From Epsilonproteobacteria bacterium tcs-49 (GTDB lineage: Bacteria > Campylobacterota > Campylobacteria > Campylobacterales > Sulfurovaceae), in contig LLYS01000001.1 in the NCBI GenBank assembly GCA_002049495.1, positions 124,001 to 188,000 on the forward strand: DNA of 64,000 bases, in the 5' to 3' direction. Position 1 is the first letter of the stretch; each line of letters begins with the position of its first letter. The position numbers and the translations under genes are program-made. The notes below the pieces were generated by a model that was given only the letters and a program-made list of their open reading frames with translations, was not told where the DNA came from and did not search any database. Below are positions 1 to 64,000 of the stretch, one piece after another.

Positions 1-2
1 GC

Positions 3-182
3 GACGACATCGAAAAGCTGCGTGCCGGGCGGGAAGGGATCTTGCAGGGCTTTAAAGACGCCGAACGCATCTGGGGGGAGAAACTTCCCGAGATCAGTTA
101 CAAAACCCTGGATAAAACCCTAGAAATGATCGATAAAAAGATCGAGGAGCTGGGCTACAGCGTCATCGACGAACAGGCATAA
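3..182 (+). CDS. C-terminal fragment of an unidentified protein (gene starts upstream of the window)
   Basis: Open frame from base 3 to TAA at 180-182 (...KTLEMIDKKIEELGYSVIDEQA*); convergent with the next gene. Confidence 0.6.
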   Translation, partial: DDIEKLRAGREGILQGFKDAERIWGEKLPEISYKTLDKTLEMIDKKIEELGYSVIDEQA

Positions 183-2915
183 TCACGCCTGTTCGGGCAG
201 CTCGATCACAAAGCGGCTTCCCCCTTGGCAACGCTCATAATACAGCCGCCCTTTTAAATTTTTTTCAACGATGGTCTTGGACATATAGAGGCCGATTCCC
301 GTACCTTCCCCCTCCTCTTTTGTCGTAAAGTAGGGTTCAAAGATGCGCGGCAAGACATCCCCGTCGATGCCGCCCGCGTTATCCTCGACCGCACAGATCA
401 CCCGAGCGTTTTGAGTTTCGCAGGAAAGTATGATGCGGGGGTTTTCCTCATTTTGTTTCAAAAGGGCGTCTTTGGCATTGTTGATAAGATTCAAAAACAC
501 TTGCTGCAACTGCCCCTTGTACGCCGTGATCGCGACGCCGGGAACACACCGCATCACAACCTCTATCCCGTGGTTGTCCAGCTGGGCCTGCTGGAGGTGA
601 AGGGTATCGCGCAAAGCCTGTTCCAGCTTAAAATGCTCACGCTTTTTATCCACTTTAAAAAAGTTTCTGAAATCATCTATCGTTTTGCTCATGAAGCGGA
701 TCGTTTTTGTGTTGCGCTCGATAAATCGGTCGATAAACGCCGCATCCATCAAACCTTCCTCAAAATCATCCTCAAGGTTTTGGATATTGATATTAAGCGC
801 ATTGATCGGCTGTCGCCACTGGTGGGCGATCGCTCCGATCATCTCTCCCATCGCCGCGAGTTTGGCCTGCTGCTGCAGCAGCTCATCTTTTTGGCGATTT
901 TTCGCGATCTCGCTTTGCACCCTTTTTTCCAGCTGCTCGTTGAGCTCCTGAAGCTGCCCGTGGAGGCGTTTTAATTCGCTGATATCGATGACCGAAGAGA
1001 TGCGTACCCGCTGTTTATTCCAAATAATCTCCCTGCCTTTGACCAGTACGTCGACGGTTTTGCCGTCTTTGGTCAGCACCTGCGTCTCATAGGGTTGGGT
1101 ATCGCTTTTTTGCAACTGCTCTTTGATGATCCCGTGCTGCTTTGCGGGAATAAAGCGCTCGATCCGCTCCCCGATAAAGTCCCTCTCCTCATAGCCAAAC
1201 ATCTCCCTGGCCACGCGGTTGCTTTTGATCCCCCGATACTCCATATCAAAGATCATGATCGCTTCTAAAGTGGATTCAAGGAGCATCTCAAAGCTTTCCA
1301 GCGAATTTTGCAACTCCCGATTATGCTTTTTCGTGATGTAGTTGTAATACCCCATCAATCCAAGTACCGCCGCGACGACTCCGAAAACCGCAAACACCCA
1401 GCGATAATCGGCGCGCTCGACCAGCTTGACGTCCAGCCACTTGCGCTCGATCGCCGTTTTGTCATCCGGTGGTATCGATTGCAGCGTTTGGTTCAGCAGA
1501 TAAAGCAGCTTGGGTTTTTCTTTGCTCACCGCCATGGAGAGGGCATACTCCATAGAGCTGTACCCCGCGATCTGCAGATTGTTCAAGCCGTATCTGCTGA
1601 TATGGTACGAAGCCACGGGAAGCGTAGCCATGGTAAAGTCCGCTTCCCCCCGGTTAACCGCCTGCAGCGATTGCAGGTAGCCTTTGGTTTCCATGATCTC
1701 AATAGAGGGGTAGCGCTTCTTCACCAGATCGATCAAGCCGCTGCCGCGCTTTCTGGCCATGACCTTGCCCCGCATCATCTCCAAGCCGTGGATAAAGGGG
1801 TGATCGTCGCGGGCGATAAACGCGAGCCTATAGCGCAGATAGGGTTGGGTAAAATCCGCATACCCTTTCCTGCTTTCGGTGACCGTAGCCGCGGGTAAAA
1901 AGTCGCACGTACCCGCTTTTAACAGCTCCTGGGACTCTTTCCACGAATCGGTGGGCAGATGCTCAAACTTTACGCCAAGACGCTGCTGCACAAGCTTCAT
2001 CACATCCATAGCGATTCCGTGAACCTCTTTGTTTTGCACATACTCTATGGGTTTCCAGTTGGGGTTGTTGCACATGACAAAGGGGCTGTTTTGCTACAGA
2101 TAGCGCCGTTCGCTTTTGGAAAGCAGCTGCAAAAACTTTTCATCGCCGCTTCTGTTGGTATGCAGCCACTTGGCGATGATGGCGTTGATTTCGCGCTGGC
2201 TGATCTGTTCGTAGGTTTTGTTTAAAATCGCATGCAGCATAGGGCTTTTGCGGCTGGTGAGCAGGTGCAGCCCCGAAGCTGGCAGCGCGCTTTGGGGCAG
2301 CGCTTTGATCCCGGTGATCACGTTTTCGTAGAGGTAGTTCAGTACCGTCACCTGCGCCCCTATATAGGCGCTTACCCTGCCCTCAAGAACCAGATCGATC
2401 GCTTCTTCAAGCGTCTCGGTAAAAACGATCTCAATTTCGGGATAGTTTTCGCGTATCTTGGGGATGGTGCCGTAATCTTTGATCAGCGCGATCTTTTTTC
2501 CCCGAAGATCTTCAAATCCATTGATCTTGCTGTTTTGCTCCCTGACGAAGATATACTCTTTCATTTTATAGTAGGGATCGCTGTAAAACCCGTACTCGGC
2601 ACGCTCTTTGGTGTAGTACGCCCCGGGGAGCAGATCGATCTCCCCCGCTTTGAGCTGCTGCAGCATCTGCGTCCAGGGCTTGGAGACAAAGCGCACCTGC
2701 AACCCCGAACGCTCAATGATCAACCGTAGGATTTCACCGCTGATCCCGTCCACTTCACCGCGCTTATTCATAAAGATAATAGGCGACCAGCTGTCGATTC
2801 CCACCGTTACGGTATGGTTATCGATCCACTCTTGCTGCTGCCTGGTAAAATCCGGCGTATTTGCGCTGCATAGGGTTAAAAAAAGAAGATAAAGGAGAAA
2901 AAAACGTTTCATCAC
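183..2915 (-). pseudogene. Tandem SBP_bac_3 - PAS - histidine kinase, interrupted by one in-frame TAG (ORFs 2094-2915 and 183-2075)
   Basis: Both ORFs are in the same frame; only TAG plus six sense codons (QNSPFV) lie between the first ORF and the first Met of the second. The first ORF is a complete SBP_bac_3 domain with signal peptide; the second begins inside another SBP_bac_3 repeat, then TM, PAS and HisKA/HATPase. Confidence 0.8.
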
Positions 2916-3053
2916 ACCTGCCGAGAGTTTAAAATAGTCTATATGCTACAGGAAGTTTCATAAAATATCGTTTAACCCAACCTGAACCCGCCATTTGCTA
3001 TAATTGCGCAATTTAATAACAATTTTCTTATATCATAGGCTAGGACAGGATTT

Positions 3054-5659
<2,606 letters not shown>

Positions 5660-5660
<1 letters not shown>

Positions 5661-6688
5661 TGCCCTTTAGCAAAGCCAACCGAAGCGGTACGATCAGCGG
5701 TATCATCTTTGTCGCTATCTTCGCCGCTGCGGCGACCTTTATCTCCACCCTCTCCTACTTCTCCGCTTTGGGGATCAGCCCCCTGGTCATCGGGATCGTA
5801 CTGGGAATCTTTTATGCCAACACCCTGCGTAACCGTCTGCCCGAAGCGTGGAGCCCCGGGATCGTCTTCAGCGCCAAAAAAATCCTGCGTTTTGCTATCG
5901 TTTTGTACGGCTTCAATATCAGCTTCCAGCAGATCGCTTCGGTGGGTCTGGAGGGCTTCACCGTCTCGGTGCTGATTGTGCTTAGCACCATGATCGTGGG
6001 TATCGTCGCGGGGACGAAGCTGTTTAAGATGGATTTTCAAACCTCCGCGCTCACCGCTTCGGGCGGGGCGGTGTGCGGCGCTGCGGCGGTACTGGCTACC
6101 GAACCGGTGCTCAAAGCCCCCGCGTACAAAAGCGCCGTGGCCGTTTCCATGGTGGTGCTTTTCGGTACCGCGGCGATGTTCCTTTATCCGGCGATGTATG
6201 GCTGGGGGATTTTGGATATGAGCGATTACGAGTTCGGTATCTACGTGGGCGCGACGATCCATGAGGTGGCGCAGGTGGTCGCCGTGGGGCTTGGCTTTGG
6301 CGGAGAGATCGCCAATGATGCCATTATCGTCAAGATGACGCGGGTGATGCTCATCGCGCCCATGCTGCTGATTATGGGCTTTTTGATCAACCGCTTCGGC
6401 AGTATAGAAAGCGGCAAAAACTCCGTGGTGATCCCCTGGTTTGCGCTCTATTTTATCGGGGTCAGCGCCCTGCACTCTTTGCATATCCTGCCTGTCTCTC
6501 TCGTCGACGTGATCTTGCAGATCGATACCTTTTTGCTCACTATGGCGATGACGGCACTGGGAATGGAGACGGTTTTTAGCAAGTTCAAAGGGCTTGGGCT
6601 TGCGCCCTTTTACACGGCGCTGACGATGTTTGTCTGGCTGCTGGTGGGGGGATACTTTATCACCAAAGGGGTGGTCGCGCTACTGTAG
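5660..6688 (+). CDS. YeiH-family putative sulfate exporter (UPF0324)
   Basis: 342 aa polytopic protein; 'GVVLYGFNISFQQI'-like and 'GATIHEVAQVVAVG' family signatures. Confidence 0.85.
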
Positions 6689-7174
6689 CAGCTGCGCTAC
6701 CACCTTGGGCAGATGCTCATGCTCCGCGGCTTTGAGCCGCCGCATATACTCCGTAAAGTCGCAATCCGCATCCAACGGCACCTGCGCGATAATCTCTCCG
6801 TCATCGAGCTTTTCATTGACATAGTGGATCGTAATCCCGCAGTGCTTTTTATCCTCAAAGGAGCGCTTTTGCGCGTGCAGCCCCTTGTAGTGGGGCAACA
6901 ACGAGGGGTGGATATTGATCATGCGGTAACGCGCCGTCACCTCCGCGGGCATGATGCGCATAAACCCCGCCAAAACGATCAAGCGCGGATCATAGCTTTG
7001 CAGTCTTTGGAGTATCTCATCGGTGCTTTTGATCACCTCTACGGGGATATTTCGCTTTTCAAACGCCGCGATCGCTTCTGAATTTGGCTCATTTGTAAAG
7101 CCCGCCTGGACGGGAAAGTCCCGCTCAAGCAGATTTCGCGCGTTGGAGCCGCCCTTGCCGAAAAATATGATCAT
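6680..7174 (-). CDS. purN: Phosphoribosylglycinamide formyltransferase
   Basis: 164 aa; LAGFMRIMPAEV, NIHPSLLPHYKGLHA, GITIHYVNEKLDDGEII motifs; N-terminus slightly short. Confidence 0.9.
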   Translation of the reverse strand: MIIFFGKGGSNARNLLERDFPVQAGFTNEPNSEAIAAFEKRNIPVEVIKSTDEILQRLQSYDPRLIVLAGFMRIMPAEVTARYRMINIHPSLLPHYKGLHAQKRSFEDKKHCGITIHYVNEKLDDGEIIAQVPLDADCDFTEYMRRLKAAEHEHLPKVVAQLLQ

Positions 7175-7215
7175 ACAACCGCCTCTTTTTTAGCGCAATT
7201 GTATAGCATGGGGGC

Positions 7216-8064
7216 TTAATCTTTTGTATACTTGTTGTATTTTCCCACCGCAAAGATCATCAGCGAGACACCCAGGATCAGATAAAGCGCATTTGCCATG
7301 TCGGTGTAATCGATCAAAGCGATTTTAAACACTACCATCAGCGCTTCGATAGAAAGCGCGATGATGATGGAGATGAGAAACTTGGTAAAGACTTTGTTCT
7401 CATCCTTGTTCTCCCCCGCGACCGATTTGAAAAAGATCTCCTGTTCCAAAATCGTTTTGGACAGATCGTAGATCGCCAGTCCCAGTGTAAGGGCGATAAT
7501 CGCTTTGAAGGTGGATTCGAGGTTGAAATGCTCCAGATCCACCACCGAAGCGCCGAAGATATAGATGGCATATACCCCGAGAAACACGGAGAAAAACAGC
7601 AGCGAAAAGCCCATAAACCCGTAGACGAACTTGTTGAGCCCCCGTGAGAGGCGGTGGCTTTGGATAAGCCCCAGCTGCTCCAGGATCGCTACCACATCCA
7701 GGTCGATCACCAGGTAGCCCCCTTCGATCTTTTCGGCGAAGGTGACATTGGTCTTGCCCGTCCCGGCACTGATGTAGGGGTTGCTCAAAAAGTAGTTTTT
7801 ATTGCTAAAAAGCACCTTGTCAAAGTAGAAGGACTTGGACACCCCCAGCCGGCTGTCGTCGGATCTGGAGCGGTAGTAGTACGGTGAGGCAAGCTTGTAA
7901 TCGTCATCGACGAAGTACACCAGCTGCGCGCAGTGCATGGTGCTGAAAACGCGGCTGACGTTTTCTTTGGTTACGTGTTTGATGTGCAAACGTTCGATGG
8001 TATTACTGACAAAGTTTTCTATCATCTCTCTGTTTTGCTTATAGGTTGCTATTAACTCTTTCAT
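7216..8064 (-). CDS. PDC-sensor-like membrane protein of unknown function
   Basis: 282 aa; N-terminal sensor-like domain, several TM helices. Confidence 0.6.
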   Translation of the reverse strand: MKELIATYKQNREMIENFVSNTIERLHIKHVTKENVSRVFSTMHCAQLVYFVDDDYKLASPYYYRSRSDDSRLGVSKSFYFDKVLFSNKNYFLSNPYISAGTGKTNVTFAEKIEGGYLVIDLDVVAILEQLGLIQSHRLSRGLNKFVYGFMGFSLLFFSVFLGVYAIYIFGASVVDLEHFNLESTFKAIIALTLGLAIYDLSKTILEQEIFFKSVAGENKDENKVFTKFLISIIIALSIEALMVVFKIALIDYTDMANALYLILGVSLMIFAVGKYNKYTKD

Positions 8065-8217
8065 GACAGATCCTTTCAGACTTATTTGATCCTATAACTA
8101 TTTAGGTTAATTTCTCCTGAAAGTGTCCGGGTTTGCGTGAAATCGTGGGAAAAGCGGAAGAAAGGATCGGCTATGAGCTTATACACGTCATTTACTATAT
8201 AACGGCGCAGCGTCCGG

Positions 8218-8270
8218 ATAACGTTTGAGTTCATCGACAGCTTTGCTGTTCGGTGCTAGGATTTGTTAGC
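8218..8270 (-). repeat. attC site of cassette 5 (distal)
   Basis: Minus strand GCTAACAAATCCTAGCACCGAACAGCAAAGCTGTCGATGAACTCAAACGTTAT; imperfect palindrome; R'' overlaps the stop codon of the methyltransferase. Confidence 0.85.
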
Positions 8271-9456
8271 TATTTATACTATTTAAAACTTCTTTTAATC
8301 CATATGTAGTTGAATTAATAATTTCTATTTCACCACCTATTGAATCAAGTTCAAATAATGATTTCATATCATTTGTTCTAATTAAAAATGATTTTTTTGA
8401 ATGTTTTGTTTTTACTGCTTTAGCTAATTGCTTGATTGCCTCTTCAATCGTTTCATGTTCTTTTTGGATACGGATTAATATAGGAGTGTTTTGATAAGTC
8501 TCCTTAAGTATAGCATCTATTCCGCTATTTCTTTGAACTGGAACATAATCAATATCATGTAAAAATTTTTCTACTAAAATATCAACATTTCTATATGCAT
8601 CTTTGCCTTTTTTCAATAAATTGGATTCACTCTTTATGGGGTTATCCAATCTTGATTTAGTAAGTTGTATAGCATCCTCTGAAATATCCATACCTATAAC
8701 ATTTCGTTTTTTTAATTTCCCTGCAACTAAAGTTGTACCACTGCCACAAAATGGGTCAAGAATTGTATCTTCTTCATCCGATGCTATTTCAATAATTCTC
8801 TCTAATAGTAATATTGGTTTTTGTGTTGGATACCCAACTCTTTCTTTTGCTTTTGGATTTAAATAAGGTATTTCCCATACATCATTTAAGGGAACACCTT
8901 TTTTGGAATCACTATTTATTGTATTTCCATTTTCATCTTTAGCATATACTGTTTTCCCGCTATTATCTCTAACTCTTTTTTGTAAAATCTGATCAATATT
9001 TGTAGTTTCAGAATAATTATTATAAATTGTTTTGAACTTAAAATCTTTAGTCTTTGAGTAGAAATATATTGTTTGATGAGATGGTAGTAAACCTTTTCTT
9101 GAATTTGACCATCTTTTATAATACCAAATTATTTCAGACTGGAATTGATTTATGCCAAAAATATTATCTAAAAGAGTTTTAACTATATGAGTTGAATTTT
9201 TGTCACAATGAACAAAAATACTTCCTGTTTCTTTGAGCACTCTTCTTAATTGGATTAGTCTATAATATAAAAACTCTGCGTATTCCTCATTGCTTTTCCA
9301 AATATCTTTATATGAAAATTCTTTACTTCCATCTCTTGTTTTTAGTTTTTGTATTGTATTAGTAAAAAATGGTGGATCTAAATAAATCAAATCTACGCTA
9401 TTGTCTTTAAAATCTTTTAGCAGATTTAAACAATCACCTTGCAAAATTCTTTCCAT
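8266..9456 (-). CDS. Site-specific DNA methyltransferase (beta-class, N6-adenine or N4-cytosine)
   Basis: 396 aa; DLIYLDPPFFT (motif IV) precedes DPFCGSGTTLVA (motif I); GYPTQKP motif. Confidence 0.9.
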   Translation of the reverse strand: MERILQGDCLNLLKDFKDNSVDLIYLDPPFFTNTIQKLKTRDGSKEFSYKDIWKSNEEYAEFLYYRLIQLRRVLKETGSIFVHCDKNSTHIVKTLLDNIFGINQFQSEIIWYYKRWSNSRKGLLPSHQTIYFYSKTKDFKFKTIYNNYSETTNIDQILQKRVRDNSGKTVYAKDENGNTINSDSKKGVPLNDVWEIPYLNPKAKERVGYPTQKPILLLERIIEIASDEEDTILDPFCGSGTTLVAGKLKKRNVIGMDISEDAIQLTKSRLDNPIKSESNLLKKGKDAYRNVDILVEKFLHDIDYVPVQRNSGIDAILKETYQNTPILIRIQKEHETIEEAIKQLAKAVKTKHSKKSFLIRTNDMKSLFELDSIGGEIEIINSTTYGLKEVLNSINS

Positions 9457-9461
9457 ATTTA

Positions 9462-10373
9462 TTATGCTCCAGAATTTTCTTTTGCGATTTTTTCTAAAAT
9501 GTTTTTTAAGTCTATATTTGTTCTATTTTTAACATATTCCCAAGCACTATCCCCATAATAGTATTCTCCTCCTATTCCATTGTAAAGAGTTTCAAGTGTA
9601 TTTTGGATTTTTATTGCTTGTTCACGATTTGGATAATAAAACATTACTCTAATTGGATTATATCCAGCGTCATGAATGACTCTGATTCTCGTATGTTCTT
9701 TTGTTATGTGGTCACCGTCAGTTGTAGCATCTCTCCATTTTATTTCTATTGCATTATTACCTTCTAAGCAATCAATTTCAAAAGTTTTTGGTCGTGTACC
9801 TAAAGTATTTGGTATTTTTGTTGTTGCTGAATCAGGAAATTTATGTAAAAAACATAGTTTTGTAGCTTCTTCTAAAAAAGAACCTGCATATTTATATAAA
9901 AAACGTCCTTTATTTTGGTACAAATCTATCAAATGTCCTTCTTCATCTGTCACACCTAAAACTTGATAAACTAAATAGTGTGATTTATCATCACTTTCCA
10001 TCTCTTCCATTCTATCATCAATTTTTCTTTTTAAATTATCTGCATATATTTTTGCTAAATCTTTTATTTCTTGTTCTATATTCATTAAAATTTTTTCCTC
10101 TAATTTTTCTATTTCTTCTTCAAGAATACTAAGTCCTGACGGATAAGAAGTAATAAGCCCTTCATAAAGTATATCTTCAAAAATATGTGATATATCATTT
10201 TCTTCATTTGGGTTATAGTTTATCCTATTTTCATTGATGAAGTTATTTTCTTCTTTTAATAATTCATCATACTCTTCTATTGAAAGTTTATCTAAATATT
10301 CATTTAACTCTTCATATTGTTTTTCTTTACGCTGCAATAGGTTTTGCAATTCAATTAAATAGTCATTGTCCAA
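9462..10373 (-). CDS. ApaLI-like type II restriction endonuclease
   Basis: 303 aa; FEIDCLEGNNAIEIKWRDATTDGDHITKEHTR resembles the ApaLI-like family; PD-(D/E)XK-like D...EIK; 5 bp upstream of the MTase. Confidence 0.75.
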   Translation of the reverse strand: MDNDYLIELQNLLQRKEKQYEELNEYLDKLSIEEYDELLKEENNFINENRINYNPNEENDISHIFEDILYEGLITSYPSGLSILEEEIEKLEEKILMNIEQEIKDLAKIYADNLKRKIDDRMEEMESDDKSHYLVYQVLGVTDEEGHLIDLYQNKGRFLYKYAGSFLEEATKLCFLHKFPDSATTKIPNTLGTRPKTFEIDCLEGNNAIEIKWRDATTDGDHITKEHTRIRVIHDAGYNPIRVMFYYPNREQAIKIQNTLETLYNGIGGEYYYGDSAWEYVKNRTNIDLKNILEKIAKENSGA

Positions 10374-10388
10374 AAATAATCCTTATAT

Positions 10389-10446
10389 AGCTAACGTTTG
10401 ACTTCACCGACAGGGTGTCCTGTTCGGTGCTAGGATTTGTTGTACT
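10389..10446 (-). repeat. attC site of cassette 4
   Basis: Minus strand ACAACAAATCCTAGCACCGAACAGGACACCCTGTCGGTGAAGTCAAACGTTAGCT; nearly the same as the site at 8218-8270. Confidence 0.85.
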
Positions 10447-10467
10447 TTTTTCAGCAAAAATTTGGTT

Positions 10468-11985
10468 TTATAGTTTCAATATTTTACCACTTTTTATATG
10501 TTGTTTAAATTCTTCTGCATTGTTGAATTTTAATTCAACATTGAAGGTATTAGCAATCATTGCTAAACCACTATTTATATTTTCACCATTTTGAATAGCT
10601 AAACTTATTGTTTTAAATCCATCTTTAATTTCTAATTCTTTTTTATTAAAATAGTTATCATAAATTGACATAGCATATTCACGATATTCTTTTTCTTGAA
10701 TAATTAAATCTTCACAATATGCTTTTATTGCTTCTCTTTGTTTATTTGATATCTCTGTATCATGAATAGATTTTTGCAACTCTGAATATACAGCACTACT
10801 CATAATTGATGCTGTCATACCACCAATAACACCACCAACAATTGTTCCCACACCTGGCATTATTGCCGTTCCTACAACTGCTCCTAAATTCGCACCTGTT
10901 AATGATGTTGCTAAAGTTGTTCCCTCTTGACCAATATTTTTAGCAAATTCATTTGCATCAATTTTTCCAGTTAATAAATTTTTTGTTTGTTTTGCTAATA
11001 TCACTCCTGATTGAAGTATTACAGTAGGAGTATTGCCTTTTGCTAGATTTTTGGCAACTTGATTACTAGATGATTTTAAAATTCCACCAATAGCAGAGCT
11101 TGTGGCACCACTTGCATAAGCAAGTGCAGTTGCTTTACTTGTATCAACTGCCATATCTTGTAATGCCTCTTTGCCTATTTTATCTCCTTTATAAAAAGCA
11201 TAAAGGTTTTTAGCTGAATTTATTCCACCACTTATAGCTCCACCAATTTTTGCAGATTCTATACCTGCTTTATGAGATATTTTACCTATATCTTTTGCTA
11301 TACTTATATTATGGTTTTTTCTAGCTTCCATAGCTTCTTCTGTACTGACTTTTGCATCTCTGAGTCTACTTTTTGCATCTTTTATATCATCAATCTTTTT
11401 CTGTAGATCATTTACTTTATTGCTATCACCATTGTCAATTCTATTTTGCTTTTGTTTTTCAAGTTTTGAGATTTGATTATCCCAGTCTGCTTTAATATCA
11501 CTTATTTGGTCACTTGGTACATCTAAAATAGCATCTTTATAATGATTAAATTCTTTTCCATATAGTTTTCTATAGCTTTCAAGATTTTTAAAAACTTTTT
11601 GCTGTGAGCCTCCTATATAATTACCTGCTGTATCTAAAATTGGATTTCCATTCTTGTCAACTTCTACATGATCAAATTGAGGATGATTAACACTTCCTAC
11701 ATCATCAGTTCTACTTATTCTTGTATTCTTTTCATCTAAAATATTTTGTGCATTAGTTCTTGCTGTTGTCTTTATTTCAGCAGAAAATCCTGATTGTTGA
11801 TGATAATTATTATCCACGTATTCTGGATTAATATTACTATTTGCTATTTTACTTAAATCTGTATGTGTTTTAAAGTGTTCTGCATTTGCAAACCCAAACC
11901 GTTCCAATTCAGCACTAATAGCTATATTTACTTCATTGTTAAAGTCTTTTTCTTTTTTTCTTTTTTTTAAGCCAAATAAATCCAT
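10468..11985 (-). CDS. Unknown protein with C-terminal glycine-zipper region (cassette 4, gene 3)
   Basis: 505 aa; basic N-terminus, coiled-coil centre (KLEKQKQNRIDNGDSNKVNDLQKKIDDIKDAKSRL), GAVVGTAIMPGVGTIVGGVIGGMTASI glycine zipper. Confidence 0.75.
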   Translation of the reverse strand: MDLFGLKKRKKEKDFNNEVNIAISAELERFGFANAEHFKTHTDLSKIANSNINPEYVDNNYHQQSGFSAEIKTTARTNAQNILDEKNTRISRTDDVGSVNHPQFDHVEVDKNGNPILDTAGNYIGGSQQKVFKNLESYRKLYGKEFNHYKDAILDVPSDQISDIKADWDNQISKLEKQKQNRIDNGDSNKVNDLQKKIDDIKDAKSRLRDAKVSTEEAMEARKNHNISIAKDIGKISHKAGIESAKIGGAISGGINSAKNLYAFYKGDKIGKEALQDMAVDTSKATALAYASGATSSAIGGILKSSSNQVAKNLAKGNTPTVILQSGVILAKQTKNLLTGKIDANEFAKNIGQEGTTLATSLTGANLGAVVGTAIMPGVGTIVGGVIGGMTASIMSSAVYSELQKSIHDTEISNKQREAIKAYCEDLIIQEKEYREYAMSIYDNYFNKKELEIKDGFKTISLAIQNGENINSGLAMIANTFNVELKFNNAEEFKQHIKSGKILKL

Positions 11986-11989
11986 ACAG

Positions 11990-13027
11990 TTATTCCTGAT
12001 AATTTAATTGAAATTGCAATTCTGAAATCATTGTTTGATTACCTTCTAAAACTTCCAAACTATTACTAATAAAAGCACCTTCTTCATTCATAAGTGGCAT
12101 TTTTATTATTTCATTTAATATTGATGCAATATTTGCAGAAGTGGCAAATACTTCAGCTTCTCTAGTTGATAATATATCAATATTAAATATTTTATTTTTT
12201 ATTGGGTCAATAAATTTTGCAATTGCGGATCTTTGTTCTAGTCTATAGGCAATTTTAGCCATTTCAGTATTATAAACCTTGAGTAAAGCATCTAATCCTT
12301 TAATACTTTCACTCATTAAATAGCATCCTCTTCTTATTTGAGATAATTCAGCTATTAAGGTAGTGACCTTTTCTACTAATACATCAATTTCATCGGAATA
12401 ATTATTTGCTTCATTTAATGCTTGTTTACCTTTATTTGTTCCAAGAAACATTCCAAATACTAAAACGGGTGCTAATGCTATTCCTCCAAGAACTACCATT
12501 CCTCCTGTCATACCTGCACCACCAGCACTTACTGCACCTCCACCAAGCCATGCTAAAGTTGCATTTGTTGCAGCAGCTCCTGATAGCGTTCCTATTGCAG
12601 TACCTGTTGAGGCTGTTCCAATAATTGCAGCCGTTCCCATAGCACCAAATGCCGCTGTTGTACCTATTAATGCACCACCTGCGACGGCTGTAGAAATTTC
12701 TTTTATATTGGTTGTTATAATCTGCATGTCTTTAAAATCTGTTTTAAAGTTACTATAATCTAGTGTTTCATCTTGCTTTAAAGGTTTTAAATCAACTTTA
12801 CCTATTACCTCATATGCCTTTACAAAATCATTGATACTTTGTGAGTATACTTCTTCTTTTAATACACCCAAACTCTGAATATCATCTTGGGTTTTTTCTT
12901 TTGTCTCTTCTAATTCTTCTTTTATATCATTTTTTCTTTTATTCGTATTTTTTGTAATTCGTTTTGCATCACTTCTATCAATTGCTCCAAATGTTATAAA
13001 ATTAGTTGTTTTTCTAAGAAGTCTCAT
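11990..13027 (-). CDS. Unknown glycine-rich membrane-associating protein (cassette 4, gene 2)
   Basis: 345 aa; N-terminal charged helix, long Gly/Ala hydrophobic stretch (AVAGGALIGTTAAFGAMGTAAIIGTASTGTAIGTLSGAAATNATLAWLGGGAVSAGGAGMTGGMVVLGGIALAPVLVFGMFLG), helical C-terminus. Confidence 0.75.
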   Translation of the reverse strand: MRLLRKTTNFITFGAIDRSDAKRITKNTNKRKNDIKEELEETKEKTQDDIQSLGVLKEEVYSQSINDFVKAYEVIGKVDLKPLKQDETLDYSNFKTDFKDMQIITTNIKEISTAVAGGALIGTTAAFGAMGTAAIIGTASTGTAIGTLSGAAATNATLAWLGGGAVSAGGAGMTGGMVVLGGIALAPVLVFGMFLGTNKGKQALNEANNYSDEIDVLVEKVTTLIAELSQIRRGCYLMSESIKGLDALLKVYNTEMAKIAYRLEQRSAIAKFIDPIKNKIFNIDILSTREAEVFATSANIASILNEIIKMPLMNEEGAFISNSLEVLEGNQTMISELQFQLNYQE

Positions 13028-13029
13028 AA

Positions 13030-13425
13030 TTAGCTCTCAATATATTCTATAAATTCATTTTGTATTTTCTTATATTGCTCTAATAAATTTTCTATTTTTC
13101 TAAGTTCATTTATATGTACATTAATTAAATTGCAAATATTATCTGTATATTTATCTTGTTCTACATGGTAATCTTTATTTGAATGCCCTAGTGCAACTAA
13201 TTCTAATAATAATATTTTTTTTGATTCTATCTCATCAAAATAATCTTTGATTTCGGATTTTTCGATTACTAGTTCGTCATTAAAACTCAATGACATTTCA
13301 GAACACAAATTTCTAAGATATTCTTCTTCATGATTATCCATAAGCCCGTCATCTATAGTTAGTATCTCTTTTGCTAATCCTAAGAAAATTTTTCTCTGTT
13401 TATATGATAATGATGCTAAAAACAT
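13030..13425 (-). CDS. TerB-like small protein (cassette 4, gene 1)
   Basis: 131 aa; MFLASLSYKQRKIFLGLAKEILTIDDGLMDNHEEEYLRNLCSEM resembles the TerB-type helical core with acidic DDGLMDNHEEE. Confidence 0.6.
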   Translation of the reverse strand: MFLASLSYKQRKIFLGLAKEILTIDDGLMDNHEEEYLRNLCSEMSLSFNDELVIEKSEIKDYFDEIESKKILLLELVALGHSNKDYHVEQDKYTDNICNLINVHINELRKIENLLEQYKKIQNEFIEYIES

Positions 13426-13448
13426 TTTTAATTCCTTTAATTTTTATT

Positions 13449-13518
13449 TGATAACGGTTGAGTTGAGAAATATTTGAGCCAGCAGGGTCAAATATTTCTC
13501 TCCAAGGTTTTGTTATAC
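13449..13518 (-). repeat. attC site of cassette 3
   Basis: ataacggttgagtt GAGAAATATTTGA gccagcaggg TCAAATATTTCTC tccaaggttttgttata; perfect 13-bp inner arms. Confidence 0.8.
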
Positions 13519-13809
13519 TTATTCTTCTTTTAAATCCAAAAATTGAGTACTTGTCATACTTGGTATAAATTCTTGAATTTCATACCTTGCTAAATTGTTT
13601 ATTTTAAATGGGTCTTGATTTAAAACTTCTTCTAGTTTTTCCTTGTTATCTAACTTTGACAATATGATTCCACCTGTTCTTGGTACTTTTCTCCCTGATG
13701 CAATAAAATTACCTTCTTCATATTGATCTTTTAAATATTGTACATGCTCCGGTAAAATTTTATCAATCTCTTTTAGATCACATATATAAGTTAATGATAC
13801 TATAAACAT
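13519..13809 (-). CDS. YciI-like protein (cassette 3)
   Basis: 96 aa; MFIVSLTYICDLKEIDKILPEHVQYLKDQYEEGNFIASGRKVPRTGGIIL matches the YciI pattern. Confidence 0.85.
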   Translation of the reverse strand: MFIVSLTYICDLKEIDKILPEHVQYLKDQYEEGNFIASGRKVPRTGGIILSKLDNKEKLEEVLNQDPFKINNLARYEIQEFIPSMTSTQFLDLKEE

Positions 13810-13825
13810 TTTTCTCCTTTTTTAA

Positions 13826-13894
13826 GTATAACGTTTGTCGTGAGCGATAATTTTCCCGCAGGGTAAATTATTGCGTTCCTCGAATTTGTTAGAT
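13826..13894 (-). repeat. attC site of cassette 2
   Basis: Minus strand ATCTAAC (consensus RYYYAAC) ... ACGTTATAC with paired inner arms ataatttt.ccc/ggg.taaattat. Confidence 0.8.
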
Positions 13895-13899
13895 GTATC

Positions 13900-14559
13900 C
13901 TAATAATATTGTTGTGCCATGTCATTCTCATAGTCACTAATGATGTCATTTGACATCCCTATATAGTGATCAATATGAGAATCGATTGCCCATAGCATAC
14001 TATTTACCTCTTCCATGATTTGTAACATATTTTTAATATCGTATGTTTTTTCGTCAGGAAAATGCAATTTTCCATTTTTGTTTTTATGGTACCTATATTT
14101 TTGACCATTTTTATCTGTATCGTGCATTTGTTGAATGTACTTTTCAATGTCTTTAGGAAACTCTTCGTTTGAAATAGAAATGTAAAATAGTATTTTCTTG
14201 AATGAATCAAGTAGCTCATATAAACTGTGAGTATTATCTAGTGAATCGCTGATTTTTTCAGATAATGTACCATTTTGTAGGTATCCTAATTGTTTCATTT
14301 TTTCGTATAAAATTTCAGCCTCTTCAATCAAGCTTTTTAAATGCAATTCTATGTAATGTCTATAATTAAAACAAATAGGATAAATTAAAGAATCTTTGTC
14401 TGATTTATTCGCAATACTTATTGCTTTATTTACTAAATGGCTTGCTGCTTCATAGTATCCATTGATGTATGCATATTTAGCATCAATGAATCTATTGCCA
14501 ATAGTCGGATTTTGTTTTATTTCTTGCATTGAAGATTTTTTAAACAGTTTCTTTTTCAC
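13900..14559 (-). CDS. Unknown helical, possibly HEPN-like protein (cassette 2)
   Basis: 219 aa; FNYRHYIELHLKSLIEEAE plus NTHSLYELLDSFKK and KYRYHKNKNGK motifs; no clear family recognised. Confidence 0.55.
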   Translation of the reverse strand: MKKKLFKKSSMQEIKQNPTIGNRFIDAKYAYINGYYEAASHLVNKAISIANKSDKDSLIYPICFNYRHYIELHLKSLIEEAEILYEKMKQLGYLQNGTLSEKISDSLDNTHSLYELLDSFKKILFYISISNEEFPKDIEKYIQQMHDTDKNGQKYRYHKNKNGKLHFPDEKTYDIKNMLQIMEEVNSMLWAIDSHIDHYIGMSNDIISDYENDMAQQYY

Positions 14560-14579
14560 TTTTAAGTTTTTCCTTTAGT

Positions 14580-14739
14580 ATCTAACGGCGCCGCGGGTAA
14601 GCGACAGCCGGATAAAAAATTTTAATTTTTTGTTTGGGTGCTCGCTTCTCCCGCTTGTTATCTGGTGCGAAGCAACAGATGACTAGCGGGTGTTCAGCCC
14701 GCGGCGCCGTTATCTCGGACGCGCAGCGTCCGAGATAAC
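14580..14739 (-). repeat. Integrase-proximal gene-less cassette / compound attC with nested palindromes
   Basis: 14583-14597 taacggcgccgcggg is an exact inverted repeat of 14698-14712 cccgcggcgccgtta; 14709-14722 gttatctcggacgc is an exact inverted repeat of 14726-14739 gcgtccgagataac (loop gca). R' reads GTTAGAT on minus. Confidence 0.7.
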
Positions 14740-14985
14740 TATTTATTAAACATATATTGTATACAAAACAACCTTAATTATTAAAAATAACACACATAAA
14801 GAATGTCATATAATATATTAAGAAAAAGCACCTTAACACGGCACTTAATGAGATGTTATTAAAAGAATTGTTTAAAATCAACTACTATATATTAAATATT
14901 AATTTTTAGATATAATTTTAATATACATTTAATATATATATTTAGACAAAATTCATACATTTTATATGTATATTGTCACTATATC
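14740..14985. promoter_or_regulatory. Probable attI / divergent promoter region of the integron
   Basis: Position between intI and the first cassette; extremely AT-rich; attI core not defined by sequence alone. Confidence 0.45.
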
Positions 14986-15990
14986 GTGATAAACCTGCAA
15001 AATGCTAAATATATTGGGAGGTGCAATGTGGGTAAAAAACTATTGGATATTATGACGGATAAGATTAGATTTAAACACTATAGCATAAGTACTGAGAGGA
15101 CTTATGTGCATTGGGCTAAGCGATATATACTTTTTCATAACAAACGGCACCCCAAAGATATGGGAAAGATGGAGATTGAGCAATTTCTCACCTTCCTTGC
15201 TACAAAGTTACATGTAAGTCCCGCCACACAGAACCAAGCTTTCAATGCAATTTTATTTTTATATGAACAGGTTTTGGATATTTCGTTAAAAGATCAAAAC
15301 ATCCAAGCTCTAAGAGCTCAAGAGAGAAAACATATACCCGTTGTGCTTACGATAGATGAAGTGAAAAATGTCATATCAAACATGAAAGGTATCTATCAGC
15401 TCATGGTCAAACTCATGTACGGATGTGGCTTAAGGATGAACGAAGTTCAAAATATCAGGGTAAAAGATATCGATTTTGGCTATGAGAAAATTTATATCTG
15501 GAACAGTAAATCTCTCAAAGACAGAACGTTACCGATGCCTAAAAAGATCAAACAAGAACTTATAATCCAAGTCGAAAGAGTAAGAGAACTTCATGCAAAA
15601 GATTTGCATGACGGCTTTGGCGGTGTATACATCCCTTATGCACTGGAGCGAAAATTTCCCAATGCTAAATATGAAACAAAATGGCAGTATGTTTTTCCAA
15701 TGGAGAAAATATCAACCGATCCAAGAAGCGGTGAGCGAAGAAGACACCACATACTCGATGTGACATTAAGCAGAAATATTAAAAAAGCAGTTACAAAGTC
15801 CAGTATTGACAAAAAAGTAACTGCTCATACATTCAGACACTCCTATGCTACACATCTTTTACAAAACGGTACAGATATACGATCAATTCAAGAACTTTTA
15901 GGTCATAAATCCATAGAAACCACTATGATATATACTCATGTTGTAAAGGAGTTACATAAAAACGAGATCAAAAGTCCACTTGACTTTTAA
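14986..15990 (+). CDS. intI: Integron integrase (IntI-type tyrosine recombinase)
   Basis: Tyrosine-recombinase motifs ([51 protein letters not shown]) plus the IntI-specific insertion ([35 protein letters not shown]). In-frame GTG at 15028 preceded by GGGAGG is a likelier start than 14986. Confidence 0.95.
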
Positions 15991-16077
15991 TACGATATTT
16001 ACCACTTCACCAACCGACAATATCCCCCTACAAAACTCCACTCCCATAGTGTAAACTGCTGCTAAAAAAGAGGTGAC

Positions 16078-17481
16078 ATGCTGGATTTTGCGGTAGTGGG
16101 CAGCGGTGTGGGCGGCAGCTGCAGCGCGTTGATGCTTGATAACCGGTACAAAACGGTACTTTTTGAAAAAGATAGCAACCTCGGGGGCTGCAGCTCCACA
16201 TTCAGGCGCAAAGGAGCGCTGTTTAACGCGGGAGCGACCACCTTCGCGGGCTACGAAGAGGGCAGCTACCTATACCACTTTTTCAAAACCCACGGCGTCT
16301 ATTTTGAGTCCAAGCCCCTCTCCTGCGCCCTGCACGTCATCCAGCAGGGCCACAGCATCCGCCGCTACAACCTCGTCGAACACTTTATCCAAGAGATCAA
16401 CCAGACCCACTACCACGGCAAAAACGACGCCTTTTACCGCTTGATCTATACAATCAACCGGGACTTTTACGCCCAAAGCGGCTACTACTACTCCAACCGC
16501 TCTTTGGGCGCGAAGATGCGTTCGCTGCTCTCTTTTCGGCGGCTGCTTTTTCGCTTCTATCCCTATCTTTTCACCGATGCGCGCAGCTTCATCACCCGCT
16601 TTTTCGGCAGCGTTTCCGACGAGTACCTGGACTACATCGACAACCAGCTGCTCATCGTCGCCCAGGCAAAAAGCCACGAGGTCAACTTCCTCACCGCCGC
16701 CCTGGCGCTGGGATACCAGTTCCAGCAAAACCACTACGTCTACGGGGGGATGGGCTCCATCTTTGAAGCGATCGCCAAAAACCTCCGGGATGTGCGCCGC
16801 AACAGCGAGATCCAAAGGATCGAACCTTTCAAAGAGCGCTACATCCTCCACGGCGCCAAACAAAGCGTCGAAGCCAAAAACGTCGTGCTCAACACCACCG
16901 TCTTTGACGCGCCCAAGCTTTTTGACACCCCCCGCATCACAAAGCACTTTGAACGCTACAGCAGCCTTGACAGTTCCCTCAGCGCCTTTGTGTGCTATAT
17001 CAAGCTCAAAGTCCCCCACTACTTTGACCACCACTACCAGCTTATAGAAAAGGACCCCCTGCCCCACAGCGTCTCCAACTCCATCTTCGTCTCCTTTGGC
17101 GACGGAAGGGACCGCTCTATGCAAAAAAGTGTTACAATATCGATCCATGTGGACAAACGGCAGTGGCAAACGCAGATCGAGCAAAAGCAACAGGCGCTCG
17201 AAGGGGCGATTTTGGCGCTGCTGCACAGGCGGCTGGGCTTGAAAAAAGATGATATAGAGCACTGTTTCAGCGCCAAGCCTGGCACCTACGCACGCTTTAT
17301 CAACCGCTCCAGCCTGGGCGGCATCCCGCTGCTGCGGCGCAACCTGGTCCATACCCTGCCGGGTAACGACACCCCCTTTAGAGGGCTGTATATGGTGGGC
17401 GATACCAGCTACGCCGCCCAGGGGTGGCCCGGGGTGATGATGGGTGTACAAAATTTAGAAAGGCTGTTATGCAAAATCTAG
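16078..17481 (+). CDS. FAD-dependent oxidoreductase, phytoene desaturase/CrtI-like
   Basis: 467 aa; VVGSGVGGSCSALML dinucleotide-binding fold; C-terminal LYMVGDTSYAAQGWPGVMMG. Confidence 0.8.
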   Translation: MLDFAVVGSGVGGSCSALMLDNRYKTVLFEKDSNLGGCSSTFRRKGALFNAGATTFAGYEEGSYLYHFFKTHGVYFESKPLSCALHVIQQGHSIRRYNLVEHFIQEINQTHYHGKNDAFYRLIYTINRDFYAQSGYYYSNRSLGAKMRSLLSFRRLLFRFYPYLFTDARSFITRFFGSVSDEYLDYIDNQLLIVAQAKSHEVNFLTAALALGYQFQQNHYVYGGMGSIFEAIAKNLRDVRRNSEIQRIEPFKERYILHGAKQSVEAKNVVLNTTVFDAPKLFDTPRITKHFERYSSLDSSLSAFVCYIKLKVPHYFDHHYQLIEKDPLPHSVSNSIFVSFGDGRDRSMQKSVTISIHVDKRQWQTQIEQKQQALEGAILALLHRRLGLKKDDIEHCFSAKPGTYARFINRSSLGGIPLLRRNLVHTLPGNDTPFRGLYMVGDTSYAAQGWPGVMMGVQNLERLLCKI

Positions 17482-18488
17482 AGCTCAAGATCGCGCCCAG
17501 AGATTGGGCGGTTATCTTTGCCATCGGGATCATCTTTGCCTCGCTGCTTTCGGCGCTGCAGTACTTTCTCGCCGCAGCGGATTTTTGGCAGGGAGCACTG
17601 TTTGGCGCTATTTTGGGCGGTTTTATCGTCACCCTTTCCATGCTGTTTATCACCACGCTCAACACCCGCATCCTCCCCGAGATCAAAAAAAGCTACTGGA
17701 CCGCACTGGCTGCGCTTTTTTCCTTTTTGGCGGGGTTTTTCGGCACCCTGCTCGGGGACGCCGTTGCCGGGGCTTTGGATATCGGGCTTTTGCAGCGCTT
17801 TGAAAGCCACCTGCTTTTTTTCGCGGCGCTGCTTGGGGTGCTGACCTATATGATCGGCTCGCTGCTTTATCAATTTGTCAAGATGTCCAACCAGAAAGAC
17901 CACCACCAAAAACAGCTGTACAAAAGCCGCGTCAAATCCTTGGAAACCCAGCTAAACCCCCACTTTCTCTTTAACGCCCTCAACTCCCTTGCCGAGCTGC
18001 TGCACACCGACACAAAGCGCAGCGAGGAGGCGCTGATGCAGCTTTCGCAGTTTCTGCGCAGCGGGATGAAGGAGGAGACGCTCATCCCTCTGAGTCTGGA
18101 GCTTGAAAACGTTGCGCGCTACGTGGCGTTGGAAAATATCCGCTTCAGCGACAAGATCGCGCTGCGGATTTCGGGGCAGCGGGAGTTTGCGCACGTGCGC
18201 GTGCCCAAGTTTTCCATCCAGCTGCTGGTCGAAAACGCTATCAAACACGGCTTTGACCCCTTGGCAAAGGAGTTTGCGATCTCCATCACCATCCACAAAG
18301 AGCAAAAGCTGCACATCCGGGTGCAAAACAGCGGCAAAGCCGTCACCACCGAGCGCTTCGGGATCGGACTGAGCAACCTCAAAGAGCGGGTATCGATCCT
18401 GTGCGGCGGGACGGTACACGTTAAACAAAACCACCCCCCGATCTATGAGATCACATTAGGAGTATGCAATGAATCTACTGTTAGTTGA
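17469..18488 (+). CDS. LytS-type sensor histidine kinase
   Basis: TM helices then LETQLNPHFLFNALNSLAEL (His_kinase) and HATPase; ATG at 17469 overlaps the upstream stop. Confidence 0.85.
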   Translation: MQNLELKIAPRDWAVIFAIGIIFASLLSALQYFLAAADFWQGALFGAILGGFIVTLSMLFITTLNTRILPEIKKSYWTALAALFSFLAGFFGTLLGDAVAGALDIGLLQRFESHLLFFAALLGVLTYMIGSLLYQFVKMSNQKDHHQKQLYKSRVKSLETQLNPHFLFNALNSLAELLHTDTKRSEEALMQLSQFLRSGMKEETLIPLSLELENVARYVALENIRFSDKIALRISGQREFAHVRVPKFSIQLLVENAIKHGFDPLAKEFAISITIHKEQKLHIRVQNSGKAVTTERFGIGLSNLKERVSILCGGTVHVKQNHPPIYEITLGVCNESTVS

Positions 18489-19155
18489 CGACGAAGCGCT
18501 GGCGCTTGGTCGGTTGGAGCGCATGAGCACGGAGCTGGGACATGAGTATGAAGGTTTTAGCGACCCCCGGGCAGCCCTGAAAAGAGCTACGGAAAAAGAG
18601 TTTGACGCAGCGGTGCTTGATATCAATATGCCGGGGATGGACGGGCTGGAGTTGGCAAAGCAGCTCAAATACCACAACCCCGATCTGTTTCTGATCTTCC
18701 AGACGGCGTATGAGCAGCACGCCCTGCAAGCCTTTGATCTCGAAGCGATCGATTATCTGCTCAAACCCTTCACCGCCGAAGACTTCGCCAAAAGCCTCCG
18801 ACGCGCGCAAAAACAGCAGCGGCAAAAGCCCAAAAAGTTTTTGACCAAAAACGGCAACGAGTTTTATCTGGTGGATGAGGAGGATATCTACTACATCGAA
18901 GCGGACTTGACCGAGGTGATCATCCGCTCCTCACACGGATTTTCCTACTACGCCAAAAAGATTTCGCAGATGGAGCAGCTTTTAGGCGGAAAGTTTTTCA
19001 AGATCCACCGCTCCTATATTATCAATCTGGACAAGATCGCAAAGATGAAAACCGGAGAGCAAAGCAAGATCACTTTTTATTTCAAAGGGATCGAAGACAG
19101 CGTCGAGTCCAGCAAGGACGGCGCCAAGAAGTTCCGCCGCTATATGGAGCTGTAA
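18469..19155 (+). CDS. LytTR-family response regulator
   Basis: 228 aa; receiver (NLLLVDDEALAL, VLDINMPGMDG) and LytTR (FFKIHRSYIINLDKIAKM) domains. Confidence 0.92.
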   Translation: MNLLLVDDEALALGRLERMSTELGHEYEGFSDPRAALKRATEKEFDAAVLDINMPGMDGLELAKQLKYHNPDLFLIFQTAYEQHALQAFDLEAIDYLLKPFTAEDFAKSLRRAQKQQRQKPKKFLTKNGNEFYLVDEEDIYYIEADLTEVIIRSSHGFSYYAKKISQMEQLLGGKFFKIHRSYIINLDKIAKMKTGEQSKITFYFKGIEDSVESSKDGAKKFRRYMEL

Positions 19156-19156
19156 A

Positions 19157-19273
19157 TCAGCGGTAGGTAAAGGCGATGGCGGCGATACAGAAAACCACGA
19201 TATAGATCAGCTGCATGGCACGGATCGACAGCCGCCTATCGATAAAGTGCCACACCGTTCGCAACCAGCGCAT
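19157..19273 (-). CDS. 38-aa putative single-pass membrane microprotein
   Basis: Minus-strand ATG...TGA: MRWLRTVWHFIDRRLSIRAMQLIYIVVFCIAAIAFTYR*; starts 14 bp downstream of the HiPIP gene. Not in supplied ORF list (short). Confidence 0.5.
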   Translation of the reverse strand: MRWLRTVWHFIDRRLSIRAMQLIYIVVFCIAAIAFTYR

Positions 19274-19287
19274 GGGAGCTCGGCCCG

Positions 19288-19533
19288 TTAATTCTGCTCC
19301 TTGACGTAAAAGCTGCACCACCCTTTGGGCGCCACTTTCCCCTCAACGATAGCACAGGTTTTCGTTTCCGCTTCATAGTGGAAACAGTTATCGCACTGCT
19401 GCTCCCCTTTGGGGGTTTCTTGATACTTTGCCGCCTGTTTGCTCATCTTTTTGGCAAAAAGGTTGACCGTTCCCAGGGTCAAAGTACCGATAGCCGCTGC
19501 CGTAAGTTTAAAAAACTTTCGTCTTGCTAGCAT
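19288..19533 (-). CDS. High-potential iron-sulfur protein (HiPIP) with Tat-like signal
   Basis: 81 aa; RRKFFK leader; CDNCFHY..C......APKGWCSFY cluster ligands. Confidence 0.85.
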   Translation of the reverse strand: MLARRKFFKLTAAAIGTLTLGTVNLFAKKMSKQAAKYQETPKGEQQCDNCFHYEAETKTCAIVEGKVAPKGWCSFYVKEQN

Positions 19534-19693
19534 TTTATCTCCTTTTAAGGGGTTTATTCCATGTAAACATATTTCACCTTAAAACAAAATAAGAGTTACA
19601 GATACCCCAACTTTGTAACCAATCGACATTTTCCCCCTATGAAATTTTACAAAGAGGTATTACAATTGTGATAACAACAATAAAGGAGTGCAG

Positions 19694-20482
19694 ATGCAGA
19701 CGGTTTTGACCATCGCCGGCAGCGACAGCAGCGGCGGCGCGGGCATACAGGCGGATTTGAAAACCTTTGAAGCGTTCGGGGTGTTTGGCACCTCTGCCCT
19801 CACCGTTTTGACCGCGCAAAACACCACGGGAGTCAGCGATATCTTTCCCATCTCCCCGGAGTTCATTCAAGCGCAGATTCAGGCGGTACTGGAGGATTTC
19901 GACGTCGCGGCGATCAAGATCGGGATGCTTTTTAGCAAAGAGATCATCGACGCGATCAAGGAGGTGATCGCACCTTTGGATATCCCCGTGGTGTTGGATC
20001 CGGTCTTTATCTCCAAAGCCGGTTCGCGGCTTCTCGAAGATGACGCTATCGAAGCGATGCACGATCTTTTCCCCTACGCTACGGTACTGACACCCAACCG
20101 CTATGAAGCGCAAAACCTCTTTGGCTACGCCTTTGGCGACAGCGACGCGCTGCAAGAGGTCACAAAAGCGCCATGTAAAGTGCTGATCAAAAATGAAAAG
20201 ATGGAGCTTGGAGGCGTGGAAAAGTCGGTGGATATGCTCTTTGACAAGCGCAACAAAGCTACCTTCGTCAGCGACTATGTGGACACTACGAACCTCCACG
20301 GTACCGGGTGTTCCTTCTCCAGCGCCATCGCGGCGAACCTGGCTTTGGGCAAAAACCTCGAAGATGCCATCCAGATCGCCAAGGAGTTTATCTATCACGC
20401 CATCGCAAACGCGCCGGACATCGGCAGGGGCAAAGGTCCGATCAACCATAAAAAAGGAGGTGTTTTATGCCACGAAGATTAA
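19694..20482 (+). CDS. thiD: Hydroxymethylpyrimidine/phosphomethylpyrimidine kinase
   Basis: [47 protein letters not shown] motifs. Confidence 0.95.
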
Positions 20483-21090
20483 GCGGTATCTACGCCATCA
20501 CCGACGAACTGCTCACACCGCCTGAGAGTATCGTCTCCCAGGTGGAGCGCGCCCTCAAAGCCGGGGCGAAGATCATCCAGTTTCGCGACAAAACCCGCCC
20601 CGATTCGCTGGTAGAGGTCACCTGCATGGAGCTGCAGCGGCTCTGCATCGAACACGACGCGCTGTTTATCATCGATGACCGTGCCGAGCTGGTCGCTTCC
20701 ATCGGCGCCGACGGGCTACATATCGGCAAGGACGACATCCCTTTGGACCAAGCCAGAGCAATCGTAGGCCAAAACGCTGTCATCGGCGTTTCCTGCTACG
20801 GCAGCTTGCACAAAGCGGCCAAAGCGCAGCAGGAGGGGGCGGACTACGTTGCCTTTGGCTCCTTCTTCCCCTCGCCGACCAAGCCGGGTTCAAACGTGGT
20901 AGACAAAGCGCTTATCGAGCGCGCCAAATCACAGCTGCAGATCCCCGTATGCGTCATCGGCGGCATCAATGCGGACAATATCGACCAGCTTACCCCCTAC
21001 GGCCCCGATATGTACTCCATGGTCAGCGGAGTATTCGGCGATGATGCCATCGAAGAAAATATGAAAAAAATCCAATCCAAACTCAAATAA
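20467..21090 (+). CDS. thiE: Thiamine phosphate synthase
   Basis: 207 aa; IIQFRDK, GADGLHIGKDDIP, YVAFGSFFPSPTKPG. Confidence 0.93.
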   Translation: MPRRLSGIYAITDELLTPPESIVSQVERALKAGAKIIQFRDKTRPDSLVEVTCMELQRLCIEHDALFIIDDRAELVASIGADGLHIGKDDIPLDQARAIVGQNAVIGVSCYGSLHKAAKAQQEGADYVAFGSFFPSPTKPGSNVVDKALIERAKSQLQIPVCVIGGINADNIDQLTPYGPDMYSMVSGVFGDDAIEENMKKIQSKLK

Positions 21091-21102
21091 GGAGACTTTA
21101 TC

Positions 21103-21981
21103 ATGAAACTTGCCCTTGAATGGTTTATCAACCCCGACCACCTGCCCTTTATCGTTGCCAAAGAGAAAGGCTTTTTCGCCGAAGAGGGGATCGCTGAATT
21201 TGACATCATCGAACCAAACGAGCACTACGACGGCTTGGAGGAGTTAAAACAGCACAGGATCGAGCTGGCTACCAATGAGCCTTTGCACCTCATCGAACAG
21301 TACCATGACGACCTGCTTTCGCTGGGGATGTACTTTGAGACAAAAGGGGGCGTGGTGATCAAGCGCGAGTCTTACCAAAAGCTCAAAAACGGCGGCAGCA
21401 TCAAAGTCACCACCCCCGTCTCCAACGCCAAAACCGACGGTATCGGCTTTGAAATCATCCGGCGCTACTGCGCCAAACAGGGCTTTGAGGTAAAAAAAGA
21501 GCAAGTGAGCTTCCACGCGACCGACTTTTACCACACCAAAAATATGAAAGCGGGATATGATGCGGGCTGGCTGTATTTTTACAACTTTGAAGGGGTGGAG
21601 GTCAAGTATGAAAAGATGGATGTACTTTTTATGGACGCCCAAAGCGCGGGCTTTGCCAACTTCAGCGCGCTGGATATCTTCACTTCAAAAAGCTACTATA
21701 AAAACCATAAAAATCAGGTAGAGAGTTTCATCCGCGCCGTGCACAAAGCGATCGAATTCATCGGCTGCAATCCCAAAGAAGCGGCGCAGCTGTATTACGA
21801 TTATACGGGGGAGGAAAAATCCGATATAATGGATGATATATTAAGCGAAACCAGCAAGTGTTTCCGACAGGGGTTTTACTCAAGCTATACAAAGGAGTTG
21901 CCCATTTTGGATTTTTTCCGAGAGATCGGCATCACCGAACTGGATGAGAAAACCTTTAAAACAGCGTTTTTACAAGCTTAA
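21103..21981 (+). CDS. NMT1/THI5-like protein without a visible signal peptide
   Basis: 292 aa; LALEWFINPDHLPFIVAKEKGFFAEEGI typical of NMT1/THI5; begins directly in the mature fold. Confidence 0.8.
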   Translation: MKLALEWFINPDHLPFIVAKEKGFFAEEGIAEFDIIEPNEHYDGLEELKQHRIELATNEPLHLIEQYHDDLLSLGMYFETKGGVVIKRESYQKLKNGGSIKVTTPVSNAKTDGIGFEIIRRYCAKQGFEVKKEQVSFHATDFYHTKNMKAGYDAGWLYFYNFEGVEVKYEKMDVLFMDAQSAGFANFSALDIFTSKSYYKNHKNQVESFIRAVHKAIEFIGCNPKEAAQLYYDYTGEEKSDIMDDILSETSKCFRQGFYSSYTKELPILDFFREIGITELDEKTFKTAFLQA

Positions 21982-21995
21982 CACAAAGGAGCGTT

Positions 21996-22946
21996 ATGAA
22001 ACTGGCCGTATCGTCCTGCCTGCTGGGCAACGAGATCCGCTACAACGGCGGACACAAGCGCGACCGCTTTATCACCGACACCCTCTCAAAGTACGCGGTG
22101 TATGTCCCCTTTTGTCCCGAAGATCCCGCTTTTGGCACACCGCGCGAAGCGATACGGCTGGTCGAAACCAAAGACAAGGGCTTGCAGATCGAGACGGTCA
22201 AAAGCGGACAAAACCGCCATGACGCGCTGCTAAAAGAGTGCGATAGCGAGTGCGAGCGTATCGCCAGAGAACCCCTGTGCGGCATTATTTTTCAAGCCAA
22301 ATCCCCCAGCTGCGGCTTTGGCAGCGCAAAAACCTACCTGGAAAACGGCTACTCCAGCGGCAAAACCGACGGGGTATTTGTGACCACGTGCAAGGAGCGC
22401 TTTGGCAACCTGCCCATGGAGGAGGAAGCCAGACTCAACGATCCGTGGCTGCGGGAAAACTTCATTATGCAGATCTTTGCCTACAGCGATATGCAAGACC
22501 TCGCCGCCACTATCGAAAAGTTTGCCCAGCTGGTGGATTTTCACACCCGCTACAAATACCTGCTGCTTGCAAAAGATGAAGCCGCCTACCGCGAGCTGGG
22601 GCGCATCGTCGCAAACAGCGAAGGCTTGAGTCTGGAGCAAAGCGTGAAGCGCTACAAGGAGCTGTTTTTCCAAACCATCGCCGTAAAAAGCAAGATCAGT
22701 AAAACGGTCAACGTTTTAGAGCATATGGCGGGCTTTTTCAAAAAACAGCTCACCCCCGAAGAGAAGGGGGAGCTCCATACGCTGATCGAGGATTACAAGC
22801 ACAAGATCATCCCCCTCATCACCGTGATCGCCACCGTTAAACTGCTGGCAAAAAAGCACAACGTCACCTATCTGCTGGATCAAAAGTTTCTTGATCCCTA
22901 CCCCAAAGAGTTGGCGCTGCGCTCGCATGTGGGAAGCGGTAAATGA
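21996..22946 (+). CDS. DUF523 + DUF1722 protein
   Basis: 316 aa; VSSCLLGNEIRYNGGHKRD, CPE, IFQAKSPSCG; C-terminal DUF1722 (YbgA-like). Confidence 0.88.
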   Translation: MKLAVSSCLLGNEIRYNGGHKRDRFITDTLSKYAVYVPFCPEDPAFGTPREAIRLVETKDKGLQIETVKSGQNRHDALLKECDSECERIAREPLCGIIFQAKSPSCGFGSAKTYLENGYSSGKTDGVFVTTCKERFGNLPMEEEARLNDPWLRENFIMQIFAYSDMQDLAATIEKFAQLVDFHTRYKYLLLAKDEAAYRELGRIVANSEGLSLEQSVKRYKELFFQTIAVKSKISKTVNVLEHMAGFFKKQLTPEEKGELHTLIEDYKHKIIPLITVIATVKLLAKKHNVTYLLDQKFLDPYPKELALRSHVGSGK

Positions 22947-23455
22947 GAGCGCTTTTTCTGCTGCTGCCGATGCTGTTTTTAGGGTGTGCGCCCAAGCAGC
23001 CAAACCCGCCGCAAACGGTGGAGCGTGTGGATATAAAGCGCTATATGGGCACGTGGTACGAAATCGCCCGCTACCCCCACAGCTTTGAGCAACACTGCAC
23101 CGGCGTCAGCGCCGAGTATGCCCGCAACGAAGATGGGACGATCAAAGTGACCAACACCTGCTACCTCCATAAACTCAGCGGAGAAAAAAGCGTCGCCCAC
23201 GGCGAAGCGTACGCGGTGGAGGGGTCAAAGGGGGCTAAACTGCGCGTAAGTTTTTTCTGGCCCTTTTACGGGGATTACTGGATTTTGGAGCTGGCTTCGG
23301 ATTACCGCTACGCGCTGGTGGGATCGCCGGATAGAAACTACCTGTGGATCCTTTCACGTACAAAAACCCTCGCTCCAAAAGACAGAACCTATCTGCTGCG
23401 CCGCCTTGAAGCCGCGGGGTATGAACGCAAAAACCTCATCTGGACGCCTCAATGA
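22943..23455 (+). CDS. Lipocalin family lipoprotein (Blc-like)
   Basis: 170 aa; LFLGCAPK lipobox; YMGTWYEIARYPHSFEQHC. Confidence 0.9.
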   Translation: MRALFLLLPMLFLGCAPKQPNPPQTVERVDIKRYMGTWYEIARYPHSFEQHCTGVSAEYARNEDGTIKVTNTCYLHKLSGEKSVAHGEAYAVEGSKGAKLRVSFFWPFYGDYWILELASDYRYALVGSPDRNYLWILSRTKTLAPKDRTYLLRRLEAAGYERKNLIWTPQ

Positions 23456-23901
23456 TCTTTACCAAAGAGTGTGCACTGCCCTGCGATCTACACAGCGCCT
23501 TTGCCTTTCACCGCGATATACACAACTTGCCAAAACTCTCCCCGCCCGATACGGTGGTCACGCTGCGCACGCCGCCCGCTGCGCTCAAGGAGGGGTCGGT
23601 GCTGCACCTGCACGCGCAAAAGGGGTTTTACTCCATGGAGTGGATCGTCTCCGTCGAAAAACTTGAAGCCCCCTCTTTGCTTGTGGACAAAGCGGTCAAA
23701 TCCCCCTTTGCCGGCTGGGTGCACTACCACCGTTTTTTCGAGCGCGAGGGCCAAACGGTTATGTGCGATGAAGTGCACGTCACCCTGCCCTTTGGCGTTT
23801 TTGGCAAACTTTTTGAAAGCTTTGTCAAACGCGAACTTGAAAAGATGTTTACCTACCGCTACAGGGTCACCAAAGAACTTTTAGCGCCAAAGGAGTCATA
23901 A
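23452..23901 (+). CDS. SRPBCC (cyclase/dehydrase-like) protein
   Basis: 149 aa; AFHRDIHNLPKLSPP ... C-terminal LFESFVKRELEKMFTYRYRVTKELL. Confidence 0.8.
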   Translation: MIFTKECALPCDLHSAFAFHRDIHNLPKLSPPDTVVTLRTPPAALKEGSVLHLHAQKGFYSMEWIVSVEKLEAPSLLVDKAVKSPFAGWVHYHRFFEREGQTVMCDEVHVTLPFGVFGKLFESFVKRELEKMFTYRYRVTKELLAPKES

Positions 23902-23904
23902 GCC

Positions 23905-25260
23905 GTGAAAAAGCTGCTGTGGTTCCGCCGTGACCTGCGCATAGAAGATAGCGCCCTGCTTAGTATCGGCGGAGAGGTGCAACCCCTTTTTATCTTCGAT
24001 CCGCACATTCTGGATACGCTGGAAGCGGATGATCGCCGGGTGGGGTTTATCTTTGACCGTGTCCTTGCTTTGAAAAAAGCGCTGCAAAACAGGGGTCTTG
24101 ATCTGTGGGTCTTCTACGCCGCTCCGGAAGCGGTGTTTGACTACCTCAAAACCCGGGGCTTTGCCAAGGTGTACGCTTCGGTAGACTATGACGCCTACGC
24201 CAAAAAGCGTGACGACCAGATCGGACAGATCATGGAGTTTGTCCCCCTCAATGACAGCTACATCTTTGAACCAAACGAAGTGCTCAAAAGCGACGGCACC
24301 CCCTATCTGGTTTTTACCCCCTTTTTCAAACAAGCTCTCAAGCTCTACACCCCCGCACATCACCACGCTTACCCCTTTGCCGCCCAAAAGCTCGCCGCCC
24401 CCGTAGAACACAAGCTACACTGCCTTGAAAACAAAACGTTATCGACCAAACCTTTAAAGATCCAATCGCTGGGCTTTGCCCCGCAAAAACTCCCCTTTGT
24501 TCCCCCCGAAAAAAAGTTGGAAAGTTTTGCCCGAAAGATCGATCACTATGAGCAGCGGCGGGATTTTTTGAGTGAGGATATCACGTCGCATCTGGGGATC
24601 GATCTGCGCTTTGGCACCGTCAGTATCCGCGAAGTGCTGCGTACGCTGGTGGCGTTTAAAAAGCGGGGCTTGCAAACCCGGGAGTTTTTCAGGCAGCTGC
24701 TGTTTCGGGAGTTTTACGCATATCTGCTCTACCATTTTCCCAGATTGGAAAAGGAAGATCACAAACCGCTGGTTCGCTACGAGTACAACCGGGAGTACTT
24801 TGAGCGCTTCACCTCGGCGCAAACGGGCGTGCCGCTGGTGGATGCGGGGGTAAGCCAACTGCTGCGAACGGGGCAGATGCACAACCGTGCGCGTATGGTC
24901 GCGGCGTCGTTTTTTACCAAACATCTGCTGCAGTGGTGGAAAGAGGGGGAGCGCTTCTTTGCTGCGCATCTGCTTGATTACGACGCGGCGAGCAATGTGC
25001 TTTCGTGGCAGTGGGCTGCCGGGACGGGGATCGACCCCCAACCCTACTTTCGCATCTTCAACCCCTACACCCAGGCGCAAAAGTTTGACAAGGACGCGGC
25101 CTATATCAAAACCCAGCTGCCCCAGCTGCGCGACCTGGATGCAAAACGGCTGCACAGTGAGGATTTTTTGCTTGAAAACGGTGTCGAAAACTACCCAAAA
25201 CCGATCGTTGTCCACAAAGAAGCCAGAACCAAAGCGCTGGCGGCGCAAATCAAACCTTAA
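23905..25260 (+). CDS. phr: Deoxyribodipyrimidine photolyase / cryptochrome family
   Basis: 451 aa; LLWFRRDLRIEDSALL, RMHNRARMVAASFFTKHLL-type FAD-binding region, WQWAAGTGIDPQPYFRIFNP. Confidence 0.93.
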   Translation: MKKLLWFRRDLRIEDSALLSIGGEVQPLFIFDPHILDTLEADDRRVGFIFDRVLALKKALQNRGLDLWVFYAAPEAVFDYLKTRGFAKVYASVDYDAYAKKRDDQIGQIMEFVPLNDSYIFEPNEVLKSDGTPYLVFTPFFKQALKLYTPAHHHAYPFAAQKLAAPVEHKLHCLENKTLSTKPLKIQSLGFAPQKLPFVPPEKKLESFARKIDHYEQRRDFLSEDITSHLGIDLRFGTVSIREVLRTLVAFKKRGLQTREFFRQLLFREFYAYLLYHFPRLEKEDHKPLVRYEYNREYFERFTSAQTGVPLVDAGVSQLLRTGQMHNRARMVAASFFTKHLLQWWKEGERFFAAHLLDYDAASNVLSWQWAAGTGIDPQPYFRIFNPYTQAQKFDKDAAYIKTQLPQLRDLDAKRLHSEDFLLENGVENYPKPIVVHKEARTKALAAQIKP

Positions 25261-25356
25261 AGATTTATCATAGCTTTCTTCCCTTAATAGGGATTTGTTA
25301 AAAAGATAGTATAATCATTGCAATACGATAGCATTGCGCAGTTTTAAAGGAGTTGT

Positions 25357-26636
25357 ATGCAAAAGGTGGAAGAGGTATTGCAAAAAGCGGACGTGGGTAC
25401 GTTTTTGACCGCTTTCAATGCCAGTCTTGATCCCATAGTCGTGACCGATACCAACCTCGACGAGGGGGTCAAGATCCTTTTTGTCAACGACGCCTTTTGC
25501 AAAACCACCGGCTACAGCAAAGAGGAGGTCCTGGGGAAAAACCCCAAGATCCTGCAGGGAAAAGACAGCGACAAAAAACCCTGCAGCGCCTCAAACGCAC
25601 CCTCAAAGCGGGCAAGGATTTTACGGGGCAAACGGTCAATTACCGCAAGGACGGTAGCGACTACGTAGTGCAGTGGAGCGTCTCCGCCCTGCGCGATCAA
25701 AACGGTGACCCCGTCGCTTACTTCTCCACCCAAAAGATTTTAACGCGGCTGGAAAAGATCGAAGATGAGAAGCTGCTGTTTCAATCGGTGGTCAAGCAGG
25801 CCCCCGGGATGATCTTGGTAACCAATATCGAGGGGATCATTGTCTATGTCAACGACGCTTTTGTCAACAATATCGGCTACAGCCGCTCCGAACTGGTGGG
25901 GCAGCACTCCAGAATGCTCAAATCGGGCAAGCAGGGAGCGAAGTTTTATGAGCGGATGTGGCAGGAGTTGGTGCGTCACGGCAAGTTTGAGGATGTGTTT
26001 ATCAGCCAGCGCAAAGACGGCAGCCTCTTTTACGACAAGAAAAAGATCACCACCATCAAAGATAAACAGGGCAACCCCAAATACTACCTCGCCGTCAGCT
26101 ACGACATCACCCAGACGGTGGAGACGGAGCAGGATCTGCGCGACAAGCTCTTTACCGACCAGTTGACCAAGACCTTCAACCGCAAGAAATATGAAAAAAC
26201 GATCAAATCCAAAATCACCGCCTTTAAACAAAGCGACAACCGCTTCTCTTTGATCCTGTTTGATATCGACCACTTCAAAACAATCAACGACACCCACGGC
26301 CACCAAAAGGGAGATACGATCTTAAAGGAGTTGGCTAAACTGACCCAGCAAAATCTGCGTAAGAATGAGGATATGCTTTTTCGCTGGGGCGGAGAGGAGT
26401 TTGCCGTCATCACCGACGCGCCGCTGCAGCAAGCCGTACTGATCGCCCAAAAGCTTCGCAAAACCATCGAGGCACACGATTTTTCGGGCTTGCACGTCAC
26501 CGCCAGCTTCGGAGTGGCGGCGATCGGCCCGGAGATGGGTGCTAAGCAACTGTTTGAACAAGCCGACAACGCCCTTTATGAAGCCAAAGAACAGGGGCGC
26601 AACCGCGTCATAACCGCCGACCCGGACGCTACGTAA
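25357..26636 (+). pseudogene. PAS-PAS-GGDEF diguanylate cyclase, frameshifted at A6 run 25573-25578
   Basis: First PAS domain continues across ORFs 25357-25668 and 25497-26636; adding one A gives GKDSDKKTLQRLKRTLKAGKDF. C-terminal RWGGEEFAV. Confidence 0.85.
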
Positions 26637-27246
26637 CCAGCGGGACGAAGCGAAACCCCCAAAACACCTCCGTAGAGATTTTGCCGCTGCCGTCTTTAGA
26701 TATCTTATAGATCGAATCCCGCACGGGCAGAACCATCACGCCGCCGGGTTTGAGCTGTTCCAGCAGCGCTTCGGGGACCTCCTTCGCCGCGGCGGAAACC
26801 AAAATACGGTCATACTCCCTGCCCGGCTTTCCAAGCAACGCTCCCGATTGTTCGATCGTTGCGTTTTCCACCCCCGATTTTTGCAGATTGCGCTGCCCAA
26901 ACCTCACCAAAGCGGGCACCCGCTCTATCCCCTCGACCGTTCCCCGCACACAGATCGCAGCCAGCAAAGCCGTACTCCAGCCAGAACCGCTGCCCACATC
27001 AAGGACCCTATCCCCCTCTTGCGGCTGCAAAAGCTCCAGCATGATCGCCACCGTCGAGGGTTGGGAGATGGTTTGCCCCTCTCCGATAGGCAGCGGCACG
27101 TCCAAGTAGGCATCCGCTTCGAACCCTTCGGGCATAAAAGCGCGGCGGTCTATGCCGTAAAAGGCTTCGATGATACGCGGCGTTTGCAGATACCCCCTGC
27201 CGATGATCGAATCGACTAACTCCTTCATACTTCCATGCTCCATCAC
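26629..27246 (-). CDS. pcm: Protein-L-isoaspartate O-methyltransferase
   Basis: 205 aa; RAFMPEGFEADAYLDVPLPIGEGQTISQPSTVA, VLDVGSGSGWSTALLA. Confidence 0.92.
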   Translation of the reverse strand: MMEHGSMKELVDSIIGRGYLQTPRIIEAFYGIDRRAFMPEGFEADAYLDVPLPIGEGQTISQPSTVAIMLELLQPQEGDRVLDVGSGSGWSTALLAAICVRGTVEGIERVPALVRFGQRNLQKSGVENATIEQSGALLGKPGREYDRILVSAAAKEVPEALLEQLKPGGVMVLPVRDSIYKISKDGSGKISTEVFWGFRFVPLVT

Positions 27247-29126
27247 TGCTCCTTTATATAGCGCTCAATCAAACGTTTCAAGGTTTTCAACTCTTTTTTG
27301 TGCGCATCGGGAGCAAACTCTATGCGGTGATACAAGCGATCGATTTGCTCCAACCCCGGATCCCTTTGCGCAGATAAAAACCCGTGCAGGGAGCGGCTCC
27401 TGTCTTTGACGACGCCCCGCTTTTGCAGATGGGCCAAAAGCTTTTGCATCAAGCAGACCGCGGGGTCCTTGCAGCGTGTTTTGCGCAGCAGCGCAAAGAT
27501 GCTGACCCCTAATACCGCAAGAAAGAGGACCGAGAGTACGAACAGCGTCAAAAACTGTCTATCACGCAGCAGCTTTGTGAAAAAATCCTGCTGTTTCAGG
27601 TAGTTGTAGTGCAACACCCAGCTTTGGATTCTGTATTTGAGATAAAGCAGGCGAAGTTCCCAGGGATCGGGCGCCGTTTTTACCCGGTCCACCGCTTCGA
27701 GCGCCCCCTCTTCGCCGCTTTGTCCCCCCGCGGTCAACGCCGTGGCTTCTACGCGCACCCAGCCTTGTTTGGGCAGGTAGATCTCCGTCCACGCGTGGGC
27801 GTCTTCACGGCGGATAACGATATAGTTTTCCACACGGTTTTGCATATTGGCTTTGTATCCCGTCACAACGCGCGCGGGCAGACCGGCCATGCGGGCACTC
27901 ACGGCAAAGGCGGACGCAAAATGCACGCAGTACCCCACCCTTTGGTCAAATAAGAACGCATCCACGTAGTTTTGCAGATCATATGCCGGCGGTTCGAGAC
28001 TGTAGCGCAGCTTTTGCTTTCTGAAAAGATCTTTCAGTGCCTCCAGGCGCTTGGCGGGCTCATCGATACCGCGCAGCTTTTTAGCCGCTTTTCTCGTTTG
28101 CGGGTTTTTATCCGCGTCGTAGTGCAGCGCCTGTGGATCGATGGAGTTTTGCAAAGAGCGGTAGTTTTGCGCCGAACGCATTTCGTAGCGTTTGGTTTGA
28201 AAGATCGGCTTTTGCGCTTTGAGTACGTATCCCCGCTCCAGTTTCGCCTTTTTGGGCAGACTCACGGGATAATCCAGCGCATAGAGATAGGTTTTGTAGT
28301 GGGGGTAAAGGGTCACGTTATACGTGATAAACTCCTCTTTTTGTGCCAGCGGCCGGGCGTTTGGCGGATTGTCCGTCTCCACCCAGCTGTTGCCCTCGTT
28401 CTCATACAGTACGCTGCCGCGAAAGTAAAGCTGCGAAGAGGGGAAACCGCTTGGAAACTCTACCTCCATCACCACCTCTTTGGACAGCACCTTTAAAGCC
28501 CGATCATCCACATACATCTGTCCGTCGTGTCCCGCCGCCCCCAGCTGCCGGCCCTTGAAGCCGAAGTCTTTGGTATCGAAGGAGATTCTGGGAAAAAACA
28601 GAAACAGCACCACGATCACGGGGGCGGAGATAAAAAAGACGATCACCCCCATGCGCACGGCATCCAAAAGCCCCTGGCGCATCCTTGAGTGCAGCAGCAA
28701 AACCGTGAAGATAAACAGTTGTAAAATCGTAAAAAACAAAGCGCTGATACTCTCATAGTAAAACAGCCCCAGACTCATCAGTAAAAACGGCGAGATCAGC
28801 AGGTAAAAGTTTAACCGCTCCTGCAGCCGCTGGACGGCTACGGCGACAAGCAGCAAGGAGATGATAAACTCCACGAAGATGCGAAAGCGGCTCAGATCCG
28901 TCGACGCGAACAGGGCAAAAAAGGAGACCCCTACGGCAACCGCACCCAAAAAGAGTAAAACATACTGCCACGAACGCCGTTTTTGCCAAATAAACCCCAC
29001 CGCGACAAGCACAAACAGCTGCATGGGCAGCTTGACTACCAAAATCACCGGGGCCAGGGCGACAAGCAGCGCCGCGTCGATCAGGGCCAGGTCGTTAGTA
29101 TAGCGCCAGTTTTTCAAGAATCGCAT
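27243..29126 (-). CDS. Transglutaminase-like (DUF3488/TgpA) membrane protein
   Basis: N-terminal TM bundle, VGYCVHFASAFAVSARMAGLPARVVTGY and DAHAWTEIYL; ATG at 29126 likelier than the ORF start at 29195. Confidence 0.9.
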   Translation of the reverse strand: MRFLKNWRYTNDLALIDAALLVALAPVILVVKLPMQLFVLVAVGFIWQKRRSWQYVLLFLGAVAVGVSFFALFASTDLSRFRIFVEFIISLLLVAVAVQRLQERLNFYLLISPFLLMSLGLFYYESISALFFTILQLFIFTVLLLHSRMRQGLLDAVRMGVIVFFISAPVIVVLFLFFPRISFDTKDFGFKGRQLGAAGHDGQMYVDDRALKVLSKEVVMEVEFPSGFPSSQLYFRGSVLYENEGNSWVETDNPPNARPLAQKEEFITYNVTLYPHYKTYLYALDYPVSLPKKAKLERGYVLKAQKPIFQTKRYEMRSAQNYRSLQNSIDPQALHYDADKNPQTRKAAKKLRGIDEPAKRLEALKDLFRKQKLRYSLEPPAYDLQNYVDAFLFDQRVGYCVHFASAFAVSARMAGLPARVVTGYKANMQNRVENYIVIRREDAHAWTEIYLPKQGWVRVEATALTAGGQSGEEGALEAVDRVKTAPDPWELRLLYLKYRIQSWVLHYNYLKQQDFFTKLLRDRQFLTLFVLSVLFLAVLGVSIFALLRKTRCKDPAVCLMQKLLAHLQKRGVVKDRSRSLHGFLSAQRDPGLEQIDRLYHRIEFAPDAHKKELKTLKRLIERYIKEQ

Positions 29127-29955
29127 CTTTTTGCCCCCGCTTTTTATACAGTGTTTCCTTTGGCAGTCGCAGCACAAAATCGATATCGTGTTCATACGCT
29201 TGCAGCACCCACAGGGTCAACTGCGACAAACGCTGCTCCGTCCCCTGCCCTGCGCGGTAAAAATCAAACTCCAACCGGCGGTTTTCCATGCTGTAGTGAA
29301 ACTTTTTACTCTGCAGCTGGCCTTTGGCGACGGAGGGCCAGTGGATATGGGAGAGTTGGTCGGCGGGATCGTAGGAACGCAGCCGGTCAAAGCTGTCCAA
29401 CTGTCCGAAACGCTGCAACCGGCTTTGAAAGCTTTTTTGCAAACTTTTTCCCTTGGGACGGGGATAGACGATGAGTTTTTCCTTGGGATGAAACTCTTTG
29501 TAAAAGCGGATATGCCCAAAGGGAAAGTAGCTCGTAAGGCGCAGCTTCCCTACTGCGTGTCTTCCCCTGGACGCAAATCTCTTGGGAACGGTGACGACCC
29601 TTTCGCCTTTTGCTTCCACCCGGTCTATGGGGCGATCTTGCAGATACAGGGCATAACTGTCGCTTGCAGCTTCATTGACGATCGCGATCGAAAGATCAAA
29701 GGATCTGCCCGCAAACACGTCGGCGACAGGCAGCGGCTTAAGCTGCAGTTTGTATATATTGAGCCGCCCGAGCAAACAGCTGCTCCCCGCAACGGCAAAA
29801 ACGAAAAACAAAACGATATAGACGATATTGTAATTGTGCATATACGCCTGCATAAACAGTCCCACCATCAAAGCGACGATCAGGAAAAAATACTTCGTCG
29901 GGCGGGATTTGACCACCCGATTAAAGTGTATGAACCGCTTTAAAAATCTCATCAA
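29095..29955 (-). CDS. DUF58 protein
   Basis: 286 aa; two TM helices, DRLRSYDPADQLSHIHWPSVAKGQLQSKKF. Confidence 0.88.
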   Translation of the reverse strand: MMRFLKRFIHFNRVVKSRPTKYFFLIVALMVGLFMQAYMHNYNIVYIVLFFVFAVAGSSCLLGRLNIYKLQLKPLPVADVFAGRSFDLSIAIVNEAASDSYALYLQDRPIDRVEAKGERVVTVPKRFASRGRHAVGKLRLTSYFPFGHIRFYKEFHPKEKLIVYPRPKGKSLQKSFQSRLQRFGQLDSFDRLRSYDPADQLSHIHWPSVAKGQLQSKKFHYSMENRRLEFDFYRAGQGTEQRLSQLTLWVLQAYEHDIDFVLRLPKETLYKKRGQKDAILEKLALY

Positions 29956-30793
29956 GCAGATCTATGCTTTGGTTTTTTGCGATCACCCTGTGGTGCAGTA
30001 CGTTGGGAAGCAATCTGTCGATATCATCGTCGATGACGAATTTTCGCCCCTCAATCATCGCCCACGCCTTCGCCAAAGCGATCAGCTGCTTCCCCGCACG
30101 GGTGGATAAGCCGTACTCAAACAGTCCGCTTTCTCTGGTAAAGGTGATGATCCGCATGACGTACTCTACGATCTTTTCCCCGGCAAAGACCGCGGCGGCC
30201 TGTTTTTTCAACTCGGGGATATGCTTTGGATCCATACTTGCCAATTCCATATCTTCGACCTGTTCGAGCAGGATCCTCTTTTCCGCCGCTTTATCGGGAT
30301 AGCCGAGGCTCATGGAGATCATAAACCGATCCAGTTGTGAAATGGGCAGCGGAAAGGTTCCCGCCTCCTCCAGGGGGTTTTGCGTAGCGATGACAAAAAA
30401 GTGCTCGGGCAGGGCCATCGGTTTGCCCTCAACCGTAACCTGATGCTCCTCCATCGCTTCAAGCAAAGCGCTCTGGGTTTTGGGCGTGGCACGGTTGATC
30501 TCGTCCGCGAGGATACATCCGCTAAAGATCGGCCCCCTTTTAAAAACAAACTTTGACGCCTGCGTATCGAAGTAGTTGACCCCGATAATGTCGCTGGGAA
30601 GCATGTCGCTGGTAAACTGGATCCGCTTGAACTCCAACCCCAGAACCGTTGCCAACGATTTTGCCAGCGTGGTTTTGCCCACTCCCGGGATATCTTCGAT
30701 CAAGACGTTCCCCCCCGCCAGGGCCAGCTTGATATGTTGTTCCTTGCTTTGGACGCTTTGTTCCACCTGCGCCACGATCTGTTTGATCTGCAA
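29921..30793 (-). CDS. MoxR-type AAA+ ATPase
   Basis: 290 aa; GNVLIEDIPGVGKTTLAKSLA, GCILADEINRATPKTQSALLEAMEE, FVIATQNPLEEAGTFPLP. Confidence 0.95.
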   Translation of the reverse strand: MQIKQIVAQVEQSVQSKEQHIKLALAGGNVLIEDIPGVGKTTLAKSLATVLGLEFKRIQFTSDMLPSDIIGVNYFDTQASKFVFKRGPIFSGCILADEINRATPKTQSALLEAMEEHQVTVEGKPMALPEHFFVIATQNPLEEAGTFPLPISQLDRFMISMSLGYPDKAAEKRILLEQVEDMELASMDPKHIPELKKQAAAVFAGEKIVEYVMRIITFTRESGLFEYGLSTRAGKQLIALAKAWAMIEGRKFVIDDDIDRLLPNVLHHRVIAKNQSIDLLDEIFKAVHTL

Positions 30794-30854
30794 ACCCTAT
30801 CCTTTAATACCGAGATAAGCGGCATATTTTAAGATTGGATATATTATAACACAG

Positions 30855-31283
30855 TTAACGCAGTCTCACGTAGCCTTTTTTGTAAAGCTTTATCAAGTGT
30901 GACGCCCCCTTTTGCGCCAACCCCTCGGAAGTTTCCACCAAAACGTCGCACCGGGCTTTGGCGTACCCGGGATCGTAGTCCCGGCCGCTTTCGTTTGCCG
31001 AAGTGGTGTAGATCCAGCCAAAACGGCGCACGAAATCAGCGTGTCTGCCCCGCACTACGCGGTAACTCTCCCCGTCGGGACAGACAAAGGTGGTATGCTT
31101 GGCGCGGCGTACGAAGTTTTTGTGTTCCCGCGGAATGCGCGGCAGCTTCGACAGGCTCGCCACGGCTTTGATGTAGGACTTTTCCGGGGGGCGTTTTTTG
31201 GCCCGGGAAAGCGCCCCGGGACTTTGCGAGAGAAAACCGACGGTGGTATCGGTCTGGATCAGATAGACGTCTTTTGGATTCAA
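30855..31283 (-). CDS. Sua5/YciO/YrdC-like protein (short)
   Basis: 142 aa; [24 protein letters not shown]. Confidence 0.75.
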
Positions 31284-34200
31284 CTCAGATAATCTTGGAG
31301 CGCCTTTGGCTCATATACGTCATCCAGGCTTGCGATCGCATCGGCCGCGACGTTGGCCGCGGCGAGAGTGGTAAAGTACGCCACCTTGCTTTTCAGTACC
31401 GCCTGACGGATCAGCTTGGCATCGTTTTTACTGGAGCGGTTGTCGCTGGTGTTGATCGCCAGATCGATATCGCCGTTTTTGATCATATCGGTGATGTTGG
31501 GTCGCCCTTCGCTGATTTTGAACACCTTTTCACTCTCGACGCCGCTGTCGGTGAGAATCTTGTGCGTCCCGTCCGTAGCGACGATCTTGAAGCCCAGGTT
31601 GATATATTTCTGCGCCAGCTGCGCGGCGTTTGGCTTGTCCAGATCGGTCAGGGACATAAACAGCGTGCCGTCTGTGGGCAGGTCGTTTTTACACGCCACC
31701 TGGCTTTTGGCGAAGCTGGTTCCAAAGCTTTGGCTGATCCCCATCACCTCCCCGGTGGATTTCATCTCGGGACTGAGGATCAGATCGGCGCCGCTGAGTT
31801 TGTCAAAGGGAAAGACCGCCTCTTTGACCGCGATATGGTCTTTGAGCTTGGGTTTAAGCACGTTGCCGTCATCGGTGACGACGCCGAAGGTATCGTAGTA
31901 CTCCAGCGCCTCTTTCAAATCCCCCTGCACCATCACGCGCGTCGCCACTTTGGCCAAAGGCACGCCGGTAGCTTTGCTGACAAAGGGCACCGTCCGGCTG
32001 GCTCTGGGGTTGACCTCGATCAGATACAGCTCCCCCTGATGGATCGCGTACTGGATGTTGAGCAAGCCTTTGACCTGCAAGCCCAGCGCGATCTGCTTGG
32101 TTTGCGTCTCCACCTCTTTGATCTGCTCATAACTCAGGCTCACGCTGGGCAGGGAGCAGGCACTGTCGCCGCTGTGGATCCCCGCTTCCTCGATATGCTG
32201 CATCACCGAGCCGATATACACACTCTCGCCGTCGCTGATCGCATCCACGTCCAACTCTACCGCACGGTCCAGGAACTTATCGATCAGTACCGGGGATTCG
32301 TGCGAAACGCTTACGGCTTCATCCATATAGGATTTGAGCTCCTCCTGGCTGTAAACGATACGCATCGCCCGACCGCCTAAAACGTAGCTGGGACGGACAA
32401 GTACGGGGTAGCCGATCTCTTTGGCGATCTCAAAAGCCTGTTCTTTTGTCGTCGCCGTACCGTTTTCGGGCTGTTTTAGCCCCAGCTTATTTAAAAAGTT
32501 TGAAAACTTCTCTCTATCTTCGGCTTCATCGATCACCTTGGCACTGGTTCCGATGATCTTCGCACCGATGGCGGTGAGTTTTTTTGCCAGTTTCAGCGGC
32601 GTCTGGCCACCGAAGTGTACGATCACCCCGTCGGGGTTTTCCCGGTCGATCACCGCGCGCACCCGCTCAAAATCGATGGGTTCGAAGTAGAGGATATCGC
32701 TGGTGTCGTAATCGGTGGACACGGTTTCGGGGTTGCAGTTGTACATGATCGATTCCACATCCATATCCCCCAACGCAAAAGCCGCGTGGACGCAGCAGTA
32801 GTCAAACTCGATCCCCTGCCCGATACGGTTGGGACCGCCGCCGATAACGAGCACCTTTTTCTTTTCGCTCGCCTCTTTTTCCTGCTCGGGCAGTTTGGTG
32901 ACGTTGGTCGTGGAGTACAGGTACGGCGTCAGCGCTTCAAACTCCGCCGCGCAGGTATCGACCTCGTTGTACTCGATATGTACGCCCAGCTTTTGGCGCG
33001 CGCCGTAGATATCGTTTTCGTTGAGTTCGCTGTTTTCTTTGCTGTTTTCTTTGCTGTTGATCAGATGCGCGATCATCGCGTCGCTAAAGCCGCTGCTTTT
33101 GACTTCGCGCAGCAGCTCCTCGTTGCCCAGCGTTTCCAGATCGATTTTGTTTTCCAGCTCGATAAGCTCCTCAAACTGGTACAAAAACCATCTGTCGATC
33201 TTGCACAGTTCATACAGATCCTCTACGCCAAGGCCTCTTTTAAAACCTTCATACACGTAGCGGATACGGTCGGCGTTGGGGCGTCTGATCTCCTGTTTGA
33301 GTTTCTCATCGTCGCACTCTACCGCATCAAAACCGCTCAGCCCGGTCTCTAAAGAGCACAGCGCTTTTTGGAAAGACTCTTTGAACGTTCGGCCGATCGC
33401 CATCGCTTCCCCCACACTCTTCATAGAAGTGGTCAGTGTGGACTCGGTTTCGGGGAACTTTTCAAAGGTAAAGCGCGGCAGCTTGGTCACCACGTAATCG
33501 ATCACCGGTTCAAAGCTTGCCGCCGTCCCGGTGATATCGTTGGTGATTTCATCGAGGGTATAGCCAACGGCGAGCAGGGTCGCCACTTTGGCGATGGGAT
33601 ACCCCGTCGCTTTTGACGCCAGGGCGCTGCTCCGGCTTACTCTGGGATTCATTTCGATCACGGTCATGCGTCCGTTTTCGGGGTTGACGGCAAATTGGAC
33701 GTTACTTCCGCCCGTATCCACACCGATCTCTCGCAAGATCGCGAAGGAAGCGTCACGCATCCGCTGGTACTCTTTATCCGTCAATGTCAGTGCCGGAGCG
33801 ATGGTGATGGAATCGCCCGTATGCACCCCCATAGGGTCCACGTTTTCGATGGAGCAGATGATGATACAGTTATCCTCTCTATCGCGGATAACCTCCATCT
33901 CGTACTCTTTCCAGCCAAGCAGGGATTCTTCGATCAGAATTTCGTTGATGGGGCTGGCTTCCAAACCGCTTTGGGCGATCTCTTTGAATTCGTCGATATT
34001 ATAAGCAACGCCGCTACCGCCGCCCGCAAGGGTATAGGACGCTCTTAAAATCATGGGAAAGCCGATCTTTTCCGCAGCTTCCAGGGCTTCCTCCATAGAG
34101 TAGGCGTAGTGGGATTCGGGTAGATCCATCCCGATACTTTGCATCGCCTGCTTAAACTCCTGGCGGTCTTCGCCCTTTTTGATCGCCGCGGGATCGGCAC

Positions 34201-34543
34201 CCAGGAAGGAAACGTTGTCAAGCATCCCCTTCTCATGCATACTCATCGCTACGTTCAGCGCGGTCTGTCCCCCCATGGTGGGCAGTACCGCATCGACGTT
34301 TTCCTTTTCGATGATCTTGGCGATAACGTTTTCGCTGATGGGTTCGACGTAGGTTCTGTCGGCAAACTCGGGATCGGTCATGATCGTAGCGGGGTTTGAA
34401 TTGATCAAAACCACTCTGTATCCAAGCTCTTTAAGCGTTTTGGCGGCTTGGGTACCGCTGTAGTCAAATTCACACGCTTGACCGATGACGATAGGTCCCG
34501 ATCCTATCAGTAAAATCGTTTTAATATCTTCTCTTTTTGGCAT
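31280..34543 (-). CDS. carB: Carbamoyl-phosphate synthase large subunit
   Basis: 1087 aa with both ATP-grasp halves and MGS domain. Confidence 0.98.
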
Positions 34544-34598
34544 TTACTCACCTCTTTAAATAGTTCTATAATTATATCATTTTCAACTAAAATTTCCG

Positions 34599-35093
34599 TT
34601 ACAGATCGCAGGCGTCGCTGTTGATCATCCTGCTGACCGATTTGGGCACCAGGTGGTCGATCCTGCCGCCGTAATCAAGCATACTGCGCACGATGGAGGA
34701 GGAGATGAACGCATTTTGCAGCGTGGGCATCAGATAGATCGTTTCGATACTTTCATCCAAAGAGGAGTTGGCATACCCCATCTGCAATTCATACTCAAAG
34801 TCGCTCACGGCACGAAGGCCCCGTACGATGATACTGGCTTCTTTTTTTCTGACGAAATCCACCAAAAGCGTATCAAAGGGTTCGACGCTGACTTGATCCA
34901 TATCGCTGATCGCTTCATCGACGAGCTTGACGCGGGTTTTGAGGCTGAATTTGGGCTGTTTTCCCGTATTGGTGGCCACGGCGACGATGATTTCGTCAAA
35001 AAGGTGTTTGGCTCTTTTGATAATATCCAGGTGGCCGTTGGTGATGGGATCGAACGTCCCGGGGTAAATAGCTATCTTTTTTTGGGCTTGCAT
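34599..35093 (-). CDS. coaD: Phosphopantetheine adenylyltransferase
   Basis: 164 aa; AIYPGTFDPITNGHLDII, ISSSIVR. Confidence 0.96.
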   Translation of the reverse strand: MQAQKKIAIYPGTFDPITNGHLDIIKRAKHLFDEIIVAVATNTGKQPKFSLKTRVKLVDEAISDMDQVSVEPFDTLLVDFVRKKEASIIVRGLRAVSDFEYELQMGYANSSLDESIETIYLMPTLQNAFISSSIVRSMLDYGGRIDHLVPKSVSRMINSDACDL

Positions 35094-35114
35094 ATAGTTT
35101 TTTCTCCTTTATGT

Positions 35115-35648
35115 TTAACTCCAGCGCCGAAACAGACCGTGTTCTATTCCCAGCTGATCATACCACTTTCCGATCAAGAAATCCTCCATCTGCTCCAGGG
35201 TTTCGATACCGCTGTAATACCCTAGCACCGGGGGAGCGATCACGACGCCGATCATGGAAAGCTTGTGCATATTTTCCAGGTCGATGGGGCTGAAGGGGAG
35301 TTCGCGGGGAGCCAGCAGCAGGGTCTTTCGCTCCTTTATCATCACGCTTGCCGCGCGTGTGAGCAGGTTGTCCGCGATACCGTGGGATATCTTTGCCAGC
35401 GTATTCATACTGGCTGGAATAACCGCCATCATATCCACCCCGAAGCTGCCGCTGGCAATGGAAGCGGCGATATCGCCGTTTTCGTGCAGCGTAACGCCGG
35501 CATCTTCTTTGATATTGACCGTTTGGGCGTGGTCGGTGACGATAACGTGGCACTCATACCCCTCGGGCAGATTGTGTATGAATTTTTGCGCCAATCCCAC
35601 CCCGCTTGCGCCGCTGGTGGCAACGACGATCTTTTTGTTTTTTGCCAT
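35115..35648 (-). CDS. ubiX: Flavin prenyltransferase
   Basis: 177 aa; KKIVVATSGASGVGLAQKF, VIPASMNTLAKISHGIADNLLTRAASVMIKERKTLLLAPRE. Confidence 0.93.
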   Translation of the reverse strand: MAKNKKIVVATSGASGVGLAQKFIHNLPEGYECHVIVTDHAQTVNIKEDAGVTLHENGDIAASIASGSFGVDMMAVIPASMNTLAKISHGIADNLLTRAASVMIKERKTLLLAPRELPFSPIDLENMHKLSMIGVVIAPPVLGYYSGIETLEQMEDFLIGKWYDQLGIEHGLFRRWS

Positions 35649-35657
35649 AATTCTCCT

Positions 35658-36500
35658 TTAGAGTATCTCGACCACGTCCGGGGCGATAATCTTGGCCTTG
35701 TAGCGGTTTTGGCCGTTTTGTACCTTGATCACCTCCCCCACTACACCGTCATCCAGGGCCCTGGCTTCAAACTCGATGACGATATTGCCGTTTAAATAGC
35801 GGCACTTGACCGTATGGTCCCTGCGCACCGCGGGTTTTTCCTTGACCATATAGGTCGTAAGAACCTTGCCCTCTCTCAGGGCGTATTTAGCCACTTTGTT
35901 GCGGTAACTGTCCACGTAGTTTTTATCCACATGGTCAAACTCGATCGCTTCTTGTTTGATATTGCTGCGCGTCAACTCCTCTCCCCGCGCGATCTTTCTG
36001 ACGGTGACGAAACGTTTGAAACTGCCCGTGATATCGTAGCGGAAAAAGTGGGTTTTCTCCCCCTGGCGCACCCTAATGGTTCCCGTCGGACGGGCGGGAT
36101 CCGAGAGCAGATCATAGGGTTTGTTGCAATCAAAATAGCGGTTCTTTTTCACAAAAAGCGAATCGATCTTCAAGGTTGGGTATTTTTGCATAAAGTGGCT
36201 GCGCAGCTCCTTTTCCAAACACTCTCCGCGGCTTTGCAGATGAAAGGTTACGCGGGCGAATTCCGCCTCTTCAAGGGGGCAGTGGAACTGTTTGAAAAGC
36301 CTTTGGATCTCATGGACGGGGTGCTGGTACTTTTGCTGATTGGCGGGCAGGTGCAGTACGAAAAACTTTTTTTCGCAATCGGGAACAAGATCGGTGGAGT
36401 ACACCGAGGTATCGTAAAGGGTATACTCCTTTTGCAAAGCCGCCCCCTGCAGGAGTGTTGCCAGCAGCAAGAGCGCCGCGCTAACGAATATTCTTAGCAT
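35658..36500 (-). CDS. flgA: Flagellar basal body P-ring formation protein
   Basis: 280 aa; signal peptide and C-terminal SAF domain. Confidence 0.8.
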   Translation of the reverse strand: MLRIFVSAALLLLATLLQGAALQKEYTLYDTSVYSTDLVPDCEKKFFVLHLPANQQKYQHPVHEIQRLFKQFHCPLEEAEFARVTFHLQSRGECLEKELRSHFMQKYPTLKIDSLFVKKNRYFDCNKPYDLLSDPARPTGTIRVRQGEKTHFFRYDITGSFKRFVTVRKIARGEELTRSNIKQEAIEFDHVDKNYVDSYRNKVAKYALREGKVLTTYMVKEKPAVRRDHTVKCRYLNGNIVIEFEARALDDGVVGEVIKVQNGQNRYKAKIIAPDVVEIL

Positions 36501-37026
36501 ATCCTACGGTATACTCGTAACCCGAGTAGATGGTGATAGCCACGGCAACCCACAAAATCGCCTGGGCAAAGGGCCAGTTCATCAACAGCCACCCGATAGC
36601 GATCATCTGCACGATCGTTTTGATCTTGCCCAGCATCGAAGCGGCGATATCGATCCCGTCGCTTGCGGCCATCACCCGAAGCCCCGTGACGAAAAACTCC
36701 CTGGTAAAGATCAAAAACACCGCCCAGCCGCTGGCACGGTCGATAATCATCAGCCCGATAAAGCCCGCAAGCACGAGCATCTTATCCGCCAGGGGATCGA
36801 TGATTTTACCGAGGGTGGTCATCTGGTTGAAATTCCTTGCGATATAACCGTCGAAAAAATCGGTCACGCTGGCGATAACAAAGATCAACCCCGCGAAATA
36901 GTCCAACCATGAGGGGTGGATCCCCGCAAACATCGCGCTGTCACGTTCGATAAGAAAAAAAAGCATCAAAGGCGCCAGCAGGATGCGGAAAAACGCCAGC
37001 GTATTGGGGACGTTGAACATCGCCAT
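36481..37026 (-). CDS. pgsA: CDP-diacylglycerol-glycerol-3-phosphate 3-phosphatidyltransferase
   Basis: MFNVPNTLAFFRILLAPLM; DFFDGYIAR...LGKIIDPLADKML; ORF start at 37116 is probably too early. Confidence 0.92.
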   Translation of the reverse strand: MAMFNVPNTLAFFRILLAPLMLFFLIERDSAMFAGIHPSWLDYFAGLIFVIASVTDFFDGYIARNFNQMTTLGKIIDPLADKMLVLAGFIGLMIIDRASGWAVFLIFTREFFVTGLRVMAASDGIDIAASMLGKIKTIVQMIAIGWLLMNWPFAQAILWVAVAITIYSGYEYTVGYAKNIR

Positions 37027-37790
37027 TACTGGAAACTCGTTCCGCCGTCGATGACGATCGTCTGTCCCGTCAGCCAGGACGCCTCCTCCGTAGCTAGAAA
37101 GTATACCGTTCCGCACAGATCCTCAGGCTGTCCCATGCGGTTGAGGGGACTGCGTTTCTCCACCTCCGCTTTGACCTCTTCGTAGTTGGGAAACGCTTTG
37201 AGCGCATCGGTATCGATGGGCCCGCCGCTGACGGCGTTGACGCGGATATTTTTCTCTCCCAGTTCCGCCGCGGCGTATTTGACCATGGTTTCCACGGCAT
37301 TTTTGCTGTTGCCGTGTCCCGCGTAGTTGGGCGTATAGACAAGGTTGCCCGTGGAGCTGAGACTGATGATGGATCCGCCGCCCGTTTTCTCCATACGCTT
37401 GGCCGCTTCCTGTGCGCCCACGACAAAAGCCAGTACCGTTGCGGTATAGATATTGTTCAACCCTTTGGGTTTTAAACGCATAAAAGGGGCAAAGCCGCCG
37501 ACGACGCTTCGTCCGCTAATGATAGCGTTGGAGACGAAGTAATCCACCCGGTCGAAATCCTCATCGATCTGTTTGAACAACTCTTTGTAGGTTTCGGGTT
37601 CTAAGATGTTAAGCTTATACGCCTTTGCCTTGATGCCAAATTGGTCCTGCCACTGCGCGGCCAATGCGTTTGCCTGTTCTTCGTTGCTGTTGTAGGTAAA
37701 GGCGATATCCACGCCCTCCTTCGCAAACCGCTCGGCGATCGCTTTTCCGATGCCTCTGGTTGCTCCGCTGATGACCAGTGTTTTTGACAT
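37026..37790 (-). CDS. Short-chain dehydrogenase, enoyl-ACP reductase-like
   Basis: 254 aa; VISGATRGIGKAIAERFA, SSTGNLVYTPNYAGHGNSKNAVE. Confidence 0.85.
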   Translation of the reverse strand: MSKTLVISGATRGIGKAIAERFAKEGVDIAFTYNSNEEQANALAAQWQDQFGIKAKAYKLNILEPETYKELFKQIDEDFDRVDYFVSNAIISGRSVVGGFAPFMRLKPKGLNNIYTATVLAFVVGAQEAAKRMEKTGGGSIISLSSTGNLVYTPNYAGHGNSKNAVETMVKYAAAELGEKNIRVNAVSGGPIDTDALKAFPNYEEVKAEVEKRSPLNRMGQPEDLCGTVYFLATEEASWLTGQTIVIDGGTSFQ

Positions 37791-37799
37791 AGTTATCCT

Positions 37800-38690
37800 T
37801 TATAATGAGGGTATATCGTATTTTTCCAAGCTCAGCTCGATGCGCTTCATGTTTTCGCTGCTGGGCGCGACCAGGGGCAGCCTGTACTCAAGCGTATCGA
37901 TCAGTCCCGCCAGGTACATCGCCGCTTTGATCGGGATGGGGTTGCTTTCGCAAAACATCGCTTTGTTGATGGGGTAGAGTTCGTCGTTAATCTTTTTAGA
38001 CGCTTTCCAATTCCCCGCAATCGCTTCATCCACAAGCGCGGAGATCATGTTGGGCAAAATGTTCGCCGTCACCGAGATCACCCCGTTGGCCCCGTTGGCC
38101 ATAAGCGGATAGTTGATAGAATCCTCACCGCTGACCAGGCACAGCTCGTCGCGTCTGGCAAGCAGGTCGACGCTGCGTTCCATACTGCCGGTGGCTTCTT
38201 TGATCCCGAAGATGTTTGGCATCTCGTCAAAGAGGCTGCAAACGGTATCGGGGATGATATCCACACCCGTTCGCCCCGGAACGTTATAAAGCATTACGCC
38301 GATCTCGACGCTGTTTGCGATCGCTTTATAGTGCTCAATAAGACCCTTTTGGGAAGGTTTGTTGTAGTAGGGACTGACCGAAAGGATCGCATCTGCGCCG
38401 CTGGCCTGGGCGTGCTGGGCAAGCTCCACCGCTTCTGCCGTGGCGTTGGCACCCGCTCCTGCGAGAACTTTGACGTCGCTGTCTTTGCATACCTGCGCCG
38501 CGATCTCGATACAGCGCTTATGCTCATCCATACTCAGCGTCGTACTCTCTCCGGTAGTTCCCACGGGCACGACCGCGTCGATCCCGTTTGCGATCTGTCT
38601 TTGGATCAGTTTCGCGTAACTCTCCTCATCCAGTTTTCCGTTTTTAAAAGGTGTAATCAGTGCCGTCATCGCTCCGCAAACTGTTTGCAT
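37800..38690 (-). CDS. dapA: 4-hydroxy-tetrahydrodipicolinate synthase
   Basis: 296 aa; [41 protein letters not shown]. Confidence 0.97.
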
Positions 38691-38779
38691 CTGTTATCTC
38701 CTGTTTAATTTTCTCCTTTTTTACGGACACGGTCCGCAAAAAATTCTCGTTTTAAAGCCTTTTTTTTTGCGCCGGCTTT

Positions 38780-40084
38780 CTACGAGCCCTCGTTCATAAT
38801 GCTTAAAAATTCATCATTGTCTTTGGTCTTTTGCAGCTTCGTATATAGAAACTTCAGCGCTTCGACCTCGTTCATTCCGTTCATCGCGTTACGCAGCGCC
38901 CATATCTTTTGCAGATCTTCCGGCGTAGTCAGCAACTCCTCTTTTCTCGTCGCTGATTGCAAAATGTCGATGGCGGGATAGATACGTCTGTTGGAGATGT
39001 CGCGGCTGAGCACCACTTCACTGTTGCCCGTACCTTTAAACTCTTCAAAGATCACCTCATCCATCTTCGACCCCGTATCGATCAGCGCCGTGGAGATGAT
39101 GGTCAAAGAACCGCCGTTTTCAATATTTCTCGCCGCCCCGAAAAAGCGCTTGGGTTTGTGCAGCGCGTTGGCGTCAACCCCGCCGCTGAGCACTTTGCCG
39201 CTGCTTGGGGTGACGGTGTTGTACGCTCTGGCAAGTCTGGTGATCGAATCAAGCAAGATCACGACATCTTTGCCCGCTTCGACCCGCCGTTTCGCTTTTT
39301 CCACGACGATCTCCGCGACTCTGACGTGGTTTTGCGCGGGCATATCAAAGGTGGAGCTGTATACTTCGCCTTTGACCGAACGCTTCATATCCGTCACCTC
39401 TTCGGGACGTTCATCTACCAAAAGTACCATCAATTCTATATCGGGGTTGTTATGCGTCACGCCGTGCGCGATCCCCTTTAAAAGCTCCGTCTTACCCGTT
39501 CGAGGCGGCGCTACGATCAAGGCTCTTTGCCCCTTGCCGATGGGGGTAAACATATCAAGAACCCGCCCCGTAAGCTTCATCGGGTCGTAGGAGAGCTTGA
39601 TCTTTTCATTGGCGTACAGCGGCGTGAGATTGTCAAACAGCGGCCGCTTTTTACTCTCGTCGGGGGAGAGGTAGTTGATCGCTTCGATCTTCAAAAGCGC
39701 GTAGTAGCGCTCCTTGTCCTTGGGAGGGCGCACCTGTCCCGTGATGATATCCCCTTCGCGCAGACCGAACTTTCTGATCTGTGTAGCGGAGACGTAGGCA
39801 TCGTTTTCGCTGTTGGAAAAGTTGCCGTCGATGGAGCGCAAAAATCCAAACCCGTTGTCCGTGATCTCCAAAATCCCGGTAAAGAGGATAAAGCCCCCCT
39901 GTGACGTCTGGGATTTGAGGATTTCAAACATCAAATCCTGGCGTTTGAAATCGTTGGGGTTTTCAACGTTGATCTCTTTTGCGATCTCGACCAGTTCATC
40001 CAAGGTTTTTACCTGCAGATCCTCTACGGTATAACCTTCCACCGGTATATGTGTCCTTGATTTTTTACGACTGTTGTTGTTCAT
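38780..40084 (-). CDS. rho: Transcription termination factor Rho
   Basis: 434 aa; [36 protein letters not shown]. Confidence 0.98.
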
Positions 40085-40209
40085 ATTGCCTTCTTGTAAT
40101 AGATTCTTTTCGGTAGTACTCTTTTTGCAGTAGCTTTTTATGTGGTTTGGGAATTATAGTTAAAATATTCAAAATTGTCAACAAGCGCCCTGCAGAGGCG
40201 CGAAGAGGG

Positions 40210-41058
40210 CTACTCAAAGCAGGTGCCCACCCCTTCGCTGGTCAAAATTTCCAGCAGGATCGAATGCTCCACGCGGCCGTCGATGATATGGGCTTTTTTC
40301 ACGCCGCCTTTGATCGCTTCCAGGCAGGCGTTGACCTTGGGCACCATCCCGCCGTGGATCGTACCGTCGGCGATGAGGGAGTTGGTCTGATCCACCCCCA
40401 GCTTTGTTAACAGGTTTTTCTCCTTGTCCATCACCCCGACCGTATCGGTGAGAAAGAGAATTTTACGTGCCTGCAGCGCGATGGCGATCTTGCTTGCGGC
40501 CAGATCGGCGTTGATATTGAAACCGGGGTGCCCCACTTCGGTACTGGAAGCGATGGGGGCGATGACGGGGATAAAGCCCTCGTTGATCAGATTGTTCACG
40601 ATCTCGGGGTTGACCTTCTCCACGACCCCCGTATAGCCGAAACTCTCGAAATCCTTGGCTCTGGCTTCGATCAAGCGCCCGTCTTTGCCGCTGATCCCGA
40701 TCGCCTTTGCCCCGTAGTTGTTCAAAAGCGCCACGATCTCTTTGTTGATTTCGCCGCTAAGCACCATCTCCGCGATCTTCATACTGTCCAGACAGGTCAC
40801 GCGCTGCCCGTCGACGAACTTGCTCTCTACCCCGAAATGCTCCAGCATCGACGTGATACTTTTGCCGCCGCCGTGGACGATAACCGGCCGCATCCCCACA
40901 AGCCAAAGCAGCACCATATCTCTGGTAAACTTCTCCTTGAGCTCGTCGCTGGTCTGCGCGGCACCGCCGTATTTAACCACGATAATTTCATTATTGAACT
41001 TTTTGATAAAGGGAAGCGCGTCTAAAAGCGTCTTGACCCGTTCATGACTGTTTTGCAT
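40210..41058 (-). CDS. argB: Acetylglutamate kinase
   Basis: EIIVVKYGGAAQ, PVIVHGGGKSI, GHPGFNINADLAASKIA; start MQNSHERVK. Confidence 0.96.
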   Translation of the reverse strand: MQNSHERVKTLLDALPFIKKFNNEIIVVKYGGAAQTSDELKEKFTRDMVLLWLVGMRPVIVHGGGKSITSMLEHFGVESKFVDGQRVTCLDSMKIAEMVLSGEINKEIVALLNNYGAKAIGISGKDGRLIEARAKDFESFGYTGVVEKVNPEIVNNLINEGFIPVIAPIASSTEVGHPGFNINADLAASKIAIALQARKILFLTDTVGVMDKEKNLLTKLGVDQTNSLIADGTIHGGMVPKVNACLEAIKGGVKKAHIIDGRVEHSILLEILTSEGVGTCFE

Positions 41059-41202
41059 CGGTTTTGACTCTTTTCTGTGTATGATTTGAAAATAAAAGTA
41101 TACCAAATTGTAGTTTTAACCTATTCTTAATCACTCTGCGCTTATAATCAGGTATAAGAGGATGTAATACCATCCCAACACAGGGTAAATGAAGGAGTAA
41201 TT

Positions 41203-43157
41203 ATGGGGTTTAAGGATTTAGGGATCAAAAGGAAGCTGTTTATCATCTTCACCGTTTCGTTTATCGTCACCGGGGCGATTATCGGGGTTTTCGTCTATTC
41301 GCACCTTGAGCAGATCGAGCAGGATACATTGACAAAAACCAAAAAATCGCTCAGCGCGGCGCTGAAAAGCACGCTGGATGCGAAAAAAGACACCTGGCTG
41401 ACAAACGCTTTGCAGATCGCATCGAACAATGAGATCCAGGACGCTTTGCAGGCGGGAAACCGGGAGCGGGTAATCAAAATCCTTAACGGTTACGGGCAAA
41501 CCTTTAAAGCCAATACGGGGTTTAAAAACGTTAACATTCATATCATCACCAAAGATCTTATCTCCTTTGTCAAGTCGTGGAAACCGGAAAGCTACGGCGA
41601 GGAGTTAAGCTACAGCAAAGCGTACAAGGAGGTCAAAAAGACCCGCAAGCCGATGGTGACGATGGAGCAATCCCCCAAAGGGCTGCGCTTAAAGGGACTT
41701 TTCCCGATCATCAAAAACGATACTTTTTTGGGTATCGCCAACTTCGAGGGGGGTCTGAACTCCATCAAACGGACCCTCAAGCCAAACGACATGGAGTTTT
41801 TATACTTTATGGACGGCAAGTTTCTCTCCCTGGCCAAAAAGCTTTCGGACAAGCCCCATTTTCAAAACCTTTATCTCAACCAAAAGGATACGGACAAAGC
41901 CTTTTAAACTATGCGCTTAACGACCTTGATTTGGCAAAAGCGAAAAACGGCGGTGTTTTTGACGAACACTACTACACCGTTGCGCAAAACATCACCAACT
42001 TCGACGGGGAGGTGCTTGGGGTGTATCTCATCGGTCAAAAAAGCGATATCGTTTCCAAAATCATCGACTCCAGCGCTTCCGCGATCTTCCAGCTGATCGC
42101 AATTCTGGCGACGGTAGCGGTGGTGTTGATCATCATTATTTTGTTGATTATCAATACCTTTATCTCCAAACCCCTGAACCATCTCAAAAACGTGGCCCTG
42201 GATCTCAGCCGCGGCGAAGGGGATTTGACGAAACGGCTTCCCGTTGACGCCAAGGATGAGATCGGACAGGTGAGTAAGTATATCAACGAATTTATCGCCA
42301 AAATCCAGGACCTCATCGACGATATCAAATCGATCTCTTCGGAAAACAGCAACCTAAGCGCCACCATGCTCGACAACTCCGACACCCTGGAGGAGTTGGC
42401 GAAAAAGCAGTACGAAATCATCACCAAATCGGGCAAACTCTCCAGCGAAGCCAGAGAGGAGCTCACCCACTCCGAGGAGTTGGCGGAAAAAACTTCCGAA
42501 GATGTGCAAAAAAGCTACAAAGTCCTCAAAGAGATGGAGCGTACCAGCAGCGAAACCATCGATATGATCACCAAAGACAGCGCCAAGGAGCATGAGTTGG
42601 CGGAAAAGATCCATTCGCTTTCCGAACAGGCGATGGAGATCAAGAATATTTTGCAAATCATTAAAGATATCGCCGACCAGACCAACCTGCTGGCCCTCAA
42701 CGCGGCTATCGAAGCAGCCCGGGCGGGCGAACACGGCAGAGGGTTCGCCGTCGTCGCCGACGAGGTGCGCAAACTGGCCGAACGGACGCAAAAAAGCATC
42801 GGTGAAATCGATGCGACGGTGATGGTCGTGGTACAAAACGTCCAGGACGTTTCTTCGGAGATGAACAACAACAGTGACGATATGGAGATACTTACGGGCA
42901 AAACCGAAGAGATGGTCAATGTTTTAGAACAATCCCAGCAAGCGTCACTGAAAACCATCGACGCTTCCAACAGTTCCAAGGATGAAACGAAACATATCTC
43001 CCAAAAGATCAAAGAGGTTTACGGCATTATGCAAGAGGCGCAGGAAGCGACGAAAAACACCAAAGAGATTTCAAATAAACTCGATAACCTCGGAGCGACG
43101 CTGAAAAACAGCGCCGGCAAACTCGAAAGCAAACTGGCCCAGTTTAAAACCAAATAG
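41203..43157 (+). pseudogene. Methyl-accepting chemotaxis protein, frameshifted at 41902-41907
   Basis: ORF 41203-41907 (sensor domain) and the overlapping frame to 43157 (HAMP and ...[36 protein letters not shown]); one extra T restores [13 protein letters not shown]. Confidence 0.85.
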
Positions 43158-43160
43158 TTC

Positions 43161-44102
43161 TTACCTGCGGATATTTCGCAGGTGCTGGCGATAACTGGAT
43201 GCAAAAAGGTGGGTGCCGTCCGCGCCCCTGACGAAGTAGAGATAATTCGTCTTTGCGGGGTTGATCGCCGCTTTGATCGCTTCTAGGCTTACGCTGCCCA
43301 CGGGATCGGGCGGCAACCCTTTATACCTGTAGGTATTGTAGCGGCTGTCATCTTCGCGGATCCGTTTTGGCGTCACCTTTGTATGGGAGTAAACCCCGTA
43401 GTTCAGGCTTCCGTCCATCTGCAGCTTCATCCCCTTCTCCAGGCGGTTATACACCACCGAAGCAACCAGCGGCATCTCCGCGGCGTTTGCCGCTTCTTTT
43501 TGCACGATGGAAGCGACGATGAGATATTTGTACCACCTTTTTTTATTGTAGCCGCCAAAAATTTTGCGCGAGAGCTTCACTTGGCGCTTTTCCGAACGGG
43601 TCACCAGATAGTGCACGAGATGGCTTTCGGAGATCCCTTTGGGTATGTGGTAGGTATCGGCGATAATAACGCCGTCTTTATACTCCGTCATCTTTTCATA
43701 AGCGTTTAAAAGTTTTTTGACATCCAGGTCCAGCCGCTTTGCCACCTGCCAAAAGAAAAACTCCTTTGTTTCCCCGGGGATCAGCGTGATCTTTTCCATC
43801 GCCGCTTTGGCAACGGTAAGCTGGTGCAAAAAATCCAGCCTCGTCAGGCGGTTGGCGCCGATTTCGCACCAGCCGCTTTGGGGGTGGCCCAAAAAGCGCA
43901 GGATAAACGAATCCAATTTGTTTACATTAAACCCGTTACCCGATAAATGGTGTATAATTGTATTAATTGAGCCTTTGGGAATATAAACCACTTTGGTCGT
44001 TTTCAGCGGCTGCAGAAGATAAAATAAAAGAGTGATAATGGTAAAAAGAGTACTCCACTTAACAAAATTCAATATTATTGCTTTATCAATTTTTCTATTC
44101 AC
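43161..44102 (-). CDS. mltG: Endolytic murein transglycosylase (YceG-like)
   Basis: 313 aa; LTRSEKRQ, ASIVQKEAANAAEMPLVASVVYNRLEKGMKLQMDGSLNYG. Confidence 0.93.
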   Translation of the reverse strand: MNRKIDKAIILNFVKWSTLFTIITLLFYLLQPLKTTKVVYIPKGSINTIIHHLSGNGFNVNKLDSFILRFLGHPQSGWCEIGANRLTRLDFLHQLTVAKAAMEKITLIPGETKEFFFWQVAKRLDLDVKKLLNAYEKMTEYKDGVIIADTYHIPKGISESHLVHYLVTRSEKRQVKLSRKIFGGYNKKRWYKYLIVASIVQKEAANAAEMPLVASVVYNRLEKGMKLQMDGSLNYGVYSHTKVTPKRIREDDSRYNTYRYKGLPPDPVGSVSLEAIKAAINPAKTNYLYFVRGADGTHLFASSYRQHLRNIRR

Positions 44103-46557
44103 GATACTGCTGTCTGCCTTTTTGATTTTAAGTTACGGAATCTCCGTGCAAAAGTTCTCCTTTAACGGAGTCAGTGTGGATTCATTATATCTTAAATTGG
44201 ATAATAAACTGCAACTGCGTATCAAGGAGGTGACGATCACTCCTTCGGACGAAACGGGGGTCATCAACGCCGATCATATCATTGAGGGGATCAAAAACTT
44301 TCCCCTGCTTTTTTCAAAAGTCGATATCCAAAAACTCAGCGTTTTACAACATGGCGACCGCTACGATTTCCGTATCGGTTATGAAAACGAAACCTACAGT
44401 ATCGACGCGCCCTGGTTTTTTCTCTACTCCACTATCGACGTACAAAAGCACATCATCCACGCCGAACCGATCATCCACGTCAAAAACCAAAACGCTTATA
44501 TCTTCGGCAACCTGCACTACGATATTTTCAAAGACGACGCCGCGTTTGAATCCACGTTTTACTGGCACGACGCCAAAGGCGATCTGAGCATCACAAAGGA
44601 GCAAAGCATCCTCAAAGCCTACGCCAAGAGTGAATCGTTTCAAAACCTCAAGGCGATCTTTGACAGCTTCGGCTTGAACCGGACAATCAACGCCTGGACC
44701 TATGAAAAGATCACTTCCCCCAGCTACAAGCTGGCTTATATGCGCTTTACCCACGATTTGACCAAACCGCTGAACCTTTACAATCTCGATGCCAAAGCGG
44801 TCGCACAGGATACGGCGATCAAGTTCCACGAAAAGGTCGATGCGGTACAAACGCAAAGCGTGGATGTGCACTTTACGCAGGGACAGCTGCGTTTTACTCT
44901 GCATGAGCCCACCTACCGGGGACACAGCATCGCCGGAAGCAAGGTATATATCAGCGATCTGCTCGATGACAAAAGCGACTTCATCGTCGTGGATATCAAA
45001 GCAAACCAGCGCTACGACAGGGGGATCAAAGCGATACTGGACGCCTACGGTATCGATATTTTGCTTACCCAGCCAAAGGGTACGATCAAAGCGGATTTAC
45101 GTTTGAAAATCTTTTTCAAAGACGGTGCCACCACGGCAACGGGCACCTTCAAAGCGCAAAACGCCCTGTTTAACCTCTTTGGTTACGACCTTCCCGCCAA
45201 ACATGCCGATGTTTTACTCAATGGCTCCCGACTCCAGCTGCAAAATATCCGCATCGAAGATGCAGAGCAAAATTTTGCGTTCAGCGGCGATATCGATTTT
45301 GACGACAAAGACGCCCGTCTCGTATTTGATATCGACAGCTATGAGAAATTTGACGCGAGCGTCAAAGATGAGCGCCTCCGAGTCGGGATCGATTTTAACG
45401 GTGCCACGCAGATCCGCATCCCCAAACTCGATACGCAGATCCTTGTCGACAACAAACTACAGATCAAGTTCAACGATCTCGCCCGGTATGTTCCCTATTT
45501 CCCCGCATACGATTACAACATCAGCGGCGGTAGCGCCGTCGTCTCCAGTCAAGATTACAAACGCTTTGACCTTCACGGCAAACTGAAGACAGACAATCGC
45601 TACCTCTATAGAAACAACTACCTCGAAAGTTACCCCTTCGATGCCCTTTACGACAGCACAAAGGGGCAGCTGCTGGTCAATATCGACGACGGGGTGCACT
45701 ACAACCACAAGAAGCGTTTGCTCTCGCTGCATGGGATCAATATCGATGTTACGGAGTTTTTGCAAGAGGGAAAGAATATCGACGGAAAGATTGAACTTTC
45801 CGCCCGGGGAGAAAACAGCGATATAAAGATCGATACCAGTGAACTCGTCAGCGACAGTTACGAACTGCTGCTTAAAAACGGTTATATCTACCTCAACGCC
45901 CGCAAAGGTGCAAGCAAAACCACCTTTAGCCTCTATGACGGGGTGGTCTCCATGACCGGCAGCAACCTCGACGACACCGTTTTGCATCCACTGATCAATT
46001 TTAAGGGCTTAAAAAGCGGTACCTACCACTATGAACTCAGCGGCAGCAGGGAGAATCTGGCGGGACGCTTCGCAATCGAGGGGGGCATCGTGCAAAACGT
46101 GGGGGCTTATAACAACCTGCTCGCACTGATCAACACCATTCCCGCCCTGGCGGTTTTTAAAGATCCGGGCTTCAACGCCGACGGACTGGTTGTCAGAGAG
46201 GGAGAGATCAACTTCGTGGTCAAGGGAGATTATCTTATCATCACCGATCTGCTCATCAAGGGAAAATCCTCCGACCTGCTCGGAAGCGGCGTGATCGATC
46301 TGGTCAACGACAGGATCGATATGAACGTCAAGATCAAAACCGTACGCGAAGTGGGAGAACTGGTTTCAAAAATCCCCGTCGCGGGGTATATCATCTTCGG
46401 CGACGATAAAAGTCTAAGCTTTAAAGCCAAGATCAAAGGCGATCTAAAAGACCCCGAAGTCTCCACCGACAGCGCGGAAAAGATTTTCAAATCCCCGTTG
46501 CAGATGATCAAGCGCACTATCGAATCCCCGCTGAAACTGCTTGAAGATATCTTTTGA
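44038..46557 (+). CDS. AsmA-like/DUF3971 domain protein
   Basis: ~840 aa; N-terminal TM, long beta-rich region, C-terminal AsmA-like GSGVIDLVNDRIDMNVKIKTV... Confidence 0.8.
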   Translation: MVKRVLHLTKFNIIALSIFLFTILLSAFLILSYGISVQKFSFNGVSVDSLYLKLDNKLQLRIKEVTITPSDETGVINADHIIEGIKNFPLLFSKVDIQKLSVLQHGDRYDFRIGYENETYSIDAPWFFLYSTIDVQKHIIHAEPIIHVKNQNAYIFGNLHYDIFKDDAAFESTFYWHDAKGDLSITKEQSILKAYAKSESFQNLKAIFDSFGLNRTINAWTYEKITSPSYKLAYMRFTHDLTKPLNLYNLDAKAVAQDTAIKFHEKVDAVQTQSVDVHFTQGQLRFTLHEPTYRGHSIAGSKVYISDLLDDKSDFIVVDIKANQRYDRGIKAILDAYGIDILLTQPKGTIKADLRLKIFFKDGATTATGTFKAQNALFNLFGYDLPAKHADVLLNGSRLQLQNIRIEDAEQNFAFSGDIDFDDKDARLVFDIDSYEKFDASVKDERLRVGIDFNGATQIRIPKLDTQILVDNKLQIKFNDLARYVPYFPAYDYNISGGSAVVSSQDYKRFDLHGKLKTDNRYLYRNNYLESYPFDALYDSTKGQLLVNIDDGVHYNHKKRLLSLHGINIDVTEFLQEGKNIDGKIELSARGENSDIKIDTSELVSDSYELLLKNGYIYLNARKGASKTTFSLYDGVVSMTGSNLDDTVLHPLINFKGLKSGTYHYELSGSRENLAGRFAIEGGIVQNVGAYNNLLALINTIPALAVFKDPGFNADGLVVREGEINFVVKGDYLIITDLLIKGKSSDLLGSGVIDLVNDRIDMNVKIKTVREVGELVSKIPVAGYIIFGDDKSLSFKAKIKGDLKDPEVSTDSAEKIFKSPLQMIKRTIESPLKLLEDIF

Positions 46558-46578
46558 TCCCCCCGCAAAGCGTTTTGG

Positions 46579-46736
46579 TATAATAATAGAATTTTTACAA
46601 AACGGTTACAGAGGATCAAGCCATAGCTCCTTGGGGTTTTCATAAGTCACAACTCCCGGGACAAATCCTCACTTCGTTCTGAGCCTCTACATTGCGGCTT
46701 ATGAAAACCAAACTATAAAAAGTAACAGGACATGAT
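46579..46736 (+). promoter_or_regulatory. Candidate promoter and structured leader upstream of metH
   Basis: TATAAT at 46579-46584; exact 12-bp inverted repeat ggttttcataag (46635-46646) / cttatgaaaacc (46698-46709) enclosing 51 nt. Confidence 0.45.
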
Positions 46737-49700
46737 TTGATAGAGTTAAACAGAGTTTACGTTTTAGACGGCGCGATGGGCACCCAGATACAGGATCTGG
46801 ATATTCCAAAACAGAAGTGGCAGGGCGTCGAGGGGTGCAACGAAATCCTCAACAGCTCCGCCCCCGAACTGGTTTCCAAGATATACAAACGCTACCTCAT
46901 GGCCGGAGCGGATATCATCAAAACCAACACCTTCGGCGCCATGCCGTGGGTACTTGAAGAGTACGACCTGGCGGAAAAAGCCTATGAGCTCAGCTTTCAA
47001 GGCGCCAAACTGGCAAAAGAGCGCTCAGAAGAGTTCAGCACCCCCGAAAAACCCCGCTACGTCGCGGGCGACATCGGCCCGGGGACCAAGCTGCCCTCAC
47101 TCAACCACACCGATTACGACACTATTTACGAAGGTACCAAAATCACCGCGCAGGGGCTTGTAGACGGCGGAGCCGATCTGTTTTTGCTTGAAACCTGCCA
47201 GGATCCTTTGCAGATCAAAGCCGCGCTCAACGCGTGCAACGACGTCGCAACGCAGATCCCCATCATGGTCTCGGCCACCATCGAACTTTCCGGCACCATG
47301 CTTATCGGCACCGACGCGGTGACGCTCGCGCACATTCTGGAGCCTTTCAATATCCTGACTCTGGGCTTTAACTGCGGTACCGGCCCCGAACAGTACAGCA
47401 AGCATGTCAAAGCCCTGAGCGAAGTATGGGACAAACCCATCAGTATCCACGCCAACGCGGGCCTTCCCGAAAACAGAGGGGGCTACACCTACTACCCCAT
47501 GGGGCCCGAAAAGTTCGCTTCGCTGCAAAAGGGCTTTTTGGATATCGACGGGGTGACTATCGTCGGGGGTTGCTGCGGGACCACGCCCCAGCATATCCAG
47601 GCTTTGGCAAAAGCGGTGGAGGGCGTCCCCCCCAAGCCGCCAAAGGGCACCATGGAAAAATCCCTGGCGTCGCTGTACAGCGCCACGACGCTGAAGCAAG
47701 ACCCCGCGCCTTTGCTTATCGGCGAGCGCAGCAACGCCACCGGATCCAAAGCGTTTCGCGAACTGCTGCTGGCCGAGGATTACGCCGGTACGCTCAACGT
47801 CGCCCAGGAGCAGGTACGAAGCGGCGCGCACGTGCTGGATGTGAGCGTGGGCTTTGCCGGACGCGACGAGCGCAAGGATATGGACGCGGTACTGCAGCTG
47901 TACAAAGACAAGGTATCTCTGCCCTTGATGCCCGATTCCACTCAACCCGCCGCGCTGGAGACGGCGCTGAAACATATCGGGGGCAAAGCGATCATCAACT
48001 CGGTCAACCTTGAAGACGGGATCGAAAAGTTTGATGAGATCTGCGCCCTGGCCAAACGCTACGGCACGGCGCTGGTGTGTCTGACCATCGATGAGAAGGG
48101 GATGGCAAAAACCAAAGAGAGAAAGGTACAGATCGCCAAGCGCATCTATGAGCGCGCCACGCAAAAGCACGGGCTGGACCCGAAGGATCTGGTTTTTGAC
48201 CTGCTCACCTTTACCGTAGGCAGCGGTGATGAGGAGTACCGCACCGCCGCTATCGAAACCCTCGAAGCGATCAAAGAGGTGACGGCGCTTTTCCCCCAAA
48301 GCGGTACGGTGCTGGGACTTTCCAACATCTCTTTTGGTTTGGACAAGGATGCGAGGAAATACCTCAACTCGGTATTTTTGCACCACTGTCTCGAAGCGGG
48401 GATGAGTGCGGTGATTATCAACGTCAAGCATGTCATCCCCATGGCAAAGATCAGCGACGAAGACAGAAAAGCGTGCGAAGATCTGCTCTTTAACACCCAC
48501 GACAACGCCCTGTTTGCCTTCATCGAGCATTTTAAAAACAAAGAGGGGGTTTTTGAGGAGCAAAGCGAGGATCTGAGCAGCCTCAGCGACGAGGAGAAGA
48601 TTTACAAGTTTCTGCTTGACGGGGACAAGGAGCGCATGATCGAACACGTCAAGGAGGCAAAAGATCGCCTCGCTCCCGAAAAGATCGTCAACGAAGTGCT
48701 TATCGAAGGGATGAAAGAGATCGGCGAAATGTTCGGCAAGGGCGAGATGCAGCTGCCCTTTGTACTCCAATCGGCCGAAACCATGAAAAAAACGGTGGAT
48801 TTTCTCACCCCCTACCTGCCCAAAACCCAAAAAAAGACCGAAACCACCCTCGTTATCGGCACGGTCAAGGGCGATGTGCACGACGTGGGCAAAAACCTCG
48901 TCGATATCATTTTAAGCAACAACGGCTTTAAAGTGATCAATCTGGGGATCAAGGTCGAGATCGAAGAGTTCATCGACGCCATAGAAAAACACGACCCCGA
49001 CGCCATCGGCATGAGCGGACTGCTGGTCAAATCCACGCAGGTGATGAAAGATTCACTGCAAATACTCAAAGAAAAGGGCTACGACCTGCCCGTACTGCTC
49101 GGCGGCGCGGCGCTGACGAAAAACTTCATCGAAGAGTATTGCCGCCCAAGCTACGACGGCGCGGTGTTTTACTGCAAAGACGCCTTTGACGGCGTCACGG
49201 CGATGGGACGCATCGAAAAGGGCAATCTGGATACCGACCTGCACGGAGACGGTGACAAACCCGCTAAAAAAGAGAAACAAAAGCATGAGATCCCGCCCTT
49301 TGAACAGATCCCAATGCCCGAACCGTTCAAGTGTGACACCCCGCCCTTTTGGGGACGGCGCGTTATGGAGGTGGATAAGGCGCTGGCGTTTGAGTGGATC
49401 AATGAAAAGATGCTTTTTTCCAAGCGCTGGGGCTTCGGGGGTAAAAACCTCTCCAGGGAACAGAAGCAAAAACAGCTGCACGAAACGGTGCATCCGGCGT
49501 ACCTGCGCTTGAAAAAACTGTTTTTGGAAGAGCTGTTCGAACCCACGGTGATCTATGGCTACTTCAGATGCAAAAGCAGAGAAAATGAACTGCTCGTCTA
49601 CGATGAAAAAGGCAGGGAGAAAGTCTTTGGTTTCCAGCGCCAGCACAAGCCCCCCTTTCGCGCGATCCCGGACTTTTTTGACAACAAAGAAGACGTAATC

Positions 49701-50090
49701 GCCTTTACCTGCGTCAGCGCCGGGGCAAAGATCAGCGCATATGAAAAGAAACTCTACGACGCCGGAGAGTTTAGCGAATACTACCTGGTCCACGGCCTGG
49801 GCGCGGAGCTGGCCGAAGCGCTGGCCGAAATCGTGCACAAACAGATCCGTCTGGATCTCAACGTCGATAGCGGCAGTATCAGAGATGTACAATTAAGCGG
49901 CTATCAGGGTGCGCGCTACAGCTTCGGCTACCCCGCCTGCCCCGACCTGGAGCTTAACGAGCCGCTGTTTGAACTGCTGCGGCCCGAGGAGTTTGGTATC
50001 AGCCTGAGCCAAACCCATCAGATCGTCCCGGAGCAATCCACCTCTGCGCTGGTGTGCGTGCATCCCGAAGCAAACTATTTTAATCTATAG
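46737..50090 (+). CDS. metH: Methionine synthase, cobalamin-dependent
   Basis: 1117 aa; homocysteine, pterin, B12-binding (GTVKGDVHDVGKNLV) and activation domains. Confidence 0.97.
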   Translation: MIELNRVYVLDGAMGTQIQDLDIPKQKWQGVEGCNEILNSSAPELVSKIYKRYLMAGADIIKTNTFGAMPWVLEEYDLAEKAYELSFQGAKLAKERSEEFSTPEKPRYVAGDIGPGTKLPSLNHTDYDTIYEGTKITAQGLVDGGADLFLLETCQDPLQIKAALNACNDVATQIPIMVSATIELSGTMLIGTDAVTLAHILEPFNILTLGFNCGTGPEQYSKHVKALSEVWDKPISIHANAGLPENRGGYTYYPMGPEKFASLQKGFLDIDGVTIVGGCCGTTPQHIQALAKAVEGVPPKPPKGTMEKSLASLYSATTLKQDPAPLLIGERSNATGSKAFRELLLAEDYAGTLNVAQEQVRSGAHVLDVSVGFAGRDERKDMDAVLQLYKDKVSLPLMPDSTQPAALETALKHIGGKAIINSVNLEDGIEKFDEICALAKRYGTALVCLTIDEKGMAKTKERKVQIAKRIYERATQKHGLDPKDLVFDLLTFTVGSGDEEYRTAAIETLEAIKEVTALFPQSGTVLGLSNISFGLDKDARKYLNSVFLHHCLEAGMSAVIINVKHVIPMAKISDEDRKACEDLLFNTHDNALFAFIEHFKNKEGVFEEQSEDLSSLSDEEKIYKFLLDGDKERMIEHVKEAKDRLAPEKIVNEVLIEGMKEIGEMFGKGEMQLPFVLQSAETMKKTVDFLTPYLPKTQKKTETTLVIGTVKGDVHDVGKNLVDIILSNNGFKVINLGIKVEIEEFIDAIEKHDPDAIGMSGLLVKSTQVMKDSLQILKEKGYDLPVLLGGAALTKNFIEEYCRPSYDGAVFYCKDAFDGVTAMGRIEKGNLDTDLHGDGDKPAKKEKQKHEIPPFEQIPMPEPFKCDTPPFWGRRVMEVDKALAFEWINEKMLFSKRWGFGGKNLSREQKQKQLHETVHPAYLRLKKLFLEELFEPTVIYGYFRCKSRENELLVYDEKGREKVFGFQRQHKPPFRAIPDFFDNKEDVIAFTCVSAGAKISAYEKKLYDAGEFSEYYLVHGLGAELAEALAEIVHKQIRLDLNVDSGSIRDVQLSGYQGARYSFGYPACPDLELNEPLFELLRPEEFGISLSQTHQIVPEQSTSALVCVHPEANYFNL

Positions 50091-50098
50091 GAGAGAAA

Positions 50099-50848
50099 AT
50101 GAAAGCGTTGGAACTGGTTGTTATCTTTACTCTGTTTTTGGCGGTACTGTTTATCCCGCTCTCAAGACATATTGACCTGCAGCCCCCGCAGACAAAACAG
50201 ATCGCCAAGGAGCCGGAGGTTCAAGCCAAGCCCGCTCCCGAAAAGGAGAAAAAGCCCCTCCCCGTCAGCGAAAAGAAGAAGCGCTTTTTAAATACGGTGC
50301 TGCCTGCGGTGCAAAAGGTATATGCCAAACTGGACAAGCGCTACGAAATGGCTAAACAAGCCATTGAAAACAACAGTTCCAAAGAGTTTATAAATAATTT
50401 GAAACAGGAGTATGACGTCCAAAGCGACGAAGCGCTGCTGCGCGCGCTTAAACCCCACCCCAAAAGCATCGCTTTGGCGCAGGCCGCGGTGGAGAGCGCG
50501 TGGGCGACGTCGCGCTTTTTCAAATTGGCCAACAACCTGTTCGGGGTGTGGTCCTTTAGTGAAAACGAACCCCGGGTAGCGGCGAAGGGCAGCCGGGAGG
50601 GGCAAACGGTTTGGCTGCGCAAATACGACAGTGTCGCCGACAGTGTGGAACACTACTACAAAACCATCGCGACGGGCTTTGCCTACAAGGAGTTCCGCAA
50701 AAAAAAGATGCAGACGGACAACCCCTATACTCTGGTCAAAAAGCTGCACCGCTACTCTGAAAAGGGGGATGCCTACGGCAAGCTTCTATCCGCGATCATC
50801 AAGCACAACAAATTTCACAGGTATGACGAAATGCCCGACAATTCGTAA
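50099..50848 (+). CDS. Glucosaminidase-domain protein (Bax/FlgJ-like)
   Basis: 249 aa; N-terminal TM; AQAAVESAWATSRFFKLANNLFGVWSF. Confidence 0.85.
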   Translation: MKALELVVIFTLFLAVLFIPLSRHIDLQPPQTKQIAKEPEVQAKPAPEKEKKPLPVSEKKKRFLNTVLPAVQKVYAKLDKRYEMAKQAIENNSSKEFINNLKQEYDVQSDEALLRALKPHPKSIALAQAAVESAWATSRFFKLANNLFGVWSFSENEPRVAAKGSREGQTVWLRKYDSVADSVEHYYKTIATGFAYKEFRKKKMQTDNPYTLVKKLHRYSEKGDAYGKLLSAIIKHNKFHRYDEMPDNS

Positions 50849-50979
50849 TCCTCTTCTTTTCTTTAAAAAAATATTAAATTCGTAGCACTAATGCAGCAAT
50901 TACAGATTTTGCTGCATTTGTTACCGCATTCGCACATTTTTTGGGTAAAATATGAAACTATTCTATATGTGACAAAAAT

Positions 50980-53208
50980 GTGAGAGTGGCTATGCAGTTA
51001 AAAATTCGACATAAATTACTTCTGTTAATCTTTATCCCCATCTGTCTTACTTTCGCGCTTATTCTCTTTACCTTTTACAGCCACTTTGAAGACCATTTTA
51101 AAGACCACGCCCTGGAACAGACCCAGCGCGACATCGAACTCTTTACCAAACGGATCCAATCCCTGAAAAAAACGGTTACGGAGTATACGCAAAGCCTTGC
51201 CGGGGATGAAGCGCTGCTTACCTCGATGAACCTGATCGTCAACTATGAAGACCCCAGTAAATACTATAAACTGATCTTTGACAAGGAGAAACGGAAACTG
51301 CTGGAACAAAGCGAAGCGTTTCTTTCCGATTACCACCGCTACCATCTACTCTTTTTCTCCCCCGAAAAAAAGCTGATCGCTTACAAAGATGCTCAAAAAG
51401 GCGCCGACCGCCGCATCATCTCCAGCTACGACGCTACGATGCAGCCGGTTTATCTCGATCAAAACGGAGAACCCGTTTCCCCGGCACAGGATATTCCGCT
51501 GCAGCTTGACGATAGCGGCAGGGTTTTTTTGCCCCATAAACAAACCCTCTATATCCAGATCCGTCAAAAGCTGCAGCACACGGACGGCAGACTGCTTGGC
51601 TACGTCAAAGTGCTGTTGCCGATCAACAGGGAACATTTTCAGATCCTGACAAACAGTATCCCCAACGATTTCTGGATCAAAACAAGGTATTTCACCCTCA
51701 GCAAATCCCAAAAACCTTTAAACGTACAGTTTACCCAGCTGCTTACTTCCGAAGCACCGGCGGGCGAAACCCCTTCGCATCTGATCTACTTTAAGCGGTT
51801 GTGTAAAAAAAGCGATAAAGTTCCCATGGTTTTTGCCGTCTCCGGGTTTAGCAAGAACAAGCTTTTCGGACAGCTGAAGGGTATGGTCTACCAGGGCGGT
51901 TTGATCGTCACGGGGGCTTTTTTGCTGCACATTCTGCTGGTTTCTTTTTTTACGGGTCGCTATATTCTCCAACCCCTGAACGATCTTCTCGGCTCCATCA
52001 AGGGCTTAAGGGGAAAGGAGTTTCACCCCATCGATATCAAAAGCAGTGATGAGCTGGGCCAGATCAGTACGGAGTTTAACCAACTCTCTTTGGAGCTGCA
52101 AAGTTCCGTCCTGAGCCTGGAGCGCAGCAACCTGCTTTTGCAAAACATCCTCGATACGGTCCCTATCCGTATCTTTATCAAAGACAGGAAGGGCCACTAT
52201 ATCAAAGCCAACAAGCAGTTCCTGACCGATACGGGATATACAGATGAAGAGGAGATCATCGGCAAAAGCGATTTTGAACTTCCCTGGAGCGAGGAGGAAG
52301 CGAAGCATTTTATCAAAGATGATCAAGCCGTCGTCAAAGACGGCCGCTCCTTTTACCGTATCGAAGAGTCCCAGACGAGAAGGGACGGCTCCGTAGCCAC
52401 CCTGCTGACCTCTAAGGTACCTTTGAAAAACGCCGAGGGGGAGATCATAGGTCTTTTGGGGATGTATGACGATATCACCGCCCAGAAAAACTTGAAAAGC
52501 AAACTGATGGAGAAGGAGAAATACCTCCTGCACCAAAGCCGCCTGGCCCAGATGGGGGAGATGATCAGTATGATCGCCCACCAGTGGCGCCAACCGCTGA
52601 CGGCTATCAGCTCCACCGCCAACTCCATGAGTTTGAAGCTGGCGATGGATAACTTTGACAAGGAGTATTTCAACCGGCGCCTTGAAAATATCACCAAATA
52701 CTCCCAGCACCTCTCCGAAACCATCGATGATTTCAGAAACTTCTTTAAAAAGCATAAGGATAAAAAGGAGATCACGCTGGAGAAGGTGGTGGAGGATTCG
52801 CTCAATATTATCCAAACCTCTTTGCAAAACAGAGAGATCACCGTATATAAAGATTTCAACTGCTTTAAAACCTTTAAGACTTATCCCAACGAGTTGCGTC
52901 AAGTGGTGCTGAACCTCATCAAAAACGCGGAGGATATCCTTATAGAACAGGAGATGGAGGAAAAATGGATCAAAATCCAAACAGAATTCAAAAACGGCAA
53001 GCACCTTTTGCTTGTCAGCGATAACGCCGGAGGTATCGATGAAACGATCATGGATAAGATATTTGAACCCTACTTTTCCACAAAACAGAACCGGGACGGG
53101 ACGGGATTGGGACTTTATATGTCTAAAATAATAATCGAAGAGCATTGTCACGGAAAACTCAGCGTTTCCAACGACCGACACGGAGCAGTATTCAAGGTGG
53201 AATTATGA
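50980..53208 (+). CDS. Sensor histidine kinase (periplasmic sensor-HAMP-PAS-HK)
   Basis: 742 aa; two TMs, PAS, MISMIAHQWRQPLTAISSTANSMSL, HATPase GTGLGLYMSK. Confidence 0.93.
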   Translation: MRVAMQLKIRHKLLLLIFIPICLTFALILFTFYSHFEDHFKDHALEQTQRDIELFTKRIQSLKKTVTEYTQSLAGDEALLTSMNLIVNYEDPSKYYKLIFDKEKRKLLEQSEAFLSDYHRYHLLFFSPEKKLIAYKDAQKGADRRIISSYDATMQPVYLDQNGEPVSPAQDIPLQLDDSGRVFLPHKQTLYIQIRQKLQHTDGRLLGYVKVLLPINREHFQILTNSIPNDFWIKTRYFTLSKSQKPLNVQFTQLLTSEAPAGETPSHLIYFKRLCKKSDKVPMVFAVSGFSKNKLFGQLKGMVYQGGLIVTGAFLLHILLVSFFTGRYILQPLNDLLGSIKGLRGKEFHPIDIKSSDELGQISTEFNQLSLELQSSVLSLERSNLLLQNILDTVPIRIFIKDRKGHYIKANKQFLTDTGYTDEEEIIGKSDFELPWSEEEAKHFIKDDQAVVKDGRSFYRIEESQTRRDGSVATLLTSKVPLKNAEGEIIGLLGMYDDITAQKNLKSKLMEKEKYLLHQSRLAQMGEMISMIAHQWRQPLTAISSTANSMSLKLAMDNFDKEYFNRRLENITKYSQHLSETIDDFRNFFKKHKDKKEITLEKVVEDSLNIIQTSLQNREITVYKDFNCFKTFKTYPNELRQVVLNLIKNAEDILIEQEMEEKWIKIQTEFKNGKHLLLVSDNAGGIDETIMDKIFEPYFSTKQNRDGTGLGLYMSKIIIEEHCHGKLSVSNDRHGAVFKVEL

Positions 53209-54933
53209 ATGTAGAAAAGATCAAAACGTTGCATAAGTTTGGAAAATCCCTGCGGATTCTTTATGTGGAAGACAATACCGAAGCCAGGGAATCGACCCTG
53301 GACGTTTTACACGATATCTTCCACGATATCACCGTCGCACTGGACGGCATCGACGGGTTGGAAAAATTCCAAAGCGAACACTTCGACCTGGTCATCACCG
53401 ATATCAATATGCCCAAACTCAACGGCATCGACATGGTCGAAAAGATCCGTGACAAAGATGCCGACGTTCCCATTTTGATCACCTCCGCTTACAGCGACTC
53501 GGGCTACTTCATGGAAACGATCAAGCTGGGCGTGGAGGGATACCTGCTCAAACCCATCGACCTGGAGCAGTTCATCGACGCGTTGACAAAAGCCCTGGAA
53601 AAGATCAAACTGCGCACGGAAAACGAACAGTACAAGCAGGAGCTTGAAAAGGAGAATCAAACCCTTTCAAAAAATATCAAAAGCACTACCGAATTGCTGC
53701 AAAAGCAGATGTTTACCGACCAGTTGACCGGTTTGCAAAACCGGGCCGCCCTGGATCGCGACATCGAAACCCACCGGGAAAAAGACGGAACCTCCCTGAT
53801 TCTGCTCGATATCAACAACTTCAAAAATTTCAACGCCCTGTACGAGTTGGATACGGGCAACAGTATCCTCAAACACTTCGCGAAGGAGCTGGGAGCTGGA
53901 GATATTCGCTTCCCAAAGCGGATACCGGGTTTCCGCCGACGAATTCGCGCTGCTGCACGTCCAGGAGGATTTCTGCTTCGAACAGCTGCATGAGGATATC
54001 TCGGCACTGCTGGAGAGCTTTGACAATTATGAACTGTTCATGCAAGACGAAAAGATCATCATCAATATCACCATGGGCATCGCCCTGCGCGACGGCGGCC
54101 TCTTTACAAAAGCCAGCGTCTCCCTGGATGAAGCAAAAGCAAAAAATAAAAAGTTCATCATCTACGATAACTCTTTGGATACCACAAAGGAGCTCAAAGA
54201 TGTTTTTTACTGGCAAAACGAGATCAAAAAAGCGCTGGAGCAAAACCGCATCATCCCCTTTTTCCAACCCATCTTCGATAAAGAGCAACGGATCTTAAAA
54301 TATGAATCGCTGATGCGGATGAAAAAGGAGCACAGCCACGAGTTCATCTCACCCTTTTTCTTTCTGGAAGTTTCACTCAAAACCAAACAGTATGATTTTA
54401 TCAGCGAAATGATGATTACCAAGGTGCTGGAGATCGCAAGAAAACACGATGATAAAACCTTTACTATCAATCTGGGCTACCGCGATATCCAAAACGCCAA
54501 CATCAAAAAACTGTTTGCGGACTATATCCGGCGCTCCAAAGAGGAAAACAAACGCTGCAATCTGATTTTTGAAATTGTCGAAAGTCAGGATATCGACAAC
54601 TATAAACAGCTGAAGGAGTTTTTCGATTCCTTCCGCTGCAGCGATCTGAAAATTGCTATCGACGATTTTGGCAGCGGGTATTCCAACTTTACGCAGATCC
54701 TTTCGATCATGCCCGAATATATCAAAATCGACGGTTCCCTGATCAAAAATATCGACCACGATATCCAGTCGCTGGCTCTGGTCAAAGCGATTTTGAGCTT
54801 TGCCAAACGCTTAAATATCAAAACCATCGCCGAATTCGTCCACTCCGAGGAGATCTTTGAAATCCTCAAAGCTGAGGGGATCGACGAATTCCAGGGCTTC
54901 TATCTGGCCGAACCCACCGAGGATCTGCTTTGA
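53205..54933 (+). pseudogene. Receiver - degenerate GGDEF - EAL protein, frameshifted at GGG 53891-53893
   Basis: ORFs 53205-53993 and 54040-54933; removing one G gives AKELELEIFASQSGYRVSADEFALLH and joins the frames. Confidence 0.85.
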
Positions 54934-57044
54934 TAAAACTTTTCAAACGGTATGAACAGCATCTGGTTTTTATCCTCTTGCTGCTGGCGGGGTGCAGCGC
55001 CTTGGTCTATATCAACGTGGATAAAAACGACAGGGTCCGCTACTTTTTGGAAAATGCGCAAAAAAGCCTGCAGATCCATTTCAATACCATTTACGAAAAC
55101 TACCGGATCGCTTCGAACAATATTCATATCTCCCTGCTGCAAGAGGAGGCGGTCACCCGGATTATGGACCAAGCTAACGGTGCGGGCAAGGAGCAAAAGG
55201 CCAAACTGCGCCATACCCTTTACGGCATGCTTGCCGAACGTTACGAGCGGATCAAGAAATTTGGAGTGGAGCAGTTTCATTTTCACCTGAAAAACAATGA
55301 AAGCTTTCTTCGGCTGCATAAACCGGAAAAATTCGGCGATAACCTCAGCGATATACGCTACAGCGTGCGCTACACCAATGCCAACCAAAAACCCGTAGAG
55401 GGGTTTGAGACCGGCCGTATCGTCCACGGCTTCCGCTTTGTTTATCCGCTGTTTCATGACAGCCGCCACGTAGGCAGCGTCGAAATCTCCATGTCTTCTC
55501 GTATTTTTCAAGCCACGATGGAAAACTCCTTCAAAAACGATATCAATATCATTTTGAAAAAGGATGTGGTACTGGAGAAGCTGTGGAAGGAGGAGCTGCA
55601 CAGCCACTATAAGCAAAGTAAAGAACACCCCGATTATCTGCAGGCGCGATTTGACGAAAACCCCCACACCCTTCCCAGGATACGCGACGTTTCCAGACAG
55701 TTGCAAAAGGGGCGCCCCTTTTCCATCTACGACCCCGAGTATGAGCGGGTCGTCAGCTTTCTGCCTTTGAGAAATATACGGGAGAAAAAAGTGGTGGGCT
55801 ATATCGTTTCCTATAGCCCCTCAAGCTACATTCCCAAAGTCTACAGCGACTACTACACCCTTACTTTCTCCATTATCGGGGTATTGGCGCTGCTGTTTTA
55901 TTTTTTGAAAAAAGATTTTAACTACAAGCGCAGTTTGCGAGAAAGCGTAGAGCAGAAAACGGCGGAGTTAAAAACCGCCAATACCCAGCTTCAGGAGCGA
56001 ATCGCCGAGATCAACCACCTGATCAACGGGGCGATGGAAGCGATCATGATCTACAAAGACGGCGGATGTATCGATTGTAACAGTGCCGCGGTGCAGATGT
56101 TTAGCGCCGACGACAAGATCGATCTGCTGCAAAGCTCCCTGTATGAGCACTTTCCCAGGAACCGCCACGAACTTTTACGCACCCGCACGAAAGCCGGCGA
56201 TACGGAAAGCTTCGAACTGACGGCACTCACCCTGCGCGGGGAGGAGTTCCCCGTTTTGATGCGTCTGCACGAGTATACAAAGGGGGGCCACAGTTTTCTG
56301 GTAACGACGGTGATGGATCTGAGCGACCTCAAAGAGAAAGAGAAAACGCTTATGCACCAAAACCGCTTGGCGCAGATGGGAGAGATGATCAGTATGATCG
56401 CCCACCAGTGGCGCCAACCGTTGACGGCGATTAGTTCCACGGCCAATACCCTCTATCTCAAAACCTCCATGGACCGCTTCGACAAGGGGTTTTTCACCGA
56501 CCGTTTGGAAAAGATCGCCACCTACTCCCAGCACCTTTCAAGCACCATCGATGATTTTAGAAACTTTTTCAAACGCCACAAGGAGCAGCGCGAAATCACG
56601 CTGGAGGAGCTGTGTGACGATTCCATAAGCATTATCGAAACCTCCCTGCAGTCCAAAGGTATCGAACTTTACAGGGATTATCGGGCCAATACCAAACTCT
56701 TAACCTACCCCAACGAACTGCGGCAGGTGGTGCTCAACCTGTTGAAAAACGCGGAGGATATTCTCATCGAATCCAAAAAGCAAAGCAAGTGGATCACAGT
56801 CAAAACCCGTATTCTACAAAATGGAGAGTTAGCCGTGATTGTGGGGGATAACGGCGGCGGAATAAAAGATGCTATAATGGAAAAAATTTTCGACCCCTAC
56901 TTTTCGACGAAAACCGGGAAAGACGGAACGGGGTTGGGGCTTTATATGTCCAAAACGATCGTCGAGGACCACTGTAACGGTACGATCCGTGTTCGCAATA
57001 CCACTGAAGGGGCGGAGTTTACGATCGCGCTAGCAACACAATAA
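54930..57044 (+). CDS. Sensor histidine kinase (paralog of 50980-53208)
   Basis: 704 aa; same MISMIAHQWRQPLTAISSTAN kinase core. Confidence 0.93.
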   Translation: MIKLFKRYEQHLVFILLLLAGCSALVYINVDKNDRVRYFLENAQKSLQIHFNTIYENYRIASNNIHISLLQEEAVTRIMDQANGAGKEQKAKLRHTLYGMLAERYERIKKFGVEQFHFHLKNNESFLRLHKPEKFGDNLSDIRYSVRYTNANQKPVEGFETGRIVHGFRFVYPLFHDSRHVGSVEISMSSRIFQATMENSFKNDINIILKKDVVLEKLWKEELHSHYKQSKEHPDYLQARFDENPHTLPRIRDVSRQLQKGRPFSIYDPEYERVVSFLPLRNIREKKVVGYIVSYSPSSYIPKVYSDYYTLTFSIIGVLALLFYFLKKDFNYKRSLRESVEQKTAELKTANTQLQERIAEINHLINGAMEAIMIYKDGGCIDCNSAAVQMFSADDKIDLLQSSLYEHFPRNRHELLRTRTKAGDTESFELTALTLRGEEFPVLMRLHEYTKGGHSFLVTTVMDLSDLKEKEKTLMHQNRLAQMGEMISMIAHQWRQPLTAISSTANTLYLKTSMDRFDKGFFTDRLEKIATYSQHLSSTIDDFRNFFKRHKEQREITLEELCDDSISIIETSLQSKGIELYRDYRANTKLLTYPNELRQVVLNLLKNAEDILIESKKQSKWITVKTRILQNGELAVIVGDNGGGIKDAIMEKIFDPYFSTKTGKDGTGLGLYMSKTIVEDHCNGTIRVRNTTEGAEFTIALATQ

Positions 57045-57054
57045 GGAGAAGACG

Positions 57055-58245
57055 ATGGATGTGGAATTGGTAAAGCAGCTGCAAGACCAGGGCAGGCGGC
57101 TCAAAGTACTCTATGTAGAAGATAACGACCAGGCGAGGGAATCCACCGTCGACATCCTCGATACCTTTTTCCCCCGTATCGATACCGCCCGCGACGGGGA
57201 GGAGGGGTTGCAAAAGTTTGAACAAAACGGCTACGACCTGGTCATCACCGATATCAATATGCCCAAAATGAACGGTTTGGATATGACCAAAGCGATCAAG
57301 AAGCTCAATCCCGCTATTCCCATCTTGGTCATCTCCGCGTATAATGAGTCCAACTACTTTTTGGAAACGATCAAACTGGGAGTCGAAGGGTATCTGCTCA
57401 AGCCCGTGGATATGGACCAGTTTCTGCAGATGATCAAAAAGGTCACCGAAAAGATCGCGTTGCGCAAAGAAAACCACGCGTATAGAACCCAACTGGAACA
57501 CAAGGTAAAAAAACAGGTGGATGAGTTGCTGCAAAAGGACCAAATCATCACCGAAAAATCCAAACTGGCGCTTATGGGGGAGATGATCGATGCCATCGCC
57601 CACCAGTTCAAACAGCCCCTCTCCATCATCAAACTCCAGGCACAGCAACTTGAGTATGCCCATGAACAAAACGATATCGATCGCGAAACCATCCTGGATT
57701 CCACCAAGGGTACGATGCAGCAGGTGGATCACCTGCTTGAGACCATAGAGGAGTTCCGCAGCTTTCTGCGCCCCGATACCCAAAGGGAGCTTGTGGTCCT
57801 TAAAGAGCTCATCGACTCGGTGTTGCTGCTGCTTCAAGATGAGCTTAAGCGCAATAGCGTCATGACGAAAATTTTGGGAGAAACGCAGGTAACGGTCAAC
57901 ATCATCCCCACGGAGTTCAAGCACGTTTTGATCAACCTGATCAACAATGCCAAAGATGCCTTTGAGGATCGGGGGATCGAACTGCAAAAACAGATCACTT
58001 TCGAAATCGAAGAGTGTACGAATATGATCCATCTGCATATTTACGATAATGCAGGCGGCATCCCCGAAAAAATTCTGCCCGAGATTTTCAAACCCAACGT
58101 CACCACCAAGGATTTTGCCAAGGGGACGGGGATCGGCTTATACATTTCACAAATGATTATCAAAAAGATCGGCGGCGACATCAGCGCGTGCAATATCGCC
58201 GAGGGAGCGAAGTTTACGATCCAGATTCCCAAGCACGAAGTTTAA
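57055..58245 (+). CDS. Response-regulator receiver fused to histidine kinase
   Basis: 396 aa; LKVLYVEDNDQARESTVDIL receiver, then HQFKQPLSIIKLQAQQLE and HATPase. Confidence 0.93.
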   Translation: MDVELVKQLQDQGRRLKVLYVEDNDQARESTVDILDTFFPRIDTARDGEEGLQKFEQNGYDLVITDINMPKMNGLDMTKAIKKLNPAIPILVISAYNESNYFLETIKLGVEGYLLKPVDMDQFLQMIKKVTEKIALRKENHAYRTQLEHKVKKQVDELLQKDQIITEKSKLALMGEMIDAIAHQFKQPLSIIKLQAQQLEYAHEQNDIDRETILDSTKGTMQQVDHLLETIEEFRSFLRPDTQRELVVLKELIDSVLLLLQDELKRNSVMTKILGETQVTVNIIPTEFKHVLINLINNAKDAFEDRGIELQKQITFEIEECTNMIHLHIYDNAGGIPEKILPEIFKPNVTTKDFAKGTGIGLYISQMIIKKIGGDISACNIAEGAKFTIQIPKHEV

Positions 58246-61196
58246 CTCCGCAGATGCTCCAAAACCGTTTTTAAGATATCGTCGTCATCCTTGCTGGGGG
58301 ATTTGAGGTAACTTTTTTGACCCCGCTCATCCTCAAGGGTGATGTTTTGCTCGTAATTGGTAAGTTTGACGATCTTTTTCTCTTTGGCAAGGAGTTTGAC
58401 GATCATGAGGTCCAAAAACTGCCGGGTATAGTTGTCGGGCTTACCGAAGCGGTCTCTGATCTCCTCTTCAATATCAAAGATCTCCGCCACGCTTTCACAG
58501 TGGCTCAGCCGCCGGTACAGCTCCAGCCGCAGCCTGTCCTCGCTGATAAGGTCCTCATTGAGATACGCCGTGACGCTGAGCTTGACCTCCACCTCTTTGC
58601 TGGGCTGGGTCTCGTTGTTGATCGCCCGGATCGTGTCTTCAAGCATCTTGAGATAAAGCCCGTAACCGATCTGTTTGATGTTGCCGCTTTGGGCTTCGCC
58701 GATGATGTTGCCTCCGCCCCTGATCTCCAGATCGTGCATCGCCAAAATAGCCCCGCTGCCAAGATCGCTGTGCGATTCCAAAGCGAGCAGACGCTTTTTG
58801 GATTGCTCGGTCAAAACCTCTTTGTCCTGAACCAAGAAGTACGCAAACCCCTCTTTATCCCCGCGCCCTACCCGGCCGCGCAGCTGGTGCAGATCCGCGA
58901 TACCGAAGTTGTCGGCGCCGTCGACGATGATGGTGTTGACCGTGGGGATGTGGATACCCGATTCCACGACGGTGGTACTCAGAAGCAGATCATACTCTCC
59001 GCTTTCAAAGCGCAGCATCTCCCGCTCCGTTTTTGCCGGCGGGACCTTGGAGTGCAGCACCAGGATACGCAGCTCAGGCAGCAGTTCGTGCAGCTGCTGC
59101 TTTTTCTCCTCGATCCCGGCGATGGAGTTGAAGATATAAAACAGTTGCCCGCCCCTTCGCAGTTCGCGCATGATGATCTCTTTGACCAGCTTCTCGTCGT
59201 GGTTTTTCACAAAGGTGCGCACCCCCTTTCTCTCGCTTGGCGGCGTAAAGAGTTCGCTAAAGGTTTTGACTTTGCTCAGCGCCATATTCAAACTTCGCGG
59301 AATGGGCGTGGCGCTCATACTTAACAGGTGGGTATCGGCGGCTAACTCTTTGAGTTTTTCCTTTTGTTTGACGCCGAATTTATGCTCCTCGTCGATGATG
59401 ACGAGACTCAGTTTGGCAAACTCCATCCCAAACAGGGCGTGCGTTCCGATAAGCAGATCGATTTCGCCGTTTTGCAGCTGCTGCTTGATCAGGGTTTTAT
59501 TCTTCGCCGTTACGAAGCGGTCCACTTTGGCAACGGTGATGCCGTGGGCTTTCAAGCGCTCCCTGATCGTTTTGTAGTGCTGGTTGGCCAAAAGCGTGGT
59601 GGGAACCACCATCGCACTTTGATAACCGCTTTTGGCGGCGATAAAGATAGCGTTCATCGCCACCTCCGTTTTGCCAAAACCCACGTCGCCGCTAAGCAGC
59701 CGATCCATGATCTTACCGCTTGCAAGCTCCTTTGCGATCTCGTCGCAGGCGCGCTTTTGATCGGGTGTATACTCAAAACCCGCGCTTTGCCGGAACAGTT
59801 CCAACTCCTCGGTTTCAAGGACGTTGCCCTTTTTCAAAAGACGCTGCGCGGCGTTTTTGATAATCTGGTTGGCGATGGCGAAAAGTTTTGTTTTGACCTT
59901 TTCCTTGATCCGTTTGAAGCTGTTTTTGCCCAGCTTGTCCAAAATAGGCAGCGCCCCGCCCTCGGCGATATAGCGGTCGATGAGATTCAAACTCTCCACG
60001 GGCAGCAGCAGCTGGTCTTTGTTTTGGTACTCCAGTACGATAAACTCCCGCACCGCGCCCAGGATGGAGCGCTTCTCCACCGCTTTAAAACGTCCGATCC
60101 CGTAATCCTCATGCACCACGTAATCGTTGACGTTGAGTTCGTCCAGGATAATGGAGGAGCGCTTTTTGGGTTTTTGTTTCACCTTTTTATTCAAAGAGAG
60201 AAACATCTTTTTTTCCGAAGCGATATTGACGATAGCATCGCTGAAAACGTGTTCGTACTTTTCAATATCTTTGACGTTGCTTCGGCGCAGCGTGGTTTCG
60301 CTTGCGGCGATGAGCGTAATCTTTTTGTGCTTGTTAAACTCCAGCATCGCGTTGATATCGACCACTTCCAGATCGCGGTACTCTTTGGCTTCGGGCAGGT
60401 CGGGCAGATCAAAGGCTGTCTTATCCACCTGCGTATCGGTAAAGTCGTAGTGTTCGTGCAGCGCTTCGTCGAAGTTGGTTTTTACCGCACCGTAGTGTTG
60501 TAACAGATTGTGGCTGTACCCCTGCAGATACCAAAAACCAAGCGAATCCATATCTTTGATAAACAGATCAAATCCACTTTGTTCCACCCGTTTCTCAATC
60601 TCTTTGCGCTGCGTAGCCTCCAGAGACAAAAACGCGGGTAAAACCGTGATGCTTTCCAACTCCTCGGGATCGCTTTTTTGCGATTGCAACTCAAAGGTTC
60701 GGATCGATTCGAGCTCGTCGTCAAAAAAACTGAGCCGGTATGCTTTTGCGGCACCCGGGGGGAAAATATCGACGATATCGCCGCGGAAGGAGACTTCACC
60801 GGCTTGTTCGACGATATCGACGAAATCGTATCCCCAGTTATAGAAGCGTTCCTTAAGCTCCTCCCTTTCAAAACTCTGGGCAAACTCCATGCCAAAACTT
60901 TGCAGGTACTGCGGTTTGGGCAGTTCAAAACTCAGGGTTTTAAAAGGAACGATCGCCACCTTCTTGCCGCTATCGTGGTAAAAGCCGTGCAGCTGCGTAA
61001 TCAGCCGGTGCAACTCTTCGCGGAAACTGCGCAGATCATCCCCGTAACTGGCACGAAAATCGGGAAAGCGGTAGGTGCGCAAGCCGTGCAGCGACAGCGC
61101 GTCCGCCGCCAGTTTCGCCTCACTCTCATCGGCAACGACCACCAGGTCGGCGAAGGAGTGGGAAAAATACTCGTATAACTTACTCTGTATCTTCAA
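58242..61196 (-). CDS. mfd: Transcription-repair coupling factor
   Basis: 984 aa; CarD-like domain, LLSGDVGFGKTEVAMNA, DEEHKFG, TRCF C-terminus. Confidence 0.97.
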   Translation of the reverse strand: MKIQSKLYEYFSHSFADLVVVADESEAKLAADALSLHGLRTYRFPDFRASYGDDLRSFREELHRLITQLHGFYHDSGKKVAIVPFKTLSFELPKPQYLQSFGMEFAQSFEREELKERFYNWGYDFVDIVEQAGEVSFRGDIVDIFPPGAAKAYRLSFFDDELESIRTFELQSQKSDPEELESITVLPAFLSLEATQRKEIEKRVEQSGFDLFIKDMDSLGFWYLQGYSHNLLQHYGAVKTNFDEALHEHYDFTDTQVDKTAFDLPDLPEAKEYRDLEVVDINAMLEFNKHKKITLIAASETTLRRSNVKDIEKYEHVFSDAIVNIASEKKMFLSLNKKVKQKPKKRSSIILDELNVNDYVVHEDYGIGRFKAVEKRSILGAVREFIVLEYQNKDQLLLPVESLNLIDRYIAEGGALPILDKLGKNSFKRIKEKVKTKLFAIANQIIKNAAQRLLKKGNVLETEELELFRQSAGFEYTPDQKRACDEIAKELASGKIMDRLLSGDVGFGKTEVAMNAIFIAAKSGYQSAMVVPTTLLANQHYKTIRERLKAHGITVAKVDRFVTAKNKTLIKQQLQNGEIDLLIGTHALFGMEFAKLSLVIIDEEHKFGVKQKEKLKELAADTHLLSMSATPIPRSLNMALSKVKTFSELFTPPSERKGVRTFVKNHDEKLVKEIIMRELRRGGQLFYIFNSIAGIEEKKQQLHELLPELRILVLHSKVPPAKTEREMLRFESGEYDLLLSTTVVESGIHIPTVNTIIVDGADNFGIADLHQLRGRVGRGDKEGFAYFLVQDKEVLTEQSKKRLLALESHSDLGSGAILAMHDLEIRGGGNIIGEAQSGNIKQIGYGLYLKMLEDTIRAINNETQPSKEVEVKLSVTAYLNEDLISEDRLRLELYRRLSHCESVAEIFDIEEEIRDRFGKPDNYTRQFLDLMIVKLLAKEKKIVKLTNYEQNITLEDERGQKSYLKSPSKDDDDILKTVLEHLRS

Positions 61197-61569
61197 GCAC
61201 CTCTTCCTTACTTACCACTTCGCGCATCACTTTGCTGTTACCCTCAAACATCCCTTTTGGTTCAATGATCAGGTTTTCCGCTTCCACTTCGCCGTAGACC
61301 ATCCCCTCGGGCAGGATATCGACGGTTTTTGCCCGGACCGTTCCGTTGACTTCCCCGCTGACGATCACCTTATCGGCCTGGACCTCTCCCAGGATTTTAC
61401 CGTTTTTATCCACCGTCACTTCCGAAGAGCTCATGAGCTTACCTTCAAAAATTCCGTCGATATGCATCTTGCAGACCTGTTCGATCTCGCCTTTGATCTT
61501 CGTTCCCCGTGTGATTATCGTTGTGCTATTTTCATCGCACTCTTGGCCGCTTTTAGTAAAGAGTCCCAA
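61180..61569 (-). CDS. Bactofilin (CcmA-like)
   Basis: 129 aa; TTIITRGTKIKGEIEQVCKMHIDGIFEGKL beta-repeat pattern. Confidence 0.9.
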   Translation of the reverse strand: MGLFTKSGQECDENSTTIITRGTKIKGEIEQVCKMHIDGIFEGKLMSSSEVTVDKNGKILGEVQADKVIVSGEVNGTVRAKTVDILPEGMVYGEVEAENLIIEPKGMFEGNSKVMREVVSKEEVLEDTE

Positions 61570-62432
61570 TTTATCCTCCTTTGTTTTTCAAATACCTGTT
61601 CGTAGTTTTCCATATCCCACTGCATAAAGCGCATGGGGTTGATGGTTTTTTGTATATGGCGCACCTCATAATGCAGGTGCGGTCCGCTGCTTAAGCCCGT
61701 ACTTCCCACGTGGCCGATCAAATCCCCTTTTTTGACAAAGGTTCCCGCATCGACGGCGATCGATTTGAGATGGCCGTACATCGTTTTAAAACCGAAGTTG
61801 TGATCAACGATCAGCAAATTTCCGTAACCGCTTTTTTTATGGTAGCCCGAAAACTCCACGATCCCGTTGGCCGTGGCGTATACGGGCGTCCCGTAACCGC
61901 CTTTAAGGTCCACTCCGGTGTGAAACTCCTTTCGCTTGACGATGGGGTGGATGCGGTAGCCGTATTTGCTGGTAATCCCGCGGTATTGCAGCGGATAGCC
62001 GCTGGGGATGTTTTCAAGCATGAAACGCTTCTCCGCGGCGGTCAGCTTGGCGATATCCACCCGTTTGATCAGATGCTCATCCTTTTGGGGTTTTAGCCCC
62101 ACCATCATTTCGATATCGGAAATCTTTGCCTCCACCTGCGAAAGCTGCATATTTTTTTCATTCAGCAGCATCTGCAGGTTCTGCAGTTCATTATTTGCTT
62201 CCCTGTACTCCCGGGTCAATTTCGCTTTTTTGTCATTGAGCGCCGTAACCTCCTCATACAGGAAGTTGATCAGGAAGCTGCCGATAACCAGTGCACTCAA
62301 AACAACCAGTATACTCACCGTCAAAAACCGCCGGGCAAGCTGCCCCAGCGTCACTTGACGAATCCCCCTGGCGCTGTTGATGGTAAAGGTGAACTTCTCC
62401 TTTTTCCCAAAGGTCCGAACCCTGTTTTTCAT
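61515..62432 (-). CDS. M23-family peptidase
   Basis: 305 aa; RIHPIVKRKEFHTGVDLKGGYGTPVYATANG ... SSGPHLHYEVRH. Confidence 0.95.
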   Translation of the reverse strand: MKNRVRTFGKKEKFTFTINSARGIRQVTLGQLARRFLTVSILVVLSALVIGSFLINFLYEEVTALNDKKAKLTREYREANNELQNLQMLLNEKNMQLSQVEAKISDIEMMVGLKPQKDEHLIKRVDIAKLTAAEKRFMLENIPSGYPLQYRGITSKYGYRIHPIVKRKEFHTGVDLKGGYGTPVYATANGIVEFSGYHKKSGYGNLLIVDHNFGFKTMYGHLKSIAVDAGTFVKKGDLIGHVGSTGLSSGPHLHYEVRHIQKTINPMRFMQWDMENYEQVFEKQRRINWDSLLKAAKSAMKIAQR

Positions 62433-62438
62433 CTGCTT

Positions 62439-63542
62439 TTACTCCTTGTCGCTTTGCCAGCTGCGGACAAAGCTTTCTACGGTGAAGAAGGAACCAAACA
62501 CCAGGTAGTGTTCCCCCCGTTTGATCCCTTCGTAACCGCCGCAGGGGATCCCCAAAGCTGCGCACACCGCTTCTATATCCTCGCGTGCGGCAGCCCTTGG
62601 GGTCCTGATCGGAATGATTTCGACACGCTTTAACCCGGGGCGCAGCTGCGTAAGCACCCCTTTGATATCCTTATCGGCCAGGGCGTTGTACACAAGGATC
62701 GTCCCCGCGGGCAGCTGTTTTGAAAGCACCTGCGCGGCAAGGGGGTTATGCCCCACATCAAGGGTAATATTATCGGCAAATCGGTAATTTCGTCCAAAAA
62801 GTTCAAACCCTTCCAACAGTGCGGAGTCGTACGCAATCCCCAGGAGGCGCAAAACCTCCACCGCCGTTTGGATGTTTTCCCCCAGATAACCGCCCATAAA
62901 AAAATCTTCCCGGGGTTGAACTCTGCGGTAGTTTTCAAACATCGCATCGGCGACGGCGTAGACCTCTGTGCAGGGCTGCTTTGCCACGACAAGGGTATTG
63001 TCACAGCTTCGCAGTTTGGTTTTGGCGATCTCTTCGACGCTTTCTCCTAAAAACTCCTGATGGTCCAGCCCCACGGGAGTCAGTACGGAAATCTCCTTTG
63101 GCGCAACGTTCGTTGCGTCGAATTCACCGCCCATCCCCGCTTCAAGAACCATGAATTCGCACCCGTTGCATGCCGTCAAAGCCAGCAGCGTCGCGTACTC
63201 GAAATAGCTCAGTTTCTCCTCTAGTCCCGAGAGGATTCCAAGAAGCTTTTCATGGGCGCGTTCCAGTGCCGCATCGTTGGCATCTTCACCGTTGATCCAG
63301 ATGCGCTCGTGAAAACTCATGATATGGGGGCTGCTGAAGTGCCCGACGCTTTTGCCGCTTTGACGCAGCATATGCGCCAGGGCACGTCCCGTGCTGCCTT
63401 TACCGTTGGTTCCGACGATATGGATCGTCCGCTGCTTTTTCAAATGCGGCCGCAGCAGCGCATACGCCCGCTGTACGGTTGAAAATTCAAACTCTTTGCG
63501 GTATTCCTCTTTATCCCGTAAAAATTGCGTTAATGTTTTCAC
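62439..63542 (-). CDS. folC: Folylpolyglutamate/dihydrofolate synthase
   Basis: 367 aa; IHIVGTNGKGSTGRALAHML, SSPHIMSFHERIWINGE. Confidence 0.95.
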   Translation of the reverse strand: MKTLTQFLRDKEEYRKEFEFSTVQRAYALLRPHLKKQRTIHIVGTNGKGSTGRALAHMLRQSGKSVGHFSSPHIMSFHERIWINGEDANDAALERAHEKLLGILSGLEEKLSYFEYATLLALTACNGCEFMVLEAGMGGEFDATNVAPKEISVLTPVGLDHQEFLGESVEEIAKTKLRSCDNTLVVAKQPCTEVYAVADAMFENYRRVQPREDFFMGGYLGENIQTAVEVLRLLGIAYDSALLEGFELFGRNYRFADNITLDVGHNPLAAQVLSKQLPAGTILVYNALADKDIKGVLTQLRPGLKRVEIIPIRTPRAAAREDIEAVCAALGIPCGGYEGIKRGEHYLVFGSFFTVESFVRSWQSDKE

Positions 63543-64000
63543 TTTTCTATCTTGTTTCTTCCATTGTTTTTTGCTTTATAGAGCAGTTTGTCGGCTATTT
63601 TAAGCATATTCGGTACCGATTTTTCCCGATCCCTGGCCGCGACCCCGCCGCTGACGGTCACTTCGATACGGGTTCCTTTATACATAAACTTGCTTTTTTC
63701 GATCGCTTCGCGCACCTTTTGAGCAAAACTGTACGCTTCGTCCCGGTCGGTAAAGGGAAGCACAGCCATAAACTCCTCCCCGCCAAGGCGGCACACCAGA
63801 TCGTTTTGCCGTTTATAACGCTTAAGCACCTTCCCCAGACTTGCCAGGATCACGTCACCCGCGTCGTGGCCGTATGTATCGTTTATCTTTTTGAAAAAGT
63901 CGATATCAAAAAGCGCGACGGCAAAGTTTTTCCCGTGGCGCTGAAAATCCGCTTCGAGCTCCTCAAGCTTTTCATCCCCCGCTCTTCTATTGGGCAGCTT
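63539..64000 (-). CDS. GGDEF diguanylate cyclase (5' end beyond window)
   Basis: Open frame to window edge: KLPNRRAGDEKLEELEADF...FDIDFFKKINDTYGHDAGDVILASLG...CRLGGEEFMAVLPF. Confidence 0.9.
   Translation of the reverse strand, partial: KLPNRRAGDEKLEELEADFQRHGKNFAVALFDIDFFKKINDTYGHDAGDVILASLGKVLKRYKRQNDLVCRLGGEEFMAVLPFTDRDEAYSFAQKVREAIEKSKFMYKGTRIEVTVSGGVAARDREKSVPNMLKIADKLLYKAKNNGRNKIEK

Follow-up and report, generated by a model that had tools for sequence, protein, structure and literature searches.

A three-gene integron cassette encoding a TerB-like protein and two predicted membrane-type proteins: a candidate anti-phage defence module

Introduction

The locus raises two questions: what function might be served by a gene cassette encoding a TerB-like protein (A), a helical protein with a glycine/alanine-rich core (B) and a larger protein with a glycine-rich hydrophobic segment (C), and whether such a unit had already been described. 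The cassette was investigated within a stretch of 64,000 nucleotides (the window), which is part of the 2.22-Mb genome of a member of the Campylobacterota. A membrane-type anti-phage defence module, understood in a general sense, is the reading we consider reasonably probable (roughly 0.6), while each detail of it is less certain.

Results

Integron setting of the cassette

The G+C content of the chromosome is about 52% and drops to about 30% across approximately 8.2-16 kb of the window, where an integron was located with the following features.

8213-10373, minus strand: restriction-modification cassette directly after A-B-C, with its own attC at 8213-8270
8266-9456, minus strand: DNA methyltransferase (PF01555, 8.8e-54)
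9462-10373, minus strand: ApaLI-like restriction endonuclease (PF09499, 5.6e-99)
10389-10446, minus strand: attC of the A-B-C cassette (hairpin z -3.3; aligns with the other attC sites)
10468-11985, minus strand: gene C, 505 aa (AF2, residue conservation, domain coverage, PDC-M09B matches of relatives)
11990-13027, minus strand: gene B, 345-aa helical protein with a Gly/Ala-rich hydrophobic core at about residues 111-198 (PADLOC, AF2)
13030-13425, minus strand: gene A, 131-aa TerB-like protein (ORF, PF05099 in homologues, PDB 2ou3, dN/dS)
13447-13517, minus strand: attC belonging to the YCII cassette that comes before A-B-C, which it delimits upstream (hairpin z -4.6; attC alignment)
14986-15990, plus strand: integron integrase intI (TIGR02249, 2.3e-123)

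The first-pass annotation had placed three ORFs, 2 and 4 bp apart, in a single cassette, and its coordinates proved exact. All three genes are encoded on the minus strand, an attC site is present on both sides and intI lies nearby, which identifies A-B-C as one attC-bounded integron gene cassette. Counted from intI, the minus-strand cassettes encode a 219-aa protein, a YCII-domain protein, A-B-C, and the ApaLI-like restriction endonuclease together with its methyltransferase. Both bordering attC sites folded as hairpins better than 200 of 200 shuffled sequences. The attC sites of this array could be aligned with those of a second array, with the AAC...GTT ends being invariant; scanning for attC in general, with R-box pairing strictly enforced, lacked specificity and failed to pick up the sites of the window. 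The gap between the upstream attC and gene A is only about 25 bp long, which makes it probable that the cassette needs read-through transcription. ORF-free, G+C-rich nested inverted repeats were also observed between intI and the first cassette (14580-14760), which might represent attI or an ORF-less cassette, and a short motif resembling these repeats appeared just past the last attC, at about 8200-8222.

In a genome of another family of the same order (G254), A-B-C was likewise found between attC sites, and the neighbouring cassettes there were different. Protein identity between the two copies was 82% for A, 82% for B and 89% for C, and dN/dS values of 0.107, 0.159 and 0.106, respectively, revealed purifying selection. 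These low ratios, together with the second cassette copy, indicate that A, B and C are each selected as proteins and travel as one cassette. A chance row of ORFs had also been considered and was dropped on the basis of dN/dS and conservation. In the B tree, the clade comprising the window and G254 (100/98) includes Spirochaetota, Fibrobacterota and Pseudomonadota, which points to transfer between phyla.

Genes A and B

The A protein of the window alone matched no Pfam model above threshold and no PADLOC model at an E value below 0.01. Homologues of A, in turn, matched the TerB model PF05099 (4.3e-10 in locus L071 and 2e-5 in L079), and the family profile of A (A4) found the solved TerB-like structure PDB 2ou3 at 1.3e-7. 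Through its homologues and the profile match, the earlier designation of the 131-aa protein as TerB-like holds at family level, and it is at this level that the sequence comparisons assign A to the TerB family.

The B protein matched the PADLOC family PDC-M09A (PDLC04407, 4.6e-26, across residues 24-255), and nothing was found above cut-off in Pfam or NCBIfam. In the AF2 model, two long helices (residues 2-76 and 200-264) flank a hydrophobic Gly/Ala core modelled with low confidence; the Gly/Ala stretch that had been noted in this protein is real. Its signature, TGTAIxxLSGxAATNATLAWLGGG...GGxGMxGG, was almost invariant in 72 sequences. The B profile found no match among solved structures, and Foldseek retrieved nothing significant from the PDB, the best non-ciliary match being a weak one to the ClyA pore (6mrt; E 0.28, probability 0.60, TM 0.3). 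B was present in 43 of 298 Campylobacterota genomes, representing 16 of 59 genera, and at 557 confirmed loci among GTDB species genomes. As a single query against plasmid and phage collections, the window B gave no match; the Enterobacter B matched nine plasmids and no phages, and the DNA of the Enterobacter operon had no match in E. coli. B was not found in viral contigs either, and the idea that these are phage cargo genes was dropped on account of their absence from phage and viral collections.

Gene C and its putative nuclease head

Three regions could be distinguished in the C protein.

Residues 54-156: alpha-beta-beta-beta-alpha-beta domain with E70, D105 and Q128-x-K130
Residues about 358-400: hydrophobic Gly-rich segment
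Residues about 400-505: C-terminal helical tail, constant across relatives

Pfam yielded nothing above cut-off for C, only weak matches to glycine zippers. In the AF2 model, the block averages of pLDDT for residues 31-240 were at or above about 80, and the order of elements was a helix (54-83), three strands (89-92, 106-109 and 126-129), a helix (135-141) and a further strand (153-156). The 505-aa protein had been described as a coiled coil with a glycine-zipper tail; the hydrophobic Gly-rich stretch is indeed real, but the coiled-coil description overlooked the well-predicted alpha/beta N-terminal domain with its E..D..QxK residues. Among 36 sequences, E70 was conserved in 34, D105 in 33, Q128 in 32 and K130 in 34. 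An alpha-beta-beta-beta-alpha-beta arrangement with E, D and (E/D/Q)xK is the core layout of PD-(D/E)XK nucleases, and going by the predicted fold it appears moderately likely that the head of C is a nuclease-like domain of the QxK type. Foldseek comparison of C with the PDB and with viral models gave nothing significant, the C profile had no match among solved structures, and alignment of the head with Mrr_cat by hhalign gave a probability of 0.1. As Foldseek and hhalign lent it no support, the nuclease-like head is one that we infer.

Coverage by the C profile located the constant part in the last ~100 residues, whereas the heads of the relatives differed. The window type made up the majority; other C proteins carried an M48 peptidase (L078 and L089), an LRAT domain (L080 and L081, 1e-16 to 4e-19) or a NUDIX domain (L101, 3e-24), some had unassigned heads, and headless relatives consisted of the tail alone (~135 aa). 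Both LRAT-headed loci belong to Oceanospirillaceae, where the acyltransferase-type head is a possible lipid-acting effector. When head labels were placed on the B tree, 10 changes were counted compared with 28.3 for shuffled labels, the count being approximate, as some labels were taken from incomplete loci (e.g. L095 and L130). The heads are thus clustered on the B tree, yet have been exchanged repeatedly while B and the tail of C stayed.

Co-occurrence in relatives

Co-occurrence was determined in 78 loci from at least eight phyla that had been picked by B alone. The 80 loci kept were those most similar to the query, and the frequencies describe that sample, not all bacteria. The same gene run as B contained C in 69 of the 78 loci, a TerB-like gene in 42, a CxxCxxCC gene (PF03692) in 31 and a WYL regulator in 8. 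The commonest gene orders were C-TerB-B (19 loci), B-C (9) and C-TerB-B-CxxCxxCC (8); TerB-B-C, the arrangement of the window, which lacks CxxCxxCC, is a minority type. A search for conserved co-occurrence, which had been suggested as a check, accordingly revealed B and C as a conserved pair in many phyla. WYL regulators headed several gammaproteobacterial operons of relatives.

Some loci showed irregular arrangements. In several related genomes of genus g20 (L058 and L063-L066), C was broken or shortened at one fixed chromosomal site and B was often retained. L060 (4727-9859) showed a single run in which the B family is represented three times and C is split. On a plasmid of Azospirillum ramasamyi (L171, 2162-7981), WYL was followed by a hypothetical protein, a B homologue, another hypothetical protein and a protein annotated as belonging to the PD-(D/E)XK family; a gene for a DUF3320 protein lay upstream of this run.

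Links to phage defence

A JukA gene was identified by PADLOC as the first operon gene in the relatives G078 (1e-60), G255 (4e-32) and G138 (1e-31). It was situated directly upstream of CxxCxxCC-B-C or B-C, with either an overlap or a gap of no more than roughly a dozen bases. The JukA-type genes of the three Campylobacterota genomes have the following locus coordinates.

L033, 4874-5662: JukA-type gene
L034, 7144-7593: JukA-type gene
L053, 5186-5943: JukA-type gene, its frame split in two

Two Helicobacter neighbours (828-aa and 197-aa genes) had been candidates for JukA and were rejected, JukA being the DUF3944-type gene. JukA (PDLC04111) was absent from the window genome. With 118 proteins in each set, 76 PADLOC models were matched by neighbours in the loci and 28 in matched random loci, an enrichment of defence genes that is not clear, the matches coming from few proteins that each hit many models. 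A link to conflict or anti-phage systems had been proposed for the cassette, and it is strengthened by the PDC-M09A/B matches, by JukA heading the operons of three relatives and by WYL in several gammaproteobacterial operons; regulators of the BrxR-type WYL group co-localise with phage defence (PMC9122601). The restriction-modification cassette adjoining A-B-C was also counted in favour of defence.

Discussion

The best reading of the cassette, as judged from sequence comparison, is a TerB-gated pair of membrane effectors with a nuclease-like head on C. The acidic and presumably cytosolic A protein would sense an infection signal or keep the module inactive. B would be made in the cytosol as a helical protein and, once released, its Gly/Ala core may enter the inner membrane or a vesicle made by the phage, possibly forming a pore. 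C would then dock on B, using its constant tail together with the hydrophobic segment, and bring the exchangeable head to the membrane, where the QxK PD-(D/E)XK-like head of the window C might cut nucleic acid; in relatives, an M48 peptidase, an LRAT-type acyltransferase or a NUDIX domain would take its place. If the steps follow in this order, either the infection would be blocked or the cell would die. The cassette is best explained as a compact and mobile form of a defence module that works through membrane effectors and is widespread in bacteria.

Other functions were weighed against this reading. A TerB-like protein acting with zinc/iron-chelating CxxCxxCC and membrane proteins might counter envelope or metal stress, as in ter systems, and not phages. 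The TerB family of A and the PF03692 neighbours in 31 of 78 relatives are in agreement with such a stress or metal-homeostasis module, but the cassette lacks TerC, TerD or TerZ-type genes as well as the CxxCxxCC gene, and exchangeable enzymatic C heads with JukA and WYL partners suit a conflict system better; we regard a stress function as unlikely. It is also improbable that the cassette is a toxin-antitoxin stabiliser, in which B and C would poison the membrane, A would neutralise them, and the unit would be kept by addiction without any function in defence. A toxic-looking three-gene unit with predicted membrane-type proteins in integron cassettes of two arrays would fit this idea, whereas most of the relatives in the sample form operons in diverse surroundings, some of them with WYL, and an integron is known for the window and G254. 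In addition, A is missing from many relatives, which argues that it is not an obligate antitoxin.

Least expected is that B acts outside the cell, in bacterial competition, as an alpha-helical pore former of the ClyA type resembling tripartite alpha-PFTs. The succession of helix, hydrophobic core and helix and the ClyA pores as best non-ciliary structural match speak for this possibility; the match is, however, below significance, no N-terminal secretion signal could be seen by eye, and where B is paired with C (69 of 78 loci) the loci are without recognised secretion genes.

With this cassette, the database label PDC-M09 becomes a concrete, compact and mobile set of three genes amenable to cloning in one piece, and its family emerges as modular across many phyla. 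TerB proteins are tied to a membrane pair that elsewhere follows the phage sensor JukA. The integron cargo of Campylobacterota gains a multi-gene, defence-like unit next to a restriction-modification cassette.

Comparison with known systems

The cassette shares the TerB family of A with the ter tellurite and stress operons but contains no TerC, TerD or TerZ, and B and C are unrelated to the ter partners. For Bunzi (BnzA/BnzB), TerB PF05099 is listed (PMC10952713). A TerB-type domain is thus common to both, and M48-headed and some other relatives of C partly matched BnzB (1e-43, 3e-31), while A, B and C of the window matched neither BnzA nor BnzB. Juk is a jumbo-phage defence that acts on the early vesicle, with JukA as sensor and diverse effectors including the pore-former JukB (PMC13282480). 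The likeness lies in the JukA-led operons of three relatives, a membrane-type partner and varied effectors; A, B and C of the window, in contrast, matched neither JukA nor JukB in PADLOC. Dionysus, as described in reviews, is a TerB-encoding system of P. aeruginosa (PMC12926258) and averts formation of the early jumbo-phage vesicle (PMC13282480), both citing bioRxiv 10.1101/2025.09.30.679545. On these descriptions it resembles the cassette as a TerB-encoding defence at a membrane-bound stage, and Pseudomonas-type relatives of the A-B-C operon exist (L115, L137 and L148).

We tentatively consider, as a possibility somewhat short of even, a single pan-bacterial immune architecture in which a constant membrane pair, B and the C tail, combines with interchangeable sensors (TerB-like, JukA) and C heads (nuclease-like, metallopeptidase, LRAT acyltransferase, NUDIX). 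PDC-M09 and parts of Bunzi, and perhaps also the operons of Juk and Dionysus, would then be pieces of this architecture, which would in addition be spread in one piece as an integron cassette.

The closest counterpart is PDC-M09 of PADLOC. PDCs were predicted in a guilt-by-embedding study, with validation still pending for most of them (PMC12988326), and a literature search found no published test of PDC-M09. Besides the window B, which is PDC-M09A, relatives of C matched PDC-M09B at 1e-15 to 1e-19, and both genes are adjacent. The PDC-M09B models did not match the window C even when E was relaxed to 1, although it aligned end to end with relatives that match them, and the TerB gene was also missed. 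The description of the cassette as an undescribed system is therefore correct only in part: the B-C pair is already contained in PADLOC as a candidate and a preprint presents Dionysus as a defence system with TerB, while the TerB-containing cassette form, with a C missed by PADLOC, modular heads, the link to JukA and a spread over many phyla, is new.
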